From the IMG/VR virus record IMGVR_UViG_3300027777_000041, positions 1 through 57,911 of that record: a stretch of 57,911 bases of DNA. The stretch is one strand, 5' to 3'. Under the pieces are notes generated by a model. That model searched no databases, was not told the origin of the DNA, and worked only from the letters and a program-made list of their open reading frames with translations. Both the position numbers and the translations under genes were made by a program. This document shows positions 1 through 57,911 of the stretch, piece by piece. The stretch is from a virus. Positions within the stretch are counted from its first letter, which is position 1, and every line of letters starts with the position of its first letter.

Positions 1-43
1 GGGGGGGGGGGGCCCGGGGGGGGGGGGGGGGGGGGGGGGGGGG
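1..43. repeat. Poly-G homopolymer at contig start
   Basis: The first 43 bases are all G except for CCC at 13-15. Such a run at a contig end is more typical of a sequencing or assembly artefact than of biology. The window's last bases (ggggtgggggta) also run into a G-rich tail that resembles bases 36-45, so the two ends may join through this tract. Bases 44-238 hold no convincing gene. They are G-rich and carry two copies of GGGACCC, which also recurs near the right end. Confidence 0.8.
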
Positions 44-238
44 TATGCTTGGGTTGGTTTGTACATCCTAGGATGTATGGGTGTTTGATGTGCCGAAGGG
101 ACCCAAATGGGGGGGGGGTACTCAAGTTGGTTTGTAAATACTGGTTTGTGGGGAGGTTTGAAGAGGGGGGAAAAGGGACCCAGACCGGCCCGGCCTCTTG
201 CCCAGCTTGTGTTACTCCGGTCGTCGTCAAGGGTACCT

Positions 239-278
239 GAACAAAACAAGAACAAACTTAGAACAAAACAGGAACAAA
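239..278 (+). repeat. Iteron array A: four GAACAAA repeats at exact 11-bp period
   Basis: GAACAAA occurs at 239-245, 250-256, 261-267 and 272-278, always 11 bp apart, so all copies lie on one face of the helix. This is the usual layout of sites for a protein that binds cooperatively, such as an iteron, centromere or pac-site binder. It lies just left of the first parS-like palindrome. Confidence 0.75.
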
Positions 279-308
279 TGCGGAGCGCGTCAGCATGAGC
301 GCGGCTAT

Positions 309-324
309 TGTTTCACGTGAAACA
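309..324. promoter_or_regulatory. parS-like centromere site 1 (perfect 16-bp palindrome)
   Basis: TGTTTCACGTGAAACA is a perfect palindrome. It matches the conserved chromosomal parS consensus TGTTNCACGTGAAACA bound by ParB/Spo0J in most bacteria, including alphaproteobacteria. I see no parB or parA gene in the window, so binding by host ParB is the natural inference. Confidence 0.8.
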
Positions 325-332
325 TTCTGCGC

Positions 333-361
333 GGTGTTCTTGCTTTGTTCACGGTTTGTTC
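333..361 (-). repeat. Iteron array B (inverted orientation)
   Basis: TTTGTTC, the reverse complement of the array A unit, occurs at 344-350 and 355-361. A degenerate copy, GGTGTTC, lies at 333-339. The 11-bp period is kept. The array sits between parS-like sites 1 and 2. Confidence 0.65.
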
Positions 362-382
362 TGGCAACATAAGCTTGGCCTA

Positions 383-398
383 TGTTTCACGTAAAACA
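383..398. promoter_or_regulatory. parS-like site 2 (one mismatch)
   Basis: TGTTTCACGTAAAACA differs from the perfect palindrome only by G to A at its eleventh base. It begins 74 bp after site 1. Confidence 0.65.
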
Positions 399-405
399 TT
401 CTTGG

Positions 406-459
406 TTTGTTCATGGTTTGTTCTGCCGGAGAACAGACCAGTAACAGAACGGGAACGCC
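406..459. repeat. Iteron arrays C and D
   Basis: TTTGTTC lies at 406-412 and 417-423 (11-bp period). The opposite orientation follows in degenerate form: GAACAGA at 431, TAACAGA at 442 and GAACGCC at 453, again 11 bp apart. The two arrays form a large inverted arrangement between parS-like sites 2 and 3. Confidence 0.6.
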
Positions 460-479
460 CCCAACACAAGCTTGGCCTA

Positions 480-495
480 TGTTTCACGTGAAACA
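480..495. promoter_or_regulatory. parS-like site 3
   Basis: Perfect TGTTTCACGTGAAACA palindrome, identical to site 1 and starting 171 bp after it. Confidence 0.8.
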
Positions 496-553
496 TCGCG
501 TCAACATGAACGTGGCTTTATACTGGAGCGGTGGACACATGGCATTGTGTCAG

Positions 554-569
554 TGTTTCACGTGAAACA
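554..569. promoter_or_regulatory. parS-like site 4
   Basis: Perfect TGTTTCACGTGAAACA palindrome directly abutting the stop codon of the terminase small-subunit gene. It begins 74 bp after site 3, repeating the site 1-to-2 spacing. An inverted repeat (GACACA at 534-539, TGTGTC at 546-551) lies just before it. Confidence 0.8.
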
Positions 570-1211
570 TTAGGAGTCTTCATGCTTTGCCGCCAATAGC
601 AGTTGGCGCAATGAGTCGCGCTGCTCTAGCGACAGATCACGGGCGGAAACGTTTAGCGTATTGTGGTTGACCGTCACTTGCGCTGGTTCATTGGCCAGTC
701 TTTCAGCGTAAACCTTGGGGGCAAGCTTTCCCGCCATTCTTAGTCTGGTATCCACTCTGAGCTTGTCCCTAGCAATAGCAGCGTGGTTAATCTCCCCCGC
801 CTTTGTCACGTCACGCGAGTCGTCATCTGCTATATCTAGACATTCCTGAAACAATGTATGCGCTGCATGTTCGCGGGCGCGCCCGTATTTTTCGGCGAAA
901 AGTGGCTCTAAAGCAATCCAGTCATAAACCGTCGATATATGCGGCATGTAATCCAGTGTCGCGCATATATTGTTCAGGCTCTGGCCGTTCGCCATGCGAG
1001 TCACTATCTCGTCGCCTAATGCTTCAGTGTATTTGATCCTAGGCTTTCCCTGTCTAGCTATTGCGTCCGCCTTGGCTCTAATCACTTCCCATGCTTGTGA
1101 CTCTTCTATTGCTTGGGCTTCATTACGCTCTTTACGGGCTTTGAGCTTTTCTTGCGCCTTGTCAGTGGACTCGCCAATGGGCTTGGCGGATTTATTGCGT
1201 TCCTGATTCAT
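570..1211 (-). CDS. terS: Terminase small subunit (Sf6 gp1-like)
   Basis: A protein of about 213 residues. The middle has the helix-turn-helix layout of Sf6-type small terminases (IVTRMANGQSLNNICA, then STVYDWI), followed by the family-typical LDIADDDSRDV and KLRVDTRLRMAGKLAPKVYAER. Small terminases recognise the packaging site and form a ring that recruits the large subunit to the concatemer. I chose the ATG at 1211 because GGAG lies 7 bases upstream; an ATG at 1223 is possible. It lies at the opposite end of the window from terL, which makes sense if the genome is circular or circularly permuted. The C-terminal end abuts parS-like site 4. Confidence 0.85.
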   Translation of the reverse strand: MNQERNKSAKPIGESTDKAQEKLKARKERNEAQAIEESQAWEVIRAKADAIARQGKPRIKYTEALGDEIVTRMANGQSLNNICATLDYMPHISTVYDWIALEPLFAEKYGRAREHAAHTLFQECLDIADDDSRDVTKAGEINHAAIARDKLRVDTRLRMAGKLAPKVYAERLANEPAQVTVNHNTLNVSARDLSLEQRDSLRQLLLAAKHEDS

Positions 1212-1238
1212 AGCAGACTCCATGCTAGATAGAGTCTA

Positions 1239-1266
1239 TATATAGCACAAAGCGCCACGGTGTGAA
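1239..1266 (-). promoter_or_regulatory. Predicted promoter for terS with adjoining GANTC
   Basis: On the minus strand a -35-like TTCACA (1266-1261) is separated by 16 bp from TATATA (1244-1239). A GACTC (GANTC) site follows immediately at 1236-1232. GANTC next to the -10 is the arrangement at which alphaproteobacterial GcrA acts. Confidence 0.4.
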
Positions 1267-1299
1267 CCATGACGCTTCATGTTATTGCTAAGTTATAGT

Positions 1300-1857
1300 T
1301 TACTTTGGGCGATACCCTGAGATTGCATTTCGCCCCTTGACAGTGATAGCACCCGCCTTGTTCATCAATTCCAATTTAATTAGGCGCGCTTTAATTGCTT
1401 CTAATTCACCCGCATCAATTCCCATGCGGCGCGCTTCATCAGCCCGCGCAAAGCTTTTATAAGCGCAAATGATATACAAAACCGTCTTTTCACATTCCGC
1501 AAGTTCACAATAATCATGAGGCACAAGCTTCACAATATCATCGGGGTGAACGTAAAACGTCAAGCCCATATCTTTCCCGCAGAATATCGAATGCTGGATT
1601 AGACAGAAGCCCGGCCTAATCTCCACTGTCTTTTCAGACCGGCTTGCATTCCAAGGCGCGCCATCCTGTCCCGGCAAAGTGGCGACAGAGCCGCTTGCAA
1701 GTGACACAGCACTAAACAAGTCCCGTGAACCCTCAGACCACAAGCCCGCATCAGCAGGTATTGTGAAGCTTGTGCAAGCCCGCGCTTTGAAAGCTTTACC
1801 TTCATAACCATGACGCAAGAAAGCCGGAACCTGATTCTTTTCAAGATGATGTAGCAT
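1300..1857 (-). CDS. Hypothetical protein with C-terminal winged-helix-like segment
   Basis: 185 residues, not recognised. The N-terminal half is globular with no clear motif. The last 50 residues (ARRMGIDAGELEAIKARL, then AITVKGRNAI) read like a small winged helix that could bind DNA. The ATG at 1857 is preceded by AGGTGAAAC. It is divergent from the early plus-strand gene cluster and lies upstream of terS on the same strand. Confidence 0.6.
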   Translation of the reverse strand: MLHHLEKNQVPAFLRHGYEGKAFKARACTSFTIPADAGLWSEGSRDLFSAVSLASGSVATLPGQDGAPWNASRSEKTVEIRPGFCLIQHSIFCGKDMGLTFYVHPDDIVKLVPHDYCELAECEKTVLYIICAYKSFARADEARRMGIDAGELEAIKARLIKLELMNKAGAITVKGRNAISGYRPK

Positions 1858-2035
1858 GTTTCACCTATTGCTTTGCTTGTGCTTGTTTCTACCTTTACAG
1901 TGTCGTCTATTAAGCCGATTCAGTCTAATCGTTTATTCCGATAATTGCGCCGCTTTCCATCGAATCAAACGATTGGAACCATATAAGGATTCGCGCTATT
2001 GTCTTTTCATAGGCAAACAACACGGGACAACGCAA
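1858..2035. promoter_or_regulatory. Divergent intergenic region with three GANTC sites
   Basis: 178 bp between the minus-strand 185-residue gene and the plus-strand early cluster. GANTC occurs at 1917-1921, 1962-1966 and 1988-1992, against about 0.7 expected by chance. An inverted pair AATCGTTT / AAACGATT brackets the middle. Candidate plus-strand promoter elements are TTGGAA near 1975 and TATTGT about 18 bp further on. An open frame continues upstream of 2036, but its translation does not look protein-like. Confidence 0.35.
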
Positions 2036-2281
2036 ATGCACTACGCACAAGACCACCTAAAGGAAATTGCCCGCAAGTCAATACAGGCGTCCGATGATCT
2101 TGCCTGTATGTTCATGCACATTGCAGACATTGACGCGAAACAAGCGCAAGACCTTGTGCAATTCTACATTCGAAAAAAGCTTGTTAAGCTTGATTTGTGC
2201 ATGGGTCGCTATACGGTCAAACACGGCATGTATTTGGACCGTGAATTTATCGAACATGTTGTGTTGCGCGGCGCGTTCTAA
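2036..2281 (+). CDS. Small hypothetical early protein
   Basis: 81 residues (MHYAQDHLKEIARKS...). Not recognised. Mostly helical, with a KIAR-type amphipathic start and a basic centre (YIRKKLVKL). The ATG at 2036 is chosen because the upstream in-frame extension is not protein-like. First gene of the plus-strand early cluster. Confidence 0.5.
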   Translation: MHYAQDHLKEIARKSIQASDDLACMFMHIADIDAKQAQDLVQFYIRKKLVKLDLCMGRYTVKHGMYLDREFIEHVVLRGAF

Positions 2282-2325
2282 CATTGCAAATCAGCGCCGA
2301 TTACGGTCGGCGTCAATGTGCAATG
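2282..2325 (+). other. Two-stem hairpin in intergenic leader
   Basis: CATTGCA (2282-2288) pairs exactly with TGCAATG (2319-2325). Inside it, CGCCGA (2295-2300) pairs with TCGGCG (2307-2312) around a 6-base loop. The two stems are separated by internal loops of 6 bases each. There is no T-tract, so it is not an intrinsic terminator; an mRNA processing or leader element is possible. Confidence 0.45.
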
Positions 2326-2347
2326 ACGCACACAATGGAGTCCAGTC

Positions 2348-2428
2348 ATGCAAGGAATCATCGAAGCGGTTATTGCCGTGGTCGCGTTGGCATGGGTCGG
2401 TGCGGTCGTCGCGCTTGCTTTCATCTAA
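2348..2428 (+). CDS. 26-residue single-span membrane peptide
   Basis: ATG at 2348 preceded by TGGAGTCCAGTC. It encodes 26 residues that are almost entirely a hydrophobic helix (IIEAVIAVVALAWVGAVVALAF), long enough to span a membrane. The Shine-Dalgarno and leader match those of the next genes, which supports translation. Function unknown. Confidence 0.55.
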   Translation: MQGIIEAVIAVVALAWVGAVVALAFI

Positions 2429-2440
2429 TAGGAGTCGGTC

Positions 2441-2608
2441 ATGCAATACATCATTAGAAAGACGGTCGGTCGGTCGGTCCAGTGGACCATATCAGAACAT
2501 CACCACAATAACGTCATAGGGTCTTATCCTACACGTAAGCAAGCGGTCATGGTTGCCCGGTTGCTTGCAGGGTGGAATGGGTCGGTCAGTGTGGAGTCGG
2601 TCAGATGA
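2441..2608 (+). CDS. 55-residue early protein encoded partly by GGTC repeats
   Basis: ATG at 2441 with the GGAGTCGGTC leader. The stop overlaps the next ATG (ATGA at 2605-2608), so the genes are translationally coupled. Residues 8-13 (TVGRSV) come from a GGTCGGTCGGTC run, so repeat slippage would alter this protein. Basic C-terminal half. Function unknown. Confidence 0.55.
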   Translation: MQYIIRKTVGRSVQWTISEHHHNNVIGSYPTRKQAVMVARLLAGWNGSVSVESVR

Positions 2609-2748
2609 GACAAGAAACCATTCGGTTAAAGACGTACAACGGCGCGAAACGTCGCGCCCCTTGGGCGGCGGTCATTGCCCGAATTTATGGCGGATTTATC
2701 GCCTTTGAATCGGTCGATGACTTTATAAGATGGAAGGGTCAACAATGA
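2605..2748 (+). CDS. 47-residue basic early protein
   Basis: Overlaps the previous stop (ATGA) and the next start (ATGA at 2745). Its leader inside the previous gene is GGAGTCGGTCAG. The residues MRQETIRLKTYNGAKRRAP are basic, followed by AAVIARIYGGFIAFESVDDF. Not recognised. Confidence 0.5.
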   Translation: MRQETIRLKTYNGAKRRAPWAAVIARIYGGFIAFESVDDFIRWKGQQ

Positions 2749-2966
2749 AAGTAGAACCAGCACCCTATAGCCTTGCTTGGTATACCAGACTCGCCAGTGG
2801 CTTATCGGTCGGTCAGCTACAGTATGCTGTCCGGGATATACACGCCACCCTACCCATATACCGTGAGCGCGACACACGCGACCCCTATGTAGCCAAGCTG
2901 TTAGCCGAAATGGACGCCTTCACTAGCGAAATGACACTTAGGAAACGTAAAGGGAATCGGTCATGA
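2745..2966 (+). CDS. 73-residue hypothetical early protein
   Basis: Start taken at 2745 (MKVEPAPYSLAWY) because it overlaps the previous stop. A slightly longer frame could start at 2730. Predicted helical, with charged repeats (YRERDTRDPYVAKLLAEMD) and a basic C-terminus (RKRKGNRS). Function unknown. Confidence 0.55.
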   Translation: MKVEPAPYSLAWYTRLASGLSVGQLQYAVRDIHATLPIYRERDTRDPYVAKLLAEMDAFTSEMTLRKRKGNRS

Positions 2967-3193
2967 AACATGAAACAATCACGCCCGGACATGCGGCATA
3001 CATCGAAGATTGTGCTCGGAAACCTAAATACGATACAGGCGAATTGCGCCGGTCATGGGAAATCCTAGATGACCTGACACGCTGGTCATGGGAGCGTGAA
3101 CCCACGCCCCGCGACTGGTCATCATTTCCTAAAGAGGAAATTGGCATTTCGGAGCAGTCCGCATGGTACGACACTAGTGCGGAGCTTGCCTGA
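2963..3193 (+). CDS. 76-residue hypothetical early protein
   Basis: Starts in the ATGA overlap with the previous stop, with a GGGAATCGGTC leader directly before the ATG. Tryptophan-rich (WEILDDLTRWSWEREP). Its 3' end overlaps a minus-strand membrane-peptide gene. Not recognised. Confidence 0.55.
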   Translation: MKHETITPGHAAYIEDCARKPKYDTGELRRSWEILDDLTRWSWEREPTPRDWSSFPKEEIGISEQSAWYDTSAELA

Positions 3194-3293
3194 GATAATC
3201 AATATACGCCACAATAGCAGCGGCTCCCATCAAAAGAGCCGGTGCTACAAAAAACATTAGCATAGCAATAGCAAGAATGGCTTCATCGGTCAT
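3174..3293 (-). CDS. 39-residue membrane peptide on opposite strand
   Basis: MTDEAILAIAMLMFFVAPALL... continues through one long hydrophobic helix and ends DYLRQAPH. The ATG at 3293 has AAAGGA about 10 bases upstream. The frame also extends upstream through GGTC repeats to an ATG at 3377, giving repeated TDRP residues. It overlaps the 3' end of a plus-strand gene by 20 bp. Moderate support only. Confidence 0.4.
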   Translation of the reverse strand: MTDEAILAIAMLMFFVAPALLMGAAAIVAYIDYLRQAPH

Positions 3294-3410
3294 GGTCGGT
3301 CGGTCCTTTGGTCGGTCGGTCGGTCGGTCAATGCGCTTGCATTGCATCGGTCGGTCGGTCATCGGTCGGTCGGTCATAGGTCATAGGTCATAGGTCAACA
3401 TAGGAGATCG
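3288..3410 (+). repeat. Dense GGTC tetranucleotide repeat tract
   Basis: About 19 copies of GGTC in 123 bp, in runs of 3, 5, 3 and 3 direct tandem units followed by three ATAGGTC units. A small hairpin (AATGC gctt GCATT) interrupts the tract. It lies between a minus-strand start and the plus-strand start at 3415, so copy-number change could alter expression in either direction. Confidence 0.8.
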
Positions 3411-3414
3411 GTCA

Positions 3415-3639
3415 ATGGCAAAACGATATTTCATCGAAGCTTGTAATGAGCCGCGTGGAGAAGGCAATGGGTGGGATTTATGTACTGATAGTGAAGCTAA
3501 ATGCTTTATGGTATGGGAGGTTACGGATGGCCTGATAGAAGAATGCATAAGCACTTTTCTTACACGTAATGAATCAGAAAAATACATCGGTCGCATTATA
3601 AGGGAATCGGTCAATGGCATGGGTAAGGATGACAGATAA
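3415..3639 (+). CDS. 74-residue hypothetical early protein
   Basis: ATG at 3415 preceded by GGAGATCGGTCA. Residues such as YFIEACNEPRGEG and AKCFMVWEVTDGL suggest a small alpha/beta fold. Not recognised. It overlaps the next gene by 26 bp. Confidence 0.6.
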   Translation: MAKRYFIEACNEPRGEGNGWDLCTDSEAKCFMVWEVTDGLIEECISTFLTRNESEKYIGRIIRESVNGMGKDDR

Positions 3640-3907
3640 AGAGAGGACGCCAAAGTTTGGTGATCCTTATATGATACAGGTGGTCTGTAGGTCAGATGCA
3701 GAAGCAGATGAAATAGAAGGACTCGCCAGTGCAGACCCGCGTTGGTCAAGAGTAATTATCATGGCTTCACGGGTCTATAAGCGCGCCGATATACCCGATA
3801 GGGTGGTCGAAACAATCACAGCGGAACAGTTTCGGTCAGGCGGTTTCCCCGTTGACCGGGCTGGAGTCATCGGCTACACTTTACCAGTCTCAAACAAAGG
3901 GGGTTAA
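3614..3907 (+). CDS. 97-residue hypothetical early protein
   Basis: ATG at 3614 with the GGGAATCGGTCA leader, placed inside the previous gene. Alternating hydrophobic strands (MIQVVCRSDAEADEIEGL, WSRVIIMASRVYK) suggest a small ferredoxin-like fold. Function unknown. Confidence 0.6.
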   Translation: MAWVRMTDKERTPKFGDPYMIQVVCRSDAEADEIEGLASADPRWSRVIIMASRVYKRADIPDRVVETITAEQFRSGGFPVDRAGVIGYTLPVSNKGG

Positions 3908-3908
3908 T

Positions 3909-4133
3909 ATGCATACGCAACATCTTCAAATTACAGACACAGACGGTGACACCATTACGTTCTGCTTTGACAATGATAGCAAGCAAATCGAAGTGGTCAG
4001 TTCATGTGATGATCTTGAAGCTTCGGTCGTCACATACATCAACCGCAAAGAAGTGAAGGCGCTTCAGTCGTTTCTAGACATGTTTACCGCACATATGTAC
4101 CGTCTTGAATCATTTGATGGAGACGACCTGTGA
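3909..4133 (+). CDS. Small acidic protein, first of a tandem paralogous pair
   Basis: 74 residues from the ATG at 3909, with GGGGG upstream. It shares layout and residues with the next gene: LQITDTDGDTITF versus LEVMDDDGDYMTF, then EVKALQSFLDM versus DIREIKNFLDI near the C-terminus. Function unknown. The pair probably arose by duplication. Confidence 0.65.
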   Translation: MHTQHLQITDTDGDTITFCFDNDSKQIEVVSSCDDLEASVVTYINRKEVKALQSFLDMFTAHMYRLESFDGDDL

Positions 4134-4360
4134 GATCACATCAGCTTGAAGTCATGGATGATGACGGCGATTATATGACGTTTGAAACCAACAGTGCGGA
4201 TCCGGGTGCAGTTGCAATCTCTTGGACCGCTAAACTGACCGATGGATCTTTCAAACAAATTGCTTCGCTTATGTTCGATATTGACGATATTCGGGAAATC
4301 AAGAATTTCTTAGATATTGCCTGTCGAAATCACATAAAGTCCGAACTGTTTGCGGACTAA
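4130..4360 (+). CDS. Second paralogue of the tandem pair
   Basis: 76 residues starting at a GTG that overlaps the previous stop (GTGA). See the preceding gene for the shared segments. A rho-independent terminator follows directly, so this ends a transcription unit. Confidence 0.6.
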   Translation: MRSHQLEVMDDDGDYMTFETNSADPGAVAISWTAKLTDGSFKQIASLMFDIDDIREIKNFLDIACRNHIKSELFAD

Positions 4361-4363
4361 AGA

Positions 4364-4386
4364 AAGGGGGCTACGGCCCCTTTTTT
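4364..4386 (+). terminator. Rho-independent terminator with UACG tetraloop
   Basis: GGGGC (4367-4371) pairs with GCCCC (4376-4380) around a TACG tetraloop closed by C-G, the especially stable cUNCGg class. TTTTTT follows. Confidence 0.85.
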
Positions 4387-4450
4387 CTATTGACCCGCAA
4401 AGTGATTCCTGGCATATTGTCAGTGCCACAAAGGCAACAGGAGAAACCAA

Positions 4451-4675
4451 ATGTACTATCTTATCAATGACGACTCTGAAATGTCTTTTGCCCAGCAAAT
4501 CGCAATATGCGACACTTTTCACAACATCGCCAATGCCGTGCGTCGGGCAGACGCCCTCAAAACTAAGACCGGCCTAAATTGGTCTGTCGTTAAACTGGAA
4601 AGCGTTTATACAACACAGACTTTGCATGAAGCTATGCTTAAGTCTCCAGACGTTCCGATGATGGAACGGGCCTAA
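4451..4675 (+). CDS. 74-residue hypothetical early protein
   Basis: ATG at 4451 with AGGAG about 8 bases upstream. The protein is helical (AQQIAICDTFHNIANAVRRADAL), with a conserved-looking NWSVVKLESVY segment. It lies between two near-identical terminators and so may form its own short transcript. Not recognised. Confidence 0.6.
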   Translation: MYYLINDDSEMSFAQQIAICDTFHNIANAVRRADALKTKTGLNWSVVKLESVYTTQTLHEAMLKSPDVPMMERA

Positions 4676-4680
4676 CAGGG

Positions 4681-4703
4681 AAGGGGGCTACGGCCCCCTT
4701 TTT
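4681..4703. terminator. Second UACG-tetraloop terminator, shared by converging genes
   Basis: GGGGGC (4683-4688) pairs with GCCCCC (4693-4698) around TACG-type loop bases and is followed by TTTTT. It terminates the plus-strand early cluster. The minus-strand primase ends inside it (stop at 4688-4690). The minus-strand T-run is weak, so termination in that direction is less certain. Confidence 0.8.
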
Positions 4704-5581
4704 ATTTTGTGTATGTCGTTCCAATCGGTTCCCGGCAAATCAGGTATTCTAATCTCTACACCCAACTTGAACTGAACAGCAAGCCTATTGGCAAGCCGAT
4801 AGGCCGCAGCCTGACCTGTATAATTTAGGTCATTGTCGCCAAATACATACACAACCTTGGCAATTTCAGGCGGAACCCACTTAGCCAACAGGTTGGCGTT
4901 TACACATGCCCAAACTGGCATATCAAACAAGATGCTGGCGCTGATCGCAGTTTCAATGCCCTCTGCTACCCCCATAATGCCAGCAGCGGGCGCAAGCCTA
5001 ATGGCACAACCCTCTGGCAAGCTGCCCGGCAAGACCTTTCGATTAGGGGTTATGTCAGCCTTTTGGCCATCTTTGGTCAGGTAGGTCACATGTAAATTCA
5101 CTGGCTTGTCGTCTGATCCAGCGATCTTGGCGATCAGTGCTATTTTGTCGCACCGCTCTCTAAGGGCTTTAGAAGGCCACTGGCAGCCAAAACGGTTCTG
5201 TAGGTAAAGAGATACCGGGGAACCCTCTTCCGGCTCTACGGCCCCGTCCCAGACTGATTGCATGAGCCTTCGCTGATCGTTTTTAGGCTTGGCTGAATGT
5301 TGCTGGTTCAAAGTATTGGATATACCCAGCTCACATGCGATGGAATCAGCCACCTGTCGGAAAGACTTGCCAGTGACTTTCATCGCCAATGTGAACCCAT
5401 CCCCAGCACCACACTGGGAACAGAAGAAAGATCCAGAACCATCCCGATCATCAAATCGAAACCGATCTGTTCCGCCGCACACAGGACAACTGACGTGCTT
5501 TCCCGTCAAAAACCTTGTGTCTATGCCAAGCGCCGGTAATAACTCCCGCCACCTACCACGCGCCGCATCAGGTATTTTCAT
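4688..5581 (-). CDS. DNA primase: zinc ribbon plus Toprim
   Basis: 297 residues. An N-terminal CxxC...CxxC zinc ribbon (C32, C35, C54, C57) with the phage-primase signature GGTDRFRFDD is followed by a Toprim domain with the catalytic glutamate in VAEGIETA (E207) and the acidic pair in FGDND (D249, D251). It should make RNA primers for phage replication. It lacks a fused helicase domain; the SF2 helicase of the same operon is the only other helicase seen. The start overlaps the previous gene by 14 bp, with AGGGGAC upstream. Last gene of the replication operon. Confidence 0.85.
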   Translation of the reverse strand: MKIPDAARGRWRELLPALGIDTRFLTGKHVSCPVCGGTDRFRFDDRDGSGSFFCSQCGAGDGFTLAMKVTGKSFRQVADSIACELGISNTLNQQHSAKPKNDQRRLMQSVWDGAVEPEEGSPVSLYLQNRFGCQWPSKALRERCDKIALIAKIAGSDDKPVNLHVTYLTKDGQKADITPNRKVLPGSLPEGCAIRLAPAAGIMGVAEGIETAISASILFDMPVWACVNANLLAKWVPPEIAKVVYVFGDNDLNYTGQAAAYRLANRLAVQFKLGVEIRIPDLPGTDWNDIHKIKRGP

Positions 5582-5786
5582 CTTTGTCCCCTAAAGAACA
5601 ATCTGTTGTCTCTAAAGCCTCCAAAATAATCGTTCGGGCCAATATATTAGCTCCCCAATCGCCAAGGCTAAGAATCTCCTTGAGGGCGTTTTCCAGTTGT
5701 TCAATTCGAACAGTAGCAGCTTTCAATTCTGAAAGCGCATCTTGCACTACATACTCCAATTCTGAAACGTAATCGGGGTCAATCAT
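5568..5786 (-). CDS. Small coiled-coil protein of the cassette array
   Basis: 72 residues with a central heptad segment (RIEQLENALKEIL). It belongs to the family of mosaic small genes in this operon but lacks the usual N-terminal block. It starts in an 8-bp ATGATTGA overlap with the upstream gene, whose last codons supply GGAGGGG as its ribosome-binding site. Confidence 0.6.
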   Translation of the reverse strand: MIDPDYVSELEYVVQDALSELKAATVRIEQLENALKEILSLGDWGANILARTIILEALETTDCSLGDKDENT

Positions 5787-6123
5787 CTTTCCCCTCCAGT
5801 GCGTTGACGCCTAATTTACGGTTACGAGCTTCCTCAAAATCCGCCTCAGTCATCAGCGCATTGTTGGCGATGATGATCCGATTTAGGAGCAGCGAGTGCA
5901 TGTCAATCGCGTCTTGGGGCGTAAAATCGGGATACCGGTAAACCCCCTCGGGGTCCGCCAACGCGATTGGCCGCCCAAGTTCCCGCAGCGCCGCCTCCAG
6001 CCTTTCGATGCGGTCGGCGGCTTCGTGTCGCTCTGACCATAGCACAGTTCGCGCTTCGCGGTGGCGCTGTCGATCTCCGGGCAGCTCATCTGCGCGCAGT
6101 CGTTTCACAAGATCATCGCTCAT
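5779..6123 (-). CDS. Mosaic coiled-coil protein (MSDDLVKRLR family)
   Basis: 114 residues. It has all three blocks seen repeatedly in this operon: N-terminal MSDDLVKRLR, central ADRIERLEAALREL and C-terminal NALEGKDD. The unique middle part (FTPQDAIDMHSLLLNR) differs from its relatives. It starts in an ATGA overlap with the methyltransferase. Such proteins are common in alphaproteobacterial phages and have no assigned function. Confidence 0.65.
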   Translation of the reverse strand: MSDDLVKRLRADELPGDRQRHREARTVLWSERHEAADRIERLEAALRELGRPIALADPEGVYRYPDFTPQDAIDMHSLLLNRIIIANNALMTEADFEEARNRKLGVNALEGKDD

Positions 6124-7550
6124 TCTTTCCCCTCCAGTGTTTTGGCAACCTCTATGCGGGCCTTTGCAATTGCAAAGTATTCGCTGTTCATTTCAATTCC
6201 GATGAAATCAAAACCTTCTAACATCGCGGCTTTTCCAGTGCTACCACTTCCCATGAACGGGTCAAGCACTGTTCCGCCCGGCTGCGTCACAAGGCGGCAA
6301 AGATAGCGCATGAGGTCGGTGGGTTTGACCGTCGGGTGGTTGTTGGCCTCGCCACGATCTTTCTTGGCTGTCTTGGCGCAGTAGAAGAAGCGGGCGGCAG
6401 AGCCGGTGTCGCCGTAGCCTGTCTCTTGTTCGCCCGTTATATTGAGCCGCCCAGACATGGAATTTGTGTCATGCGCTTTGCGGCGGGTTCCGGGGTTCCC
6501 GCTTGTTGTCTCAGGAAACAAGTCCAACACCATCTGCGATCCGTCATGGATCAGGTTGGCGGGCCAGCGGCCAAGTGGCGATGATTTAACCGTTCCACGC
6601 GGAAGGCTTACAGTATCGCCGCTTTGCTGCTTTGATGTTGTCCATGCGCCATTTCCGCCAAGGCGAGGGTCATCTATATTTGGGTCAGTTTCAACCCTAC
6701 ACCCATCCACATTGATCGCCCCCGTCCCATGCGCCAGCACGTTCTCGGCCACCGTCCCGATCAGCGGCTTGCGGGCAACAGTGATAGGCTCCAAGGCGGG
6801 CTTGAGGGCGGTGCCCCATCCATCCCATTGCTGGGCGGCTTCGGTGGCGGGGGCTGTAAGATTTTCAACGCCATAACCAAAAATAGATTTGTTATTTTTA
6901 TTAGCGTCAGCCGCAGCCATTGTAACGCCAGATGTTTTTGCTTTTTCAACATCGCCACGAATTTTCTGCCCAATAACCTCCCGCTCCGCACCCGCCGCCT
7001 TATCAATCGCCTTACTCACATCTAGCGACTTCGGGAATCCAGACCCGTAAACCCATGCGATCATGTCGCGGATTTCAAAGCCAGCATCCTCAATTCCAGA
7101 ACACATGCGATGGTGTGTTCTCGTTCCGGCAAACGCCAGCAGATGGCCGCCCGGCTTCAAGACGCGGTAGCATTCAGAGGCCCATTCAGTCACCCACGTC
7201 TGAAAAACCCGCATCCGGTCTCCCCCACTGTGCTTTGGCTTTGGGCTGTCACATGTGCAGCGAGAGCCACCTTTACCAATCAACATTTTGCATTTTTCGC
7301 AACGATTCAAATTTGAGCCGGTGAATGACGGCCAAGATGTTTCGCGCTCACCAATTCCGGGTTCGCTGAACCCGCCACTTACCTGTTTCCAAGGCGCATC
7401 CCAATCCTTCCCCATAAACTCTAGGCCATAGGGCGGGTCGGTCACGATGGCGTCCACTGAGTTGTCAGGAAGCTCCCGCAGCCGCTCAAGGCAGTCACCC
7501 AACATCAAATTAATCTCGTTCATTTGCCGCCTCACAAGATCGTCAGTCAT
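6120..7550 (-). CDS. DNA methyltransferase (DPPY-type)
   Basis: 476 residues. The catalytic motif IV TDPPYGLEF is near residue 45. The SAM-binding motif LDPFMGSGSTGKAA comes near the C-terminus after HPTVKPTDLMRYL, the order of beta-class N6-adenine/N4-cytosine enzymes. A middle insert has a zinc-like CEKC...CTC pair. It probably modifies phage DNA against host restriction; the target site cannot be read from sequence. The start at 7550 (MTDDLVRRQ) overlaps the previous stop. An ATG at 7523 (MNEINLMLGDC) also has a GAGG site and matches where relatives begin, so the first nine codons look like a captured cassette block. The gene ends with the cassette terminus TLEGKE. Confidence 0.85.
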   Translation of the reverse strand: MTDDLVRRQMNEINLMLGDCLERLRELPDNSVDAIVTDPPYGLEFMGKDWDAPWKQVSGGFSEPGIGERETSWPSFTGSNLNRCEKCKMLIGKGGSRCTCDSPKPKHSGGDRMRVFQTWVTEWASECYRVLKPGGHLLAFAGTRTHHRMCSGIEDAGFEIRDMIAWVYGSGFPKSLDVSKAIDKAAGAEREVIGQKIRGDVEKAKTSGVTMAAADANKNNKSIFGYGVENLTAPATEAAQQWDGWGTALKPALEPITVARKPLIGTVAENVLAHGTGAINVDGCRVETDPNIDDPRLGGNGAWTTSKQQSGDTVSLPRGTVKSSPLGRWPANLIHDGSQMVLDLFPETTSGNPGTRRKAHDTNSMSGRLNITGEQETGYGDTGSAARFFYCAKTAKKDRGEANNHPTVKPTDLMRYLCRLVTQPGGTVLDPFMGSGSTGKAAMLEGFDFIGIEMNSEYFAIAKARIEVAKTLEGKE

Positions 7551-7740
7551 TTGTCGCCTCCAGTGCTTTGCGGGCAATGAGCTTCATGGTCTTCGACACG
7601 GCGCAGCAGTCCCAATCCGTGGACAGCTCTCGCAGCGCCGCCTCCAGCTTCTGGATACGGTCAGATTGTGACTGTAACTTGCTTGCCGCAGCATCGGATT
7701 CCCAGCTTCCGTTAGCGCGTAGCATTTCAACCAGCGTCAT
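7543..7740 (-). CDS. Mosaic coiled-coil protein
   Basis: 65 residues, starting MTLVEMLRANGSW. It carries the central block DRIQKLEAALREL and the C-terminal RKALEATND variant. Its ATG lies within the last codons of the upstream gene, with GGAGGGG as Shine-Dalgarno. Its own end supplies GGAGG for the methyltransferase. Confidence 0.6.
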   Translation of the reverse strand: MTLVEMLRANGSWESDAAASKLQSQSDRIQKLEAALRELSTDWDCCAVSKTMKLIARKALEATND

Positions 7741-8098
7741 CTTTCCCCTCCAGTGCTTTGCGGGCGTAATCTTCAATGCAGCACCCGCAGTCCTCATAAA
7801 ACCATTGGCCGTGTTCGCAGCGGTCATGCTTTGATGATTGCCCATCATCGCGGAACGGGATCTTGACTGTGCGGGGTATGTCTCCTTCGGCGATATTCCG
7901 CAGCGCCGCCTCCAGCTTCTCAATGCGGTTATTCAAGATGCCGTTTTCGACCAATAAATTGGCACAGCGATCTTCCAAATGCTCAATGCGGTCGGCGGCT
8001 GGCTTGGCGAGATACCAGCCACTATTACGCAAATCCTTCACAAGATCATCTGTCATTTTTCGCCTTCTTGAATGATAGTCAAATTCATCACATGCCAT
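7727..8098 (-). CDS. Mosaic coiled-coil protein
   Basis: 123 residues from the ATG at 8098, which has GGAGAAG upstream and overlaps the previous stop. An internal ATG at 8056 (MTDDLVKDLRNSG) matches the family start and also has a ribosome-binding site, so the first 14 residues are uncertain. It contains two coiled-coil blocks (ADRIEHLEDR, NRIEKLEAALRNI), a cysteine cluster (CEHG...CGCC) and the ARKALEGKDD end. Confidence 0.6.
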   Translation of the reverse strand: MACDEFDYHSRRRKMTDDLVKDLRNSGWYLAKPAADRIEHLEDRCANLLVENGILNNRIEKLEAALRNIAEGDIPRTVKIPFRDDGQSSKHDRCEHGQWFYEDCGCCIEDYARKALEGKDDAG

Positions 8099-8312
8099 TT
8101 TTCTTCTCCATCAGTTGTTCAAGCGCAGCTTCACGGCAACTATCGCAGCAAGCGTTGGCAGCAATCGACCGCAGCGCCGCCTCCAGCTTCTTGATGCGGT
8201 CGGCTTGTTGCCTAATCGTTCGTGTCACCATGCCTTCAGTTGGTGCAGGTTGAGTATGACTGAGTTTTTCAAGATCATCGGTCATCTGGCTTTTGGTGAT
8301 TGGCTTAGTCAT
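8088..8312 (-). CDS. Mosaic coiled-coil protein
   Basis: 74 residues. Overlaps the upstream stop by 8 bp. A variant N-terminal block (MTDDLEKL) starts at residue 10, followed by ADRIKKLEAALRSI and CCDSC, but there is no LEGKDD end. Function unknown. Confidence 0.55.
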   Translation of the reverse strand: MTKPITKSQMTDDLEKLSHTQPAPTEGMVTRTIRQQADRIKKLEAALRSIAANACCDSCREAALEQLMEKKNGM

Positions 8313-8538
8313 GATCCATCCACCTTCTAAATGCTCTACCGACTATCCAGCAAGATGCAACGCCAAGAACGACCCAATGGATAATCCCTGCTTGAAACCA
8401 TTCGTACACTAAGAAGCAACCGGCAAACGCCCCGAAAAGAAGGGCAAGCCCTTGTAGCGTATCAAGAAACCAATCAGGCGGCACAGGGAACATTGACTCT
8501 TGCATACGGCAGTTGTCATCTTTCTTTTCTTCAGTCAT
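8305..8538 (-). CDS. Small two-span membrane protein
   Basis: 77 residues from the ATG at 8538, which sits in the ATGACTGA overlap with the upstream cassette gene and uses that gene's GGAGGGG. Two adjacent hydrophobic segments (LALLFGAFAGCFLVYEWF and IIHWVVLGVASCWIVG) suggest a membrane hairpin. The basic C-terminus ends RRWMDHD. Function unknown. Confidence 0.6.
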   Translation of the reverse strand: MTEEKKDDNCRMQESMFPVPPDWFLDTLQGLALLFGAFAGCFLVYEWFQAGIIHWVVLGVASCWIVGRAFRRWMDHD

Positions 8539-8833
8539 CTTTCCCCTCCAGTGCGTTGCGGGCTGTGCGGCCACAGTTCGCGCCGCCATCGTAGTATTCG
8601 ACGCCGCAGCCATCGTCAGGTTTGCAGTCGCAAGCATAGAGACGTAGCGCCGCCTCCAGCTTCTCAACACGCTGCTCTGCGTAATCGCGATGCTTCATAG
8701 CCAAATCAGCTACGCCATTCGCATAATGGATTTGCTCTTCCAGCTTCTCAATACGGTCGGCGGATTCGGCGTGTGATTTAAGGCTTGGCGTATAAAAGGG
8801 GTCACGCAGCCGCTTCACAAGATCATCGCTCAT
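8531..8833 (-). CDS. Mosaic coiled-coil protein, first of the array
   Basis: 100 residues from MSDDLVKRLRD at 8833, with GGGAGA upstream. It has two coiled-coil blocks (ADRIEKLEEQI, QRVEKLEAALRLY), a cysteine-rich stretch and the NALEGKDD end. Its 3' end encodes the ribosome-binding site and start of the next gene. Confidence 0.65.
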   Translation of the reverse strand: MSDDLVKRLRDPFYTPSLKSHAESADRIEKLEEQIHYANGVADLAMKHRDYAEQRVEKLEAALRLYACDCKPDDGCGVEYYDGGANCGRTARNALEGKDD

Positions 8834-8834
8834 G

Positions 8835-9050
8835 TTAACTTTCTCCCGTTTTTTTAACACGTTCTGCGGATGTGTTTAGTTTATTGACAGGTGAGGGTCC
8901 GCAGTAGATCAAGTTTTTGTCGCATTCAGGGCAGCGCATCGCGATCATCTTCTCTGCCGCTTCAGCGATGGGCATTGGCAGTTTCAAGGCAAACCATTCA
9001 TGCTTGCATGAGCCGCAGTGGACTAGCAAAGAGTCGGGTGCGTCAGTCAT
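8835..9050 (-). CDS. Zinc-ribbon protein
   Basis: 71 residues. Two CxxC pairs (CGSC and CPEC, 29 residues apart) make a likely zinc ribbon; HCGSCKHEW resembles small phage zinc proteins. It starts in an overlap with the upstream gene. Possible nucleic-acid or protein adaptor. Confidence 0.6.
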   Translation of the reverse strand: MTDAPDSLLVHCGSCKHEWFALKLPMPIAEAAEKMIAMRCPECDKNLIYCGPSPVNKLNTSAERVKKTGES

Positions 9051-9376
9051 GCTTTGCCCCCATTGAGGATGTTGGCTGCATGAATTTCTCTGGTTTGCCG
9101 CATTGCTTCGTGTAACGCACGAGTCGATAAATCCATATGCTCGGCATATATTTCATCTGTTATTTCCCGATGGGTGATGATGTACCCCAGTTTTATTTCT
9201 TTCCATTCGTAAACCGGATGCGCCATGCTAGTTAAGCCAATACCATCCAATTCATGCAGATGCTGCGGCATCACTTTCATCGGCATGATGTTGGCAGCTT
9301 TGACAACCGCAGGCGCTGCTATCAGGCCAAACAGGCCGGTGAGGAACTTGCGTCTTGGCATTAAGAGATCAGTCAT
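9047..9376 (-). CDS. Protein with twin-arginine-like leader and capsid-protein-like C-terminus
   Basis: 109 residues from the ATG at 9376 (TGATG overlap, GGGGGAT upstream). Residues 7-30 look like an export leader: PRRKFL, then the hydrophobic TGLFGLIAAPAVV, ending VKA. The C-terminal half (EIKLGYIITHREI...) aligns with the major capsid protein of this phage (EIALGYAITRKAI...). By eye 21 of 46 positions are identical, including EI.LGY.IT, the D..Y pair and the QT.EI..AN.LN end. It lies in the early operon, far from the structural genes. Function unknown. Confidence 0.65.
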   Translation of the reverse strand: MTDLLMPRRKFLTGLFGLIAAPAVVKAANIMPMKVMPQHLHELDGIGLTSMAHPVYEWKEIKLGYIITHREITDEIYAEHMDLSTRALHEAMRQTREIHAANILNGGKA

Positions 9377-9567
9377 CACTTATCCCCCTGATGATAATCC
9401 GGGTCTGGGTTGTAGACATAATACGGCCAATAGTTGCCCATGATCTCTTTGCGGGCGATGTATTCCCACCAGATCGTAATGTCTTGGTTGGTTGCCTGAT
9501 TAGTGATGGTTTTGGGATACCAAGCGAACCAGCGATGCCATTCATGTTTTCCATCAGACCAGCGCAT
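9376..9567 (-). CDS. Tryptophan/tyrosine-rich small protein
   Basis: 63 residues (HEWHRWFAWYPKT...WWEYIARKEIMG, ending NPDPDYHQGDK). The aromatic content is very high. TAATG overlap with the previous gene and TGATG with the next. Not recognised. Confidence 0.6.
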   Translation of the reverse strand: MRWSDGKHEWHRWFAWYPKTITNQATNQDITIWWEYIARKEIMGNYWPYYVYNPDPDYHQGDK

Positions 9568-9944
9568 TATTCACCCCCCTTCCTTGGCGGCTCAGGCAAA
9601 GGCATCCAGTGGGTAGGCAAAGGCAACGCATGATTGCTCATATTAGCTTGCGTTTCTTCCTGAAAAAACCCAACACTATAACAAAGTTGCCAGCCTCCAA
9701 ATATGGAAGGATTGTGCATCGCTATTCCAACTTCTTGTATTTTCCTTATCAGGATTGGCCCATCCTTGGGTGCGGTGTCGATTGGTTGCCACAGGACGCT
9801 ATGGCAGCTAGTGCAAACCATCCGCCCATCTTCTGTCTTCAACTTGCTATGTTGCCCGCAATAGCAGTCTGCTGTCTGTTCCAAGCTCACGCTGATCTCC
9901 TGTCGTTGGATTTGGCTTTGCGAATGTTGCGGTGACGAATCCAT
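9567..9944 (-). CDS. DUF551-like protein with zinc knuckle
   Basis: 125 residues. Near residue 27 an N-terminal CYC...CTSC cluster precedes the DUF551-type signature WQPIDTAPKDGPILI, which closes with PTHWMPLPEPP. Two other proteins in this window carry the same signature. Function of the family unknown. Overlaps the helicase 3' end by 58 bp. Confidence 0.65.
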   Translation of the reverse strand: MDSSPQHSQSQIQRQEISVSLEQTADCYCGQHSKLKTEDGRMVCTSCHSVLWQPIDTAPKDGPILIRKIQEVGIAMHNPSIFGGWQLCYSVGFFQEETQANMSNHALPLPTHWMPLPEPPRKGGE

Positions 9945-11362
9945 GATTCCACTTCTGGAGTCATTTGTCTAGCGGGTTCGCCAGAAAAATGTCGCGGCGG
10001 CTTTGATTTGAATTTGTCTTGATATGCCCAATAAGCCCAACCCGGCTTATAGCCACGAAGAATTGAGTACAGGATCAATTGCGCGTACCAGCTTTGACCA
10101 TCAGCGGTTGTCTTCTGATCCGGCTTGGCAGAATGCCTACTAGCCAGTTCGTATAGCTCTCCGCTTTCTACCTGTACTTTGTCTTGTGGGGTTGGGCGGT
10201 GTCCGCAGGCGGGACAATCCAATACCTTTGGCGGCTTTAGGAAGTGGCACTTGGAACATTCCTTGGGTAGCTTCTCCTTTGGGGCACCTTCAACGCGCTT
10301 GGCCTTGCCATCATCAAGCTTGTCATGATGGATGTCAGTGACAAAGCCAAGGTTAAGCGTAGTGCTAGAGTGATCTAAAATGATGCAAGATTCTTTGCCT
10401 TCCGCAGTCCGCAGCCCGCGCCCGATCATTTGTGTGTACAAAATCTCCGATTTGGTAGGGCGGGCCAGAATGATACACCGAACGTCAGCATCAAAACCTG
10501 TGGTGAGTACGCCGACATTGCAGATTACCTTCACATCGCCCTTTGCAAACTTGTCTACGATCTCCCGCCGGGCTGGCAGATCAGTGTAAGCATCCATGTA
10601 TTCTGCTGGCACCTTGGCATCAAGGAACTGCTGTTGGATGTGTTTGGCATGTACCCGGTTAACAGCAAAACATATTGTTGGCTCATTTTTGCCACGTTCT
10701 AGCCATGTCGAAACAATGTCAGCGACCAGATGGCCCTTGTCCATTGCATGTCCCAAGCCTTTCAGGTCAAAGTCGCCAGCCACCATCCTGACGCCCTTCA
10801 AATTAGGATGCGCCGGGGCAAACACTTTGAAGGATGATAGAGCTTGCCTGTCAATCAACTCACCAGTGGTTATGCCGACAATCAGATGATCCCATTTGCC
10901 GGGAGCGCCCATGCCTCTAGCCCACGGGGTTGCTGTTAGCCCGATGAATGGCACATTCTCCCATTCAGAAAGCTGCATCCAGCGTTCGTACAAGCTGAAC
11001 CCCACATGGCACTCATCTACGATCACAAGATCCGCTTTAGGCAAATTGCGGCGCGTCAGTGTCTGCACCGAACACACCTGAACAGGTTGGCTTATGTCCG
11101 TCATTTCATGGGTGGCTTGGATCACGCCCAGATCAAAAATTCCGTTCTGCCGGAACCTTTCTACTGTCTGGTCAATTAGGCTAAGAGCAGGAACGACAAA
11201 CATTACCCGCTTGCCCTTCTGGCGGGCCATGTTGACCAACGCAGCGGCGATAACCGTCTTGCCGCTTCCTGTGGGGGCTTGAACAACCGGCCTACGGTAG
11301 CCACTAGCCAATGCTTCACGGATTTTGTCGATGATGTCCGCTTGATAGTCCCGGAGTTCCAT
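9887..11362 (-). CDS. SF2 DEAD/DEAH-family helicase
   Basis: 491 residues. Motif I is APTGSGKT near residue 30, motif II DECH near 116, motif III LTATP, and motif VI QMIGRGLR near 320. A CxxC...CxxC zinc ribbon (CSKCHFL...CPACG) follows near residue 375. It should unwind DNA at replication or recombination intermediates, with the operon's primase and RusA resolvase as likely partners. ATG at 11362 with AGGAAC upstream. Confidence 0.88.
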   Translation of the reverse strand: MELRDYQADIIDKIREALASGYRRPVVQAPTGSGKTVIAAALVNMARQKGKRVMFVVPALSLIDQTVERFRQNGIFDLGVIQATHEMTDISQPVQVCSVQTLTRRNLPKADLVIVDECHVGFSLYERWMQLSEWENVPFIGLTATPWARGMGAPGKWDHLIVGITTGELIDRQALSSFKVFAPAHPNLKGVRMVAGDFDLKGLGHAMDKGHLVADIVSTWLERGKNEPTICFAVNRVHAKHIQQQFLDAKVPAEYMDAYTDLPARREIVDKFAKGDVKVICNVGVLTTGFDADVRCIILARPTKSEILYTQMIGRGLRTAEGKESCIILDHSSTTLNLGFVTDIHHDKLDDGKAKRVEGAPKEKLPKECSKCHFLKPPKVLDCPACGHRPTPQDKVQVESGELYELASRHSAKPDQKTTADGQSWYAQLILYSILRGYKPGWAYWAYQDKFKSKPPRHFSGEPARQMTPEVESWIRHRNIRKAKSNDRRSA

Positions 11363-11469
11363 TGTCTTGTTCCTGTTGTCGGGGATTTTGGTATTATAGT
11401 ATCTTATTCAGGTATCTTACTGGTAAGTGATTCTAGAAGTTACTAGTAGGTTCTAAGTGATAGTATATG
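11363..11469 (-). promoter_or_regulatory. Intergenic region with TATAAT and repeated boxes
   Basis: On the minus strand a consensus TATAAT lies at 11398-11393, about 30 bases before the helicase ATG, though no good -35 is visible. Direct repeats GTATCTTA (near 11400 and 11412) and AAGTGAT (near 11425 and 11456) and a GATTC at 11429-11433 surround it. An internal promoter with operator sites is likely. Confidence 0.4.
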
Positions 11470-11510
11470 GCACTCTATTGGAGTGGGGGGGCACTCCATT
11501 GGAGTGGGGG
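11470..11510 (-). repeat. 21-bp tandem repeat of an inverted-repeat unit, coding for PPLQWSA
   Basis: Two units (11470-11489 and 11491-11510) differ at one base. The second contains the perfect inverted repeat CACTCC att GGAGTG. On the coding strand each unit encodes PPLQ followed by W or a stop: the single difference turns TGG into TAG, which ends the HTH gene. Confidence 0.75.
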
Positions 11511-11795
11511 TAAGTTGCCTGATCTAAAAGTCACGCTCAAGTCCAATGTGTAGACATTAGCAGTCTGCCCATAAACACGCATCTGCATGACGCGCTGCAC
11601 CATGCCAGCCTTCTCCAGCCAGACAATGCACTTTCTGACCTTGGATGCAGACAAGCCCGAATCAGCCGCAAGACGGCCAACAGACGGCCAACATTGATTT
11701 GCGTCGTTGGCATAGTTCGCCAACATAAGCAGCACCATTTTTTCTGAGCATGGGAGTTGCTGCCGCACTGCCCAAGCCATAGCTTGAAACGACAT
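11475..11795 (-). CDS. Helix-turn-helix replication-type protein, truncated after repeat
   Basis: 106 residues. MSFQAMAWAVRQQLPCSEKM followed by MLANYAND, CWPSVGRLAADSGLS and VRKCIVWLEKAGMV is the HTH_36-like winged helix found at the start of many phage replication-initiation proteins. The C-terminus consists of the repeat PPLQWSAPPLQ and stops at an amber codon where the first repeat has tryptophan. Readthrough would add only about 13 residues. It may bind the origin or a promoter. Confidence 0.7.
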   Translation of the reverse strand: MSFQAMAWAVRQQLPCSEKMVLLMLANYANDANQCWPSVGRLAADSGLSASKVRKCIVWLEKAGMVQRVMQMRVYGQTANVYTLDLSVTFRSGNLPPLQWSAPPLQ

Positions 11796-11798
11796 GGA

Positions 11799-11981
11799 TT
11801 ATTTTCCTGTGTTGTAAAGTTCAAGTGCAAGAAATATGGCGCGGGGGAATTTTGTGTCCCCAGCCATCCAACGGAACAGCGTCCGTTCCGACACGCCAAG
11901 GTAGTCAGCAGCAAACCCGTAGTCCATTCGCAGTTCGCGAATCATCTTTTTCAGCTTTTCGCCATTAGAGTTATCAGACAT
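11799..11981 (-). CDS. Cro/C1-like HTH DNA-binding protein
   Basis: 60 residues. The centre (AADYLGVSERTLFRWMAG) is a classic helix-turn-helix, followed by PRAIFLALELY. It has a strong ribosome-binding site (AAAGGAGC, 11981 ATG). A set of TGTCAT boxes lies directly upstream and may be its own operator. It could control the replication operon. No second, opposing repressor is visible. Confidence 0.75.
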   Translation of the reverse strand: MSDNSNGEKLKKMIRELRMDYGFAADYLGVSERTLFRWMAGDTKFPRAIFLALELYNTGK

Positions 11982-11997
11982 TTTCGCTCCTTTTTGG

Positions 11998-12031
11998 TGT
12001 CATGCTGTCATTAAATATGACGTATTGTCAT
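11998..12031. promoter_or_regulatory. TGTCAT box cluster (candidate operator)
   Basis: TGTCAT occurs at 11998-12003, 12006-12011 and 12026-12031, with ATGACG in the opposite sense at 12017-12022. Four half-sites in 34 bp sit just upstream of the HTH gene's ribosome-binding site. Autoregulation is inferred. Confidence 0.5.
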
Positions 12032-12258
12032 TTATCAAGAGACTTTTGCGCCGCAATTATAATTTCCCTATTTTGTTGCACCCATTTCAGGGTCTTTAAT
12101 GCAGCTTCAACGGCGGGTAATCTTTTTTCCGTGTCATCAAGAATTTCTTTTGGACGCTCACCTTTGGCGACGTACCGGCGCACAAGATTAATGTAGCTAC
12201 GATGGTTGCGGACCACATCATCAAGGGCTGCAACTTGATCGTCTATGCCGATTTTCAT
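12028..12258 (-). CDS. 76-residue helical protein
   Basis: MKIGIDDQVAALDDVV... is predicted all-helical, ending WVQQNREIIIAAQKSLDK. It starts in the ATGA overlap with the methyltransferase-like gene. Not recognised. Confidence 0.6.
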   Translation of the reverse strand: MKIGIDDQVAALDDVVRNHRSYINLVRRYVAKGERPKEILDDTEKRLPAVEAALKTLKWVQQNREIIIAAQKSLDK

Positions 12259-12788
12259 GATTGGCGACCATAAAATACAGTTGATAGGCGCGGCCTTGTG
12301 TTATCAAACAGATACCAAGCGCAGTTGTCTTTGCCAACGCTAGGGCTATCTTCAATCCACTTCACGCGGCCCACAGAAACTACAGCGTGGCAATATTCCA
12401 TGTAAGCCGATGATTGACGTGTATGCGCCCAGTCAGCATCGAACAACAACCATGTTGGCTGGAGTAACGCGCAACGCTCTATGATTCGATGCAATATGGG
12501 GCGGTCCCAAGGTGGATTTGTAATGATGTAATCAGCACCCTGTAAATCGGCCAATGCAATTTGCGTGGCATCATGTTGCCAAATGTTGTCGCCCATCGGC
12601 TCTATGTCAAAAGCGGATATGCAATTAAACCCAAAAAACTTTAGCCCTCTAACTAAATCTCCTGCGCCAGCACAAGGTTCACAATACCGCGCACCGGCTG
12701 GTAAGTGACTTACCAATGGCGTGATAGCTGACAAAGGAGTCGGGTAGAAGTCCCGCTCCATGCGTTCAAAGTTCGACCTCTTGCCCAT
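12255..12788 (-). CDS. Adenine methyltransferase-like protein (NPPW)
   Basis: 177 residues. DFYPTPLSAI near the start, EPCAGAGDLV (SAM motif I) and TNPPWDRPIL (catalytic motif IV, NPPW) are the order of phage N6-adenine methyltransferases. The family is usually somewhat longer, so specificity determinants may be reduced. It may modify phage DNA. The start at 12788 has GGGAGA upstream. It overlaps the gene before it by 23 bp. Confidence 0.75.
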   Translation of the reverse strand: MGKRSNFERMERDFYPTPLSAITPLVSHLPAGARYCEPCAGAGDLVRGLKFFGFNCISAFDIEPMGDNIWQHDATQIALADLQGADYIITNPPWDRPILHRIIERCALLQPTWLLFDADWAHTRQSSAYMEYCHAVVSVGRVKWIEDSPSVGKDNCAWYLFDNTRPRLSTVFYGRQS

Positions 12789-13017
12789 CGCTATCTCCCA
12801 AGACCTGTGTGGCAATTTCTAAACCCAGATGTGCGTCTGCTAAAGGCAATCTGGAAATATCTTCCAATGCCCTTTCAAGCTTCATGATGTATGTTGCGGC
12901 TTCCTGCCCAACTTGTTTGTCTTTGATCGTAACTTTTCTATTTAGATTGTGTCCTATTCGAAGAAGGCGATATGTTAGACTGAAGTAGGTGGGATAGCTT
13001 CCAAGGTTATCAAGCAT
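12766..13017 (-). CDS. 83-residue hypothetical protein
   Basis: Start at 13017 chosen for its GGAAGGA site, inside the rusA 3' end. Contains a helical segment (AATYIMKLERALEDIS) typical of small phage proteins. Not recognised. Confidence 0.6.
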   Translation of the reverse strand: MLDNLGSYPTYFSLTYRLLRIGHNLNRKVTIKDKQVGQEAATYIMKLERALEDISRLPLADAHLGLEIATQVLGDSDGQEVEL

Positions 13018-13334
13018 GGCGGTCCTTCCGGCACCCACTTGGCTACAATCCATTCGCACAAATGATCGTCATCTACGATCCCTGAATGAACTAGCGCGTC
13101 GTTGATTGCCTTCTCCAAGTTTCCAATGTCACGTTTACGTTTGTCTGGTCTGACGGCTTCAATGGTGAGTTTATACTGACCAGATATGCGCCGCCGTTTT
13201 GCCTGTTCTTTGATTTCCCATAGGGCTTCCTTAGTCCAATCTACATACTCTTTTGACCGATACACCTTACCAGTTTTGGTAGCCCTCCAGAGACGGTTGA
13301 CGCTAGGAGGGAACGGGATGGACATTTCGATCAT
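12975..13334 (-). CDS. rusA: RusA-family Holliday junction resolvase
   Basis: 119 residues from MIEMSIPFPPSVNRLWR. The RusA core is present: RPDKRKRDIGNLEKAINDAL followed by VDDDHL gives the acidic metal-binding residues, preceded by the strand KLTIEAVRPD. It resolves four-way junctions made during phage recombination and before packaging. A longer frame begins at a TTG (13385) but has no support. The predicted promoter places transcription start at or next to the ATG, so the mRNA may be leaderless. First gene of the minus-strand replication operon. Confidence 0.85.
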   Translation of the reverse strand: MIEMSIPFPPSVNRLWRATKTGKVYRSKEYVDWTKEALWEIKEQAKRRRISGQYKLTIEAVRPDKRKRDIGNLEKAINDALVHSGIVDDDHLCEWIVAKWVPEGPPCLITLEAIPPTSV

Positions 13335-13340
13335 GGGGGC

Positions 13341-13369
13341 ATTATGCGTTGATACAGATTCTTCGTCAA
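13341..13369 (-). promoter_or_regulatory. Promoter for the replication operon (minus)
   Basis: TTGACG (13369-13364), a 17-bp spacer and CATAAT (13346-13341) form a near-consensus sigma-70 promoter. A GANTC site (13357-13361) lies in the spacer. The expected start is around 13334, the rusA ATG. Confidence 0.65.
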
Positions 13370-13375
13370 GAGGGG

Positions 13376-13403
13376 TTGACTCCAAATATGGTTCTGCTAT
13401 GCA
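13376..13403 (+). promoter_or_regulatory. Promoter for the recombination operon (plus)
   Basis: TTGACT (13376-13381), a 16-bp spacer and TATGCA (13398-13403). A GACTC (GANTC) at 13378-13382 overlaps the -35 box, so adenine methylation there could affect promoter use. Divergent from the preceding promoter, with only 6 bp between their -35 boxes. Confidence 0.5.
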
Positions 13404-13430
13404 TTATGCATCCTACCACAGGAGAGCAAA

Positions 13431-13784
13431 ATGAACCTGAGCCCAATCCAGTACACCTTAGACGAACATGCGCTCACGCCAGACATCTACCTGTATGGCA
13501 AGCTAGACATCCTCATTGACCATGTGGATGATATGCCCTTCATTGATTCCTTTGAGCTTGTGCGCGTAGTGAACCTTGACGAAGAAAATGAAGAGCGCAC
13601 GGAAGTTATTTTTGTAAAGGACAAGGACAACGAACCGATTGCATGTGCCGTGTGGACCATGCTAAATCGTGATGAAAAGCTCATGAACGACATCTTCGAT
13701 GATTGCGCCCGCGAAGGTATGTGGGCGGCAGAAGACGACGCAACCGACTTTAGACTGCAAGCCCGCCGTGATGGCGAATACTAA
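13431..13784 (+). CDS. 117-residue acidic hypothetical protein
   Basis: First gene of the plus recombination operon, with GGAGAG before the ATG. Very acidic (VDDMPFIDSFELVRVVNLDE), with a strand-rich middle. It could be a DNA mimic or small regulator, but nothing specific is recognised. Confidence 0.65.
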   Translation: MNLSPIQYTLDEHALTPDIYLYGKLDILIDHVDDMPFIDSFELVRVVNLDEENEERTEVIFVKDKDNEPIACAVWTMLNRDEKLMNDIFDDCAREGMWAAEDDATDFRLQARRDGEY

Positions 13785-13795
13785 GGAACAACCCA

Positions 13796-14380
13796 ATGAA
13801 AATGTCTGAAACAATCAACCAGCTTTCTACTGCCCTAGCTATCGCACAGGGCCAGATTGACGATGCTGTAAAGGACCGCAAGAACGACTTTTATAAAGCG
13901 AAGTATGCAGACTTGTCGTCTGTTCGTGCGGCAATCCGTAAGCCATTTGCTGACAATGGTTTGTCCGTGATTCAGTTCCCCCGCACCGTTCAGGGGGGCA
14001 TTGAAGTTGAAACTATGCTCATGCACTCATCTGGTGAGTTCATGGCTGAAACCTTGTTTCTCCCAGTTAAGCATGAGATCCATCCCATTGGGTCTGGCAT
14101 TTCATATGCCCGCCGGTATGCCCTGATGTCGATTGCAAATCTTGCAGCCGATGATGATGATGGCAATGCAGCGCAAGTTGCTAAAGCCCCTACAGAGCCA
14201 AGCATTGAAGACCGGGCTCTTGCCCTGAAAGCTTCCAAAGTTGCTGAGAGGGGAACCGCTGCCCTCAGTGAATTTTGGAAAGGCTTGACACAAGCCCAGC
14301 GCAAGGTGTTTGATGCGGAGGCTATCGCTGATTTGAAGGCTCTTGCCGCCCAATATGACCAAACGAAGGATACCAAGTGA
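13796..14380 (+). CDS. erf: ERF-family single-strand annealing protein
   Basis: 194 residues. The ERF signature is clear: DFYKAKYADLSSVRAAIRKP near residue 30, then GSGISYARRYALMSIANLA followed by DDDDGN near residue 115. ERF proteins coat resected single strands and anneal them, driving phage recombination and concatemer formation. It overlaps the downstream exonuclease by one base, the usual annealase-exonuclease pairing. Confidence 0.88.
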   Translation: MKMSETINQLSTALAIAQGQIDDAVKDRKNDFYKAKYADLSSVRAAIRKPFADNGLSVIQFPRTVQGGIEVETMLMHSSGEFMAETLFLPVKHEIHPIGSGISYARRYALMSIANLAADDDDGNAAQVAKAPTEPSIEDRALALKASKVAERGTAALSEFWKGLTQAQRKVFDAEAIADLKALAAQYDQTKDTK

Positions 14381-15015
14381 TGGAACAGCGCAGTGATGAA
14401 TGGTTTGCGGCTCGCCTCGGCAAAGTCACGGCATCCCGCGTAGCTGACATTATCGCCAAGACCAAGACCGGCTATAGCACTAGCCGAGCTAATTACATGA
14501 GCGAATTGATTTGCGAACGTCTGACTGGAAAACGTACTGCGTTCTTTCAGACCGCCGCAATGGCGTGGGGGACAAACACGGAGCCGATGGCGGCGCTGGC
14601 TTATGAGGCCAAGACCGGCAATCTGGTTGAGGGGGTAGGGTTTGTCCCCCATCCTACTATTGAAGCCGCTGGCGCAAGCCCTGATGGCCTTGTAGACCAT
14701 GATGGCTTGATCGAAATCAAGTGCCCTAACACATCTACTCATTTGGACACTGTATTGGCTAGTACTCCACCAACACAGTATGTTGCCCAGATGCAATGGC
14801 AAATGGCCTGCACAGGTCGCCAGTGGTGTGACTTCATATCATTTGATCCGCGCCTGCCTGAGAAGATGCAAATCTTTATTCAGCGTGTTCCACGGGATGA
14901 CGATATGATTGCTAACTTGGAGAAGGAAGTGAACCTTTTCCTTAAAGAGATAGGCGACAAGATCGCCTTGCTGGACGCAGCTTTTAACGTAGAAGGGGAA
15001 GACAATGGCATATGA
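14380..15015 (+). CDS. YqaJ-type (lambda-exonuclease-like) recombination exonuclease
   Basis: 211 residues. PD-(D/E)XK nuclease of the YqaJ family: RSDEWFAARLGKVTAS at the start, AWGTNTEP, then the catalytic GASPDGLVDHDGLIEIKCP near residue 105 and YVAQMQWQM after it. It degrades one strand of double-stranded DNA to feed the ERF annealase. Start taken at the ATG at 14380, overlapping the erf stop. Confidence 0.88.
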   Translation: MEQRSDEWFAARLGKVTASRVADIIAKTKTGYSTSRANYMSELICERLTGKRTAFFQTAAMAWGTNTEPMAALAYEAKTGNLVEGVGFVPHPTIEAAGASPDGLVDHDGLIEIKCPNTSTHLDTVLASTPPTQYVAQMQWQMACTGRQWCDFISFDPRLPEKMQIFIQRVPRDDDMIANLEKEVNLFLKEIGDKIALLDAAFNVEGEDNGI

Positions 15016-15268
15016 ACAGCGTGATAATACCGGCGCTATGTTTAAGAACACCCGCAAAGAAAATGACAAGCAGCCTAACCTTACTGGCAACGCCCTCATT
15101 GAGGGTGTTGATTATTGGGTTAGTGGGTGGACTAAGGTAGATAAAAACAATGAGAATTGGATCAGTTTTTCACTAAAGCGCAAAGATGGGAACACGGCAT
15201 CCGGCAACAAGCCAGCGCCAAATCGCCAGACGGCGGCTGAACTTGAAGACAATGATCTGCCTTTTTGA
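15005..15268 (+). CDS. Small protein with SSB-type C-terminal tip
   Basis: 87 residues. The body (GVDYWVSGWTKVDKNNENWISFSLK) is strand-rich and is often found beside phage recombination genes. It ends ELEDNDLPF, the acidic plus proline-phenylalanine tip used by single-strand binding proteins to dock repair enzymes. It may serve as an SSB-like partner for ERF and the exonuclease. Confidence 0.65.
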   Translation: MAYEQRDNTGAMFKNTRKENDKQPNLTGNALIEGVDYWVSGWTKVDKNNENWISFSLKRKDGNTASGNKPAPNRQTAAELEDNDLPF

Positions 15269-15276
15269 GGTTAACT

Positions 15277-15591
15277 ATGGAAAACGCCCCCTTGTCAGAG
15301 CAATTTCGACTTGCAGCAGAAGAATGGGTAGACGCTGATGCAGCCGCTAATTTCTTAGAGGAAACCAAGGGTGCGGTGTTGTCACGCATGATGGCGGCTT
15401 ACGGTGAAATAGCCGTAAGCCGCGCAGAAATGAATGTCAAATCATCCGACGCTTGGATGGATCACTTGAAGAAAATGTTGGCGGCGCGTGAAAAAGCCGC
15501 CATGCTAAAAGTAAAAGTAGACTACATCAAAATGCGATTCCAAGAATGGCAATCAGCAGAAGCAAACAACCGCGCTGAAATGCGCCTATAG
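15277..15591 (+). CDS. Coiled-coil protein of the recombination module
   Basis: 104 residues. EWVDADAAANFLEETKGAVL and a basic helical C-terminus (KVDYIKMRFQEWQSAEANN) are typical of small proteins next to YqaJ/ERF genes in many phages; function unassigned. Start at 15277 with GAGG upstream. Confidence 0.65.
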   Translation: MENAPLSEQFRLAAEEWVDADAAANFLEETKGAVLSRMMAAYGEIAVSRAEMNVKSSDAWMDHLKKMLAAREKAAMLKVKVDYIKMRFQEWQSAEANNRAEMRL

Positions 15592-15600
15592 GAGAAACAG

Positions 15601-15933
15601 ATGAAAAACAAAATGGAGCGCCTTGAAAAAGAAATCTCCGAAATGCCCGAGGGACAAACCAAGGATGTTTCTGAACTTTTTCTTGAAATTGAAAAGACCC
15701 TTGATGGCAGTGATTTTGCCATGAAAATGTCGGCACTTTCAACGGCTATGTTGAATGCCATCATGGAGTATGCTGACGACTCAAATGAAGCCCGCTCACA
15801 TGCGGCTATTGTATCCTACAATTTAGTTTGGGGGATTCAAATGGCCTGTGAAGCCATGAAGCAAACAATGGAAGGGCATGATGCAGACCAAGAGCTTGAT
15901 GATGAATTTCACAAGCAAATGATGAAGCATTAA
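15601..15933 (+). CDS. 110-residue hypothetical helical protein
   Basis: GGAGAAAC before the ATG. All-helical and acidic at the C-terminus (DADQELDDEFHKQMMKH). Overlaps the HNH gene by one base. Not recognised. Confidence 0.6.
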   Translation: MKNKMERLEKEISEMPEGQTKDVSELFLEIEKTLDGSDFAMKMSALSTAMLNAIMEYADDSNEARSHAAIVSYNLVWGIQMACEAMKQTMEGHDADQELDDEFHKQMMKH

Positions 15934-16295
15934 TGAAACGGGTCCGTATTACAGCAAAAATGCGGGCTGACATTTTTTTGCGACATAGTGGCGTATGCCA
16001 TTTATGTTGCATGAAGGTGGTGCCGGGTGAAGATTGGGACGTTAGCCATGAAATCCCATTGGAAGCTGGCGGTAAGGACGATGATACTAATTGGCTGGTT
16101 GCTCATCGCAAGTGTCATCGCACCCATACTAGCAAAGTGGACATCCCGCTAATAGCAAAGGTTAAACGCATCCATCAAAAACACATAGGTGCCAAACGCC
16201 CTAAATCTCAGATGCCGGGTGGGCGAAATTCTATGTGGAAGAAAAAGATGGATGGATCTGTTGTTAGAAGGGATGGGAAACATGACGGAGAGTAA
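15933..16295 (+). CDS. HNH endonuclease
   Basis: 120 residues. CHLC near residue 24, DVSHEIPLEAGGKDDDTNW and VAHRKCHRTHT give the HNH metal site with a CxxC zinc pair. Free-standing HNH proteins in phages act in packaging, recombination or homing. The position inside the recombination operon favours a DNA-processing role. Confidence 0.8.
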   Translation: MKRVRITAKMRADIFLRHSGVCHLCCMKVVPGEDWDVSHEIPLEAGGKDDDTNWLVAHRKCHRTHTSKVDIPLIAKVKRIHQKHIGAKRPKSQMPGGRNSMWKKKMDGSVVRRDGKHDGE

Positions 16296-16740
16296 GACCG
16301 CTTTTCAGGATAGGTTAAAAGGATCTATTCCCGCTGTATTTGTGGTGGCGAAGTGGTTGCACATAAAGGGCTATGATGTAAATGTCCCTGCCCAAAGAAC
16401 CGTCGCTGATGATGGCGATATATTTGCCCACAAGCCTGACCAACCAGTGAAACGCATTGAAGTTAAGGGCAGAAATATAAACTTTACAAGTGCTGCCGAT
16501 TGGCCTTATGTAGATGTTCTAGTATCGAACGAAGCTGCTGTAAAAAGGGCATGGGATGATGATCCGCACTATATTATATTAAATGCTGCGATGACCCATG
16601 CAGCAATTATCGCTCCAGAATCCAAAGAACACTGGAAGGTAATCAAAAAATGGGCTAGTAATACCCGCAAGCACGAAAACTTCTACACATGCCCAACAGA
16701 ACACGTCAAATTCGTCAGAATTGACATTGAAGGAGAATAG
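16282..16740 (+). CDS. PD-(D/E)XK nuclease-like protein
   Basis: 152 residues from MTESKTAFQDRL. DDGDIFAH (conserved D) followed by KRIEVKGR (ExK) gives the nuclease core, then WPYVDVLVSNEAA. It overlaps the HNH gene by 14 bp, suggesting they are made together. Substrate unknown; a restriction-like or repair role is possible. Confidence 0.6.
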   Translation: MTESKTAFQDRLKGSIPAVFVVAKWLHIKGYDVNVPAQRTVADDGDIFAHKPDQPVKRIEVKGRNINFTSAADWPYVDVLVSNEAAVKRAWDDDPHYIILNAAMTHAAIIAPESKEHWKVIKKWASNTRKHENFYTCPTEHVKFVRIDIEGE

Positions 16741-16741
16741 C

Positions 16742-17089
16742 ATGAGATTTCTAATTACTATGAACATGCCCAGCACTTCCGGCAACTTGGTCCATCATGT
16801 GACTATGGATGTTAACGAAGTAAACTCATGTGATGAATTTTGTGAAATGATGAACGGCGATGAGTTTATCATAGGCCGCCAATGGTATCGCCGGAAGAAC
16901 TATGATGACAGCATCTTCTGGGAGGATCGCGGAATGACAATTTTGAATACCTCCCACATTGGGAAAGTTCAAGAATTTATCGACATGGAAGAGAAGATCA
17001 ATGATGACGCCCAAGCAAATGCTGGTTCAGTGCGCCGAAATAATGAACCAGCGCGGGGAGGAGTATGGACATCTAGAGGAAAACTTTAA
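16742..17089 (+). CDS. 115-residue hypothetical protein with long 3' overlap
   Basis: Start MRFLITMNMPSTSG at 16742, with AGGAG upstream. The first 85 residues look like a genuine alpha/beta protein. The last 30 come from the same DNA as the next gene in another frame (89-bp overlap) and may be non-functional. Confidence 0.55.
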   Translation: MRFLITMNMPSTSGNLVHHVTMDVNEVNSCDEFCEMMNGDEFIIGRQWYRRKNYDDSIFWEDRGMTILNTSHIGKVQEFIDMEEKINDDAQANAGSVRRNNEPARGGVWTSRGKL

Positions 17090-17282
17090 CAGAATCAGTG
17101 CGGTAGCTTCTGTTATGTTAGGTAAGCACATCAGCAATTACGAAATTGCGATGATGTTGCTTGCCGTCAAGTTGGGCCGCATGAAAGAAAGCAAACACTA
17201 TCTGGACAACTATGTAGACGGCATTAACTACATGGCTATTGCCGCCTATTTTTTGAAAGATGAAACGCCATCTGATGAATAG
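17001..17282 (+). CDS. DUF6378-like protein
   Basis: 93 residues. EIMNQRGEEYGHLEENFNRI, then the helix SVMLGKHISNYEIAMMLLAVKLGRM and the ending DNYVDGINYMAI follow the DUF6378 family found in phages and prophages, which resembles all-alpha nucleotide pyrophosphohydrolases. Role unproven; nucleotide-pool management is a fair guess. Confidence 0.65.
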   Translation: MMTPKQMLVQCAEIMNQRGEEYGHLEENFNRISAVASVMLGKHISNYEIAMMLLAVKLGRMKESKHYLDNYVDGINYMAIAAYFLKDETPSDE

Positions 17283-17290
17283 GAAACCCA

Positions 17291-17761
17291 ATGAAAACTG
17301 TAATAAACCCTAATACGGATGCAATCATTGATATGTGGCAGACGGGCCTATCCGGCGGACAAATTGCTTGCAGGCTTGGCATTACCCGAAATGCAGTTAT
17401 GGGCATTCTTGGGAGAAGCCGCGCTGCTGGTAAAATTGACTACCGGATAGATATGGAACGGATTAGAAATATCCGGGCTGATGTTGCTGAGATTGAACAA
17501 AAAAGGGCGTCTGTTATTGGTGAGTTTTTGCAGATAGCAATTGCCGGTGGTGATTTGCCTAGCAACAAACCAACCAGTGGCATCACGCTGATGAAACTGA
17601 AACCAAGTTCTTGCCGATATATTATCGGAAGAAATGTGGATGATGAATTTTTGTTCTGTGGAGAACAACGCGGAGCATCATCATACTGTAAAACCCACCA
17701 CAAACTTTGCTATACACCCTTGTCAAAGCTGAAGGAGAAAAACTATGTTGTTACAGCTTAA
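17291..17761 (+). CDS. gcrA: GcrA-family cell-cycle transcription regulator
   Basis: 156 residues. The N-terminal helix-turn-helix DMWQTGLSGGQIACRLG followed by TRNAVMGILGRSRAAG matches GcrA. The C-terminal part has the family's CRYIIGR, FLFCGEQR and YCKTHHKLCYTP pattern, which binds sigma-70 region 2. GcrA activates promoters carrying CcrM-methylated GANTC sites in alphaproteobacteria, linking transcription to the cell cycle. A phage copy could redirect host genes or drive this phage's own GANTC-bearing promoters. Found next to last in the plus operon, with GGAAACC before the ATG. Confidence 0.85.
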   Translation: MKTVINPNTDAIIDMWQTGLSGGQIACRLGITRNAVMGILGRSRAAGKIDYRIDMERIRNIRADVAEIEQKRASVIGEFLQIAIAGGDLPSNKPTSGITLMKLKPSSCRYIIGRNVDDEFLFCGEQRGASSYCKTHHKLCYTPLSKLKEKNYVVTA

Positions 17762-17957
17762 CCCACCAATCCCTGTTGTTACGCCCAAAGGGAAAGGTCT
17801 TGCCCATATTTTAGTGGATTATGGTAGCGACCATGATCTCATTTGGATTGTCTTCCAAAATGATGGGCAATGCTGGTGCTGGCAAAATACAGACATCAGG
17901 GGGCAAACAAACATCACATATGGCCGTTCTACAAGCAGTGAATTTTTGAACCCATAA
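17745..17957 (+). CDS. 70-residue conserved phage protein
   Basis: LQLNPPIPVVTPKGKGLAHI followed by VDYGSDHDLIWIVF and a CWCWQN motif. This layout is common in phages near recombination or structural boundaries, with no known function. AAGGAG before the ATG. Overlaps gcrA by 17 bp. Confidence 0.65.
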   Translation: MLLQLNPPIPVVTPKGKGLAHILVDYGSDHDLIWIVFQNDGQCWCWQNTDIRGQTNITYGRSTSSEFLNP

Positions 17958-17995
17958 GAGTCAAATGGCTTGCATGGTTTCGATGATTCTGACAT

Positions 17996-18091
17996 AGTAA
18001 GCGGGTCAAGGAATAGTCCTTGGCTTACATGCGGCGATAGTTATGCGTAGGCGCTTGTAGGTCCAGCTCTGTGAATTGTCGAAACGCTTAC
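17996..18091 (+). ncRNA. Candidate structured RNA with alternative pairings
   Basis: GTAAGC (17997-18002) pairs with GCTTAC (18023-18028), stacked on CAAGG (18007-18011) with CCTTG (18018-18022). CGCTTAC (18085-18091) can pair either with GTAGGCG (18047-18053, one G-U) or with GTAAGCG (17997-18003). Two exclusive folds directly before a terminator suggest an attenuator or a small RNA. No protein is encoded here. Confidence 0.45.
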
Positions 18092-18094
18092 TTG

Positions 18095-18126
18095 CCCCGG
18101 TCAGTTCGGTCTGGCCGGGGTTTTTT
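18095..18126 (+). terminator. Terminator of the recombination operon
   Basis: CCCCGGTCAG (18095-18104) pairs with CTGGCCGGGG (18111-18120), with one T-G step, and is followed by TTTTTT. The late operon ends on the other strand at 18125. Confidence 0.85.
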
Positions 18127-18493
18127 ATTCAGCGATCAGCTTCCAACTCACCGTAGGCTCATCCCAAACATACTGCTGGCCGTCAGCCGGGTACGGCACG
18201 GGCGCGCTCCACAGCCACGTCGTCTGATCCAGCGTCCAGCTTGCAAAGGGCTGCGGCGCGTAGAACACGTCATTGGCCTGATCGTAGGTGTAGCCAATCC
18301 CTGCGTAATTACCACGCAAGGTCGCGCCGCCATCGGGCTCCCCATCAGGACCGTAATGGACCCCTCCACGGGTGTTGTAGCTGGTCTGTATCCACGAGCC
18401 GGGCGAGGAATCCACGAACGTGTTAAAGAACTCAGGACCGGCGACGATGACTTGGAGTACCTTGCCATCGCAGACCTTGGCGTAATGGCTCAT
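18125..18493 (-). CDS. Tail-fibre-associated protein
   Basis: 122 residues. RGNYAGIGYTYDQANDVFY and PQPFASWTLDQTTWLWSAP form a repeat-like module common at the end of fibre proteins in marine podo- and myophages. Last gene of the late operon; overlaps the fibre gene by 4 bp. Confidence 0.65.
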   Translation of the reverse strand: MSHYAKVCDGKVLQVIVAGPEFFNTFVDSSPGSWIQTSYNTRGGVHYGPDGEPDGGATLRGNYAGIGYTYDQANDVFYAPQPFASWTLDQTTWLWSAPVPYPADGQQYVWDEPTVSWKLIAE

Positions 18494-20064
18494 GCCGTGT
18501 AGCTCCCTGATTGCGTAAACTTAATCACGGTGTTAGACCCGCTTGTTGTCACCACCGTGCTGTATCCGGTGATGGTAGTTGAGGCCGCCACAGTCTGGGA
18601 TGGCGTGACAGTCCAAGACGACCCGCTGCCCGCAGTGATTGTTGTTCCCGCAGTGACGCCCGTGCCAGATAAAACCATACCAATGGCAATGGTTCCAGAC
18701 GTAACAGACGCAACGGTAAGTGTGGTAGCTGCTATAGCTCCAACAAACACAGCCGTAGAGCCGGTTGTGGTGCCTGAGTAGAATGCGGTGGGGACAGACA
18801 GGATCACTACGCCGGAGCCGCCTGCGCCTCCGGCCATTGGGACATAACTACCAGAAACATAACCGCCGCCGCCACCGCCGCCGCCACCTGTGTTTGACGT
18901 TCCAGAACCTGCTGGAGTCGCCAACGCAAGGCCACCAATTCCACCTCCGCCGCTGCCTGCGGCACCCTGAACAGTGGCCCCTCCAGCGGCATAAGCGCCA
19001 CCGCCACCGCCACCAGCATATGTTACGGATGAGCCTGTTATTGAAGACGCTGCACCCGCCCCGCCCGCCGAACCATTGGGGGCTGTGGCAGACGCATTTT
19101 GTCCCGCAGCGCCTGCGCCGCCCCCTCCCGCCCCATCATAGTAAGTGTTATTGGTGGCCCCGTTGCCGCCGATATTTCCTTGACCAGACGTTGCGGTGCC
19201 GCCTGTTGATGTTTGTGATGCACCTTGCGGGGAACCGCCGCCGCCGCCTGAACCGCCACTTCCCGCAGTGGTATTGATGTTGGCGTTCGGGTATCCGGTT
19301 GATACACCCCCGCCAACGGCGGTGAGCGCATTGAAGGTTGAATTGTTGCCAGCGGTCATGCCGGTGGACACGCGAGTTGCCGTTCCACCAGTGCCGCCAG
19401 CGCCAACTGTAACTGTATAAGTGGTGCCAGCAGTTAATGTAGATGTTCCTGTAAGCAGTCCGCCGCCGCCGCCGCCGCCGCCAAGATCGCCGGATGCGCC
19501 TCCGCCCCCTGCGACAACGAGATATGATGCGCTGTATGTTCCGGGGTTTGTGGCGTTGATACCAGAATAAACAAGCCACCCTTGTGTTGCGTCAATGTAA
19601 ACAAGCGCAACGCTTTCACGGGCGGTTGTTGCCGAAAAGCCGCCGCTTCCGCCGTTGATCTTGCTACCGTTCGGCGCGATGGTGACGTTGTTTGTAGCCC
19701 AAGTCCCCGCATAGTCCGTCAACTGCACGATGTTGCCCGCAGACGGGCTGGCGGGGAGCGTGGCGGTGATCGCGGCGGATGTGGTGTTGACGGGGTAGCC
19801 GCTGCCCGACGCAGCAGTGAAAGAGGCAGTGCGGACAGACTGCCAAGTAATACCGCCGCCGCCGCCAGTCTGCGCCACCCATGAGGTGACGCCTGTGCCG
19901 TCAGTACCAAGAACGTACCCGTTCGTCCCAGCCGTCGTAGGCACAGTGAAAGTCCACGTTCCCGCATTCGCCGCGCCAGTGAGCGTGACGACACCGGAGA
20001 CGCTGCCAGCCAACGCAGTGGTGGGAGAGTTGATGCCGGTGGTGCCGGAAAGCGTGATGGACAT
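18490..20064 (-). CDS. Glycine-rich tail fibre / adhesin
   Basis: 524 residues. The N-terminal part is a fibre-type beta region (TGINSPTTALAGSVSG). Residues about 190-415 are extremely glycine-rich, with many runs of four to nine glycines as in polyglycine-sandwich adhesins. Near residue 440 comes an Ig-like module (GMVLSGTGVTAGTTITAG) that also occurs in the capsid-proximal protein at 40445-41587. Probably contacts the host receptor. TAATG overlap with the preceding short gene. Confidence 0.7.
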   Translation of the reverse strand: MSITLSGTTGINSPTTALAGSVSGVVTLTGAANAGTWTFTVPTTAGTNGYVLGTDGTGVTSWVAQTGGGGGITWQSVRTASFTAASGSGYPVNTTSAAITATLPASPSAGNIVQLTDYAGTWATNNVTIAPNGSKINGGSGGFSATTARESVALVYIDATQGWLVYSGINATNPGTYSASYLVVAGGGGASGDLGGGGGGGGLLTGTSTLTAGTTYTVTVGAGGTGGTATRVSTGMTAGNNSTFNALTAVGGGVSTGYPNANINTTAGSGGSGGGGGSPQGASQTSTGGTATSGQGNIGGNGATNNTYYDGAGGGGAGAAGQNASATAPNGSAGGAGAASSITGSSVTYAGGGGGGAYAAGGATVQGAAGSGGGGIGGLALATPAGSGTSNTGGGGGGGGGYVSGSYVPMAGGAGGSGVVILSVPTAFYSGTTTGSTAVFVGAIAATTLTVASVTSGTIAIGMVLSGTGVTAGTTITAGSGSSWTVTPSQTVAASTTITGYSTVVTTSGSNTVIKFTQSGSYTA

Positions 20065-20243
20065 TAGGGGCTCGCGGGTGCAATGGTCAACTTGCCCTCA
20101 TCGACAAGCTGCATGATATTTTGGTAGTCAGTATTGTCTGGATCAAGTGGCACAGAACTTTGCACCCCGTTGATGTCTCAGCGGATGCTAACAGGGCCGT
20201 ATCCGGTAATTGGGTCATTGTAATACTGAGCATTGGTGTACAT
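20064..20243 (-). pseudogene. Small virion gene interrupted by in-frame TGA
   Basis: The frame starts 2 bases after the upstream fibre gene's stop (ATG at 20243) and ends in TAATG overlap with the next gene, exactly where a coupled gene belongs. Codon 22 (20180-20178) is TGA. Before it: MYTNAQYYNDPITGYGPVSI. After it: DINGVQSSVPLDPDN followed by DYQNIMQLVDEGKLTIAPA, a well-formed small-protein sequence. A point nonsense mutation, a sequencing error or readthrough could explain it. Confidence 0.65.
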
Positions 20244-20245
20244 GA

Positions 20246-21316
20246 TCAAAGCTCCGAATTGAATTGAACAATTGCACCGCTAATAATGGCCCCGCGCCCA
20301 GCCGTGTAGCCACTTGCAATTGTGAAATCAACACGAGCGCCAGTGGTCGAACCCGCGAACAAACTGCCACCTGTGATGCTGTACCCTGCAAATCCGTCAG
20401 CCATTGTTCCTCCAGAAATCCAAGCGAATGTCGGGGCTGTCCGCATTGTGACGGGGAACTGATACGCCCCCGGAATGGCCGCATTGGCAACCACTCCAGA
20501 CACGGCTGCCTGCGAGGCAAGGAAATACTTCTGGCACTGCGCGAGCTGGTCGCCATAAATTTGCCGCTCATAGGGAGTAGCCACAGAGCCCGGCTCCAAC
20601 TGCACATTACCAATCGTCCATGTGCCGCTTGTCTGAGCCCCGACAGTGAACAAAATTTGCAGGCCGGTCGTGGCCGCAGACGGGATGCTGATTTGAGCAT
20701 TATAGCGCGTCACAGTTGAAGTGACGGTAAATGTGCCTGTGGCGATAGAAGTGACCGTGGGGGATGCCAACGAACCAAATGTGTCAGTCGTGTTGGCGTA
20801 ATAGGCGGTCCATGTGACGGTGGTCAGAAGGCTGTTGGCAAGATCCACAGAGAGCGTTGCGGTCGTATTAGCAAGATCCGCAGAGTTGATTGCCTCAATG
20901 CGCTGGGCAAATCCAATGGCAGTGACAGACGCCGCGCCAGTGAAACGGTAGCGATATTGGTTCGCAGTCGCGCCCGCAATCTGTTGCCCCGTCACGTTTG
21001 CGCCAGTGCAGTAAGCGTAAAAACGATCTACGGTATAAGCCAACGCGGCGGCTGCTGTGATTGTTTGAGCCGCGCCAGCGTTGCGCTGATCAGAAGCCAT
21101 GTTGCCATTGATCAGGCGATTGCGCTTGAAGCTGGAGCCCATTGCGACAGTGCCGGTGGCCGTTATGCTGCCAGCAGCAGTGACGTTGCCCGTCAGCGTG
21201 GATGTCCCCGCCACCGTCAAGTTGTTGCCCACAGCCACATTGCCGCTGGCGTCGTTGACGATGTTGTTCACCGCGCTGGAGGGGTGGAGGATGGTAACGA
21301 CTTTGGCGGTTGACAT
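20246..21316 (-). CDS. Tail fibre protein
   Basis: 356 residues. RNRLINGNMASDQRNAGAA near residue 65, DRFYAYCTG, TWTAYYANTTDTFGS and the closing IGNVQLEPGSVATPYERQ followed by LAQCQKYFLA are the standard layout of carbohydrate-binding-module-like fibre domains in phages and prophages. It probably forms the receptor-binding part of a trimeric fibre. TAAGGAG before the ATG. Confidence 0.75.
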   Translation of the reverse strand: MSTAKVVTILHPSSAVNNIVNDASGNVAVGNNLTVAGTSTLTGNVTAAGSITATGTVAMGSSFKRNRLINGNMASDQRNAGAAQTITAAAALAYTVDRFYAYCTGANVTGQQIAGATANQYRYRFTGAASVTAIGFAQRIEAINSADLANTTATLSVDLANSLLTTVTWTAYYANTTDTFGSLASPTVTSIATGTFTVTSTVTRYNAQISIPSAATTGLQILFTVGAQTSGTWTIGNVQLEPGSVATPYERQIYGDQLAQCQKYFLASQAAVSGVVANAAIPGAYQFPVTMRTAPTFAWISGGTMADGFAGYSITGGSLFAGSTTGARVDFTIASGYTAGRGAIISGAIVQFNSEL

Positions 21317-21327
21317 ATCTCGTCTCC

Positions 21328-21543
21328 TTAAGTGCCAGACGTGGAGGCAAGAATGTAATAAACAGTGCCGCCGATATTGATGGCGATTTTATTCGTCACC
21401 GTGTTGGTGGTTGAGGATGACACCGCAGTCGATACGACCGCAGTCCCCGTCGCGTTGGGCAACGTAACTGTGGTGTCGGTAGCCGCCGCAGCAGCCGAGA
21501 GAGTGACGGACCCGCCGCCAGTTCCTTTGATTGATACGGGCAC
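21328..21543 (-). CDS. Small fibre-related structural protein
   Basis: 71 residues, threonine/serine-rich, beta-type; ends IAINIGGTVYYILASTSGT, a motif common to short fibre accessory proteins. Overlaps the next upstream gene by one base. Confidence 0.6.
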   Translation of the reverse strand: MPVSIKGTGGGSVTLSAAAAATDTTVTLPNATGTAVVSTAVSSSTTNTVTNKIAINIGGTVYYILASTSGT

Positions 21544-22106
21544 TAAATGACACTCCAGTATGAGCCGGGAGAAACCGTAACGACAATTCCAGAATTTATG
21601 GTCACGGGTCCTGCCGTCATTGCATTTTTGCCAACAGGGATAGTATAGCTTGTAGTGATAGTGATGTCATTAAGATAAAATGCGTAATTTGTTCCACCGC
21701 CAGTCGGTGATGTAGAAGAACTAACCAGTGAACAGTTCGTTCCATCGCTAATGACAGTCGCCGTCAACCCATTCGCAACAGTAGCAGTCGTTCCCGCGCC
21801 ACCCGATGCGATGATGACATTGTACCCACCAGAAGTTCCGTTAACAACAACCCATTGGCCACCAACGCTAGTCGGTATTGTATAGGTCACGTCACCGGAA
21901 ATAGACCCCGAAACTTTAAGAATAAGGGGCCGATACTGTGTGCTAGTAAGCGTGGCGTTTCCAGAGGTAGCGTTGAGGTTAGTTGTTCCGCCAAAGGCGC
22001 TATCAATGATGTTCATGTCACCATTGACGGGGATGTTCCACGTATCGACGTAATCGCCATTGGCTGGTAATTCCAAGGACTTGTTGGTGCTGAAAGTACT
22101 AGACAT
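21543..22106 (-). CDS. Tail fibre protein with shared C-terminal module
   Basis: 187 residues. The N-terminal half has ELPANGDYVDTWNIPVNGDM and YTIPTSVGGQWVVVNGT, a typical trimeric fibre start. The C-terminal [23 protein letters not shown] and GSYWSVI match the end of the collagen-like fibre (35216-36658: [30 protein letters not shown]), so one tip module is used twice. Confidence 0.7.
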   Translation of the reverse strand: MSSTFSTNKSLELPANGDYVDTWNIPVNGDMNIIDSAFGGTTNLNATSGNATLTSTQYRPLILKVSGSISGDVTYTIPTSVGGQWVVVNGTSGGYNVIIASGGAGTTATVANGLTATVISDGTNCSLVSSSTSPTGGGTNYAFYLNDITITTSYTIPVGKNAMTAGPVTINSGIVVTVSPGSYWSVI

Positions 22107-22107
22107 T

Positions 22108-24507
22108 CTAGCCCTCTAAATTTCTGTTAGCGATTGCCAACGCATGTGCCACATGGCTATCAGGAGTATTTAATAGTGATTCGGTATCGGAATTGATACT
22201 TTTTTTGGAGCGTTCTACTTCACGGATGAGGCGGTCAGATACGCGCCCACCGGCCTTGCGGCCCATGCGGGGAGTACCCAATGGACGTGGGTCTTGATAG
22301 CCTTCTTCCTGACCGGGGCGGCCAATCAATGCAGCTTCCGGCAATCTATATGCCGCTGGTGTACGGAGCAAACTTGGTATTTCAGGAGCCTGTCTAGTTA
22401 CCGGTGCGCCAGCTAATTCAGAGCGCCGCGCAGCCCCGGACCGCAATGCAGACGCCCCCGCCTGCGCCCCTTCGGTTGCCGCATAAGTCAACGCACTGGG
22501 GATAACGCCATGCCCTGCACCAAGCGTAACAAGCGTTCCCTTGGTAAGCCAACCAACCAATGAGCCGATGCGGCTAACTTTTTCTTCGGCGGGGGCTTTG
22601 CTGTTATTAACAATCCTGATGCTCTCAGAGAGTTTCCGCAAATTTTGTATGGACGGTTGTTCTCCAACCCCTGAAAACACGCGCTGCGCGACTTTAGGAT
22701 TATACGCTATAAACTTATCAATTCGATCTGGCAAGGAAGATAGATCCTTACCAACCTCTGGCGTCAGCACATGATTTTGTATTTGCTGAGTTACAGCAGT
22801 CATTTCGGGGGTATTTTTCCCAAGAGCATTTTCTAACCGGACATACATGGCTTCGCCAAGTTGTGGCTTCATAATACTGCCGGTAAGAATTTTTTGTGCG
22901 GCTGATGCAGACCCCACTGGGATGTTATTAACAATTTGGCCAGTGCTTTGGTCAACCATTTGGTTTACTACACGCATGAATTCAGGGCTTGAAGTCCCAT
23001 ACTTCGCAGTAAACCGTTGATGGAAATCTTTTGATGCTTCACGGGCCTTGGTAAGTTGATCAGTAATCTTCTTACCAATATCAGGATCACCCTCTTTAGT
23101 AAGGGCGGTCTTCAATGCGTTGTTGTAGACCTTATCAAATCCGTCAAGAATCACAGAAGCTGCGGTTCTATCTTCTCCAGTTGCATCATTACGAAACCCA
23201 CGCAGAACTTTACGAACGGCTTCATAATTTGATACATCGCGGGGAGCAACACCGGTTACTAAATCTTTCAACGGAAGATTATCAGACGCAATACCTTCTT
23301 CCACATACTTCATAGCCTTGGAAGCTTTATCATATCCCGCCCTTGCAAGCTCCTCTGATTCAAAAGGAATTTGCTTATCAGCAAGCATAGGGGTTATAGT
23401 TTTAATAAAATTGCCGGGGACGCTTTCATCAAACATGGCCCCCTTACCCAGCTGGGAAAGTTGTTCATATTCAGCACGGACAGCAGGCTTGGCCTCCGTT
23501 ATTTTGCGATGTAAAGCTTCGCCGATAGCTTCTTCAGCTGGCGCTGTTCCGGCCATCTTTTCCGCTTGAGCCGCCAAAGTATCTTTAGCTTTTTGCGCTG
23601 CTTGTTCACTAACTTCTTTCGCCGCAGCGGGAGCCGCCCGCCCAGACACCATACTAAGCGTGGGGGTTTCCACATTTTGGGATTGCAAAATAGCTTGCCG
23701 CGCAACGTCCGGGGTAGCGCCACGTTCAGCCGCTAGTTCCCTGTATCCCGGAATATCATTAACGCCAATTTTACCCGGCCCAACAGCCCGGTCTAAAGCT
23801 CCTTGCAACTCTGTATCAGATGCAGGCTTAACCTTGCCCGGCAAAAGTGAACCAAGTGCGCCATGAAGCGTTCCGCCAAGAACCGCGCCCGTAGCTGCGC
23901 CCTTCAAAGCTTCTCTAGGGTCCATAGTTTCAAGGGCAGAGGATACGCCGCTCAGTCCAGCAGCTTCCGCGCCTGCGCCACCAATCTCTGCGGCTCTAGT
24001 GGCAGCAGTCCCTAGTTTGGCTGCACCCGCTGCTTCCCCGGCCAGTCTTGCACCCGCGCCAAACCACCCAGTAGGCAGCAAAAAGCCTGCGCCAATGCCA
24101 GCGGCAGTGCCAGCCCCAGACAAGTATGGATTTTGCCGCTCAAGCGCCTCTTCATACTGTTTTTGTTTTTCAAATGCTTCTGAATATGTTGGTGCATTCC
24201 CAGCCAAATATCTGCCAGCCGCAATAGCCGCTCTAGGAGCGTAAAGGCCAAGCGCATTAGCACCAGATATTAATGGTGCTTGAATGGCTTGGGCAGTAGG
24301 AGACCATCCGCTTTGCTCAAGAAGCTCTTTGTCTGACTTCGCTTGCTTCTCACCCGGCGTTACCGCAACAGGCGCATTCGCCTGTGGTGCGGGTTGGGAA
24401 AATTGGGAAGCAATTTCATTTACAGTACTTTGCTGCGCTTCTGGCGACAGCCCAGTAAACTCATCGCCAACTTCTACCCTGCGGCCCATAATTTCAAGAA
24501 TAGGCAT
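22108..24507 (-). CDS. Internal virion / ejection-type protein
   Basis: 799 residues from MPILEIMGRRVEVG at 24507 (TAATG overlap). The start VEVGDEFTGLSPEAQQSTV is typical of podovirus internal virion proteins. An alanine/glycine-rich hydrophobic stretch near residues 120-220 could insert into membrane. Long helical coiled regions follow. The C-terminus GRKAGGRVSDRLIREVERS then HVAHALAIANRN carries the GG and AL-IA motifs shared with other virion proteins here. Likely ejected with DNA. Confidence 0.65.
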   Translation of the reverse strand: MPILEIMGRRVEVGDEFTGLSPEAQQSTVNEIASQFSQPAPQANAPVAVTPGEKQAKSDKELLEQSGWSPTAQAIQAPLISGANALGLYAPRAAIAAGRYLAGNAPTYSEAFEKQKQYEEALERQNPYLSGAGTAAGIGAGFLLPTGWFGAGARLAGEAAGAAKLGTAATRAAEIGGAGAEAAGLSGVSSALETMDPREALKGAATGAVLGGTLHGALGSLLPGKVKPASDTELQGALDRAVGPGKIGVNDIPGYRELAAERGATPDVARQAILQSQNVETPTLSMVSGRAAPAAAKEVSEQAAQKAKDTLAAQAEKMAGTAPAEEAIGEALHRKITEAKPAVRAEYEQLSQLGKGAMFDESVPGNFIKTITPMLADKQIPFESEELARAGYDKASKAMKYVEEGIASDNLPLKDLVTGVAPRDVSNYEAVRKVLRGFRNDATGEDRTAASVILDGFDKVYNNALKTALTKEGDPDIGKKITDQLTKAREASKDFHQRFTAKYGTSSPEFMRVVNQMVDQSTGQIVNNIPVGSASAAQKILTGSIMKPQLGEAMYVRLENALGKNTPEMTAVTQQIQNHVLTPEVGKDLSSLPDRIDKFIAYNPKVAQRVFSGVGEQPSIQNLRKLSESIRIVNNSKAPAEEKVSRIGSLVGWLTKGTLVTLGAGHGVIPSALTYAATEGAQAGASALRSGAARRSELAGAPVTRQAPEIPSLLRTPAAYRLPEAALIGRPGQEEGYQDPRPLGTPRMGRKAGGRVSDRLIREVERSKKSINSDTESLLNTPDSHVAHALAIANRNLEG

Positions 24508-27500
24508 TAGGGCACCACCTTCCACGGAACATTGGTTGTGCTTCTACCGGACGACGGAACAGATGTAGCAGGCGGCTTGCCTACAACTTCTGCCCCCTTC
24601 GGAACAAAATCCGGCCCAAATTCGTCGCGCAAAGTGTCAACTGTCACGCGCCCATTGGGGTCTTTGGGAAGTGGAATTGTGCTATAGGCAGCTTTCCGGT
24701 AATTTTGGTAGGCGTCCTTGCCTGTCTTGTCCCTATATTCTACCAAGAACTTAGACGGAGATTTGCCAACATGATTTTTGACATATTCCGTATCCCGATC
24801 ATTTACATAGTTTAGATCGGCCAATGAATCGCCTAGCAAACGATAAACCGCTCCGGGCTCCATCGTCGGCATGGACGTTGTGCGTTCCAGTGCTTTCAAG
24901 CTAGAGGCAGGCGCTCTAGTAAGGCCAGCCTGAACTGAATCTTGCACAACCTTCCTCATAGCTTCTTTCATGGCGTAATCAAAGTCGGCGGCTTTATCGC
25001 CGGGAATGGTAATGCCAAACCGTTGTGCAAGGCTCTTGATATATGCCTGCACATCTGCACCGCGTCCAGATTGGAATCGGCTATATGTATTGGCAAGATT
25101 GAGGAGTTCTTGCCTTTGATTGTCTGCAACATCAAGCCGCTTGGTAGCATCTTTTTCGTAATCGTTAGCATTCCCAAGAACTTGTTCAGCCCTCTTTTCA
25201 TTCTGTTTATATTGAAGATCAGTTGCCTGCTTCAAAAGAGTATCCATACGTGTTTGTTCTTGTTGCGCTTGGCTGTTCAAAAGAGATGCTTGAGCCTGCG
25301 CCGTTGGAGTTTGGATGGATGCAAGAGAATTAGCCCTTGTCTTCAATCTATTAATGTCTTGCTGGATAAGGCGCGGATCATTGGTCCCTGTAAGCTTATA
25401 CGCAGCGGGATTTTGTCTGGCATCATCCATCAATTCTTGTTGGCTCATATCTTCTTTGGGCTTGCTTTCTGATCTTTGGATTTGGACTTGCGGAGGGTCT
25501 AATGTCTGTGCCGCGCCTGCGGGTGGCGCACTAATAGCAGGAGTAGTAGCGCCCGCTACTTCTTTTCGGGCCGCAGGGGTTTGTGGACGCGGCGGCATAT
25601 CAGAAGGTTCTTGCCTAACAAGACCACCGCCGACCGGGCCTAGCCCATATTGAGCCGGAGAAATACCAGCAGAACTGAGCATTTTCGCTACAGAAGATTG
25701 GACCTGTCCGGGAGAAACAAGATTCCCCGTCATTGTGTCGCGGAACGCAACATTATTATTGTCATCTCTTGTTTCTTGGAAACGACCCTTAACAAGGTCA
25801 AAGATTTGCTTTGCAGCTTCTTGCTGTTGTTTGAATTGGGTTTGATAGCCGGATACGCCGCCGACAAGACCTTCGCCTACAGCGCCAAGAAGAGTTTGGT
25901 TCTTGGAAGCCAACATAGAGCCTAGACCAGCCAATGCGGGGACCCAGAAATTAGCCGACGTAGGCGTTCCCTGCGGCAGATACTCACTAGCAACATCACC
26001 CAAAGACGCTTCACCAGCACCCTTACCGCTATATGTGGATGGGGCGCGCTCAGAACGTCCAATCATACCGGGCGGGGACAGCCCTTGGTTGAACGAAGTC
26101 CATGTAGGGGAAAGCGTTTTGAGAATTGGGGGCGACAGCCCTTGTTCCTTCAAATCAGCATCAAGGTCACGGCCTGTGCGGGCCTTATAATCCTGCATTG
26201 CTAATTCTTTAGTAGCAGCGTCTTGATAGCCTTCAGTCATAGGAGCGCCGCCAGTTATGCGGTTCCAAGTGCCATGAATGAATTGACCAGCACCAGCGGC
26301 GGATGATTCGCCGCCCATTGGCTTACCGGGGCCGGGGTGCCCCTCTTCGGGGTTAAATGTTTCTTTCCCGCCTTGGCGGATGTTGTAACGGGGCTTACCG
26401 TTTTCATCCATTCCGCCTTCACCAGCATATGTCCTATTAATGAACTGCTGCCAGTGCGGCTCCATTTCTTCTTTTCTTTGCGGAGCAATTTTATATGTTG
26501 GTTCGTCGCCACCGCCGCCATCTGCCGAAACTACAGAATCTAAATCCTGTGTGTCATTGGCAAGAACGCGCTCACCGTCCGCATGATGCTGGCGCGGGAT
26601 CAAGCCACCATAAGCAAACGGCGTCCTGCCACCATCAGCAGCGAAAAGTGTTGGCAAGAATTTTGCGAAGCTGGAGCCAGCACTATACAGACCGCCAACG
26701 CCCTTCGCCAAATTAGCAGCATCCATAATGTCATTGCCAATACCCCGGCCCTGACCGGGAGCGCCGCCAACACCGGGCTTTTGAAGGCTTTTGGAAATCA
26801 GCGACCCGGATTGAAGAACATCCTTCATGGGGTCTTCGCCAGCTTTGGTTTCATCATAGTTGTAGGGCGTTGGCTCATCGTCACCTACGCCGCCAGCAGT
26901 TGCATAACCGTGACGCGGAACAATTAGACCGCCGTTGGCCGCAATTTGCTTTTTACCCCAAGCAAGGCCACTCTTGCCCATGTCATATAGGCCAGCAATG
27001 TTTTTGCCGGTTTCAACAGCCGAACCCAATCCGGCTTGGTTTTGTCGCAACAGCTTAGAATCAGCAATCATCAACTTGCCAATAGGTAGGTTTGCAGCAG
27101 GAACATACCCCGCCACGCCCGGCATACCACCAGTGTTTGGCATTCCCGGCATACCACCGTCCGCAAAACCCTCACCAGCAAGACCGGGGGCAACTGCGCC
27201 GCCCATCGAAGACGGATCATAGTCACCCATGACGCCGCCACCGTAGTCCTTGTTGGTCCGGGTAGCCTTGTCATAATCAACCGTCTTGTACATCTTGCCA
27301 TCAGAGGCAGGCGCAAGACCAACCGCTTCGGGCTTACGCTTTTCAACGTCCTGCGCCATCAAACCAATTTGGGTCTTGTTGTCGCCATTGTACTTGTAGC
27401 TGTAAATCGGCAAACCATCATCGGTCTCACCGATTCGACGGGCATCATGCTTCAGGCGTTCATCGGAGAAGAACCCTTGCGGCTGCGTGGTGGTCGTAGT

Positions 27501-28277
27501 TGAACCAGACAGCGCGCCAGTGCCCATAGCAATGTTGGCAAGGAACTGGGCAGTTTGGAAGTCGTAACCGCGCTGTTGAAGGAACTGTTGATACTTGGCA
27601 GTAAGATCTGCCTGTTGGGTTTGTTGCTCCACCGTACCGGCAGCAATCTGAGCTTGTGCGCCTTGGAGCCCAGCTTGCTGGGCTGCAGTACCAAGACCGG
27701 CAACTTGCTGACCAGCTTGCATCCTGCGGGCCAAATCAGCGGCAACAACACCTTGTTGACCCTGCGCCGTTTGCACAGCCTGCTGGTAGCCTTGTTGATA
27801 GATCGGGGCAATCGCCTGTGCAGTAGCAAGGTTCTGTTGACCGGCCAGCTGCGCCCGCTGAAGGCCGGAACGCTCACCAAACGCAGCACCAGACTTAATA
27901 GCCTGCGCTTGTTGTTGGGAACGCTCTTGGCCTTGCTGTTGTTGCAATGCTTGAAGAGTAGGCGCGGCAACTGCCTGCGTATAGGGGTTCTGATAGTAGC
28001 CAATTTGATTTTGTGTCAGAGCGCCGACATCTTGCGCTCCAGACAAAGTTAGACCCGTAGCGGCATTATAATAAGGCTGCGCTTGTGTAGCAGAAGTAGA
28101 AGTATTCTGAATGCCCGCAGTTTGGGTGGGCGTCAGACCGGCAACAAATTGATCAGTATAGGGCTGGAACGGTGTTTGAGCGACTTGTTCTGCGCGGGCA
28201 TTGACGGAGTTATACCGCGCCAGAACTTCTGGCGGGATACTAACCGACTGGCTAGATTGACTTGTCTTGCCACCCAT
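24507..28277 (-). CDS. Giant ejection protein with chaperone-like and muramidase-like domains
   Basis: 1256 residues. The N-terminus is Q/A-rich and helical (residues 1-260). Residues about 270-345 (FFSDERLKHDARRIG, YSYKYNGDNKTQIGLMAQDV, KRKPEAVG) match the intramolecular chaperone (peptidase S74-like) domain normally found at fibre C-termini. Several ADGG/ANGG motifs follow. Residues about 605-730 look like a lysozyme or lytic transglycosylase (INRTYAGEGG, ESSAAGAGQFIHGTWNRI). The long helical C-terminal half is disordered in places. It probably degrades peptidoglycan during DNA entry. GGAG lies 8 bases before the ATG. Confidence 0.7.
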   Translation of the reverse strand: MGGKTSQSSQSVSIPPEVLARYNSVNARAEQVAQTPFQPYTDQFVAGLTPTQTAGIQNTSTSATQAQPYYNAATGLTLSGAQDVGALTQNQIGYYQNPYTQAVAAPTLQALQQQQGQERSQQQAQAIKSGAAFGERSGLQRAQLAGQQNLATAQAIAPIYQQGYQQAVQTAQGQQGVVAADLARRMQAGQQVAGLGTAAQQAGLQGAQAQIAAGTVEQQTQQADLTAKYQQFLQQRGYDFQTAQFLANIAMGTGALSGSTTTTTQPQGFFSDERLKHDARRIGETDDGLPIYSYKYNGDNKTQIGLMAQDVEKRKPEAVGLAPASDGKMYKTVDYDKATRTNKDYGGGVMGDYDPSSMGGAVAPGLAGEGFADGGMPGMPNTGGMPGVAGYVPAANLPIGKLMIADSKLLRQNQAGLGSAVETGKNIAGLYDMGKSGLAWGKKQIAANGGLIVPRHGYATAGGVGDDEPTPYNYDETKAGEDPMKDVLQSGSLISKSLQKPGVGGAPGQGRGIGNDIMDAANLAKGVGGLYSAGSSFAKFLPTLFAADGGRTPFAYGGLIPRQHHADGERVLANDTQDLDSVVSADGGGGDEPTYKIAPQRKEEMEPHWQQFINRTYAGEGGMDENGKPRYNIRQGGKETFNPEEGHPGPGKPMGGESSAAGAGQFIHGTWNRITGGAPMTEGYQDAATKELAMQDYKARTGRDLDADLKEQGLSPPILKTLSPTWTSFNQGLSPPGMIGRSERAPSTYSGKGAGEASLGDVASEYLPQGTPTSANFWVPALAGLGSMLASKNQTLLGAVGEGLVGGVSGYQTQFKQQQEAAKQIFDLVKGRFQETRDDNNNVAFRDTMTGNLVSPGQVQSSVAKMLSSAGISPAQYGLGPVGGGLVRQEPSDMPPRPQTPAARKEVAGATTPAISAPPAGAAQTLDPPQVQIQRSESKPKEDMSQQELMDDARQNPAAYKLTGTNDPRLIQQDINRLKTRANSLASIQTPTAQAQASLLNSQAQQEQTRMDTLLKQATDLQYKQNEKRAEQVLGNANDYEKDATKRLDVADNQRQELLNLANTYSRFQSGRGADVQAYIKSLAQRFGITIPGDKAADFDYAMKEAMRKVVQDSVQAGLTRAPASSLKALERTTSMPTMEPGAVYRLLGDSLADLNYVNDRDTEYVKNHVGKSPSKFLVEYRDKTGKDAYQNYRKAAYSTIPLPKDPNGRVTVDTLRDEFGPDFVPKGAEVVGKPPATSVPSSGRSTTNVPWKVVP

Positions 28278-28282
28278 TCCAT

Positions 28283-28774
28283 TTACTCCGATGGGGCCGC
28301 GAAGGCACCCGTTTCTGCATTATACAAGAAAAACGCCCCACTAGGCTTACCAAATTGACGCTCATAAAGACGAACTTTGGCTTCCGTCCTATGATTGGAA
28401 AGTACTCCAATAATCAAAGGCAACCCTAATTCATCTGACGCCTGTTTAGTAAACTCACAAAGACGCCTAGCTCTTCCACCCTTGGCGCTTCTGTGTTCAG
28501 GATGCACAAAAATAGCCTTTTCTTCTAATACAGGACTTTGACTATACCACATGGTTCCTATCCTGAGAAGGACTGCACCTTCCAAAATACCATTTTCACC
28601 CTCAATGATACCCATTAAACCTTTATCAAGATTTAATGCAGGCCAGATTTCAGCCAATAATTTCTGCGGATCAGGATTTACAAATCCATTTTCCCCGCAG
28701 GCGCTTAATGCCAATTCCATCATAGGATGCACATCTTCCGGCACCCCAATCCGTACCCCCAAGTCTTCAACCAT
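28283..28774 (-). CDS. GNAT-family acetyltransferase-like protein
   Basis: 163 residues. KAIFVHPEHRSAKGGRARRLCEF is the GNAT strand 4 / acetyl-CoA loop (R/Q-x-x-G-x-A-like), then LPLIIGVLSNHRTEAKVRLY and GAFFLYN. Phage members of this fold are common in late operons; the substrate is unknown and could be a virion protein. Confidence 0.7.
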   Translation of the reverse strand: MVEDLGVRIGVPEDVHPMMELALSACGENGFVNPDPQKLLAEIWPALNLDKGLMGIIEGENGILEGAVLLRIGTMWYSQSPVLEEKAIFVHPEHRSAKGGRARRLCEFTKQASDELGLPLIIGVLSNHRTEAKVRLYERQFGKPSGAFFLYNAETGAFAAPSE

Positions 28775-28787
28775 GCCTATACCCCCA

Positions 28788-29348
28788 TTAATCCTGCTTC
28801 GGGCCGGGTAGCTTCTTAAGCGTATCCACTGTCTTCGCCCGCATTTTCTTCACAAACTCATCTAGTTCGCCGTGTCCTGCATCCATGTCGCCATTGCCCA
28901 TATTAGCGACTACTTCGGGAGAAATAACATATTCACCGCCTGCCGCAACAATAGGAACTAGTTGGCCCGCATACCCACCAGTGGCATATCCGGCAGGATG
29001 CCCACCATATTGGTTAGTAATATCGTTCATAATCTTAAAGCCAGCCATCGTATTGCCTTCACCCATTGCAGAGATTATGTCTGCGGGGATGACATACGAT
29101 CCTGATGGAACATGCATTGGCAAGTGATCTGTGCGGCCAGCAACCGCACTATGGATAGGACCAACATGCGGCTTGACGCCCTGCGTCTGTGGCTTTGCGG
29201 GTGGCAATGGGCTACCGCCCCCGGCCTTCTTTTTGCGTGATTCGCTAAGTGCTATGGCGATTGCTTGTTTTTGCGGGCGTCCGCTATGAACCAGTTCACT
29301 GATGTTAGAACTGACGATCTTGGGCGATGATCCGTGCTTCAGCGGCAT
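28788..29348 (-). CDS. Virion-associated hypothetical protein
   Basis: 186 residues. The N-terminus MPLKHGSSPKIVSSNISEL, with RPQKQAIAIALSES, resembles a short conserved element of phage virion proteins. The middle has YATGGYAGQLVPIVAAGGE. The helical C-terminus is basic (VKKMRAKTVDTLKKLPG). Between the GNAT gene and a small structural gene. Confidence 0.55.
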   Translation of the reverse strand: MPLKHGSSPKIVSSNISELVHSGRPQKQAIAIALSESRKKKAGGGSPLPPAKPQTQGVKPHVGPIHSAVAGRTDHLPMHVPSGSYVIPADIISAMGEGNTMAGFKIMNDITNQYGGHPAGYATGGYAGQLVPIVAAGGEYVISPEVVANMGNGDMDAGHGELDEFVKKMRAKTVDTLKKLPGPKQD

Positions 29349-29351
29349 GAT

Positions 29352-29708
29352 TTACCCCGGAGAATATGTGACATTGATAGACTGCCCAGTGCCGGGGACA
29401 ATTACCAAACCAGAATTAAAAAACTGCCCAGTTTGATAAACGCCAACAGTTGCGGGCGTTGCACACAAAACATTTCCAGCAGCTGCTAGTGCCGTGGTCG
29501 ATGCGTTATTAATTGTGCCAGCAGCACTGCCCGCTACGACTACAGCATAATTAACCAGATACCCGCTTCCAGCGATTACCAGTGTTGAAGCCGTAACGGT
29601 AGCAGAGGTTTGCGTTCCTTGCCCACGTAAATTGGATGTTGACACATTGTTGAGCGCAACAACGCCGTTCTTCTGGGTAGTAAGGATGTCGGAAAGACTA
29701 GCAGTCAT
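29352..29708 (-). CDS. Small beta-rich structural protein
   Basis: 118 residues. Serine/threonine-rich, predicted beta (TLVIAGSGYLVNYAVVVAG), ending PGTGQSINVTYSPG. Overlaps the large stabilisation gene by one base. Probably a tail or fibre accessory. Confidence 0.55.
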   Translation of the reverse strand: MTASLSDILTTQKNGVVALNNVSTSNLRGQGTQTSATVTASTLVIAGSGYLVNYAVVVAGSAAGTINNASTTALAAAGNVLCATPATVGVYQTGQFFNSGLVIVPGTGQSINVTYSPG

Positions 29709-31990
29709 TAGTATCTACCGTCAGGTTGGAAGCGATAGCGGATGTTTCCAAGACGCCACCAAGAGCCAATGTCATTGCTTTCAATCTTAACAGAGACAAG
29801 GCGGCCCCGAAACCTTGGTGTTAAAAACGTAGTAGCTTGTGTCATTGTATATGGGCCATATACCAAAGGTGTTTGGCCAGCATAATCAGCAACGTAGAAC
29901 GTGATTAGCACGTTTGCGCCTTGCGTACCACCATAATAGCCCCACTTCATATCGGGCCAAATCTGGTCAATAAACATCTTTTCATTGGCTTCAGTAATAA
30001 CAAAATAACCAGTTTGAAAAGATGACAGCATTGCCTTCCCGTCAGCATCGGGAGAAGTTTCATGTTGATAAATATAAGTATCGTCAGCCGCTCCAATTGG
30101 CGGTCCAAGTACAGATTCATTAATCCAAGCGGTTCTGCTAAGTTTACCAAAATCCCATTGATCAAGTACATAATTGTACTTTACGTAATGGCTGTTTTCC
30201 CCGCCGTTTGACTTGGTTGGATAGTACCAAGCAACCTCACCAAAACGGGAGTTCGCAGCAAATCTAATATTATCTAGCTTGTTGGTATCTAAATCTTGGA
30301 ACACAACATCCCAGACAGGGCACCGAATGGGGGACACACCGTCCCCAGATAGCCGATAAAACTGGCTTTGTCCCATCCAGTAAACCACACCACTGACAGA
30401 TCCAGCTGCCTTGCGGCCAATCAATCCGCAGCCAGTTCCCAGTTCATTGAATTGGTAGACGTATGGTGGGCCAGCGTATTGCATAGCCCATATGCCAAGA
30501 TCAGTCCAAATAAGTCCTTGTTGGGGGCCTTGAATACATTGGACAATTCGGGAACCTTTGGGAATCCGGTAGCTTCCCGCTTGGTTGGTGATAAGAGCAA
30601 TCCATTGGTTATAGTCGTTTACATCGCACCAGCGGATGAGCATAGGGTCTACAATACCGGTAAATGTAGAGCCCCACGCAATGATTTGGCGTTGTGGCAT
30701 GGCAACGAACATGCCGTTATTGACGGGAGGGGCTTGTGGGATAATTGTTGCAATAGGATTGCCCGAATTGGGGTCCCATTCATAAATTGGCCCACCATAA
30801 GGAGACGCCAACAGAAATCCGCCCCAATTATCTAGGGTCCAATCTATTGCATTGATCGGTACGCCAGCACCATTTTGCCCACCGGCCCCAGTTCCATATG
30901 CGCCAGACCCATATCCGCCTGCACCATAACCTTTTGCTGCACTGCCGGGGCCAATCCCGTTATGGTATAGAAGACGGACGTTGCCGGAATTTTCGTAACC
31001 ACTAGTAGTTAAGGTGGCGATGGAAGGACCGGAAATTAAAAACTGGCTTGTGCTAGATACAGATATAACTGTGTAATTTCCATAAAAAGTTATGCCGCCT
31101 ATTGTAGAAGCGACAAGAACAGGGAAAGTATCTCCAGCCGCATATCCGTGGTTTGCTAGTGTTACAGTAGCAAAATCACTAGCTAGTGTTGTATTAAATT
31201 GCGACACAACCCCGCCATTAACTACAGTAGACGTTGCATTTGCTGGGTTTCCAAGTGGATCTATTGCATAAATTGTATATGTATTTGCTGATCCGCCATA
31301 GTTATAACATTGGTACTGGCCAAATAATACTATTCCACCAACGGTTACTTGCGTTAATATGTTAACAACATCGTATGGGTCTGCATACCGGCCCGTATCT
31401 GTAATAGTTACGACATTGCTCCCAGTTGTAGTAGAGAAACTAACAGCAATATTGACAGTGAGATCTTGTGGCGTCAGGTCATTAATGCCGCCGCTCACAA
31501 TTACCGACAGAGATCCGCCGCCACCAGCAATGGTTCCGCCAGAGACATATGTGGTGGTTGTGGAACTAGAGTAAGATACTGAATTTGCTGTTGTTCCTGT
31601 GACGATATAAGTTCCGTTATACGCAGATGGGTTTATCCCAGCCACAATAATTTTTTGGTTTGTGACAAAAGTAAACGGTTTCGCATATGTGAGCGTAACG
31701 GTAGTTCCGTTTCCACTTGCGCCAGTAACCACAAGCGGGGCTTGGCCATCGGCACCAACAGCCAGATATGAGTTTGCGTTGCTATCTTCCCATGCCCATA
31801 GGCAACGAACGTAAGACCCTATCGCCCCATAGAAAAATTTAGTCCAGCCACCAAGTTTTTGGACCAACCCACCAAGGGTTCTATCCGGTATGAACCGGAC
31901 AAGTTGGCTCACAGAAATTGCAGCTTCATTGAGGGTTGGAGTTTTGTTCTGGTCCACGCCCGGCAAAATTTTGAACGCGCTGTGGGGCAT
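29708..31990 (-). CDS. Tail/stabilisation protein (P22 gp10-like role)
   Basis: 760 residues. FIPDRTLGGLVQKLGGWTKF near residue 35, DVNDYNQWIALITNQAGSYR, QGLIWTDLGIWAMQYAGPPY and YWMGQSQFYRLSGDGVSP are the conserved blocks of the large tail-hub or DNA-stabilisation proteins of podoviruses. It follows the adaptor gene, as expected. Confidence 0.75.
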   Translation of the reverse strand: MPHSAFKILPGVDQNKTPTLNEAAISVSQLVRFIPDRTLGGLVQKLGGWTKFFYGAIGSYVRCLWAWEDSNANSYLAVGADGQAPLVVTGASGNGTTVTLTYAKPFTFVTNQKIIVAGINPSAYNGTYIVTGTTANSVSYSSSTTTTYVSGGTIAGGGGSLSVIVSGGINDLTPQDLTVNIAVSFSTTTGSNVVTITDTGRYADPYDVVNILTQVTVGGIVLFGQYQCYNYGGSANTYTIYAIDPLGNPANATSTVVNGGVVSQFNTTLASDFATVTLANHGYAAGDTFPVLVASTIGGITFYGNYTVISVSSTSQFLISGPSIATLTTSGYENSGNVRLLYHNGIGPGSAAKGYGAGGYGSGAYGTGAGGQNGAGVPINAIDWTLDNWGGFLLASPYGGPIYEWDPNSGNPIATIIPQAPPVNNGMFVAMPQRQIIAWGSTFTGIVDPMLIRWCDVNDYNQWIALITNQAGSYRIPKGSRIVQCIQGPQQGLIWTDLGIWAMQYAGPPYVYQFNELGTGCGLIGRKAAGSVSGVVYWMGQSQFYRLSGDGVSPIRCPVWDVVFQDLDTNKLDNIRFAANSRFGEVAWYYPTKSNGGENSHYVKYNYVLDQWDFGKLSRTAWINESVLGPPIGAADDTYIYQHETSPDADGKAMLSSFQTGYFVITEANEKMFIDQIWPDMKWGYYGGTQGANVLITFYVADYAGQTPLVYGPYTMTQATTFLTPRFRGRLVSVKIESNDIGSWWRLGNIRYRFQPDGRY

Positions 31991-31993
31991 GGA

Positions 31994-32737
31994 TTACCCC
32001 CGCGTCGGTGTTGCAGTGGTAGATGGAGACTGCGAAGACCAAGCGGCAGCTTCGAACTTCTTGCGGTTTTCTTCCGTAAGTGCCGATTTCAAGAGTGCCT
32101 GATATTGGCTCTCATAAGTGATAGCCATCTGGGGGTCATCATTAGCCCGACCAAAGTTTCTTTGATACGCGCTGATGTAGATCATGGATGCCATGATAAA
32201 CACATCTGGCAAGTAAAGGCTAATAAATGTTGTAGTATTCGTGGCCGACAAGCTATCTGGACGGTATGTGCCAACTATTTCACATGTATAATTAGCGTCT
32301 GGATAGGGGCCAACCAGAAACGTATAGTCGTCAAATGGCACAAAATATTGCGGGGTTCCACGGTTTGCTACAGCACCAGACCCATATACCGCATCAAGAA
32401 ATTCTTTAGTTGTAGGCAACAATGGAACACGGGTGCCAATGTCTGGATTACTTGTGCCGCTGGGGGTAATTACGTTGATTTGTTCTGGAACCACAAGAGT
32501 GCCCGCAGGAACGGCGATGATCCGGTTCCCTGCCGTGAGGCCGTAGGCTGTGGTGGCGATAGAGGTAAACAGAAAATCCAGATCACGGTACATCCTATTT
32601 TCAGCATAGGTGATCATTTGCGGCAAGATAGTAAGATAGGCAGAATCAGTCGGCGACACTACAGCCATCGTGGCAATCTGGTCCACATAGCTATTCGTGC
32701 CCGTTACAGTCCCAGCGTATGAAAGACCAGTAGTCAA
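31994..32737 (-). CDS. Phage adaptor / head-to-tail connector protein
   Basis: 247 residues. ILPQMITYAENRMYRDLDFLF near residue 40, then RTPQYFVPFDDYTFLVGPYPD and LPDVFIMASMIYISAYQRNFG follow the helical adaptor family that stacks under the portal. This is the second adaptor-type gene here; the other is at 37679-38371. Confidence 0.75.
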   Translation of the reverse strand: MTTGLSYAGTVTGTNSYVDQIATMAVVSPTDSAYLTILPQMITYAENRMYRDLDFLFTSIATTAYGLTAGNRIIAVPAGTLVVPEQINVITPSGTSNPDIGTRVPLLPTTKEFLDAVYGSGAVANRGTPQYFVPFDDYTFLVGPYPDANYTCEIVGTYRPDSLSATNTTTFISLYLPDVFIMASMIYISAYQRNFGRANDDPQMAITYESQYQALLKSALTEENRKKFEAAAWSSQSPSTTATPTRG

Positions 32738-32768
32738 TGCCTATCTCCTTACCGGCCCACTATAACAC

Positions 32769-32966
32769 TTAATTAAGGCCAGCGCACCAGCCTTCTCTGC
32801 GGGCATTGTTTACTTTAATTTCACGGATTGTTTGATCCGTATCTTTGGAGGACCAAGAAACGTCCCGCCAAACGCTACAAGCAGATTTAGTCGTTACGCT
32901 GGAACTGGTCATGCTGGCGCAGCCTGCCAGAGGACAGATCAATAGAATCGCCAGAACGTACCGCAT
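32769..32966 (-). CDS. Outer-membrane spanin-like lipoprotein (Rz1-type)
   Basis: 65 residues from the ATG at 32966 (GGAGG upstream). The lipobox LAGC at residue 14 follows a hydrophobic leader (MRYVLAILLICPLAGCAS). The mature part has a tryptophan and two cysteines and a widespread phage pattern ending KVNNARREGWCAGLN. Starts inside the inner spanin gene in another frame (80-bp overlap), the classic Rz/Rz1 layout. Confidence 0.75.
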   Translation of the reverse strand: MRYVLAILLICPLAGCASMTSSSVTTKSACSVWRDVSWSSKDTDQTIREIKVNNARREGWCAGLN

Positions 32967-33120
32967 TTTCAGCCCTCCGAAGCGCGTCCGCAGTAGCCCT
33001 TGCCTCAACTTCTGCAACAGCATCTCTGCGTATTTTGTAAATGACACAACTAGTTAGCCCAATGACTAACATTGCAATAGCGGCATACTTACCAATGGGC
33101 GTAAACAAAAACGCAATCAC
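32887..33120 (-). CDS. Inner-membrane spanin-like protein (Rz-type)
   Basis: 77 residues from a GTG overlapping the endolysin stop (GTGA). One N-terminal membrane helix (KYAAIAMLVIGLTSCVIYKI) then a helical periplasmic part (AEVEARATADALRRAENAV). With the overlapping lipoprotein it should bridge both membranes and fuse them at lysis. Confidence 0.7.
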   Translation of the reverse strand: MIAFLFTPIGKYAAIAMLVIGLTSCVIYKIRRDAVAEVEARATADALRRAENAVRSGDSIDLSSGRLRQHDQFQRND

Positions 33121-33845
33121 TGGCCCGTTTCCTGCATGTTCCTATAACGCCAATACCAGATAGCCCCTGCTAAAATTCCAATTGAAAGAAGGATTAAGAA
33201 ATTTGGACCATGTACAATAGAAGTAAAAACATCAATAATATCAGATGCATCTTTAACTTGGGCAGAAGCTTCTTTAGCAGCACCCATGACCGCCAATCCG
33301 CCAGTGATAAATGCAGCATTGCCCTGCTTGCTGTCCGCCATCGTCTTTGCGGGCGGGAGAGCATCGGGTTTTGAGCTAGATTCTTGATGGTTTAACTGGG
33401 CAGTCTCATCCACCCCCCGCCACAATGCAGCTTCAGCACGGCGGCGGCGAACAAGGCCGGGGAGTTCCTGCCCTGCGGCCCGTGTCCATTTCATAAATTG
33501 GGCTGGAACCGCATCAAATTTACTGTCATTAACAAGCTTGAGAAGCGTAGATGAGCGAAGATTTCCAATTCCACAATTGTAGGCAAAGGACACAAGCGCG
33601 TCAAATTGGTGTTGCTTAAGGTCAACCTTAACAAGCTCATCAACGCCCTTTTCAAAAACCAACAAATCAACCCGAAGAAAATCGTCAGCCTGCCACTTGG
33701 TTATAATCAGCCCACGCGAAACCCCCTTGGTGTGCCCATATCCAATGGTCCACGGAGCCCCGCCCGTGCCGGGATCTGGATAAGCCTCAAGGCGGCAACC
33801 CTCAAATTGCTTGATGAGATCAATCGCCGCATTGCTTACTATCAT
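33117..33845 (-). CDS. GH24 endolysin with C-terminal membrane anchor
   Basis: 242 residues. Phage lysozyme fold: FEGCRLEAYPDPGTG and WTIGYGHT give the catalytic E15, with D24 and T33 in triad positions, then FDALVSFAYNCGIG and QELPGLVRRRRAEAALW. After residue 150 comes an extra linker and, at about residues 213-233, a hydrophobic helix (FLILLSIGILAGAIWYW) followed by basic residues, which is unusual for GH24 endolysins. It may be tethered to the membrane until release. Confidence 0.85.
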   Translation of the reverse strand: MIVSNAAIDLIKQFEGCRLEAYPDPGTGGAPWTIGYGHTKGVSRGLIITKWQADDFLRVDLLVFEKGVDELVKVDLKQHQFDALVSFAYNCGIGNLRSSTLLKLVNDSKFDAVPAQFMKWTRAAGQELPGLVRRRRAEAALWRGVDETAQLNHQESSSKPDALPPAKTMADSKQGNAAFITGGLAVMGAAKEASAQVKDASDIIDVFTSIVHGPNFLILLSIGILAGAIWYWRYRNMQETGQ

Positions 33846-33855
33846 AATATTTTCC

Positions 33856-34101
33856 TCATCTGTCGGCTTTACGTTGCTCTAGGCTGCTTATCTTTTCAAA
33901 GATTTGTCGGCATATTTCTTTAATTTCTTTAAAATCTTCCCCATATTCTGTTTTGCTAACATATGTTTTTGGTAGGTCTACCTCCAAAGCATGAAGGTCT
34001 ATCTGCAATTTTTGGACCGAATCCCAAATTTGGCGCGCAAACCAGCCAATACCCGCAACAACCAGACCGGCAGCAAGGTTGAACAACATTTGCGGGTCCA
34101 T
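33856..34101 (-). CDS. Holin-like membrane protein
   Basis: 81 residues. One N-terminal hydrophobic helix (FNLAAGLVVAGIGWFARQIW) and a charged helical tail (LPKTYVSKTEYGEDFKEIKE), ending SLEQRKADR. Located just upstream of the endolysin. Proteins of this build are common in phage lysis cassettes and may act as holin or holin partner. Confidence 0.6.
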   Translation of the reverse strand: MDPQMLFNLAAGLVVAGIGWFARQIWDSVQKLQIDLHALEVDLPKTYVSKTEYGEDFKEIKEICRQIFEKISSLEQRKADR

Positions 34102-34111
34102 TATAACCTAC

Positions 34112-35191
34112 CTAAACACTAGCAATCTTGTCTTGAATATACACTACATTGCCAGAAAGACGAAGATCGTCAGGGGCTATTTCTGATGCTTTTTTTGCTT
34201 GTTCTAAGGAAACATTCAAAAGGCCAAGATGGTAGGCGGATATACTTGCCAAATCATGAGCTTTATATCCCCAAACCTCTGGATCACACGTATAAACCTT
34301 ATCCCTATCCGTAATCTTTAATGTTTTCATAGAGTAAGCAAAACACTCTTCCCAACGGGATTGATAATACATAAGCATAGCAAGTTCGCACCAAGGCTCC
34401 CTTGTGTTGGGGGCTTCCGATGCGGCCATTTGAAAAGCCTTTTCAGCCTCCCAAGGCTGCCCAATTTCATTATAGCATCGGCCCATAACCCGGTAGGCAT
34501 AGCACCGCTCATTTTGCCATGTAGCGCGAGGAAGTTTTAGGTAGTTGTTACAAGCTGCGATAGCTTCCTCCCATCGGGAATGAAAGCTGAGTTCGCGAGC
34601 GTAGTAAAAAGCATTGCGGGGACATTGGGGATCTTCCTTTACGGAAAGCTCCAAAAGATCCATGTATTGTCCCCGGCTTTTGGTCGGGTCTGGTTTGTGG
34701 ACTGCAAGCAACATGTCGGTTTGCGCCCAGACTTCCGTAATGCGTCCATCAGGCACAGGATATTCGTGGCAGGGATGGTGCCAGAAATATCCGTTACGGG
34801 CGTGGATTTTTTCGTAGTAGAACGCAATTCCGCAGCCCCAGTCAAACATATAACGGAGGCGGGTGGTCTCCCCTTTGATCCAGACACGTTCTATTTCCTC
34901 CCTCCATCCCGGCTGAAGAACTTCGTCAATATCCAAGCTGATACAGACATCCATGTCCGGCGGAACAAGTGCCAAAGCAGCATTGCGCGCCAAGTCAAAT
35001 CGCCAAGGGCTAATGCTAATGCTATGCACAGTTGCTCCGCAACGTGCAGCTTCTTCTGGAAGACCATCTGTAGACCCCGTATCTGCGATTAATATCAGAT
35101 CAGCTTCTTTAGCCGAATTACAAAACCGTTTTATGAAATGTGCTTCATTTTTACTGATAGCATAGACGCAAATCTTCAATTTGTTTTTCAC
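34112..35191 (-). CDS. Glycosyltransferase family 2 with TPR-like tail
   Basis: 359 residues from a GTG with GGGGGAT upstream. The GT-A start is clear: ICVYAISKNEAHFIKRF, LILIADTGSTDGLPEEA, and the metal-binding CISLDIDEVLQPGW. Residues about 195-350 are helical repeats of TPR type (YARELSFHSRWEEAIAACNN, RVMGRCYNEIGQPWEAEKAF). It may decorate virion proteins or the host surface. Confidence 0.8.
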   Translation of the reverse strand: MKNKLKICVYAISKNEAHFIKRFCNSAKEADLILIADTGSTDGLPEEAARCGATVHSISISPWRFDLARNAALALVPPDMDVCISLDIDEVLQPGWREEIERVWIKGETTRLRYMFDWGCGIAFYYEKIHARNGYFWHHPCHEYPVPDGRITEVWAQTDMLLAVHKPDPTKSRGQYMDLLELSVKEDPQCPRNAFYYARELSFHSRWEEAIAACNNYLKLPRATWQNERCYAYRVMGRCYNEIGQPWEAEKAFQMAASEAPNTREPWCELAMLMYYQSRWEECFAYSMKTLKITDRDKVYTCDPEVWGYKAHDLASISAYHLGLLNVSLEQAKKASEIAPDDLRLSGNVVYIQDKIASV

Positions 35192-35215
35192 TGCTTATCC
35201 CCCTTGATAGCAGAA

Positions 35216-36658
35216 TCAGATAACCGTCCACGTACTTCCAGATGGAACCGTAACAGTGACGCCTGAATTTATCGTAACTGGTCCAAATGTACCAGCATTA
35301 TAGCTAGTTGTTATTGTATAATCGGCACTGATGGTTTGTTGATTTTCATAGAAAATACGGTCAGGAGACCCACCAGTGGGGTAAATGGATCCAGTCGGCC
35401 CAGTGGGGCCTGTGCCACTTGGACCAGTAGGCCCAGTCGGACCAGCAACACTGGACGCCGCTCCAGTCGGGCCAGTAGGGCCAGTGGGGCCGGTTGCCCC
35501 GACATTGCCAGCGGCCGAAATATTCCATGAAGTGTATGTACCTGAGCCGCCCGTAGCATCCGAAGTGATGGTAAGGGAAGTCCCGCTAAATGCAGTGATA
35601 ATGCCTTCAACGTAATTGGTTGGGGTTACTGTGTAGGCAATGCGAACACGTTGGCCCACCGCAAAAGCCGTTGCGGTGCTTGCTAGGTTAGTTGTAAACG
35701 TCAACGAACCTACACTGACCAGTGTTGATGTGCTGCTAGTTAACCCCGCATAACCAATTCCGGTGGGTCCTGTCGGCCCCGTAGCGCCCGCCGTACCAGC
35801 TGTTCCCGTAGGCCCAGTCGGCCCCGCGCTTCCTGCTGAACCCGCTGTCCCCGTAGGGCCTGTCGGGCCTGCAACCGTGGATGCTGCGCCCGTAGGGCCA
35901 GTTGGACCGGTAGGGCCAGCTACAGTGGAGGCAGCCCCGGTCGGACCAGTTGGGCCAGCTACAGTGGACGCTGCGCCAGTTGGGCCGGTAGGGCCGGTAG
36001 CACCCTGCGTTCCCGCTGAACCTGTAGGACCTGTAGGACCGGCCACGGTGGAATCTGCACCAGTGGGGCCTGTAGGGCCGGTCGCGCCTTGCACTCCCGT
36101 AGGACCGGTTGGCCCCGACACGCCCGTAGGACCGATGGTCCCCTGCGGGCCGGTAGCGCCAGTAGCGCCGGTAGGCCCAGCAATGCCTTGCAAACCCTGC
36201 TGACCAGTGGGGCCAGTCGGTCCGGGGATAGTTGATGTTGGGCCAGTAGACCCGGTAGGCCCCGTAGACCCCAATGGGCCTTGCGGCCCAGTAGGTCCAG
36301 TAGGACCAGCAACTGTTGAATTTGGGCCGGTCGGGCCAGTGCTTCCAGTGGGTCCAGTAGGCCCTGCAACCGTTGAATCTCCACCGGTTGGGCCGGTCGG
36401 GCCGGTAGCGCCCGTAGAGCCTGTAGGTCCAGCTATTGTGGATGCAGCACCCGTAGGCCCTGTGCTTCCAGTAGGCCCTGTGTTTCCTGCGGGGCCTGTT
36501 GGGCCAAACCCACCAGAAGGACCAGTCGGACCCGGTACTAACCCTGCAATTGCGCCTGTTGTGGTGCGTTTTGAAGTTCCGGCTTGCACAACTTCCAGCT
36601 GTTCCGCCCCGCTAAGGGAGGTTGCCGCTGGAAGGTTTGGAATTTGTGCATTTGCCAC
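35216..36658 (-). CDS. Collagen-like tail fibre
   Basis: 480 residues. An N-terminal [20 protein letters not shown] block, shared with the next gene upstream, is followed by about 250 residues of Gly-X-Y repeats dominated by GPTGPTG, with interruptions. A beta insert ([20 protein letters not shown]) comes next, then more repeats, and the tip [13 protein letters not shown]. The protein should form a triple-helical shaft with a C-terminal tip. Confidence 0.85.
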
Positions 36659-36662
36659 TGCA

Positions 36663-36938
36663 TTACACCGAAGTTATGGTCTGCCAAGCAGAACCTGTGT
36701 AAACACATAACTTGCCAAGAGTTGTATCAAAAACGATGCGCCCAGACCCGGCGCTAAGAGCGTTTTTTTGCGCCGTAGTAACATTCTGCGCTACTGTCAA
36801 CGTAGCAAGATTGGCAATTTGCTGCGTAGTGCATCGAACAGAAGTTCCAGCCTGAACAATTTCAACTTGCTCAGTCCCCGAAAGCGATATAGCTGCCCCT
36901 AGATTGGGTATCTGTATATTACTAGCGTATCTAGGCAT
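36663..36938 (-). CDS. Short fibre-base protein, paralogue of collagen-like fibre N-terminus
   Basis: 91 residues. [20 protein letters not shown] matches the start of the adjacent collagen-like fibre. It then ends with [19 protein letters not shown], a standard fibre-base end. Probably a connector or a truncated duplicate. Confidence 0.65.
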
Positions 36939-37669
36939 CAGAGGGGTCCTGTCTTGGGCACTTCATCGAAGCCGTAGGGCAAGCTTGGATCATTAATAAC
37001 ATACCCACCAGTGGTATATACCCCCGAATATACAGAATCATTAAGGTCAAACTGGGTCGCATTCACCACAGTAATGACCCACCTTCCGTTGGCGGGGACG
37101 CCATTAACATCGCCGATTATAACACGTTGGTTGGTAATAAATCCAGAAGTAACCGTAACAGTGATTCGGATCAAACCGGAGCCATTATCAGCAACGGTAA
37201 TGATATTGCGGTAAGTAACTGCATTAGGATCGGTGCCCGGCTTCTGGTTGGTTCCGCCGGGAGCTTCACCAGTTTGCTGGGTAACACGGGTCTTATCAGG
37301 CACCGTACCATCAACAGTGGTAACACGGGTGTCACCTTGTTGGATCGGGATACCCGTTGCCGGATCTTTTGCGTTATACCCAGATACCTGACGACGATCA
37401 ATCTCATCCCAAGCATAAGGCTCAACACGGGGGTTCACAATCGGCACAGGATCAGCCGGTATAATAATAGCGCGAAGTTGTTCTTGAGGGGTATCGTAAC
37501 ACGTATCACAAACCAAAATACGCTTGTTAATCAGGGATGCACCAGCCCAATCAAATTGCCATTTAAGATCAACATGATTGTACCATAGGGAACACCTATC
37601 ACAGATACCAAAAGCTCTGGGATTTCTAGCATCTGTTTTTGCGCGGCCCGATTTGGAAGCGTATCCCAT
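36938..37669 (-). CDS. Structural protein with CxxC zinc motif
   Basis: 243 residues. NPRAFGICDRCSLWYNHVDL near residue 20 and RILVCDTCYDTPQEQLRAI give two CxxC pairs, then PADPVPIVNPRVEPY. The C-terminal half is beta-rich (VIIGDVNGVPANGRWVITVV). Seen at this position in related podoviruses; precise role unknown. Confidence 0.65.
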   Translation of the reverse strand: MGYASKSGRAKTDARNPRAFGICDRCSLWYNHVDLKWQFDWAGASLINKRILVCDTCYDTPQEQLRAIIIPADPVPIVNPRVEPYAWDEIDRRQVSGYNAKDPATGIPIQQGDTRVTTVDGTVPDKTRVTQQTGEAPGGTNQKPGTDPNAVTYRNIITVADNGSGLIRITVTVTSGFITNQRVIIGDVNGVPANGRWVITVVNATQFDLNDSVYSGVYTTGGYVINDPSLPYGFDEVPKTGPL

Positions 37670-37678
37670 AGCTCCCCC

Positions 37679-38371
37679 TTATCGGAAATATCCAGAAATC
37701 ATAGGTGAGATATACTGCTGCGCCGTTTCCACGTTTTGGTCGGCTGCAATCTGATACGATTCATCTGCCATCGGCTTAATAGTCTGAGCCATTGCAGGAG
37801 ACCATATTTGAGCAAGCCGATAAGCAAGTCCATAAGCAAACGCCTCTAGCCATAAGTATGGGACATCTACAGTTGTCCCATTGGACAAGGCTGAATCTTG
37901 TATTTGCACAACACGGTAATACTTTAGATATTGCGGCCCATTGTCAGTATTTGGCACAGGCCAAATTGTAACAGTAGGCTGTAACAAACGGTCAAACCAA
38001 AACACTGTTGGGAAGCCCTGCTGTTCCTTATTAGGATAGCTGGCATATTCCGTGCGGCTGATTGGAAGAATAATTCTGTCGATGTTCGCGCCGGATGCGT
38101 CACTGGTTAGGTAGGCATCCAAAATAACCACAGTGTTTGCTTGTACGCTGTAGCTACTTTGGCCTGTTACCAGAGGCACGGTCACAAGATCGACATTCCA
38201 AAGGTTAACCCCTTGGTTAGACCACCGGGCACACAGCATATTAGCTGCCATGCGGGCGCTCTCAAGATGCTCTTGCAAAATGGCAGTATTGCGAACACCG
38301 CACAGATTAAAAGCATATAGAGTCAACTCACCAAGGGATGGGTTGAAGTTGAAAGTCCCGGTGGTTGCCAT
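37679..38371 (-). CDS. P22 gp4-like tail accessory / head-completion protein
   Basis: 230 residues. ELTLYAFNLCGVRNTAILQEHL, ARMAANMLCARWSNQGVNLW, YTVQAN-type strand and YLWLEAFAYGLAYRLAQIW match the helical head-completion proteins that bind under the portal and seal the DNA. Confidence 0.75.
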   Translation of the reverse strand: MATTGTFNFNPSLGELTLYAFNLCGVRNTAILQEHLESARMAANMLCARWSNQGVNLWNVDLVTVPLVTGQSSYSVQANTVVILDAYLTSDASGANIDRIILPISRTEYASYPNKEQQGFPTVFWFDRLLQPTVTIWPVPNTDNGPQYLKYYRVVQIQDSALSNGTTVDVPYLWLEAFAYGLAYRLAQIWSPAMAQTIKPMADESYQIAADQNVETAQQYISPMISGYFR

Positions 38372-38382
38372 GTCAGACTACC

Positions 38383-39183
38383 TTACAGTGAGCCGTCGTT
38401 CTTAATAAGAACACCACCAATGTTGATGCTGACAACCGCCGCAGTTGCGGCACTTGAGGCAATCTGCCAACGCAAATCAGTCTTCTCGGCATAGGGCAAC
38501 GGAAAATGCCGCATAACCTCATAAACAGTGTTAAATGGGGTCTGTACAATGATCTTTTGAACACCCGCAGAAGAATTGGTTATGGCCCGATAGGTTGTAT
38601 AGTTAGCAGTATTCCCATTGAACGAAGAATAAGCGCCATACCTTTGTCCATAAAACGTGTAGCCAGCCGGAACAGTAAACACAGCCATTTGTGTCTGCCC
38701 GATGCTAGACGTTGTTGCATTGTAAACGGCAGTGTTGATCTGGGCGTAAATGGTTCCGCTATTGGAAAGAGTAATAACGCCAACAGGGTTTGTCGCGCTA
38801 CCGCTAGAGACAGCCATGTTGTTGATGCGGAAATACTGGTTAACCGTAGGGACGTTGGTAGTGCCGTTCAACGCAAGCGTTTCAGAGATAACTGCATAGT
38901 TAGCATCAAGGCCCGTAATAGTGATGGAAGCGGTGTCACCGGCAGAAGCACTGACAAGTTGCATAGTCAATGCAGAACTAGGAAACACATATTCTGTGCT
39001 GCCCATGTTTTCCCAAACAGTGCGGAACAAGCCAGCAGTTGCGGCAGTCGTTCCGTTGGCAAATATATTCCGTTCAGCATGAAAACTAATCTGGTCGCGG
39101 GCAACTTGAAGCTCAAATGGTTCAAATGTGCCAACGCGGGTAATAGACTGACTGACAGCGCCGGTAGATGTAAAAGCGGCCAT
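38383..39183 (-). CDS. Structural protein of the capsid-tail region
   Basis: 266 residues, beta-rich (AGDTASITITGLDANYAVIS). RVGTFEPFELQVARDQI at the start and a closing IGGVLIKNDGSL. Abundant-looking structural protein between capsid and adaptor genes. Not assigned further. Confidence 0.6.
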   Translation of the reverse strand: MAAFTSTGAVSQSITRVGTFEPFELQVARDQISFHAERNIFANGTTAATAGLFRTVWENMGSTEYVFPSSALTMQLVSASAGDTASITITGLDANYAVISETLALNGTTNVPTVNQYFRINNMAVSSGSATNPVGVITLSNSGTIYAQINTAVYNATTSSIGQTQMAVFTVPAGYTFYGQRYGAYSSFNGNTANYTTYRAITNSSAGVQKIIVQTPFNTVYEVMRHFPLPYAEKTDLRWQIASSAATAAVVSINIGGVLIKNDGSL

Positions 39184-39185
39184 TT

Positions 39186-39662
39186 TTAGCTCCTTTTGCC
39201 AGCCCTAGCGGCGGCGGCAGTTTCATGGTACGAACCTCTTTCTTTAAGGTAGGCAGATGCCTTTTCTAAAAGAAGTTGGCTGTCACGGGCCATCCCAAGC
39301 ATTGTATTGCAAGACAAGCAAAGGATACCCCTAAATTCTCCAGTTTCGTGATTATGATCAATTGCATAACCCCGACGCCTGTTATTATACACCAAAAGAT
39401 CGGGAAGCACTTCTTCGCAAATAGCGCATCCGCCATTTTGTTTTTCAAGAGAATCGTTAAGCTGTTTAATTGTTAAAGAATATTTATATTTTAGGTGCTG
39501 CTCAAGACGCTTTTTAGGAGTTCTGCTATCCCACCTATTTTTTTGACGGTCCTTAGTGCATTCAATGCAAAGGCTTTGCCCTTTCCAAAAATTACCTTCA
39601 ATAGGTTTATTGGATTGGCAGCCATTGCAGTGTTTGAGGGAAGGCATAGTTACTACATTCAT
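39186..39662 (-). CDS. Endonuclease VII-like homing nuclease
   Basis: 158 residues. The recombination endonuclease VII core is plain: GGCAICEEVL, then YAIDHNHETGEFRGILCLSC, NTMLGMARDS and LLEKASAYL. A zinc pair (CNGC, CIEC) lies at the N-terminus. Placed between two structural genes, which is typical of homing nucleases. Its last residues (AAAARAGKRS) copy the end of the small upstream protein (IAAARAGKPK), suggesting an insertion trace. Confidence 0.75.
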   Translation of the reverse strand: MNVVTMPSLKHCNGCQSNKPIEGNFWKGQSLCIECTKDRQKNRWDSRTPKKRLEQHLKYKYSLTIKQLNDSLEKQNGGCAICEEVLPDLLVYNNRRRGYAIDHNHETGEFRGILCLSCNTMLGMARDSQLLLEKASAYLKERGSYHETAAAARAGKRS

Positions 39663-39823
39663 TTAGGCTTCCCCGCCCGTGCTGCCGCAATATTGTCAAC
39701 AGCGTTTGGATAGGGACGCCCTGCGGCGCGAGCCCTAGCCTTAGCAGACTGAATTTGCTTGCGATCAAGATGCTTTTTTTGAGCATCCTTAGGGGCTTCT
39801 TTTTCCCAAAACGGCTTGTCCAT
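39659..39823 (-). CDS. 54-residue basic structural-region protein
   Basis: MDKPFWEKEAPKDAQKKHLD, then KARARAAGRPYPNAVDNIAAARAG. ATG at 39823; the stop overlaps the endonuclease ATG. The same small protein type sits near capsid genes in related phages. Function unknown. Confidence 0.6.
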   Translation of the reverse strand: MDKPFWEKEAPKDAQKKHLDRKQIQSAKARARAAGRPYPNAVDNIAAARAGKPK

Positions 39824-39824
39824 T

Positions 39825-40064
39825 TTAGCAATCCCACTTTCGCAGTGATTTATTAATACGGCTGTCAGGATCGGCTGCCTTGGCAGAACCAGTCAACTTC
39901 CGTTTCATGCCGGTCATTCTAGCACAGAAGCTATCCTTTCGGGAACCACCTTCTGGCTGGGGGCGTTTAATATCATGGCCTTCTGCCTTCAAGGAAGCGC
40001 GGCCTTTGTCATTTAGGCCACCAGAGGCAGACTTGCCTTCTTTTCTAGTCCAAGCACCAGACAT
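39825..40064 (-). CDS. DUF6321-like protein
   Basis: 79 residues. GLNDKGRASLKAEGHDIKRP, RKDSFCARMTGMKRKLTG and DPDSRINKSLRKWDC follow the DUF6321 pattern found beside phage structural genes. Function unknown. Confidence 0.7.
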   Translation of the reverse strand: MSGAWTRKEGKSASGGLNDKGRASLKAEGHDIKRPQPEGGSRKDSFCARMTGMKRKLTGSAKAADPDSRINKSLRKWDC

Positions 40065-40077
40065 CTATGTCTCCTAG

Positions 40078-40101
40078 AAAAACGGGGGCACTAGGCCCCC
40101 G
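40078..40101 (-). terminator. Terminator inside the late operon
   Basis: On the minus strand CGGGGGC (40101-40095), loop CTAGT, GCCCCCG (40089-40083) and a run of T. It lies directly after the capsid block and just before the ribosome-binding site of the next gene, so it could reduce downstream expression relative to the capsid genes. Confidence 0.8.
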
Positions 40102-40130
40102 CTAACTACTGACCAGAACTTTCGTCCTAT

Positions 40131-40433
40131 TTACTCTACAATGCTACCCGAAACATCGCGACCGGGGGCAGGAGAGCCCTTGGCGGCAGACGAAAGCGGG
40201 CTCATGTTAGAACCAGTGCGGCCACCGGACTTGCGGGGCTTGCGGCCCGCATGGTGCATGGCGGACTCGCCGTCAACCTTGCCCATCGTCTTGCCACCAC
40301 GCTTGCGAGCTTCGGCTTCACCGAAAATCTTAGGCGCAATGTTGCGGCGCTCCGGCTTATCGGCAAGATCCTTCGCGGCGTCATTGACACCCTTCATGGA
40401 CCCACCGTCCTTACGCATTTTACGACTCTTCAT
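40131..40433 (-). CDS. Small basic GG-motif protein
   Basis: 100 residues, basic and disordered. KRGGKTMGK and KPRKSGGRTGSN repeat the motif seen in the 361-residue virion protein at 45530-46615. Located between the decoration gene and the terminator. Confidence 0.6.
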   Translation of the reverse strand: MKSRKMRKDGGSMKGVNDAAKDLADKPERRNIAPKIFGEAEARKRGGKTMGKVDGESAMHHAGRKPRKSGGRTGSNMSPLSSAAKGSPAPGRDVSGSIVE

Positions 40434-40444
40434 AAGAGCCTCCT

Positions 40445-41587
40445 TTAGGCTTGCGTTACGCCGAACAGACCGGCAATAGAACCGACGTTCGTCACAGGGG
40501 AGTTTTGGTAGAAGAACAGACGCTTGGTCTTGTCCGCAACCGACTGAACCGCATAAGTACCGCGAACGTCACCAGTCGTTGTGGTGGCGGGCGAAGTAGT
40601 CACCGCAGCGGTGTATCCGGTCGAAGCCGTAATGCCCGTGGCATTGTAGTTAAGAACCACATCACCAAAGAAATCAGAGCGGATCGGGAAGCCAAATGTG
40701 TCAAGCGTACCAACGGAGTAGTTGATGGCGTCAGTCGCATTCGGGACAACCGAAGCGATGTACTTGAACGCCTTCTTGCCGCTGACGGTGGTGCTGGCAG
40801 CCACAGGGCCGATCAGTTCAGACATCGGGACGCCATAAATGTCGTAGCCCGAAACCAAGAAGCTAACCGAACCAGAAGCCGAAGCCGCGCCCGTGACACT
40901 AACTGCGCGGGCACAAAGCGCCTGCGGGTTCCACATTTCAATAGTGCCAGCTTGACCCATCGGAAGACGAAGGGAGGCATTGCCATTGGTGGAGCTAGAA
41001 GTCACGCCCGTGATGGTGGTGGACGAAACAGTCGTTGAACCAACAACCGAATACGTTCCAGCGCCACCAGTGGGGCCAGTCAACTGGGCAGTGATCGTCG
41101 TGCCAGCGGTAACGCCCGTGCCGGAAATGGTCATTCCGACAATGATAGTTCCAGTCACGCTGGAAGCAGTCAGAACGCCGGAAGCCACAACGCCCGTGAA
41201 GGACGCAAGACCATCAAGCATCAGAAGACCACTAACCAGAAGACCGGTGTTGTAGTTAATCGTATATTGACTAACTGCCACACCAGTGGTGGTGGAATTG
41301 GACGAAACCAAGGTCATCGCAGTGCCAGACACCACGTTCGCAGCAGCCGCAATGGCGGAAGTGCTGAGAGCGTAGGGCTGATAGTTCAACGTCTGGATGT
41401 TGGACGAACCCAAAAATCCAGCCGTGCAAGCACCAAAATCCTGACCGGGCTGATAGGTGAAGGGAGCGCGGGGATCAAGAATCCCCGTGCCGTTGAAGAA
41501 GAGAGACGTGCCCGCCTCTGGGTTGTAGTCAGGAAACTGACCTTGCCCAAAAGAAACTACGGGGCCGGAGAATGCGCTAACAGACAT
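40445..41587 (-). CDS. Capsid-proximal structural protein with Ig-like insert
   Basis: 380 residues. The core has FSGPVVSFGQGQFPDYNPE, LPMGQAGTIEMWNPQALCARA and GVPMSELIGP. Residues about 130-195 form a beta insert (VGMTISGTGVTAGTTITAQ, then TTVSSTTITG) that recurs in the glycine-rich fibre. It probably decorates or connects the head. Confidence 0.65.
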   Translation of the reverse strand: MSVSAFSGPVVSFGQGQFPDYNPEAGTSLFFNGTGILDPRAPFTYQPGQDFGACTAGFLGSSNIQTLNYQPYALSTSAIAAAANVVSGTAMTLVSSNSTTTGVAVSQYTINYNTGLLVSGLLMLDGLASFTGVVASGVLTASSVTGTIIVGMTISGTGVTAGTTITAQLTGPTGGAGTYSVVGSTTVSSTTITGVTSSSTNGNASLRLPMGQAGTIEMWNPQALCARAVSVTGAASASGSVSFLVSGYDIYGVPMSELIGPVAASTTVSGKKAFKYIASVVPNATDAINYSVGTLDTFGFPIRSDFFGDVVLNYNATGITASTGYTAAVTTSPATTTTGDVRGTYAVQSVADKTKRLFFYQNSPVTNVGSIAGLFGVTQA

Positions 41588-41602
41588 CTACAGTCTCCGT
41601 TC

Positions 41603-42517
41603 TTAAGAGGTGGGGAAGGAGCCGAAGATGGAACGCCAGTTATAGTAACCGAAGCTGTAACGCTCGTAACCCTTGACAAGAAGATTGTCAGTGACAAAAT
41701 CGACTTGCATATCGGATTCAAACTTCACGCGCTCCATGTACGACAGGCCGTCGATGTTGGTCAGCAAGAACCAAGCATAGGCAGAGGTCAAGAAGTCGTT
41801 GACCATGTAGCCTTCGGGAAGGCCACCAGCCGTCATCATAATGGCATTGACGTCATTGTCCGCAGTACCCGGACGGAGTTCCGTCTTGGTGAGTCGGATA
41901 GCAACCGGCTCAAGCTGCGGGGGAACAATGAGCTTGCGGCCACGGGCGAACACCTTCAGGCCAGCCTGATCCTTGAAGTTCGTGCGGATCGCAATCATCG
42001 CGTTCAGCAGGGTAGCTTCGTTCAGATCAACCTGAGTGGAGGGCGTATTGGCAACCGTACCACCGTCAATTGGATGCGAAGCGGAGCAAAGAGCCACACC
42101 GTCACCACCGATAGAAGCGTTATAGGTCGTCGCCGTGTTCAGCAAGTTAGCGCCATAGATTTCCTTCGTTTGCTGGAAGGACTCAATGAGGCCAAGGTTC
42201 GACGGAGCAAACTGGGTCTTGTACAGGTTGTCGTCAATCGCCTTGCGGGTAATCGCATACCCAAGGGCAATTTCCGTGTGCTCCTGATTGTAGACGTAGC
42301 GTTCGCCAGCGCCGTTATCAAAGGCAGTCTGACCGCCTTCAGTCTTAAGCTGGGCCAAGCCAAGGAAACGCATCTCAGCGGTGCGCTCCAGAGCCATCTT
42401 TGACTCATGCTTGGTGAAGATCTTGTCGTACTGCGACGGGATCTGCTCATACTTACCTTCAACGCCCCGGAGACCGGGAAGGAGAAGGTCTTTGATAGCC
42501 GAAAGATTAACAGCCAT
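41603..42517 (-). CDS. Major capsid protein (HK97-like)
   Basis: 304 residues. ALGYAITRKAIDDNLYKTQF, QTKEIYGANLLN and VFARGRKLIVPPQLE are in the order expected for this class of HK97-fold head proteins. Its position follows scaffold and decoration genes. Its central segment is also found in the early protein at 9047-9376. Confidence 0.85.
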   Translation of the reverse strand: MAVNLSAIKDLLLPGLRGVEGKYEQIPSQYDKIFTKHESKMALERTAEMRFLGLAQLKTEGGQTAFDNGAGERYVYNQEHTEIALGYAITRKAIDDNLYKTQFAPSNLGLIESFQQTKEIYGANLLNTATTYNASIGGDGVALCSASHPIDGGTVANTPSTQVDLNEATLLNAMIAIRTNFKDQAGLKVFARGRKLIVPPQLEPVAIRLTKTELRPGTADNDVNAIMMTAGGLPEGYMVNDFLTSAYAWFLLTNIDGLSYMERVKFESDMQVDFVTDNLLVKGYERYSFGYYNWRSIFGSFPTS

Positions 42518-42530
42518 TGGTCCTTACTCC

Positions 42531-43118
42531 TTAAATGCCGGTAAGCTGCTTGGTGGAGACGTTGTTGAACGCAACGACAACCCAATCATAAGCCTGCCCG
42601 TTGCTGTTGGTGCCCTGCGACCCCGGAGGGAAGTCGATCAGGCTGATAACGCGGAAGGGAAGCGTGTTAGTGGTGTTAATGGTGGACGTATCAAGATACG
42701 CACCAGAAATACCGCTTGCGGTGTTGCCCGTGCCGATGGCAAAGCCAATGTTGGCATTGATGTCGGTGGTGGCCACGCCGGTCGCGTCGGACTGAGCAAC
42801 CCACTTGGCATTCGGGTCATTGACAATGTAGCCAGTCACGGTGTTGCCGGAAGCAACGTCCGAACCGGGCCAATAGTTCGACCAAACGGTGCGCTTCTGG
42901 GCAACCGACAAATACTGGCAACCAACGAAGATACCAGCAACCTGAACGGAGTTAGAAGAAGCCTGCACAACGTAGCCGTTGGAATCGGGGGCAACGGGGT
43001 CGCCGAAGAAGATATTGGTAGCATTATAGACAATACGAACGGCAATCTGCTCATAGGTCGGGGCAGAACCAGTGCCGCTGAATTGACGGAAACCAAAAGG
43101 CGCGTTTGTATTCGCCAT
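42531..43118 (-). CDS. Head decoration-type structural protein
   Basis: 195 residues from MANTNAPFGFRQFSG at 43118, with AAGGAAA upstream. YNATNIFFGDPVAPDSNGYV and VAGIFVGCQYLSVA follow a small beta-barrel head-protein family that sits beside the capsid gene in many podoviruses. Confidence 0.65.
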   Translation of the reverse strand: MANTNAPFGFRQFSGTGSAPTYEQIAVRIVYNATNIFFGDPVAPDSNGYVVQASSNSVQVAGIFVGCQYLSVAQKRTVWSNYWPGSDVASGNTVTGYIVNDPNAKWVAQSDATGVATTDINANIGFAIGTGNTASGISGAYLDTSTINTTNTLPFRVISLIDFPPGSQGTNSNGQAYDWVVVAFNNVSTKQLTGI

Positions 43119-43307
43119 TGGAATTTTCCTTCTTACAGGGAGGTCCTTCGCCACACGCCGGGGCAGCTAGGAACCGGGGAAAGTTTAACCTTCACGCCGG
43201 GGAAGGTGGAGTCCAATAGGATTCTAAATAAAATAATACTTTAATTTTTAAATAAGTAAAGGGCCACCCATAGATGACCCTTCTTTTTATTGCAGTAAAT
43301 TGCAATT
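43119..43307 (-). promoter_or_regulatory. Capsid-gene leader: hairpin, candidate promoter, GANTC
   Basis: On the minus strand a hairpin AAGGGTCA (43282-43275) with TGGCCCTT (43266-43259) is followed by an AT-rich stretch with TATTAT (43238-43233). GAATC (43224-43220) and GACTC (43213-43209) come next. The -35 is weak. A terminator or attenuator followed by a capsid promoter fits, but is inferred. Confidence 0.4.
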
Positions 43308-43910
43308 TTAATCTTTAGGGACAGGAATTGCTTCGTAAGCCTTATTAATTACCGGGCGAACGCGAGCATCATCGCGGGTCAAAGTACCTTCGGGAGTCGC
43401 ATTAAGCTGCGCTTCCTTCTGCCTAACCTGATTTTTAGCCTTCCTATATTCAATTTGGCGGGCTTCATCAGAAATAACAGCAGGGCGCATCATTAATGTC
43501 TGGCCCTTTCGCTCAATAGTCGGGTAATTACCCATGCCCGGCATCATTTCAGGATGACGGGTAGTAGGAACTGCTTCCCAACCCATGCGGGCCAAATGAA
43601 CCTGATAGGCAGGATCTTCCTGACCAAGCACAGTCTTCCGCTTCCACTCATATTCCCAGCCATCTGGTGCCTTGGGGGCGCGGAATTCGTCCGTTCCCTC
43701 ATCCATTTCGCCCAAATGGCCCCGAATTTCGGCGGCACGGCGGGCGGCAGCAACGCGGGGATCTTCTTCGCGCAACGCAGGGCGCATAGCAGGGCGGTCA
43801 GCTTCACGGGTTTCCATAACTACCTTTTCCTCTTCAACTTCAGCCCGGATAACCGGGGTTTTCGGGGGGCGACCACGGCGGCGGGCCGGGGCTTCGGATA
43901 CAACGTCCAT
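43308..43910 (-). CDS. Virion-region protein with AT-hook-like start
   Basis: 200 residues. ARRRGRPPKTP near residue 10 is an AT-hook-like DNA-binding motif. It is followed by a charged helix and WEYEWKRKTVLGQEDPAYQV, then MGWEAVPTTRHPEMMPG. This is seen between scaffold and capsid in related phages; possibly DNA-contacting. Confidence 0.6.
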   Translation of the reverse strand: MDVVSEAPARRRGRPPKTPVIRAEVEEEKVVMETREADRPAMRPALREEDPRVAAARRAAEIRGHLGEMDEGTDEFRAPKAPDGWEYEWKRKTVLGQEDPAYQVHLARMGWEAVPTTRHPEMMPGMGNYPTIERKGQTLMMRPAVISDEARQIEYRKAKNQVRQKEAQLNATPEGTLTRDDARVRPVINKAYEAIPVPKD

Positions 43911-43919
43911 TTATTCCTC

Positions 43920-44804
43920 CTACTGGCGGGCTTCGCCTTTTACCTTGTTGCGGTAGTACTCTTGGGGAGTAATGCCACTGATTTTGGCAGCTTCTACTTC
44001 CGCAGCGGTAAGGGTAACAACGCCAGACCGATTAGTGCTGGTCCCAGAACGCGACACCGGAGCCGAAGGAGGCGACGAACGCTTCTGGGTAGGCTTGGCA
44101 GAGTATTCCATCGCATCATCCAAACCGGGGATGGCGCGCTTAGACTCACCAATGCCAAGACGGTTTTCGACAAACTTAAAATACGCATCTGATTCGGGGA
44201 TGATCCCATAATCAACGGCATCTTCATGAGCGCGGGCCATCACGCGGATTGAGCGCGAATCAGGCAAATGTTCACGGTTTGTTCGCAACCACTCAGCAGA
44301 ACGTGGAGTTACCTGATTAATCAGGGAATCAACATTCATTTCACGCGGCTGGGGGGCTACAGGCTGACGCGGAGTATTCCGCATTTCCTCATAACCGCTT
44401 TCCAGCTGGCTCAACTTGTTGAAATTGACCTGCATTGCTGACTGAATATCAGTAGCCTTGTCAAAATCACCGATTGCCATCGAATCACGCAAATGAGCCT
44501 TCAGGATTTCCTGATCCCGCTTTACGCTATCAATTGCGCTGGCAACAAGATGCATATTGGTGTCAGACACCTCACCATATGCCGCCTGCGCCTTTTGGTC
44601 AGACACGCGGGCGCGCTCTTCAGCTTGCTCACGGGCTAGACGCTCTTGCTCAAGACGCGCATTAAGCTCCTTAAGAGCCGAATCAACGTCTTTCCCCTTT
44701 TTAGGGGCTTCAACTACTTCAATTTCCTGTTCTTCAGCTTTCTTAGTGTCAACCTTTGGGGCGTCATCCAAGATAACTTCAACAGTTTCTTCCATATCAG
44801 ACAT
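43920..44804 (-). CDS. Capsid scaffolding-type protein
   Basis: 294 residues from MSDMEETVEVILDDAP at 44804 (GGAGTC upstream). The acidic N-terminus, a long coiled coil (LKELNARLEQERLAREQAEE) and a basic helical C-terminus (KISGITPQEYYRNKVKG) are typical of scaffolds, which organise capsid protein and then leave the head. Confidence 0.65.
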   Translation of the reverse strand: MSDMEETVEVILDDAPKVDTKKAEEQEIEVVEAPKKGKDVDSALKELNARLEQERLAREQAEERARVSDQKAQAAYGEVSDTNMHLVASAIDSVKRDQEILKAHLRDSMAIGDFDKATDIQSAMQVNFNKLSQLESGYEEMRNTPRQPVAPQPREMNVDSLINQVTPRSAEWLRTNREHLPDSRSIRVMARAHEDAVDYGIIPESDAYFKFVENRLGIGESKRAIPGLDDAMEYSAKPTQKRSSPPSAPVSRSGTSTNRSGVVTLTAAEVEAAKISGITPQEYYRNKVKGEARQ

Positions 44805-44818
44805 AATAGACTCCATAA

Positions 44819-45211
44819 TTACCACACACGGTCAGGCTGATCGACGCGGGCCTTGACATTAACATCGTCAATCATCCGGCAAAGGACGCCATTGACGGTA
44901 ATGCTCCAACCATCTGAAGGCCGGAAGACAATCCAATCACCTTCGTTGATTTCCACATCCCCAAACCACTCACCCGACTTGTCCACAAAGGCAGATGGCC
45001 CCATCTTGACCACCAAACCAACCTTGGACTGAAACCGATCTTCATCAGTTGTTTGACTGGTTAGGATAATTCCGCTTTTTGTCTTCTGAGGGCGGATATA
45101 AACCGCCACCAGCATTTGATTGTTAAATACTTCAACACTACTAAGGTCGCCAAGTTCTTTTACCAAAGCGCCTGCGGGATCAACTTCATGATCCATAGTC
45201 ATAAACGGCAT
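44819..45211 (-). CDS. GroES-like co-chaperonin
   Basis: 130 residues from MPFMTMDHEVDP at 45211. The beta-barrel pattern MLVAVYIRPQKTKSGIIL, KVGLVVKMGPSAFVD and GDWIVFRPSDGWS is that of phage Cpn10-type proteins. It may replace or adjust host GroES to fold the capsid protein; the adjacent scaffold and capsid genes support this. Confidence 0.75.
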   Translation of the reverse strand: MPFMTMDHEVDPAGALVKELGDLSSVEVFNNQMLVAVYIRPQKTKSGIILTSQTTDEDRFQSKVGLVVKMGPSAFVDKSGEWFGDVEINEGDWIVFRPSDGWSITVNGVLCRMIDDVNVKARVDQPDRVW

Positions 45212-45212
45212 A

Positions 45213-45428
45213 CTAACCCCCTTCTTTGCCACTTAACGTAGCGTTTACTTCTTCGCAAAGCTCCAATGCCGTGCGAAGTCCTTCTATTCTTCCTACTTGG
45301 TGCTTGTAAGAAGAAAAGTCAAACCCTTCTACTTGATGAAGACTTACTAAAGCCTCTTTAAGGCGGTCTATTTCCATTTTAATCTGTTTTGTCAGCTCAA
45401 ATTGATAGAAAGCTTGCTGTGTTAACAT
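45213..45428 (-). CDS. 71-residue helical protein
   Basis: QQAFYQFELTKQIKMEIDRL and LRTALELCEEVNATLSG are predicted to form a helical hairpin. Ends just before the GroES-like start. Not recognised. Confidence 0.55.
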   Translation of the reverse strand: MLTQQAFYQFELTKQIKMEIDRLKEALVSLHQVEGFDFSSYKHQVGRIEGLRTALELCEEVNATLSGKEGG

Positions 45429-45464
45429 CTTTAACCGCCCCCTGACGGTTCCCCTTGGTTGATT

Positions 45465-45499
45465 GGACGGTAGCGTAAAGGGGGGTTACGCTACCGTCC
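45465..45499. other. Perfect 14-bp inverted repeat with 7-base loop
   Basis: GGACGGTAGCGTAA (45465-45478) and TTACGCTACCGTCC (45486-45499) are exact complements around AGGGGGG. No T-tract follows on either strand. It lies in a 100-bp gap within the late operon, upstream of the 71-residue gene. An RNA processing site or protein-binding site is possible. Confidence 0.7.
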
Positions 45500-45529
45500 G
45501 GTTGCCGACTACTTTATCGTCGCCAGCAA

Positions 45530-46615
45530 TTACTTACCCTTCTGGATCTCAGTTTTTTCCAAACGGCCCTCACCCGAACCAGCACCCGCATCCATATCCT
45601 TATAGGAACGGTAGGTACGGCCACCAGACTTGCGGGGCATGGGCAGGCCACCAGCGGGAGCGCCGCCAGCGGGAGGGGCGGGCATCGGCATGGGCATACC
45701 AGCAGGCATACCGCCACCAGCGCCGGGCGGGGGAACAGGAATAGGCATTGGGGGAGGCGTAGGGCCACCCATACCGGGAGGAGTCATGTCGCCAGCGCCA
45801 GCGGGCTTGCCAGCACCAATGATGATGTTGATGTTGGTCTTACCCTTGCCAGCCTTGCCGCCATCGGCGCGGGCAGTGCGACCACCGGGAACTTCACCGG
45901 GAACCTTACCGGGGTAGCTGGGGCCAGTAAACACGCCGCCACCAGACTTACGGGCAGTGCGACCGCCAGATTTCAAGCCCTTCATGGATTCCTGCTTGTC
46001 GTGCTTCTCATCCATCTTGGATGATTCCCACTCCTTCATGGACATTCCATGCTTCTTGGCCAGTTTCTTATCCTGCGCCTCATCCTTGGCAGAACCCTCA
46101 AACTCAGCCATGCCGCCCTTCTTCAGGCCAACCGCACGGGCCGGGGATAGGGAACCCTTTTTGACGCCGCCAAAGTTCATCAACGCGCCGGGAACGCCAG
46201 AAGTTTGCTGGGCGTCCATCATCATTTTGTTAGCGCCAGCCATCGGGCCACCAAGGGCCTTCTTGGCAGGGCCGCCACGCTTCATGCCGCCAACATGCTT
46301 TTCGCCCTCACGCTCTTCATTAGCGTCTTTGACGTTGCGGTTAATCTTGGCATTAGCGTATTCAGTGGGCTCAGTCCTGCCGCCAGACTTGCGGGGTTTT
46401 TTGCCCATGTCTGCTTTGGCAGGCTCACCAATGACTTTGCCGCCCTTTTTGAAGCCCCTACGGCTGATCGGACGGAGGCCCGTCTTCACATCAGCCTCCA
46501 GCGGCTCCGCAGGGGACCAGTCAGCAGAAGAAACCATTTGGCCCTTTCCGGGCGCAGCAAGGTTCTTAGCCTTAGTTTTCATGGCCTCACGGGCCTTTTT
46601 CGCCATTTCGTACAT
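45530..46615 (-). CDS. Disordered basic virion-region protein rich in GG motifs
   Basis: 361 residues. Many copies of K/R-x-GG-R/K type motifs (KKGGKV, RKSGGRTEP, KSGGRTARKSGG, RKSGGRTYR), a proline/methionine/glycine-rich stretch (PPPMPIPVPPPGAGGG) and charged helices. Probably a DNA- or portal-associated internal virion protein. GGAG lies before the ATG. Confidence 0.6.
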   Translation of the reverse strand: MYEMAKKAREAMKTKAKNLAAPGKGQMVSSADWSPAEPLEADVKTGLRPISRRGFKKGGKVIGEPAKADMGKKPRKSGGRTEPTEYANAKINRNVKDANEEREGEKHVGGMKRGGPAKKALGGPMAGANKMMMDAQQTSGVPGALMNFGGVKKGSLSPARAVGLKKGGMAEFEGSAKDEAQDKKLAKKHGMSMKEWESSKMDEKHDKQESMKGLKSGGRTARKSGGGVFTGPSYPGKVPGEVPGGRTARADGGKAGKGKTNINIIIGAGKPAGAGDMTPPGMGGPTPPPMPIPVPPPGAGGGMPAGMPMPMPAPPAGGAPAGGLPMPRKSGGRTYRSYKDMDAGAGSGEGRLEKTEIQKGK

Positions 46616-46686
46616 AATAACTCCTAGCTAGGTCTATCCGGGCGTCCCCGGTGCTGCGCTAAACTTGGGCAGCTTCAAGTTATACT

Positions 46687-49155
46687 TTACTTTACCACAC
46701 CCAATTTCTTTGCAACAGCCTTGTTTTTGCCCTTTGTATGCTTGTTGGCAATCTTTAATGCTTTTTGTACAGCAGCATCATTTGGGCGGACATGTTTCTT
46801 AAACCGGATAAACCCGCCACGCTTTTCCCCACCACCCCCATCTCCACCGCCACCCCCATCTCCACCGCCACCCCCATCACCACCGCCCCCACCATCCCCG
46901 CCCCCGTCGCCCCCGTCGCCCCCCTCACCGCCGCCATAGCTGCCATCACCGTCCGCGCCTGAGCCGCCCCACCCCCCCCAGCCACCGCTATCTGTTCCAC
47001 CTTCTGCTGTAGCCCCTTCAGCAGCAGCGGCTGCTGCGTCAGCATCATCTTGCGCAGCAGCTAATGCAGCAGCAAGGCCGGGGTTATCGCTGAAGTTGGA
47101 TTGGGAAATTCCCATGCTAGTATCAACATCAGGGGCCGTTGCAGGAGCAGAAGGTGCATCAAGGGCAGACGGCGCAGCAGGGGCCGCAGCAGGGGCAGCA
47201 GCAAACGACCCAGTTTCGCCGCTAATTGTTTGGTCCTGTGCAGTTTCGCTAAACGGCAACCCGCCAATAGTTGGCCCCACCATGTCTGCTGGGACATCTG
47301 CAAGTTCTTCAGCAGTTGCAAAAGACGGAGGCGCAGCAAATGATGGTGACTGGATGCCCGGCATTGTGCCTTTAGACAGTGATCCTGCGGGCGCGGCAGT
47401 AGATGGCGTTGCCCCATAGGGGTTAGCGCCGGGAACTGTCACATTGCCCATAGCATCAAATGTAGCTTGATTGTTCTGTGGCCCCGGACCAAGTGCGCCA
47501 AATGGACTTGAAGATTTGCCCGCAGATGCTGCTGGCGTGGCTGCTGGCGTTGATCCTATTGTATTGAGAGCATTGCCAACTTGGGCACCAATGTGAGTAC
47601 CAAGAGCAGCTGGATTTGCAGCGGGGGCATTTGTAGCCGCAGGCTGCCCCGTATACATGTTGCCAAACTGGTTTGGTGCAGGAGCAACAGACGATGTTTG
47701 CACCGATCGCGTAGAAAGCGGCGCTTCAGCCACTGGCGCAGGAAGGTCATAAGACTCCACCAATCCAATGGGGGCACCGTTAAAAGAGAAACTAGGGGCC
47801 GCAGCCGTTCCGGGCGTTATGCTGCCCGGTTCTGTGGCATTAGTAGATGTTGAAGACATTATTCCTTGTGGCGTGGCAGTATCTGGCGTGTATGAACTTG
47901 TTGTAGCCCCGTCACCGCCGCTTCCCGGTAATTCATACAACCCAGTCTTGGATAGTTCTGGTTTTACAAGATCATCTGAAGTCGGGGTTGCCCCCTTGGG
48001 TTGAGGTGCGGGGTTGCCTTTTGCGCCTTTGTACAGATCGAACTGTCCTACTGGTATGTTTGTCTTCCTACCAGCTATATCAGCCATAAGCCGGTTATAG
48101 GCTTCTTGGCCGTAAAAGGGGCTTCCTCCTGTAGCGTAGTGGTTGCGGGCAACCTCAATTGCACTATCAACATTGCCACCATTCTGGTAGGGTTCAGGAA
48201 GTTGCATTTTTTGATATTCATCCAAACTTCTGGTTTGCGGAACAACACGCAAATCTTCCGGCAATCTTTCAGAAAACATCATTTTTAATCTTTCATCTTT
48301 ATATGGTCTCCAATACGGAAGTTTTTCTTGGATGTTAGAAATCATTTCAGATTTAATTGGGTAAGATGGCTCAAGCCTAACCAAAGAAACTGGTTCATTA
48401 ATTTTTTCAAGTGCCAAAGATCTATGGCGGCCTTCATGCCCAACAATTGCTGGAATGTTTTGAATTTCACCAAATGTAAGGTGGGGAACGTCCGAAAAAC
48501 CACCAGTTTGAGGTAATTTGGACAAGGATCGCACATAAGCATTCCATGCTTTTGATGATCCCTCTTTGGCTATTTTTGATTCTTCTGTAAGAGGAGACGC
48601 AAACTTTGCAAAGTCCTGTGGCCTCATAGTCATCAAAAGGCTTTCATCTCCCATTGGGCCAACAAAAGCTTCGCGAAGAGCATTCGGTGTGTAAAGTTTT
48701 TCTAAATTAGGTATTTCATCTGCCGCCCTTTCTAAACGACGGGCAGCAACAATTCCACGATCATTTTCAATTTGCTGCATAAGTTTTTTTATTGGCCCCG
48801 ACCCAAGTACTGTTTCACCGGCCCTTGCAGAAACGCCGCCCATGCCACCAGTTAGGGCAAACCCAGCCAAATCAAATGCGTCAGCTAAATCTGCATCAGA
48901 ATGTGGGTCAAACGACCTATTTCCAGCCAAAATATCACCGGGCATTTTAGCCAAGTCTACTGCCCGGTTAAATTTACCTTGAAGATATTGGCTCAAAACT
49001 TCTTGATTGTAATCAGTGTCATAGTTTTCTTCTACAGGGGTTATATTGGCGGCTAATGATTGGGGAGTAATGGGACGCCCGCCATCAGCATAACCAGTAC
49101 GACCGGTAATGCCTTTAGCAAGCTTGATTGCTTTCTTGGAGGACTTACCAGTCAT
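46687..49155 (-). CDS. Large internal virion protein with ParB-like motif
   Basis: 822 residues. Near residue 240 the stretch IPAIVGHEGRHRSLALEKI resembles the GRHR box of ParB-like nuclease domains found in polyvalent phage proteins. YQNGGNVDSAIEVARNHYAT follows near residue 330. The second half is proline/alanine-rich and disordered, then comes a long GGGDGGGGGD tract and a basic end (FIRFKKHVRPNDAAVQKALK). Probably packaged in the head and ejected. Confidence 0.6.
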   Translation of the reverse strand: MTGKSSKKAIKLAKGITGRTGYADGGRPITPQSLAANITPVEENYDTDYNQEVLSQYLQGKFNRAVDLAKMPGDILAGNRSFDPHSDADLADAFDLAGFALTGGMGGVSARAGETVLGSGPIKKLMQQIENDRGIVAARRLERAADEIPNLEKLYTPNALREAFVGPMGDESLLMTMRPQDFAKFASPLTEESKIAKEGSSKAWNAYVRSLSKLPQTGGFSDVPHLTFGEIQNIPAIVGHEGRHRSLALEKINEPVSLVRLEPSYPIKSEMISNIQEKLPYWRPYKDERLKMMFSERLPEDLRVVPQTRSLDEYQKMQLPEPYQNGGNVDSAIEVARNHYATGGSPFYGQEAYNRLMADIAGRKTNIPVGQFDLYKGAKGNPAPQPKGATPTSDDLVKPELSKTGLYELPGSGGDGATTSSYTPDTATPQGIMSSTSTNATEPGSITPGTAAAPSFSFNGAPIGLVESYDLPAPVAEAPLSTRSVQTSSVAPAPNQFGNMYTGQPAATNAPAANPAALGTHIGAQVGNALNTIGSTPAATPAASAGKSSSPFGALGPGPQNNQATFDAMGNVTVPGANPYGATPSTAAPAGSLSKGTMPGIQSPSFAAPPSFATAEELADVPADMVGPTIGGLPFSETAQDQTISGETGSFAAAPAAAPAAPSALDAPSAPATAPDVDTSMGISQSNFSDNPGLAAALAAAQDDADAAAAAAEGATAEGGTDSGGWGGWGGSGADGDGSYGGGEGGDGGDGGGDGGGGGDGGGGGDGGGGGDGGGGEKRGGFIRFKKHVRPNDAAVQKALKIANKHTKGKNKAVAKKLGVVK

Positions 49156-49168
49156 GACCAACCCCGTT

Positions 49169-50698
49169 TTAACGCGAACGAATCATGTGGTGAATGATTT
49201 CCAGCGCCTTGTGTAGTGCAGCATCCTTATCGGGCTTGCCGCTAACGCTACCGCCGCCAGCCTTGCCCTCCATAGCCATGCGGGCCTTGTCGGCACGGAA
49301 GAAGTCGGCGGCATTGTCGCCGCTTCCATAGTTTACACCTTGCCCGTCTTCTTTAACAACGCGCTCACCCGTGGACTGGTATTCTGGTCCACTGAAAAGA
49401 CGGGACAAAATTCCGGGGCGTGAAACATCTTGGCCAGAAGTTAAATCAATTGGTTTCCCAGCATTAAAATTTGAAGATGCCGCAGGACCGGATAAACTTC
49501 TTTTAGCCAACTGTACTGGGCTAGAAGAATATGCCCCCATCTCATTAACGCCTGCCGAATCATTGCGGTTATAATTATGAACAGCACCAGCGGGGTAAGC
49601 AGATAGTTCATCTACGCCCAATGTATTTGTGCGGTCCATACCACTAGTTGGGTGGCGAACCCCAAAAAGATTTGGGTCCAAATGTCCCTCATCTACATCA
49701 ACAGGAGCTTGGCGGCCCATTACACCCACGCCGGGGCGCGTCATTGCGCCCGCAAGAATGGTCCCTGTAGCTACAGGAAGGCTCATGGGGTTTGCGGGCA
49801 ATGGGTTTGCCGCCGCAAATGATTTTTGCATGGCTGCGATTTCATCGGCATTCATTTCGCGTGGCATACCCTCCCTAGCGCGCTGGGCCGCCGCATCAAT
49901 AGCGTTTTGCACCGCTGAATTTTGACGGGTTTGTGCAGTATCACCCGCAGCATTTTTAATGATGTTATCAATATGAGCTTGGCGCGCAACATTTTGAGAA
50001 TAAGCTTGGCCGCCCATTTCAGGGTTGCGGGCGCTTCCGATAGGTGCCTGCACAGGCCCAATAGACCCTTCGGAGGGCATAGACTCATATCGCATAGCAT
50101 ATTGGGTTGTAGGATTTACTTTAGGGGTAGGGGCGGAAGCCCTTGGCCCACCTACTGTTGCAGCACTATTAATGCCAAGATAGTCCAAAAATTCGCGCAT
50201 CCGGCGTTGTTCTGCATTGGCGTATCCAGTATCACCTGTTGCTGCTTCTACGCCCGCCCCATAGGCTCCAGAAGCCCCTCCAGTCACCGCGCCGGGTACG
50301 CGGGAAACCGCGTTCAAAGCTTTTGCAACGGGGTCCATGTATTTGGACATTGTTGGATAATTGGCGCGGTCTTGTTCAGACACACCAGAAAGCGGTTGGC
50401 TCCCAAAACCTTCCGTCACACCCTCCACAAATCTATTGCGGTCTTGCTTGGGGGCGGCAGGGGCACTTGGAACAAGAACAGTATTTCCATCTGCATCCCG
50501 CGCAAGTTCGTATGATTCTTGCCGTGGCGCAGCTTGTTGTGCCGCCATTCTAGCAGCCATTTGTTTTGCCAAAGCTGCATTAGAAGCAGTTAGATCGGGG
50601 TTGCTAGCCGTCAGCCTACCTTTGGGCGCGGCCCCAAAAGACCTAGCCAAGCGAAGAGCTTCCGGGTTAGAGTATTGGTCGTCGTACCGGTCAGCCAT
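49169..50698 (-). CDS. Internal virion protein
   Basis: 509 residues. Alanine-rich, helical; a central region of QRRMREFLDYLGINSAATV type. The C-terminus has FFRADKARMAMEGKAGGGS then KDAALHKALEIIHHM, repeating the GG plus AL-I motif of other virion proteins here. TAATG-like junction with the portal gene. Confidence 0.6.
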   Translation of the reverse strand: MADRYDDQYSNPEALRLARSFGAAPKGRLTASNPDLTASNAALAKQMAARMAAQQAAPRQESYELARDADGNTVLVPSAPAAPKQDRNRFVEGVTEGFGSQPLSGVSEQDRANYPTMSKYMDPVAKALNAVSRVPGAVTGGASGAYGAGVEAATGDTGYANAEQRRMREFLDYLGINSAATVGGPRASAPTPKVNPTTQYAMRYESMPSEGSIGPVQAPIGSARNPEMGGQAYSQNVARQAHIDNIIKNAAGDTAQTRQNSAVQNAIDAAAQRAREGMPREMNADEIAAMQKSFAAANPLPANPMSLPVATGTILAGAMTRPGVGVMGRQAPVDVDEGHLDPNLFGVRHPTSGMDRTNTLGVDELSAYPAGAVHNYNRNDSAGVNEMGAYSSSPVQLAKRSLSGPAASSNFNAGKPIDLTSGQDVSRPGILSRLFSGPEYQSTGERVVKEDGQGVNYGSGDNAADFFRADKARMAMEGKAGGGSVSGKPDKDAALHKALEIIHHMIRSR

Positions 50699-53022
50699 TA
50701 CAATTCTCCAGTCTGTGTGCCATCAAGAGTTGGTTCGTTTTGCTCCAGCCGCTGCAACATGTTGGGGTCAACAATAGACTCCGCAACTTGCAGACCAGCG
50801 GGGTTACGAATCAACTCTTCAGCAAGCTTGATAGTGGCAAGACGCTCGCGGCTTTCCCGGTCCCTCTTGCGGTTAATTGCGTCCAACGCTGTATCTTGTG
50901 CGCGCTGGTCAACTTCGTTCTGGCGAACTTGAAGATCGGCCATCTTGGCCGGGTCGCCTTGGCTATTTCCCATTTCCATTTGAAGGCGGGCCTGATCCAA
51001 TTGGATCTTAGCGTCCGTCTCCTTAGCACGGGTCTGGCTATCCATCATACGGGCCGCAGCATTGCTCTTTTGGTTCTGCATGTTGGCCATCGCCTGAATA
51101 AGTTCAGGCGGCGGATTGGCTTGGGCAGACTTGGGTATCATGAACTGCGAAGGATTAGACCAACCAAGGGCTTGCAACGCCGCTGTATCAACTGCAATCG
51201 GGTCATACAGCGACGGGTTAGAAGCTACCAGCTGCTTCAAAGCCATAACCTTCATCAGGCGCTGCGTTTGGCTAGAAGTATTGGGATCGGCCTGCGGAAC
51301 AAAGTAATAATTGTCCAAAGCTTCCGTAAACGTCTTTTCATCCCACGGGAACGCAGGCTTGCGGGCCTTAATCCAAAATGCTTCGGGATGTTCCCTAAAG
51401 CATTCAACCAAAAGCTCAAATTCTTCAGCCTGCGCGGCATGAAGGCGTTTGTGAACTGAATTAAGGATCTTTTGTGCCTGTTCAATCAACGCTAACGTAG
51501 TGCCAACCGGCGCATCAGCACGGCCCTCACCCACAGCAGCCTCAGAAGTTCCGCCAACACGGGCACCCGTGTCTGCCATCTGTGTGACAAGGTTCATAAG
51601 CGCCCCGGACGGCTCTTTATAGGGCAACGGCATAATGGCTTGCGAGATCGGCATACCATTTGTCTTTACCAGCGCACCACCACCCGGAGGAACGCGGAAA
51701 ATGTTAGTATTTTGTCTAGCCCCAGTGTCGGCCATAAGGAAACCGGGGAAATTGTTATACATGCCAGCGTCAAGAAGCTCACGCCAAGCAGCGGTAATGG
51801 CATTTGTCGTATTGCCAAGTATATGTAACAACCCAATATCATAAAAACCCATGCCGGGAACAAAAGTATATTTAACAAATCGTTTTTTAGCTGTCGGAAG
51901 ATCATCGTCATCTTCATCATAATTGCGAACAAGTGACAAAATGGTCTGGGAAGACACATCTATAGTTGCAATGTACGGTATCTCCAAACCAGAAGGTTTA
52001 CCTTTGTGCTTATGCTCAAAGCCGGGCACATCTAGTTCGCAATAAACCTCATAAATCTCGCGATCCCGGTCTTCTGGGTTAAATGCATCAAACGAAATGC
52101 CTTGTTGGGCGTTCTTTTCACGTTGAACACTATCCAGATCGGGCATCTTGGGCGTGGATAGGTCCATATCCTTGTACACACCAAGAATTTGTAACCTTTT
52201 GACCGTACTGGGGCGCATAAACGACCTATGCGTAATGCGCGTGGCGTTAGATAGGTCAGTAGCCGAATTACTGACAATCAAATCGTTGGCGTCGATGCTT
52301 TCTGACACCGGGCGGTTTCGCAGTGGGCAAAAATAAACCTTTTTGAAGCTTGTTCCGCCAAAACCAAGCATAAGCAACATGCGGTCGGTATCTGGGTAGT
52401 ACTCACTAGCGGTCGCAGTCAGATAATGATTAAGATCCCGCTCCAGACAACCGGCTAATTGGTCATCTTGCAGGGTAGCATTGTTATTATCGTTGCGAAC
52501 TTTGACCGGTCCATCTGTTGGAAGTAACTCAGACCGGGCATTCGCTTGGAAACGCAACACTGCTTCAAGCAGCAGCGGGTGGCGGACCTTACTCATGCCC
52601 TCAACCGGAGCGCCGTCAGACCCTCCCTGCAAACCGGGGATCTCAATCTTTAGACCAAGCAGCTTAATTCCTTGCGCCCGGTCCTCAATCCAATCCTTGC
52701 GGCTTTCAATGTCGTCCCGAATACCGCGAAGAAGGTCTTGTGCGATCTTGTTTAGCTGCCCATCGGCAACATCATCAACCAGATTGCGAAACCAATTGTC
52801 TTCGTCCCGCTCTTCTTTGTGGTCTTCAATTGGTTTGCCATCCAATGACACCGTGATCGACCCATCGGCGTGTTCAATCTCAAGGATTGCGCCTTTGTCA
52901 TCAATTTTGGGGGTGTCTTCGCCGTCCTCAATGACCTCAACAATCATTTCACCGCCGTCCAAAGAGTCATCTTCGGGTGCGGGTTGCCGAATGTTGGGCA
53001 TCAAGCCGGGGACCATAGGCAT
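50698..53022 (-). CDS. Portal protein
   Basis: 774 residues, in the size range of podovirus portals. An acidic N-terminus precedes the core: HPLLLEAVLRFQANARSELLP, MLLMLGFGGTSFKKVYF, DLIVSNSATDLSNATRITHR and VGGTSEAAVGEGRADAPVGT. The long helical C-terminus would form the crown and barrel. It makes the dodecameric DNA channel at the head vertex. Follows TerL in transcription order. Confidence 0.8.
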   Translation of the reverse strand: MPMVPGLMPNIRQPAPEDDSLDGGEMIVEVIEDGEDTPKIDDKGAILEIEHADGSITVSLDGKPIEDHKEERDEDNWFRNLVDDVADGQLNKIAQDLLRGIRDDIESRKDWIEDRAQGIKLLGLKIEIPGLQGGSDGAPVEGMSKVRHPLLLEAVLRFQANARSELLPTDGPVKVRNDNNNATLQDDQLAGCLERDLNHYLTATASEYYPDTDRMLLMLGFGGTSFKKVYFCPLRNRPVSESIDANDLIVSNSATDLSNATRITHRSFMRPSTVKRLQILGVYKDMDLSTPKMPDLDSVQREKNAQQGISFDAFNPEDRDREIYEVYCELDVPGFEHKHKGKPSGLEIPYIATIDVSSQTILSLVRNYDEDDDDLPTAKKRFVKYTFVPGMGFYDIGLLHILGNTTNAITAAWRELLDAGMYNNFPGFLMADTGARQNTNIFRVPPGGGALVKTNGMPISQAIMPLPYKEPSGALMNLVTQMADTGARVGGTSEAAVGEGRADAPVGTTLALIEQAQKILNSVHKRLHAAQAEEFELLVECFREHPEAFWIKARKPAFPWDEKTFTEALDNYYFVPQADPNTSSQTQRLMKVMALKQLVASNPSLYDPIAVDTAALQALGWSNPSQFMIPKSAQANPPPELIQAMANMQNQKSNAAARMMDSQTRAKETDAKIQLDQARLQMEMGNSQGDPAKMADLQVRQNEVDQRAQDTALDAINRKRDRESRERLATIKLAEELIRNPAGLQVAESIVDPNMLQRLEQNEPTLDGTQTGEL

Positions 53023-53240
53023 TATACGGTTTCCTTACCGGAAATCAGGGCTTCAACTTCTGCGACAAACCGACGAATGCCCTCTTGTGCAGCTATTGTA
53101 TCCGATTTTGCCATAATTTCATAGACCCTAACATAGTCATTAGGCTCCTTGCCCCAGACTTCAACGGCAAACCTACCAATAGAAACAGGGGTTGCGGGCT
53201 TAATTACATCCACAACGGCGTTCGCAAGCACTTGATCCAT
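53022..53240 (-). CDS. 72-residue hypothetical protein between terL and portal
   Basis: Start at 53240 (MDQVLANAVVDVIKP, GGGGAT upstream). RFAVEVWGKEPNDYVRVYEI is strand-rich. Overlaps the portal start. Not recognised. Confidence 0.55.
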   Translation of the reverse strand: MDQVLANAVVDVIKPATPVSIGRFAVEVWGKEPNDYVRVYEIMAKSDTIAAQEGIRRFVAEVEALISGKETV

Positions 53241-53291
53241 GTATATCCCCAATGATGCTGGACAGCATTTGGAAACAATACATCATTTTTA

Positions 53292-55013
53292 TTAAATTGG
53301 GTATAGCGGTTCGTAAGTATTATTGCCCTTGAACGTAAACCGGCTTTCGTTGTCCGCTTCCCATTCTTCGCCACGCATAATCGCGCCAGTATCGCGCAAA
53401 TGGCGCATTGCCATGCTTACGGTGTCTACAAGGTCGTCATGTTTTGCTTTTGGAAACTGGCCTACTTGGGTAATTACCATGTCAGCCCATTGTTTGTTGG
53501 GGGCATATACCAGTCCTTCGGCAAACAAATGCTGGACGGAGTACAGTCTGGCCAATTTATCTTGGCTTTTTGGGTCAAACATGTGAACCCCAAATCGCTC
53601 ATGCCCGTACATGCGCCGGATTTCCTGCGCTACGGAGAACCCAGCGGCTTTGTTTTCGATCAAAAGCACGTCTACTTTTAACTTTCGGCAAGTTTCTGAC
53701 ACTTTTTGAACTAGATCGTGCAACTCATGCCGCCCCTGCCATGCATACATAAGCATAACTTTAGGCGATACTTCAGTATAATTTCTTGCTGCATCCACTA
53801 ACCCACCATGTCGGCCACCGGCATGGGTGGACGCTTGCACGGAAATGGCACTAGAAAACACCCCCCACACCGTCATGGCGGATGGGTCGTTTTCTGTTTT
53901 GGTGGTATATGCGGTATCTAATGTAGCAATTACTAGGTCCATGTTTGGGTAGTTGGGAGAATCCCAAGGTTGCCACCAGTCACGTTTAATAATACCGCCG
54001 CCTTTGGGTTCTGGTCTTTGCTGGAGCTGCCCCGCCGCGGCCCAAGGACCTAACTGCTTTTCAAGGATAGCAACTTCGGTTTCACCAAACCGCTCAGGCC
54101 ATAAAAGCAAACCTTCGCGCTTTTCCAATTCAACTTCGGCTTCAAACGACACAGGGATACGGTCGCCATTTTTGGCAACACTAACCAGTGCTTCACCTTC
54201 ATCATTTGTGCCACGCGGGTCATTCCAACCAATTGATGTTGCGGAGTGCCTGTTCCATTCGTATCGCATGGGCAAACACAAGTGTGTCCACTCACCCATG
54301 TTCTTTGACATGATATGTCCGGTTAGGTCTTCTTCTGAAAGCCTCTGCTGGATGACAACAAAGGCACCCGTTTTGGGGTCATTGAGGCGCGTGGACAGGG
54401 CAGAGTCCCACCAGTCAATTGTTGATGCGATGGTAGCTTCTGAGTGGGCTTCTTGCGCTGCATTGGGATCATCGACAACAATAATAGAGCCGCCTTCGCC
54501 AGTAAGTGCGGAGCCCACCGATGTGGAAAGACGCGAACCATTTTTGTCATTATCAAACCTTGTCTTGGTGTTTTGGTCACTGGTTAGTTTGAACCTATCA
54601 CCCCACAAAGATTGATACCACGGGCTTTCAATCAAGCGCCTGCACTTAACCGAATCGCGCAACGCAAGCTGCTGGGCATAGGATGAGTGCAATAGTTGCA
54701 CTCCCGGCCCAGAGGTAGGAGAGATCCACGGTTGTGCCCAGATCCATGCAGGAAAGGCGCAAGATGTAATAGATGATTTACCCATGCGGGGCGGAATATT
54801 GATGATTAGCCGCCTAATGTCACCATCAACAACGGCTTGCAAATGTTCCGCAATAGCTTCGATGGGCCACCCCTCTGTAAAAGGAGAGGCATCAATGTAC
54901 CGCCAAGCATGTTTTAGGAACGTGTACAGGCTGTCTTCACAGTCTGCGCGGTCTAGTTCCTGCAACTGCCTTTCAATGTCGATATGCTTGCCGTCAAGGT
55001 CAAGCGTCGTCAA
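53292..55013 (-). CDS. terL: Terminase large subunit
   Basis: About 573 residues. ATPase: RLIINIPPRMGKSSITSC (Walker A), SIIVVDDPNAAQEAHS (Walker B) and IQQRLSEEDLTGHI (coupling motif). Nuclease: LVIATLDTAYTT and the late acidic KHDDLVDTVSMAM. It translocates DNA into the head and cuts it. There is no good ATG; a TTG at 55013 lies 7-8 bases after GGAG and overlaps the previous stop, so I prefer it to the TTG at 55118. Confidence 0.88.
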   Translation of the reverse strand: MTTLDLDGKHIDIERQLQELDRADCEDSLYTFLKHAWRYIDASPFTEGWPIEAIAEHLQAVVDGDIRRLIINIPPRMGKSSITSCAFPAWIWAQPWISPTSGPGVQLLHSSYAQQLALRDSVKCRRLIESPWYQSLWGDRFKLTSDQNTKTRFDNDKNGSRLSTSVGSALTGEGGSIIVVDDPNAAQEAHSEATIASTIDWWDSALSTRLNDPKTGAFVVIQQRLSEEDLTGHIMSKNMGEWTHLCLPMRYEWNRHSATSIGWNDPRGTNDEGEALVSVAKNGDRIPVSFEAEVELEKREGLLLWPERFGETEVAILEKQLGPWAAAGQLQQRPEPKGGGIIKRDWWQPWDSPNYPNMDLVIATLDTAYTTKTENDPSAMTVWGVFSSAISVQASTHAGGRHGGLVDAARNYTEVSPKVMLMYAWQGRHELHDLVQKVSETCRKLKVDVLLIENKAAGFSVAQEIRRMYGHERFGVHMFDPKSQDKLARLYSVQHLFAEGLVYAPNKQWADMVITQVGQFPKAKHDDLVDTVSMAMRHLRDTGAIMRGEEWEADNESRFTFKGNNTYEPLYPI

Positions 55014-55185
55014 GCGGCGGCTCCGGCAAATCAATCCAATGGCTGAAGGGGTTTGCAGGATCAAGACCACCTTCGGAGGTCCACTGGTCTTCCCAGTCGT
55101 CCCACCAAGCAATTTCAATCATGTATCCATTCCATGCCAGAAAATCCCGGTCTTTGGGGGCAGTGTCAACAGTTTGCCAATCCAT
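55000..55185 (-). CDS. DUF551-like protein (second copy)
   Basis: 61 residues. DWQTVDTAPKDRDFLAWNGY to SHWIDLPEPP is the same signature as the proteins at 9567-9944 and 57223-57429. Starts in TGATG overlap, GGAG upstream; its 3' end supplies the ribosome-binding site for terL. Confidence 0.7.
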   Translation of the reverse strand: MDWQTVDTAPKDRDFLAWNGYMIEIAWWDDWEDQWTSEGGLDPANPFSHWIDLPEPPLDDA

Positions 55186-55400
55186 CACACATTCTCCTTT
55201 AGCTTCTTGCGGGGTCCACGGGGGCGAACAATTGCCCGTGGGTCCCCATTGGGAAGTTCATCTGTACGCATTTCTCTAGCACGGAGTATTATATTACAGA
55301 CATGTCCACGGCATACGCCATAGACGGCAGAAATCTCAGCGGATGTCATTCCGCTGGCCCAGTCATTAAGAATTGCTTCCTTGTCAGCTTTCTTACGCAT
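55185..55400 (-). CDS. HTH protein
   Basis: 71 residues from MRKKADKEAILNDWASG at 55400 (GGGGGAA upstream). DWASGMTSAEISAVYGVCRGH is a helix-turn-helix of the resolvase/GcrA-start type, followed by a basic tail RPRGPRKKLKENV. Position before TerL suggests a role in packaging or late gene control. Confidence 0.6.
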   Translation of the reverse strand: MRKKADKEAILNDWASGMTSAEISAVYGVCRGHVCNIILRAREMRTDELPNGDPRAIVRPRGPRKKLKENV

Positions 55401-55451
55401 AATTCCCCCAGATGGCGGCATTATAACCCACCAATGGCTTTGACGCCAGTG

Positions 55452-55688
55452 TTAGGTCTTGCCACCGCCAAGAACTTTCAAATCAGCTGTCGGCGCTGAT
55501 TTAATCGTAGATGTAACTTTCTTCATCATGGCATGAACGATGTCTTTGGTATCCGCCCCGGCTAGATTGTCGGCGCAGTTTGCCAACGAAACAAATGCCA
55601 TCATGCGTTGGGCCAGCGGATCAGAATAGATGTCCGCGTCCTCAATGTCCGCAAGCATCACAATATCATCATCATCATCCATTGCCAT
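55452..55688 (-). CDS. 78-residue acidic helical protein
   Basis: MAMDDDDDIVMLADIEDADI from 55688 (GGAAGGA upstream). Helical middle (RMMAFVSLANCADNLAGAD). The start lies within the previous gene. Not recognised. Confidence 0.55.
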   Translation of the reverse strand: MAMDDDDDIVMLADIEDADIYSDPLAQRMMAFVSLANCADNLAGADTKDIVHAMMKKVTSTIKSAPTADLKVLGGGKT

Positions 55689-55959
55689 TATCCTTCCCGG
55701 TAGCCAGCCAAGCGTCGTCATCTACTGGATTGTAGAGAGCGGGAGCTTTAGGCGGCGCATAAGCCCGTGGCGGTTCACGGTGGAAGCTGCGAAGTCGGTC
55801 GCTTTCTAGGCGCTCAATCCGCGTTTCCAATTTTATAATGATTCGGTTAAGCTCTATAAGCTCCCGCGCCATTGCGTCTTCTGCATCCATAACGCCATAT
55901 TTAAGCCTAAACATGGACCGAAGTTCCTCCGTAAAAGGAGACATAGCATCTAACATCAT
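55675..55959 (-). CDS. 94-residue coiled-coil protein
   Basis: RELIELNRIIIKLETRIERL is a clear coiled coil, followed by a proline-rich tail (PPRAYAPPKAPALYNP). The start overlaps the phosphoesterase stop (ATGATG). Not recognised. Confidence 0.55.
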   Translation of the reverse strand: MMLDAMSPFTEELRSMFRLKYGVMDAEDAMARELIELNRIIIKLETRIERLESDRLRSFHREPPRAYAPPKAPALYNPVDDDAWLATGKDNGNG

Positions 55960-56951
55960 CCGTATTTTTCCCCCAACTGATCCATGCTAATGAACTGGTG
56001 TGACACAATATGGCCACCTTTTACTACAAGGTCAAATATACCATACGACCAACCAGTGGTTGCGGTCCCGGCATATTTGGCAATGTATCCTTCTGGCATA
56101 GCAGATCCCAAATTCAAGACTTCTATGCTATTATTGACTCCGATCTTTGGTGCTTTCCGAAAGGCAGAACGATGCGTGTGACCATAGACAATGCTGTGAG
56201 TAGCATGATTTGCTATCTGATTTTCGGAGTTTGCGCCGCCATATGGTTTACCCATTATGTTCTTCGGTGCATGGGTAAAACCAACCCCATCAACAAATAG
56301 CCACTGGCCGTAGGCATGAAGTCTCCAGCGATACCGGGCGCATAGCTCTTCAAACTGTGTATACATTGTAGATACGGTTTCGGGGTTTTTGTTTTCGTAG
56401 CGGGTAATTCGGTCTTCATGGTTCCCGGCGGTCAACTCCATTGGAATGTCTAGATCACCTAGTTCTTTGTAGAAATAACACATCGCTTCTTCGCAGCTTT
56501 CTAAGTCTGCTTTGAAGGATGGCCTACCAGCATGTCCAAGGGAACCAAGCGTTTCATGGGCAGACACCGAATCAAACGAACAGAAGTCACCAATCTGAAT
56601 AATTCGGTCAGGCATTACTTCTCGGCAATGGCGGGCCATCCATTTAAATCGGTCTTTGTTCATACCGGGCTGGTCATGGGTATCGCCAATTGCGATGATT
56701 CGGGTGCCGGAAGACTTACCAGAAACAAACCGGGGTTTAGTACCGGATAGGATAGACACACGTTGCTTAAGCTTTACAACTTCATCTTCAAGGGCTTTAA
56801 CTGTAAATATTGTCTCACTAACTCTAATTCCTATTTTGTTGCCCATTCGATGCCGGTAGGTGCTTTCAGCTAGGCCAACGTATTTGGCAGCTTGCCGAAT
56901 GCTACCTTGTTCTTTCACAAGGTCCTGCATTTGCTCTGCTGTCATTTGCAT
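55956..56951 (-). CDS. Metallophosphoesterase with N-terminal HTH
   Basis: 331 residues. The calcineurin-like motifs are complete and in order: IAIGDTHDQPG, IIQIGDFCSFDS, LTAGNHEDR and SIVYGHTHRS. The first 40 residues (GSIRQAAKYVGLAESTYRHR) form a helix-turn-helix, and a short coiled coil links them. Such fusions occur near phage packaging genes and may be nucleases or phosphatases acting on DNA ends. First gene of the minus late operon; GGAG before the ATG. Confidence 0.85.
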   Translation of the reverse strand: MQMTAEQMQDLVKEQGSIRQAAKYVGLAESTYRHRMGNKIGIRVSETIFTVKALEDEVVKLKQRVSILSGTKPRFVSGKSSGTRIIAIGDTHDQPGMNKDRFKWMARHCREVMPDRIIQIGDFCSFDSVSAHETLGSLGHAGRPSFKADLESCEEAMCYFYKELGDLDIPMELTAGNHEDRITRYENKNPETVSTMYTQFEELCARYRWRLHAYGQWLFVDGVGFTHAPKNIMGKPYGGANSENQIANHATHSIVYGHTHRSAFRKAPKIGVNNSIEVLNLGSAMPEGYIAKYAGTATTGWSYGIFDLVVKGGHIVSHQFISMDQLGEKYG

Positions 56952-56965
56952 ATAAAGCTCCAGCC

Positions 56966-56985
56966 GGGTGTCTCTGATAACACCC
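56966..56985. other. Small inverted repeat before the late operon
   Basis: GGGTGT (56966-56971) and ACACCC (56980-56985), 8-base loop, no T-tract. Just upstream of the first late gene; may be an operator or leader stem. Confidence 0.35.
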
Positions 56986-56996
56986 TACACAATAAA

Positions 56997-57064
56997 TTGA
57001 CGCCACGCTAGGGGTTGACGTTATTTAATTGACGACACCATACCTAGCCAGTAATGTATTGACG
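56997..57064 (+). promoter_or_regulatory. Four TTGACG boxes; candidate promoter cluster
   Basis: TTGACG occurs in the same direction at 56997, 57015, 57029 and 57059. The third has TAATGT at 57052-57057 with a 17-bp spacer, a plausible promoter for the tRNA and the two plus-strand genes. The repetition also fits an activator or repressor site shared with the divergent late operon. Confidence 0.5.
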
Positions 57065-57133
57065 CCTACTGGTGTTTGCCCGTGCCGGTCACATCGAAAG
57101 ATAGGCGCTCTGCAAAAGGGGCAACGGACTTTA

Positions 57134-57207
57134 TCCCGCGTCGTCCAAAGGTAGGACATCTGACTTTGACTCAGGCAATCGTGGTTCGAATCCATGCGCG
57201 GGAACCA
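57134..57207 (+). tRNA. tRNA-Gln (anticodon UUG), CCA encoded
   Basis: The acceptor stem TCCCGCG / CGCGGGA (57134-57140, 57197-57203) is perfect. D-stem GTCC/GGAC, anticodon stem TCTGA/TCAGG with loop CTTTGAC, and T-arm CGTGG TTCGAAT CCATG all fold. The discriminator is A and CCA is encoded. The anticodon TTG reads CAA. Confidence 0.93.
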
Positions 57208-57222
57208 AACAAGGGGGTAGTC

Positions 57223-57429
57223 ATGAAGTGGAAGCCGATCAAGAGTGCGCCGAAAGATGCAGCGGAGTTGCTGCTGTGGGCTGAAGGCAAACTCACCAAT
57301 GAAGGGGTGGCTTGGATGGGTATCTGGGAGCCCGAAGACGAACAGTGGCATGTGCTGGGATATGACATGGTGATTAATCCGACGCACTGGATGCATATCC
57401 CGGAGGGGCCGAAGGTGGTTAAAGAATAG
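57223..57429 (+). CDS. DUF551-like protein (third copy)
   Basis: 68 residues. MKWKPIKSAPKDAAELLLWA to PTHWMHIPEGP is the DUF551-type signature. GGGGG precedes the ATG by 6 bases, directly after the tRNA. A longer frame starting at 57076 would run through the tRNA and is rejected. Confidence 0.7.
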   Translation: MKWKPIKSAPKDAAELLLWAEGKLTNEGVAWMGIWEPEDEQWHVLGYDMVINPTHWMHIPEGPKVVKE

Positions 57430-57543
57430 GCAGGGGGACCCCGGTAAAGGTCACTGGGTAGTTCGGTTATCAAAAAGACACATTCTAGCCTCATTATCTT
57501 TCTTCCCATTCCGCCGTGCGGAAAGGTCTAAAAGGAGAGAAGC

Positions 57544-57804
57544 ATGAAGTGGCTTATCGAAAAGATCATGTCCTATCCAGTTCCTAACAAGGAGTTCGGA
57601 CTGTTCTACATCCCCGGCTTTGAGTGGGTTGCTGAGTTCTGCAACAGCAACGAAGAGAACGATGGTTGCGTCCTTGGCGAAGTTGAAGGCGACTACCGTG
57701 GTTTTGGCTCCACCCCCGAAGAGGCTCTGGAAGACCTGATCGAAGAGCTTGAGCTTTGCGATTGGGAAGACGCGGAAGAGGATGAAGAGGAAGAGGAAGC
57801 CTAA
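57544..57804 (+). CDS. Very acidic 86-residue protein
   Basis: Strong AAAAGGAGAG before the ATG. FGLFYIPGFEWVAEFCNSNE and ALEDLIEELELCDWEDAEED, ending in a run of glutamates. The net charge is strongly negative, so a DNA-mimic or inhibitor role is possible but unproven. Followed by a terminator. Confidence 0.65.
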   Translation: MKWLIEKIMSYPVPNKEFGLFYIPGFEWVAEFCNSNEENDGCVLGEVEGDYRGFGSTPEEALEDLIEELELCDWEDAEEDEEEEEA

Positions 57805-57818
57805 CCTACGGTTCAGGC

Positions 57819-57840
57819 ACCTAGTACCTACCTAGTACCT
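57819..57840 (+). repeat. Exact 11-bp tandem repeat
   Basis: ACCTAGTACCT occurs at 57819-57829 and again at 57830-57840. Between the acidic gene and its terminator. Role unknown. Confidence 0.7.
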
Positions 57841-57842
57841 AG

Positions 57843-57871
57843 CAGGGGACCCACAAGTCCCCTGTTTTTTT
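57843..57871 (+). terminator. Rho-independent terminator at right end
   Basis: CAGGGGAC (57843-57850) pairs exactly with GTCCCCTG (57857-57864) around CCACAA, followed by TTTTTTT. Ends the tRNA/plus-strand unit. The remaining 40 bases are G-rich with no gene. Confidence 0.9.
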
Positions 57872-57911
57872 GTGCCTATATGGGGCAGGGGGACCCGGAG
57901 GGGTGGGGGTA

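What the first reader, a model, noticed from the sequence alone, without database searches (positions are those of the whole stretch)
9047..9376. Capsid-protein-like segment in a small early protein with a twin-arginine-like leader
The C-terminal 46 residues share about 21 identities with residues of the major capsid protein (41603-42517), in the same order and with no gap. The N-terminus has RRKFL, a hydrophobic stretch and an AxA-like end. A capsid fragment could poison or template assembly, block superinfecting phage heads, or be an exapted domain. Export of such a fragment would be very unusual.
Basis: partly seen in the sequence, partly recalled or inferred. Interest (0 to 1): 0.72.

Follow-up and report, generated by a model that had tools for sequence, protein, structure and literature searches.

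The report
Tat-tagged fragments of phage capsid protein
This phage carries a small early gene that joins an export signal to pieces of its own shell protein, and it belongs to a large, apparently undescribed family of phage genes built the same way from the shell proteins of quite different phages.

Summary
The 109-aa protein (9047-9376, -) has a textbook twin-arginine leader. Residues 57-105 match residues 79-127 of the window's major capsid protein (MCP): 22/49 identical, no gap, E 1e-11, profile-profile 98%. Residues 44-55 match MCP 139-150, so the order is permuted.

A DNA pattern for the leader's end, which did not ask for the arginines, found 116 relatives in IMG/VR; 114 carry RRx[FL]. 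Their C-termini are interchangeable. In 101 phage contigs, 46 of 106 C-termini match an MCP at E<=0.01, against 6/1984 ordinary small phage genes and 0/530 shuffled. After clustering, 13 of 59 independent C-termini match, covering five MCP families. The MCP family matched is the carrier phage's own (23/23). Proteins with two MCP segments all have them permuted. C-terminal dN/dS is about 0.27, so they are under selection.

I read these as Tat-targeted capsid mimics. The most likely use is as bait for whatever binds newly made capsid protein: a host sensor, or the capsid of co-infecting kin. Architecture and origin are well supported; mechanism is inferred. I found no published description.

The parts
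9047..9376 (-). CDS of the Tat-leader/capsid-fragment protein, 109 aa (ATG 9376; in-frame GTG at 9379)
   Evidence: ORF list and sequence; 100% and 89% identical relatives in IMG/VR
9293..9376 (-). Twin-arginine signal, aa 1-28 (MTDLLMPRRKFLTGLFGLIAAPAVVKAA)
   Evidence: RRx[FL][LIMFV] in 114 of 116 relatives found with a pattern that did not require it
9272..9292 (-). Conserved junction aa 29-35 (NIMPMKV), consensus xx[LI]MP[VI][KR]
   Evidence: V/I in 110 and K/R in 103 of 116 at positions not fixed by the search pattern
9212..9247 (-). Capsid segment 1, aa 44-55 (DGIGLTSMAHPV), like MCP aa 139-150
   Evidence: SW on the remainder p<=0.003; the same segment in relatives scores E about 5e-6 against the MCP profile
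9062..9208 (-). Capsid segment 2, aa 57-105, like MCP aa 79-127
   Evidence: BLASTP E 1e-11; hhalign 98.1%; keeps 12 of 15 conserved MCP positions versus 10 of 34 others, Fisher p 0.0016
9384..9389 (-). Shine-Dalgarno-like AGGGGG upstream of the ATG
   Evidence: sequence
9376..9567 (-). Upstream small gene (63 aa); its stop overlaps the start (TGATG), suggesting translational coupling
8835..9050 (-). Downstream small gene (71 aa, CxxC...CxxC), ATGA overlap with the leader gene
41603..42517 (-). Major capsid protein (304 aa, HK97-like), the protein whose segments are mimicked
   Evidence: PHROG 371 major head protein E 5.7e-11; Foldseek best hits HK97
42137..42283 (-). MCP aa 79-127: strand and long helix region mirrored by segment 2
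   Evidence: secondary structure of a low-confidence model
42068..42103 (-). MCP aa 139-150: the invariant DG...HP region mirrored by segment 1
   Evidence: invariance in the alignment
42410..42514 (-). MCP aa 2-36 (N-arm): mirrored by the type A relatives, not by this protein

Best explanation
It is a member of a modular family of small phage proteins. Each has a constant twin-arginine export signal, a constant xx[LI]MP[VI][KR] junction, and an interchangeable C-terminus assembled from short segments of the carrier phage's own type of major capsid protein (less often of other virion or replication proteins). Shown here: the architecture, the capsid origin, the permuted order of segments, and purifying selection on the C-terminus. 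Inferred: the protein works as a capsid mimic. Made early, before capsid protein, the fragment binds whatever recognises newly made capsid protein (most likely a host capsid-sensing defence protein, of the CapRel or Thoeris kind), and the Tat signal carries the complex to the membrane or out of the cytoplasm, where it can no longer act. Tat is known to export partners lacking a signal. The architecture and origin I hold at about 0.9; the bait-for-a-host-sensor mechanism itself at about 0.25-0.3.
For: Capsid origin: for the window; 46/106 C-termini match MCPs versus 6/1984 control genes, 0/106 reversed, 0/530 shuffled, with profiles 40/106 versus 3/1984. Targets are PHROG 'major head protein' of several unrelated families. 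The family matched equals the carrier's own MCP family 23/23 when its own MCP is left out (permuted mean 6.5, p 5e-5): the fragments track the phage's own capsid. Tat signal; TIGR01409 above its curated cut-off for one relative. Selection: C-terminal dN/dS median 0.27 over 82 pairs, window pair 0.23. The window fragment preferentially keeps conserved MCP positions. Several genomes carry two or three leader genes with different parts of one MCP (G057: MCP 5-68, 376-413 plus 103-130, and a third piece; G060: 55-101 and 292-342). The gene lies in an early block between a helicase and a methyltransferase gene. Literature: MCP directly triggers CapRel (PMC9712102) and Thoeris (PMC11312562); Tat exports signal-less partners (PMC10924467).
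Against: No sensor, partner gene or conserved neighbour was found, and no defence-related match. Export is predicted only. A few C-termini look like fragments of DnaB, ribonucleotide reductase, DNA polymerase A or tail collar, which a capsid-only bait does not explain. About 78% of independent C-termini (46 of 59 clusters) have no detected source. The identity to the carrier's own MCP (38-72%) is often no higher than to a relative's MCP.
Confidence: 0.4

Rival explanations
1. Dominant-negative assembly inhibitor against co-infecting relatives. The fragment inserts into or caps capsid subunits of phages of the same capsid family, and the Tat signal tethers them to the membrane or keeps the fragment away from the carrier's own late assembly.
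For: Segments fall in assembly-relevant regions (N-terminal arm, strand and long helix, C-terminus). The family matched is that of the carrier, hence of its close competitors. Several different segments occur per genome. Fragments diverge from the carrier's own MCP (38-72%), which could be self-escape. Prophages are known to encode blockers of virion assembly (Tab, PMC10884400).
Against: Fragments are frequently as close to their own MCP as to any other, so self-poisoning is a problem. Non-structural fragments do not fit. Nothing shows expression during superinfection or in lysogens.
Confidence: 0.22
2. The leader is the active part, for example a peptide that jams or occupies the Tat translocase or perturbs the membrane, and the C-terminus is an exchangeable passenger that recombination fills with whatever is at hand.
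For: The leader and the LMP[VI][KR] junction are far more conserved than any C-terminus (leader dN/dS 0.14). C-termini are extremely diverse, and include non-capsid sources.
Against: C-termini evolve under purifying selection (0.27). MCP is hugely over-represented as a source. The window fragment keeps conserved MCP positions.
Confidence: 0.2
3. By-product of recombination: a leader gene whose 3' end is repeatedly replaced by gene fragments, MCP being an abundant and conserved source, without a capsid-related function.
For: C-termini are mosaic and permuted; the same first segment (DGxxLxSxxHPV) is followed by different second segments in relatives, as serial 3' replacement would give.
Against: Purifying selection on C-termini. 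No recent near-identical copies: own-MCP identities are 38-72%, with one 77% over only 13 residues. All leader ORFs are intact. Control small genes of the same phages show the effect at 0.3%.
Confidence: 0.13
4. Chance similarity or convergent low-complexity resemblance between a short protein and the MCP.
For: Only 49 residues; the first report rested on reading by eye.
Against: E 1e-11 for the pair, 0 of 2000 shuffles; 0/530 shuffled and 0/106 reversed C-termini reach E 0.01.
Confidence: 0.01

Closest known systems
Twin-arginine (Tat) pathway substrates, TIGR01409
   Same: Textbook [SPNT]RRx[FL][LI] motif, uncharged hydrophobic stretch, A-x-A-like end with a basic residue in the c-region
   Different: Cellular Tat substrates carry folded, often cofactor-bearing enzymes; here the mature part is a 50-100 aa mosaic of capsid segments, with a conserved LMP[VI][KR] junction
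HK97-fold major capsid proteins (PHROGs 371, 283, 212, 9953, 1357)
   Same: C-terminal segments are homologous to them
   Different: Only 13-90 residues, no complete domain, permuted order, fused to an export signal
Tab, prophage-encoded tail assembly blocker (PMC10884400)
   Same: Known precedent for a phage-encoded small protein that blocks virion assembly of other phages
   Different: Tab acts on tails; no sequence relation was tested or seen, and it is not described as a fragment of the target or as Tat-targeted
Capsid-sensing defences: CapRel-SJ46 (PMC9712102), Staphylococcus Thoeris (PMC11312562)
   Same: They make newly made MCP a ligand worth mimicking
   Different: They are host sensors; no phage decoy made of capsid fragments is described in the parts of these papers that I read (abstracts)

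Membership tests
Tat-exported proteins | Twin-arginine motif RRx[FL][LIM] | tested here: met
   RRKFL at aa 8-12; 114/116 relatives, pattern did not require it
Tat-exported proteins | Score above TIGR01409 cut-off | tested here: inconclusive
   Relative L138 17.3 versus cut-off 16.7; the window protein itself is not listed
Tat-exported proteins | Tat-dependent export | not testable with these tools
   needs an export assay
HK97-fold major capsid protein | Homology to an MCP | tested here: met
   BLASTP E 1e-11, hhalign 98.1%
HK97-fold major capsid protein | Complete fold with A and P domains, full-length coverage | tested here: not met
   Only aa 79-127 and 139-150 of 304 are represented; it is not a capsid protein
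Tat-leader capsid-mimic family (proposed here) | Leader plus xx[LI]MP[VI][KR] junction plus MCP-derived C-terminus | tested here: met
   (junction in the window protein NIMPMK)
Known anti-phage defence proteins (PADLOC) | Match to a PADLOC model | tested here: not met
   no match at E 0.1
Decoy or inhibitor of a capsid sensor | Binding to the sensor or to MCP partners | not testable with these tools
   needs binding assays

The most novel reading that the evidence does not exclude
Many uncultured phages run a dedicated cassette that turns short, shuffled pieces of their own capsid protein into Tat-targeted baits, renewing them by serial replacement of the gene's 3' end, in order to strip capsid-sensing defence proteins or rival capsid subunits from the cytoplasm.
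Probability: 0.3. Interest if true: 0.95.

Novelty: categorically new. Interest (0 to 1): 0.85.

Why it matters
A family of phage proteins that is part export signal, part cut-up capsid protein is unlike any decoy, inhibitor or accessory gene I know of or could find. It recurs with unrelated capsid families and always with the carrier's own, so it points to selection for capsid mimicry at or beyond the inner membrane. If the bait reading holds, it would show that recognition of capsid protein (by host sensors or rivals) is a strong enough pressure for phages to keep dedicated countermeasures. It would also give a ready source of natural capsid-binding or sensor-binding peptides, and a sequence signature with which to look for capsid-sensing defences in uncultured hosts.

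Tried and rejected
AlphaFold of the small protein (6 sequences) gave pLDDT 53 and two helices; not usable. AlphaFold of the MCP (11 sequences) gave pLDDT 44; its Foldseek hits are HK97 capsids, but TM-scores are low (0.3-0.4), so I use it only as support for the fold class. No PHROG or Pfam family covers the small protein; the weak Pfam HU-DNA_bdg hit (E 0.06, below cut-off) I reject as chance. Cultured phages: two leader-bearing queries found no leader relative in 50,697 records (the low-complexity filter may hide short leaders), and the window protein found only MCPs. Bacterial genomes: 10 pattern hits; the Bradyrhizobium and Marinimicrobia cases examined are isolated leader genes with no MCP nearby, probably relics. 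Conserved gene neighbours: none. PADLOC: none. Promoter and terminator scans: no better than shuffles. Fragments as weapons against unrelated phages: rejected by the 23/23 family concordance. Near-identical recent captures: none seen. Literature searches for phage Tat proteins with capsid fragments, or capsid-fragment superinfection exclusion, returned nothing relevant.

Full report
1. The observation. The ORF at 9047-9376 (-) is intact, with a Shine-Dalgarno-like AGGGGG and one- and four-base overlaps with its neighbours, so it is probably read in an operon with small early genes between a helicase gene (9887-11362) and a methyltransferase gene (6120-7577). BLASTP aligns its residues 57-105 with residues 79-127 of the MCP, 22/49 identical, without a gap, E 1e-11. 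Smith-Waterman gives z 18 and no shuffle of 2000 as high. hhalign of three small proteins against eleven MCPs gives 98.1% and E 1.4e-13. Of 15 MCP positions conserved across the family in this stretch, 12 are kept, against 10 of the other 34 (p 0.0016). A second, short match lies before it: residues 44-55 with MCP 139-150. The donor is a real MCP: PHROG 371 'major head protein' and HK97 capsids at the top of Foldseek (from a weak model).

2. Relatives with swapped C-termini. Close relatives in IMG/VR keep the leader and exchange the rest. Type B, as in the window, carries MCP 76-127. Type A carries a piece like the MCP N-arm (aa 2-36) behind the same DGxxLxSxxHPV piece. One contig (L005/L111, also L006) has A and B in tandem.

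3. The wider family. Of 116 distinct proteins, 114 have RRx[FL][LIMFV]. At two further positions that the pattern left free, V/I occurs in 110 and K/R in 103. So the signal and an xx[LI]MP[VI][KR] junction are conserved at protein level. One relative passes the curated TIGR01409 cut-off.

4. Systematic test. I fetched 101 contigs (3.04 Mb) with 107 leader proteins. Against the ORFs of their own contig, 21/107 C-termini match at E<=1e-3, against 0 reversed and 47/1500 control small genes. Nearly all targets are MCPs; five of six representative targets are PHROG 283, 212, 9953 or 1357 'major head protein', a sixth matches 9953 weakly (E 4.8e-6), and one further target is a head-tail adaptor. Against 39 MCPs of five families, 46/106 match at E<=0.01, versus 6/1984 controls, 0/106 reversed and 0/530 shuffled (Fisher p 7e-58). 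The proteins are not independent: single-linkage clustering leaves 59 C-terminal clusters, 13 with an MCP match, covering 13 different MCP stretches. Some MCPs were recognised because a C-terminus hit them, which favours own-contig hits but not the controls or the concordance test. With family profiles the numbers are 40/106 and 3/1984.

5. Whose capsid? Leaving out the carrier's own MCP, the best MCP hit is in the carrier's own MCP family in 23 of 23 cases, where 6.5 are expected (p 5e-5). Within a family the carrier's own MCP is often not the closest, and identities are 38-72%. The fragments are thus old or come from relatives, not fresh copies.

6. Mosaic order. Profile domains at p<=0.005 occur twice in one C-terminus in 12 protein/profile combinations (9 proteins), never in shuffles, and all are permuted: the piece from further down the MCP comes first. 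The window protein and two others show the same by Smith-Waterman. Because different second pieces follow the same first piece, serial replacement of the gene's 3' end is a simple account (inference).

7. Selection. dN/dS (Nei-Gojobori) of C-termini has median 0.27 over 82 non-independent pairs, leaders 0.14; the window protein and its 89% relative have 0.23 in the C-terminus. The C-termini are therefore maintained as protein sequence.

8. Other sources. A minority look like pieces of other proteins: tail collar (L103, L139, L141; Pfam Collar E 1e-13), head-tail adaptor (G047), DnaB and ribonucleotide reductase (L171), possibly DNA polymerase A. Most C-termini have no detected source.

9. Mechanism. 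Shown: architecture, origin, selection. Not shown: export, partners, effect. A protein that combines a capsid piece with a Tat signal is most simply a bait: it binds what binds capsid protein and takes it to the membrane. Host proteins that sense newly made MCP exist (CapRel, PMC9712102; Thoeris, PMC11312562), and Tat can carry partners without a signal (PMC10924467). The early position fits action before late MCP. The main rival is a dominant-negative inhibitor of capsid assembly in co-infecting kin; blockers of virion assembly encoded by prophages are known (Tab, PMC10884400). A leader-only function and a selectively neutral by-product are less likely given the selection and the MCP bias, but are not excluded.

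10. Novelty. No PHROG, Pfam, NCBIfam or PADLOC family covers the window protein, no relative was found in cultured phages, and literature searches found nothing of the kind. The library is open-access only, so absence there is not proof.

Noticed in passing
window 7543-8860 (-): A run of small early ORFs sharing a motif like 'MTDDLVKRLRD...ADRIEKLEAALR' with variable remainders, another modular small-gene series next to the leader gene.
   Followed up: no
L103:9635-10105 (+), L139:2189-2530 (+), L141:726-1067 (+): Same Tat leader fused to a phage tail collar domain fragment (Pfam Collar, E 1e-13).
   Followed up: partly
L171:4794-5360 (-): Same leader followed by pieces resembling ribonucleotide reductase and then DnaB helicase in one protein.
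   Followed up: partly
L119, L131, L142, L156, L183, L202, L205, L221 leader genes: A leader subfamily with a long conserved C-terminus (...FYGRLGLATNRMSMSGLQTAAIESRADEKA...) of unknown source, in phages that carry the same MCP type as the window where the MCP is seen.
   Followed up: no
L393:12378-12782 (-), Bradyrhizobium erythrophlei GAS478: An isolated leader gene in a bacterial chromosome near putative transposase genes, no MCP within the 73 kb read: probably a relic of a former prophage.
   Followed up: partly
window 35216-36658 (-): A 480-aa collagen-like protein with many GPTGPT repeats among the structural genes.
   Followed up: no
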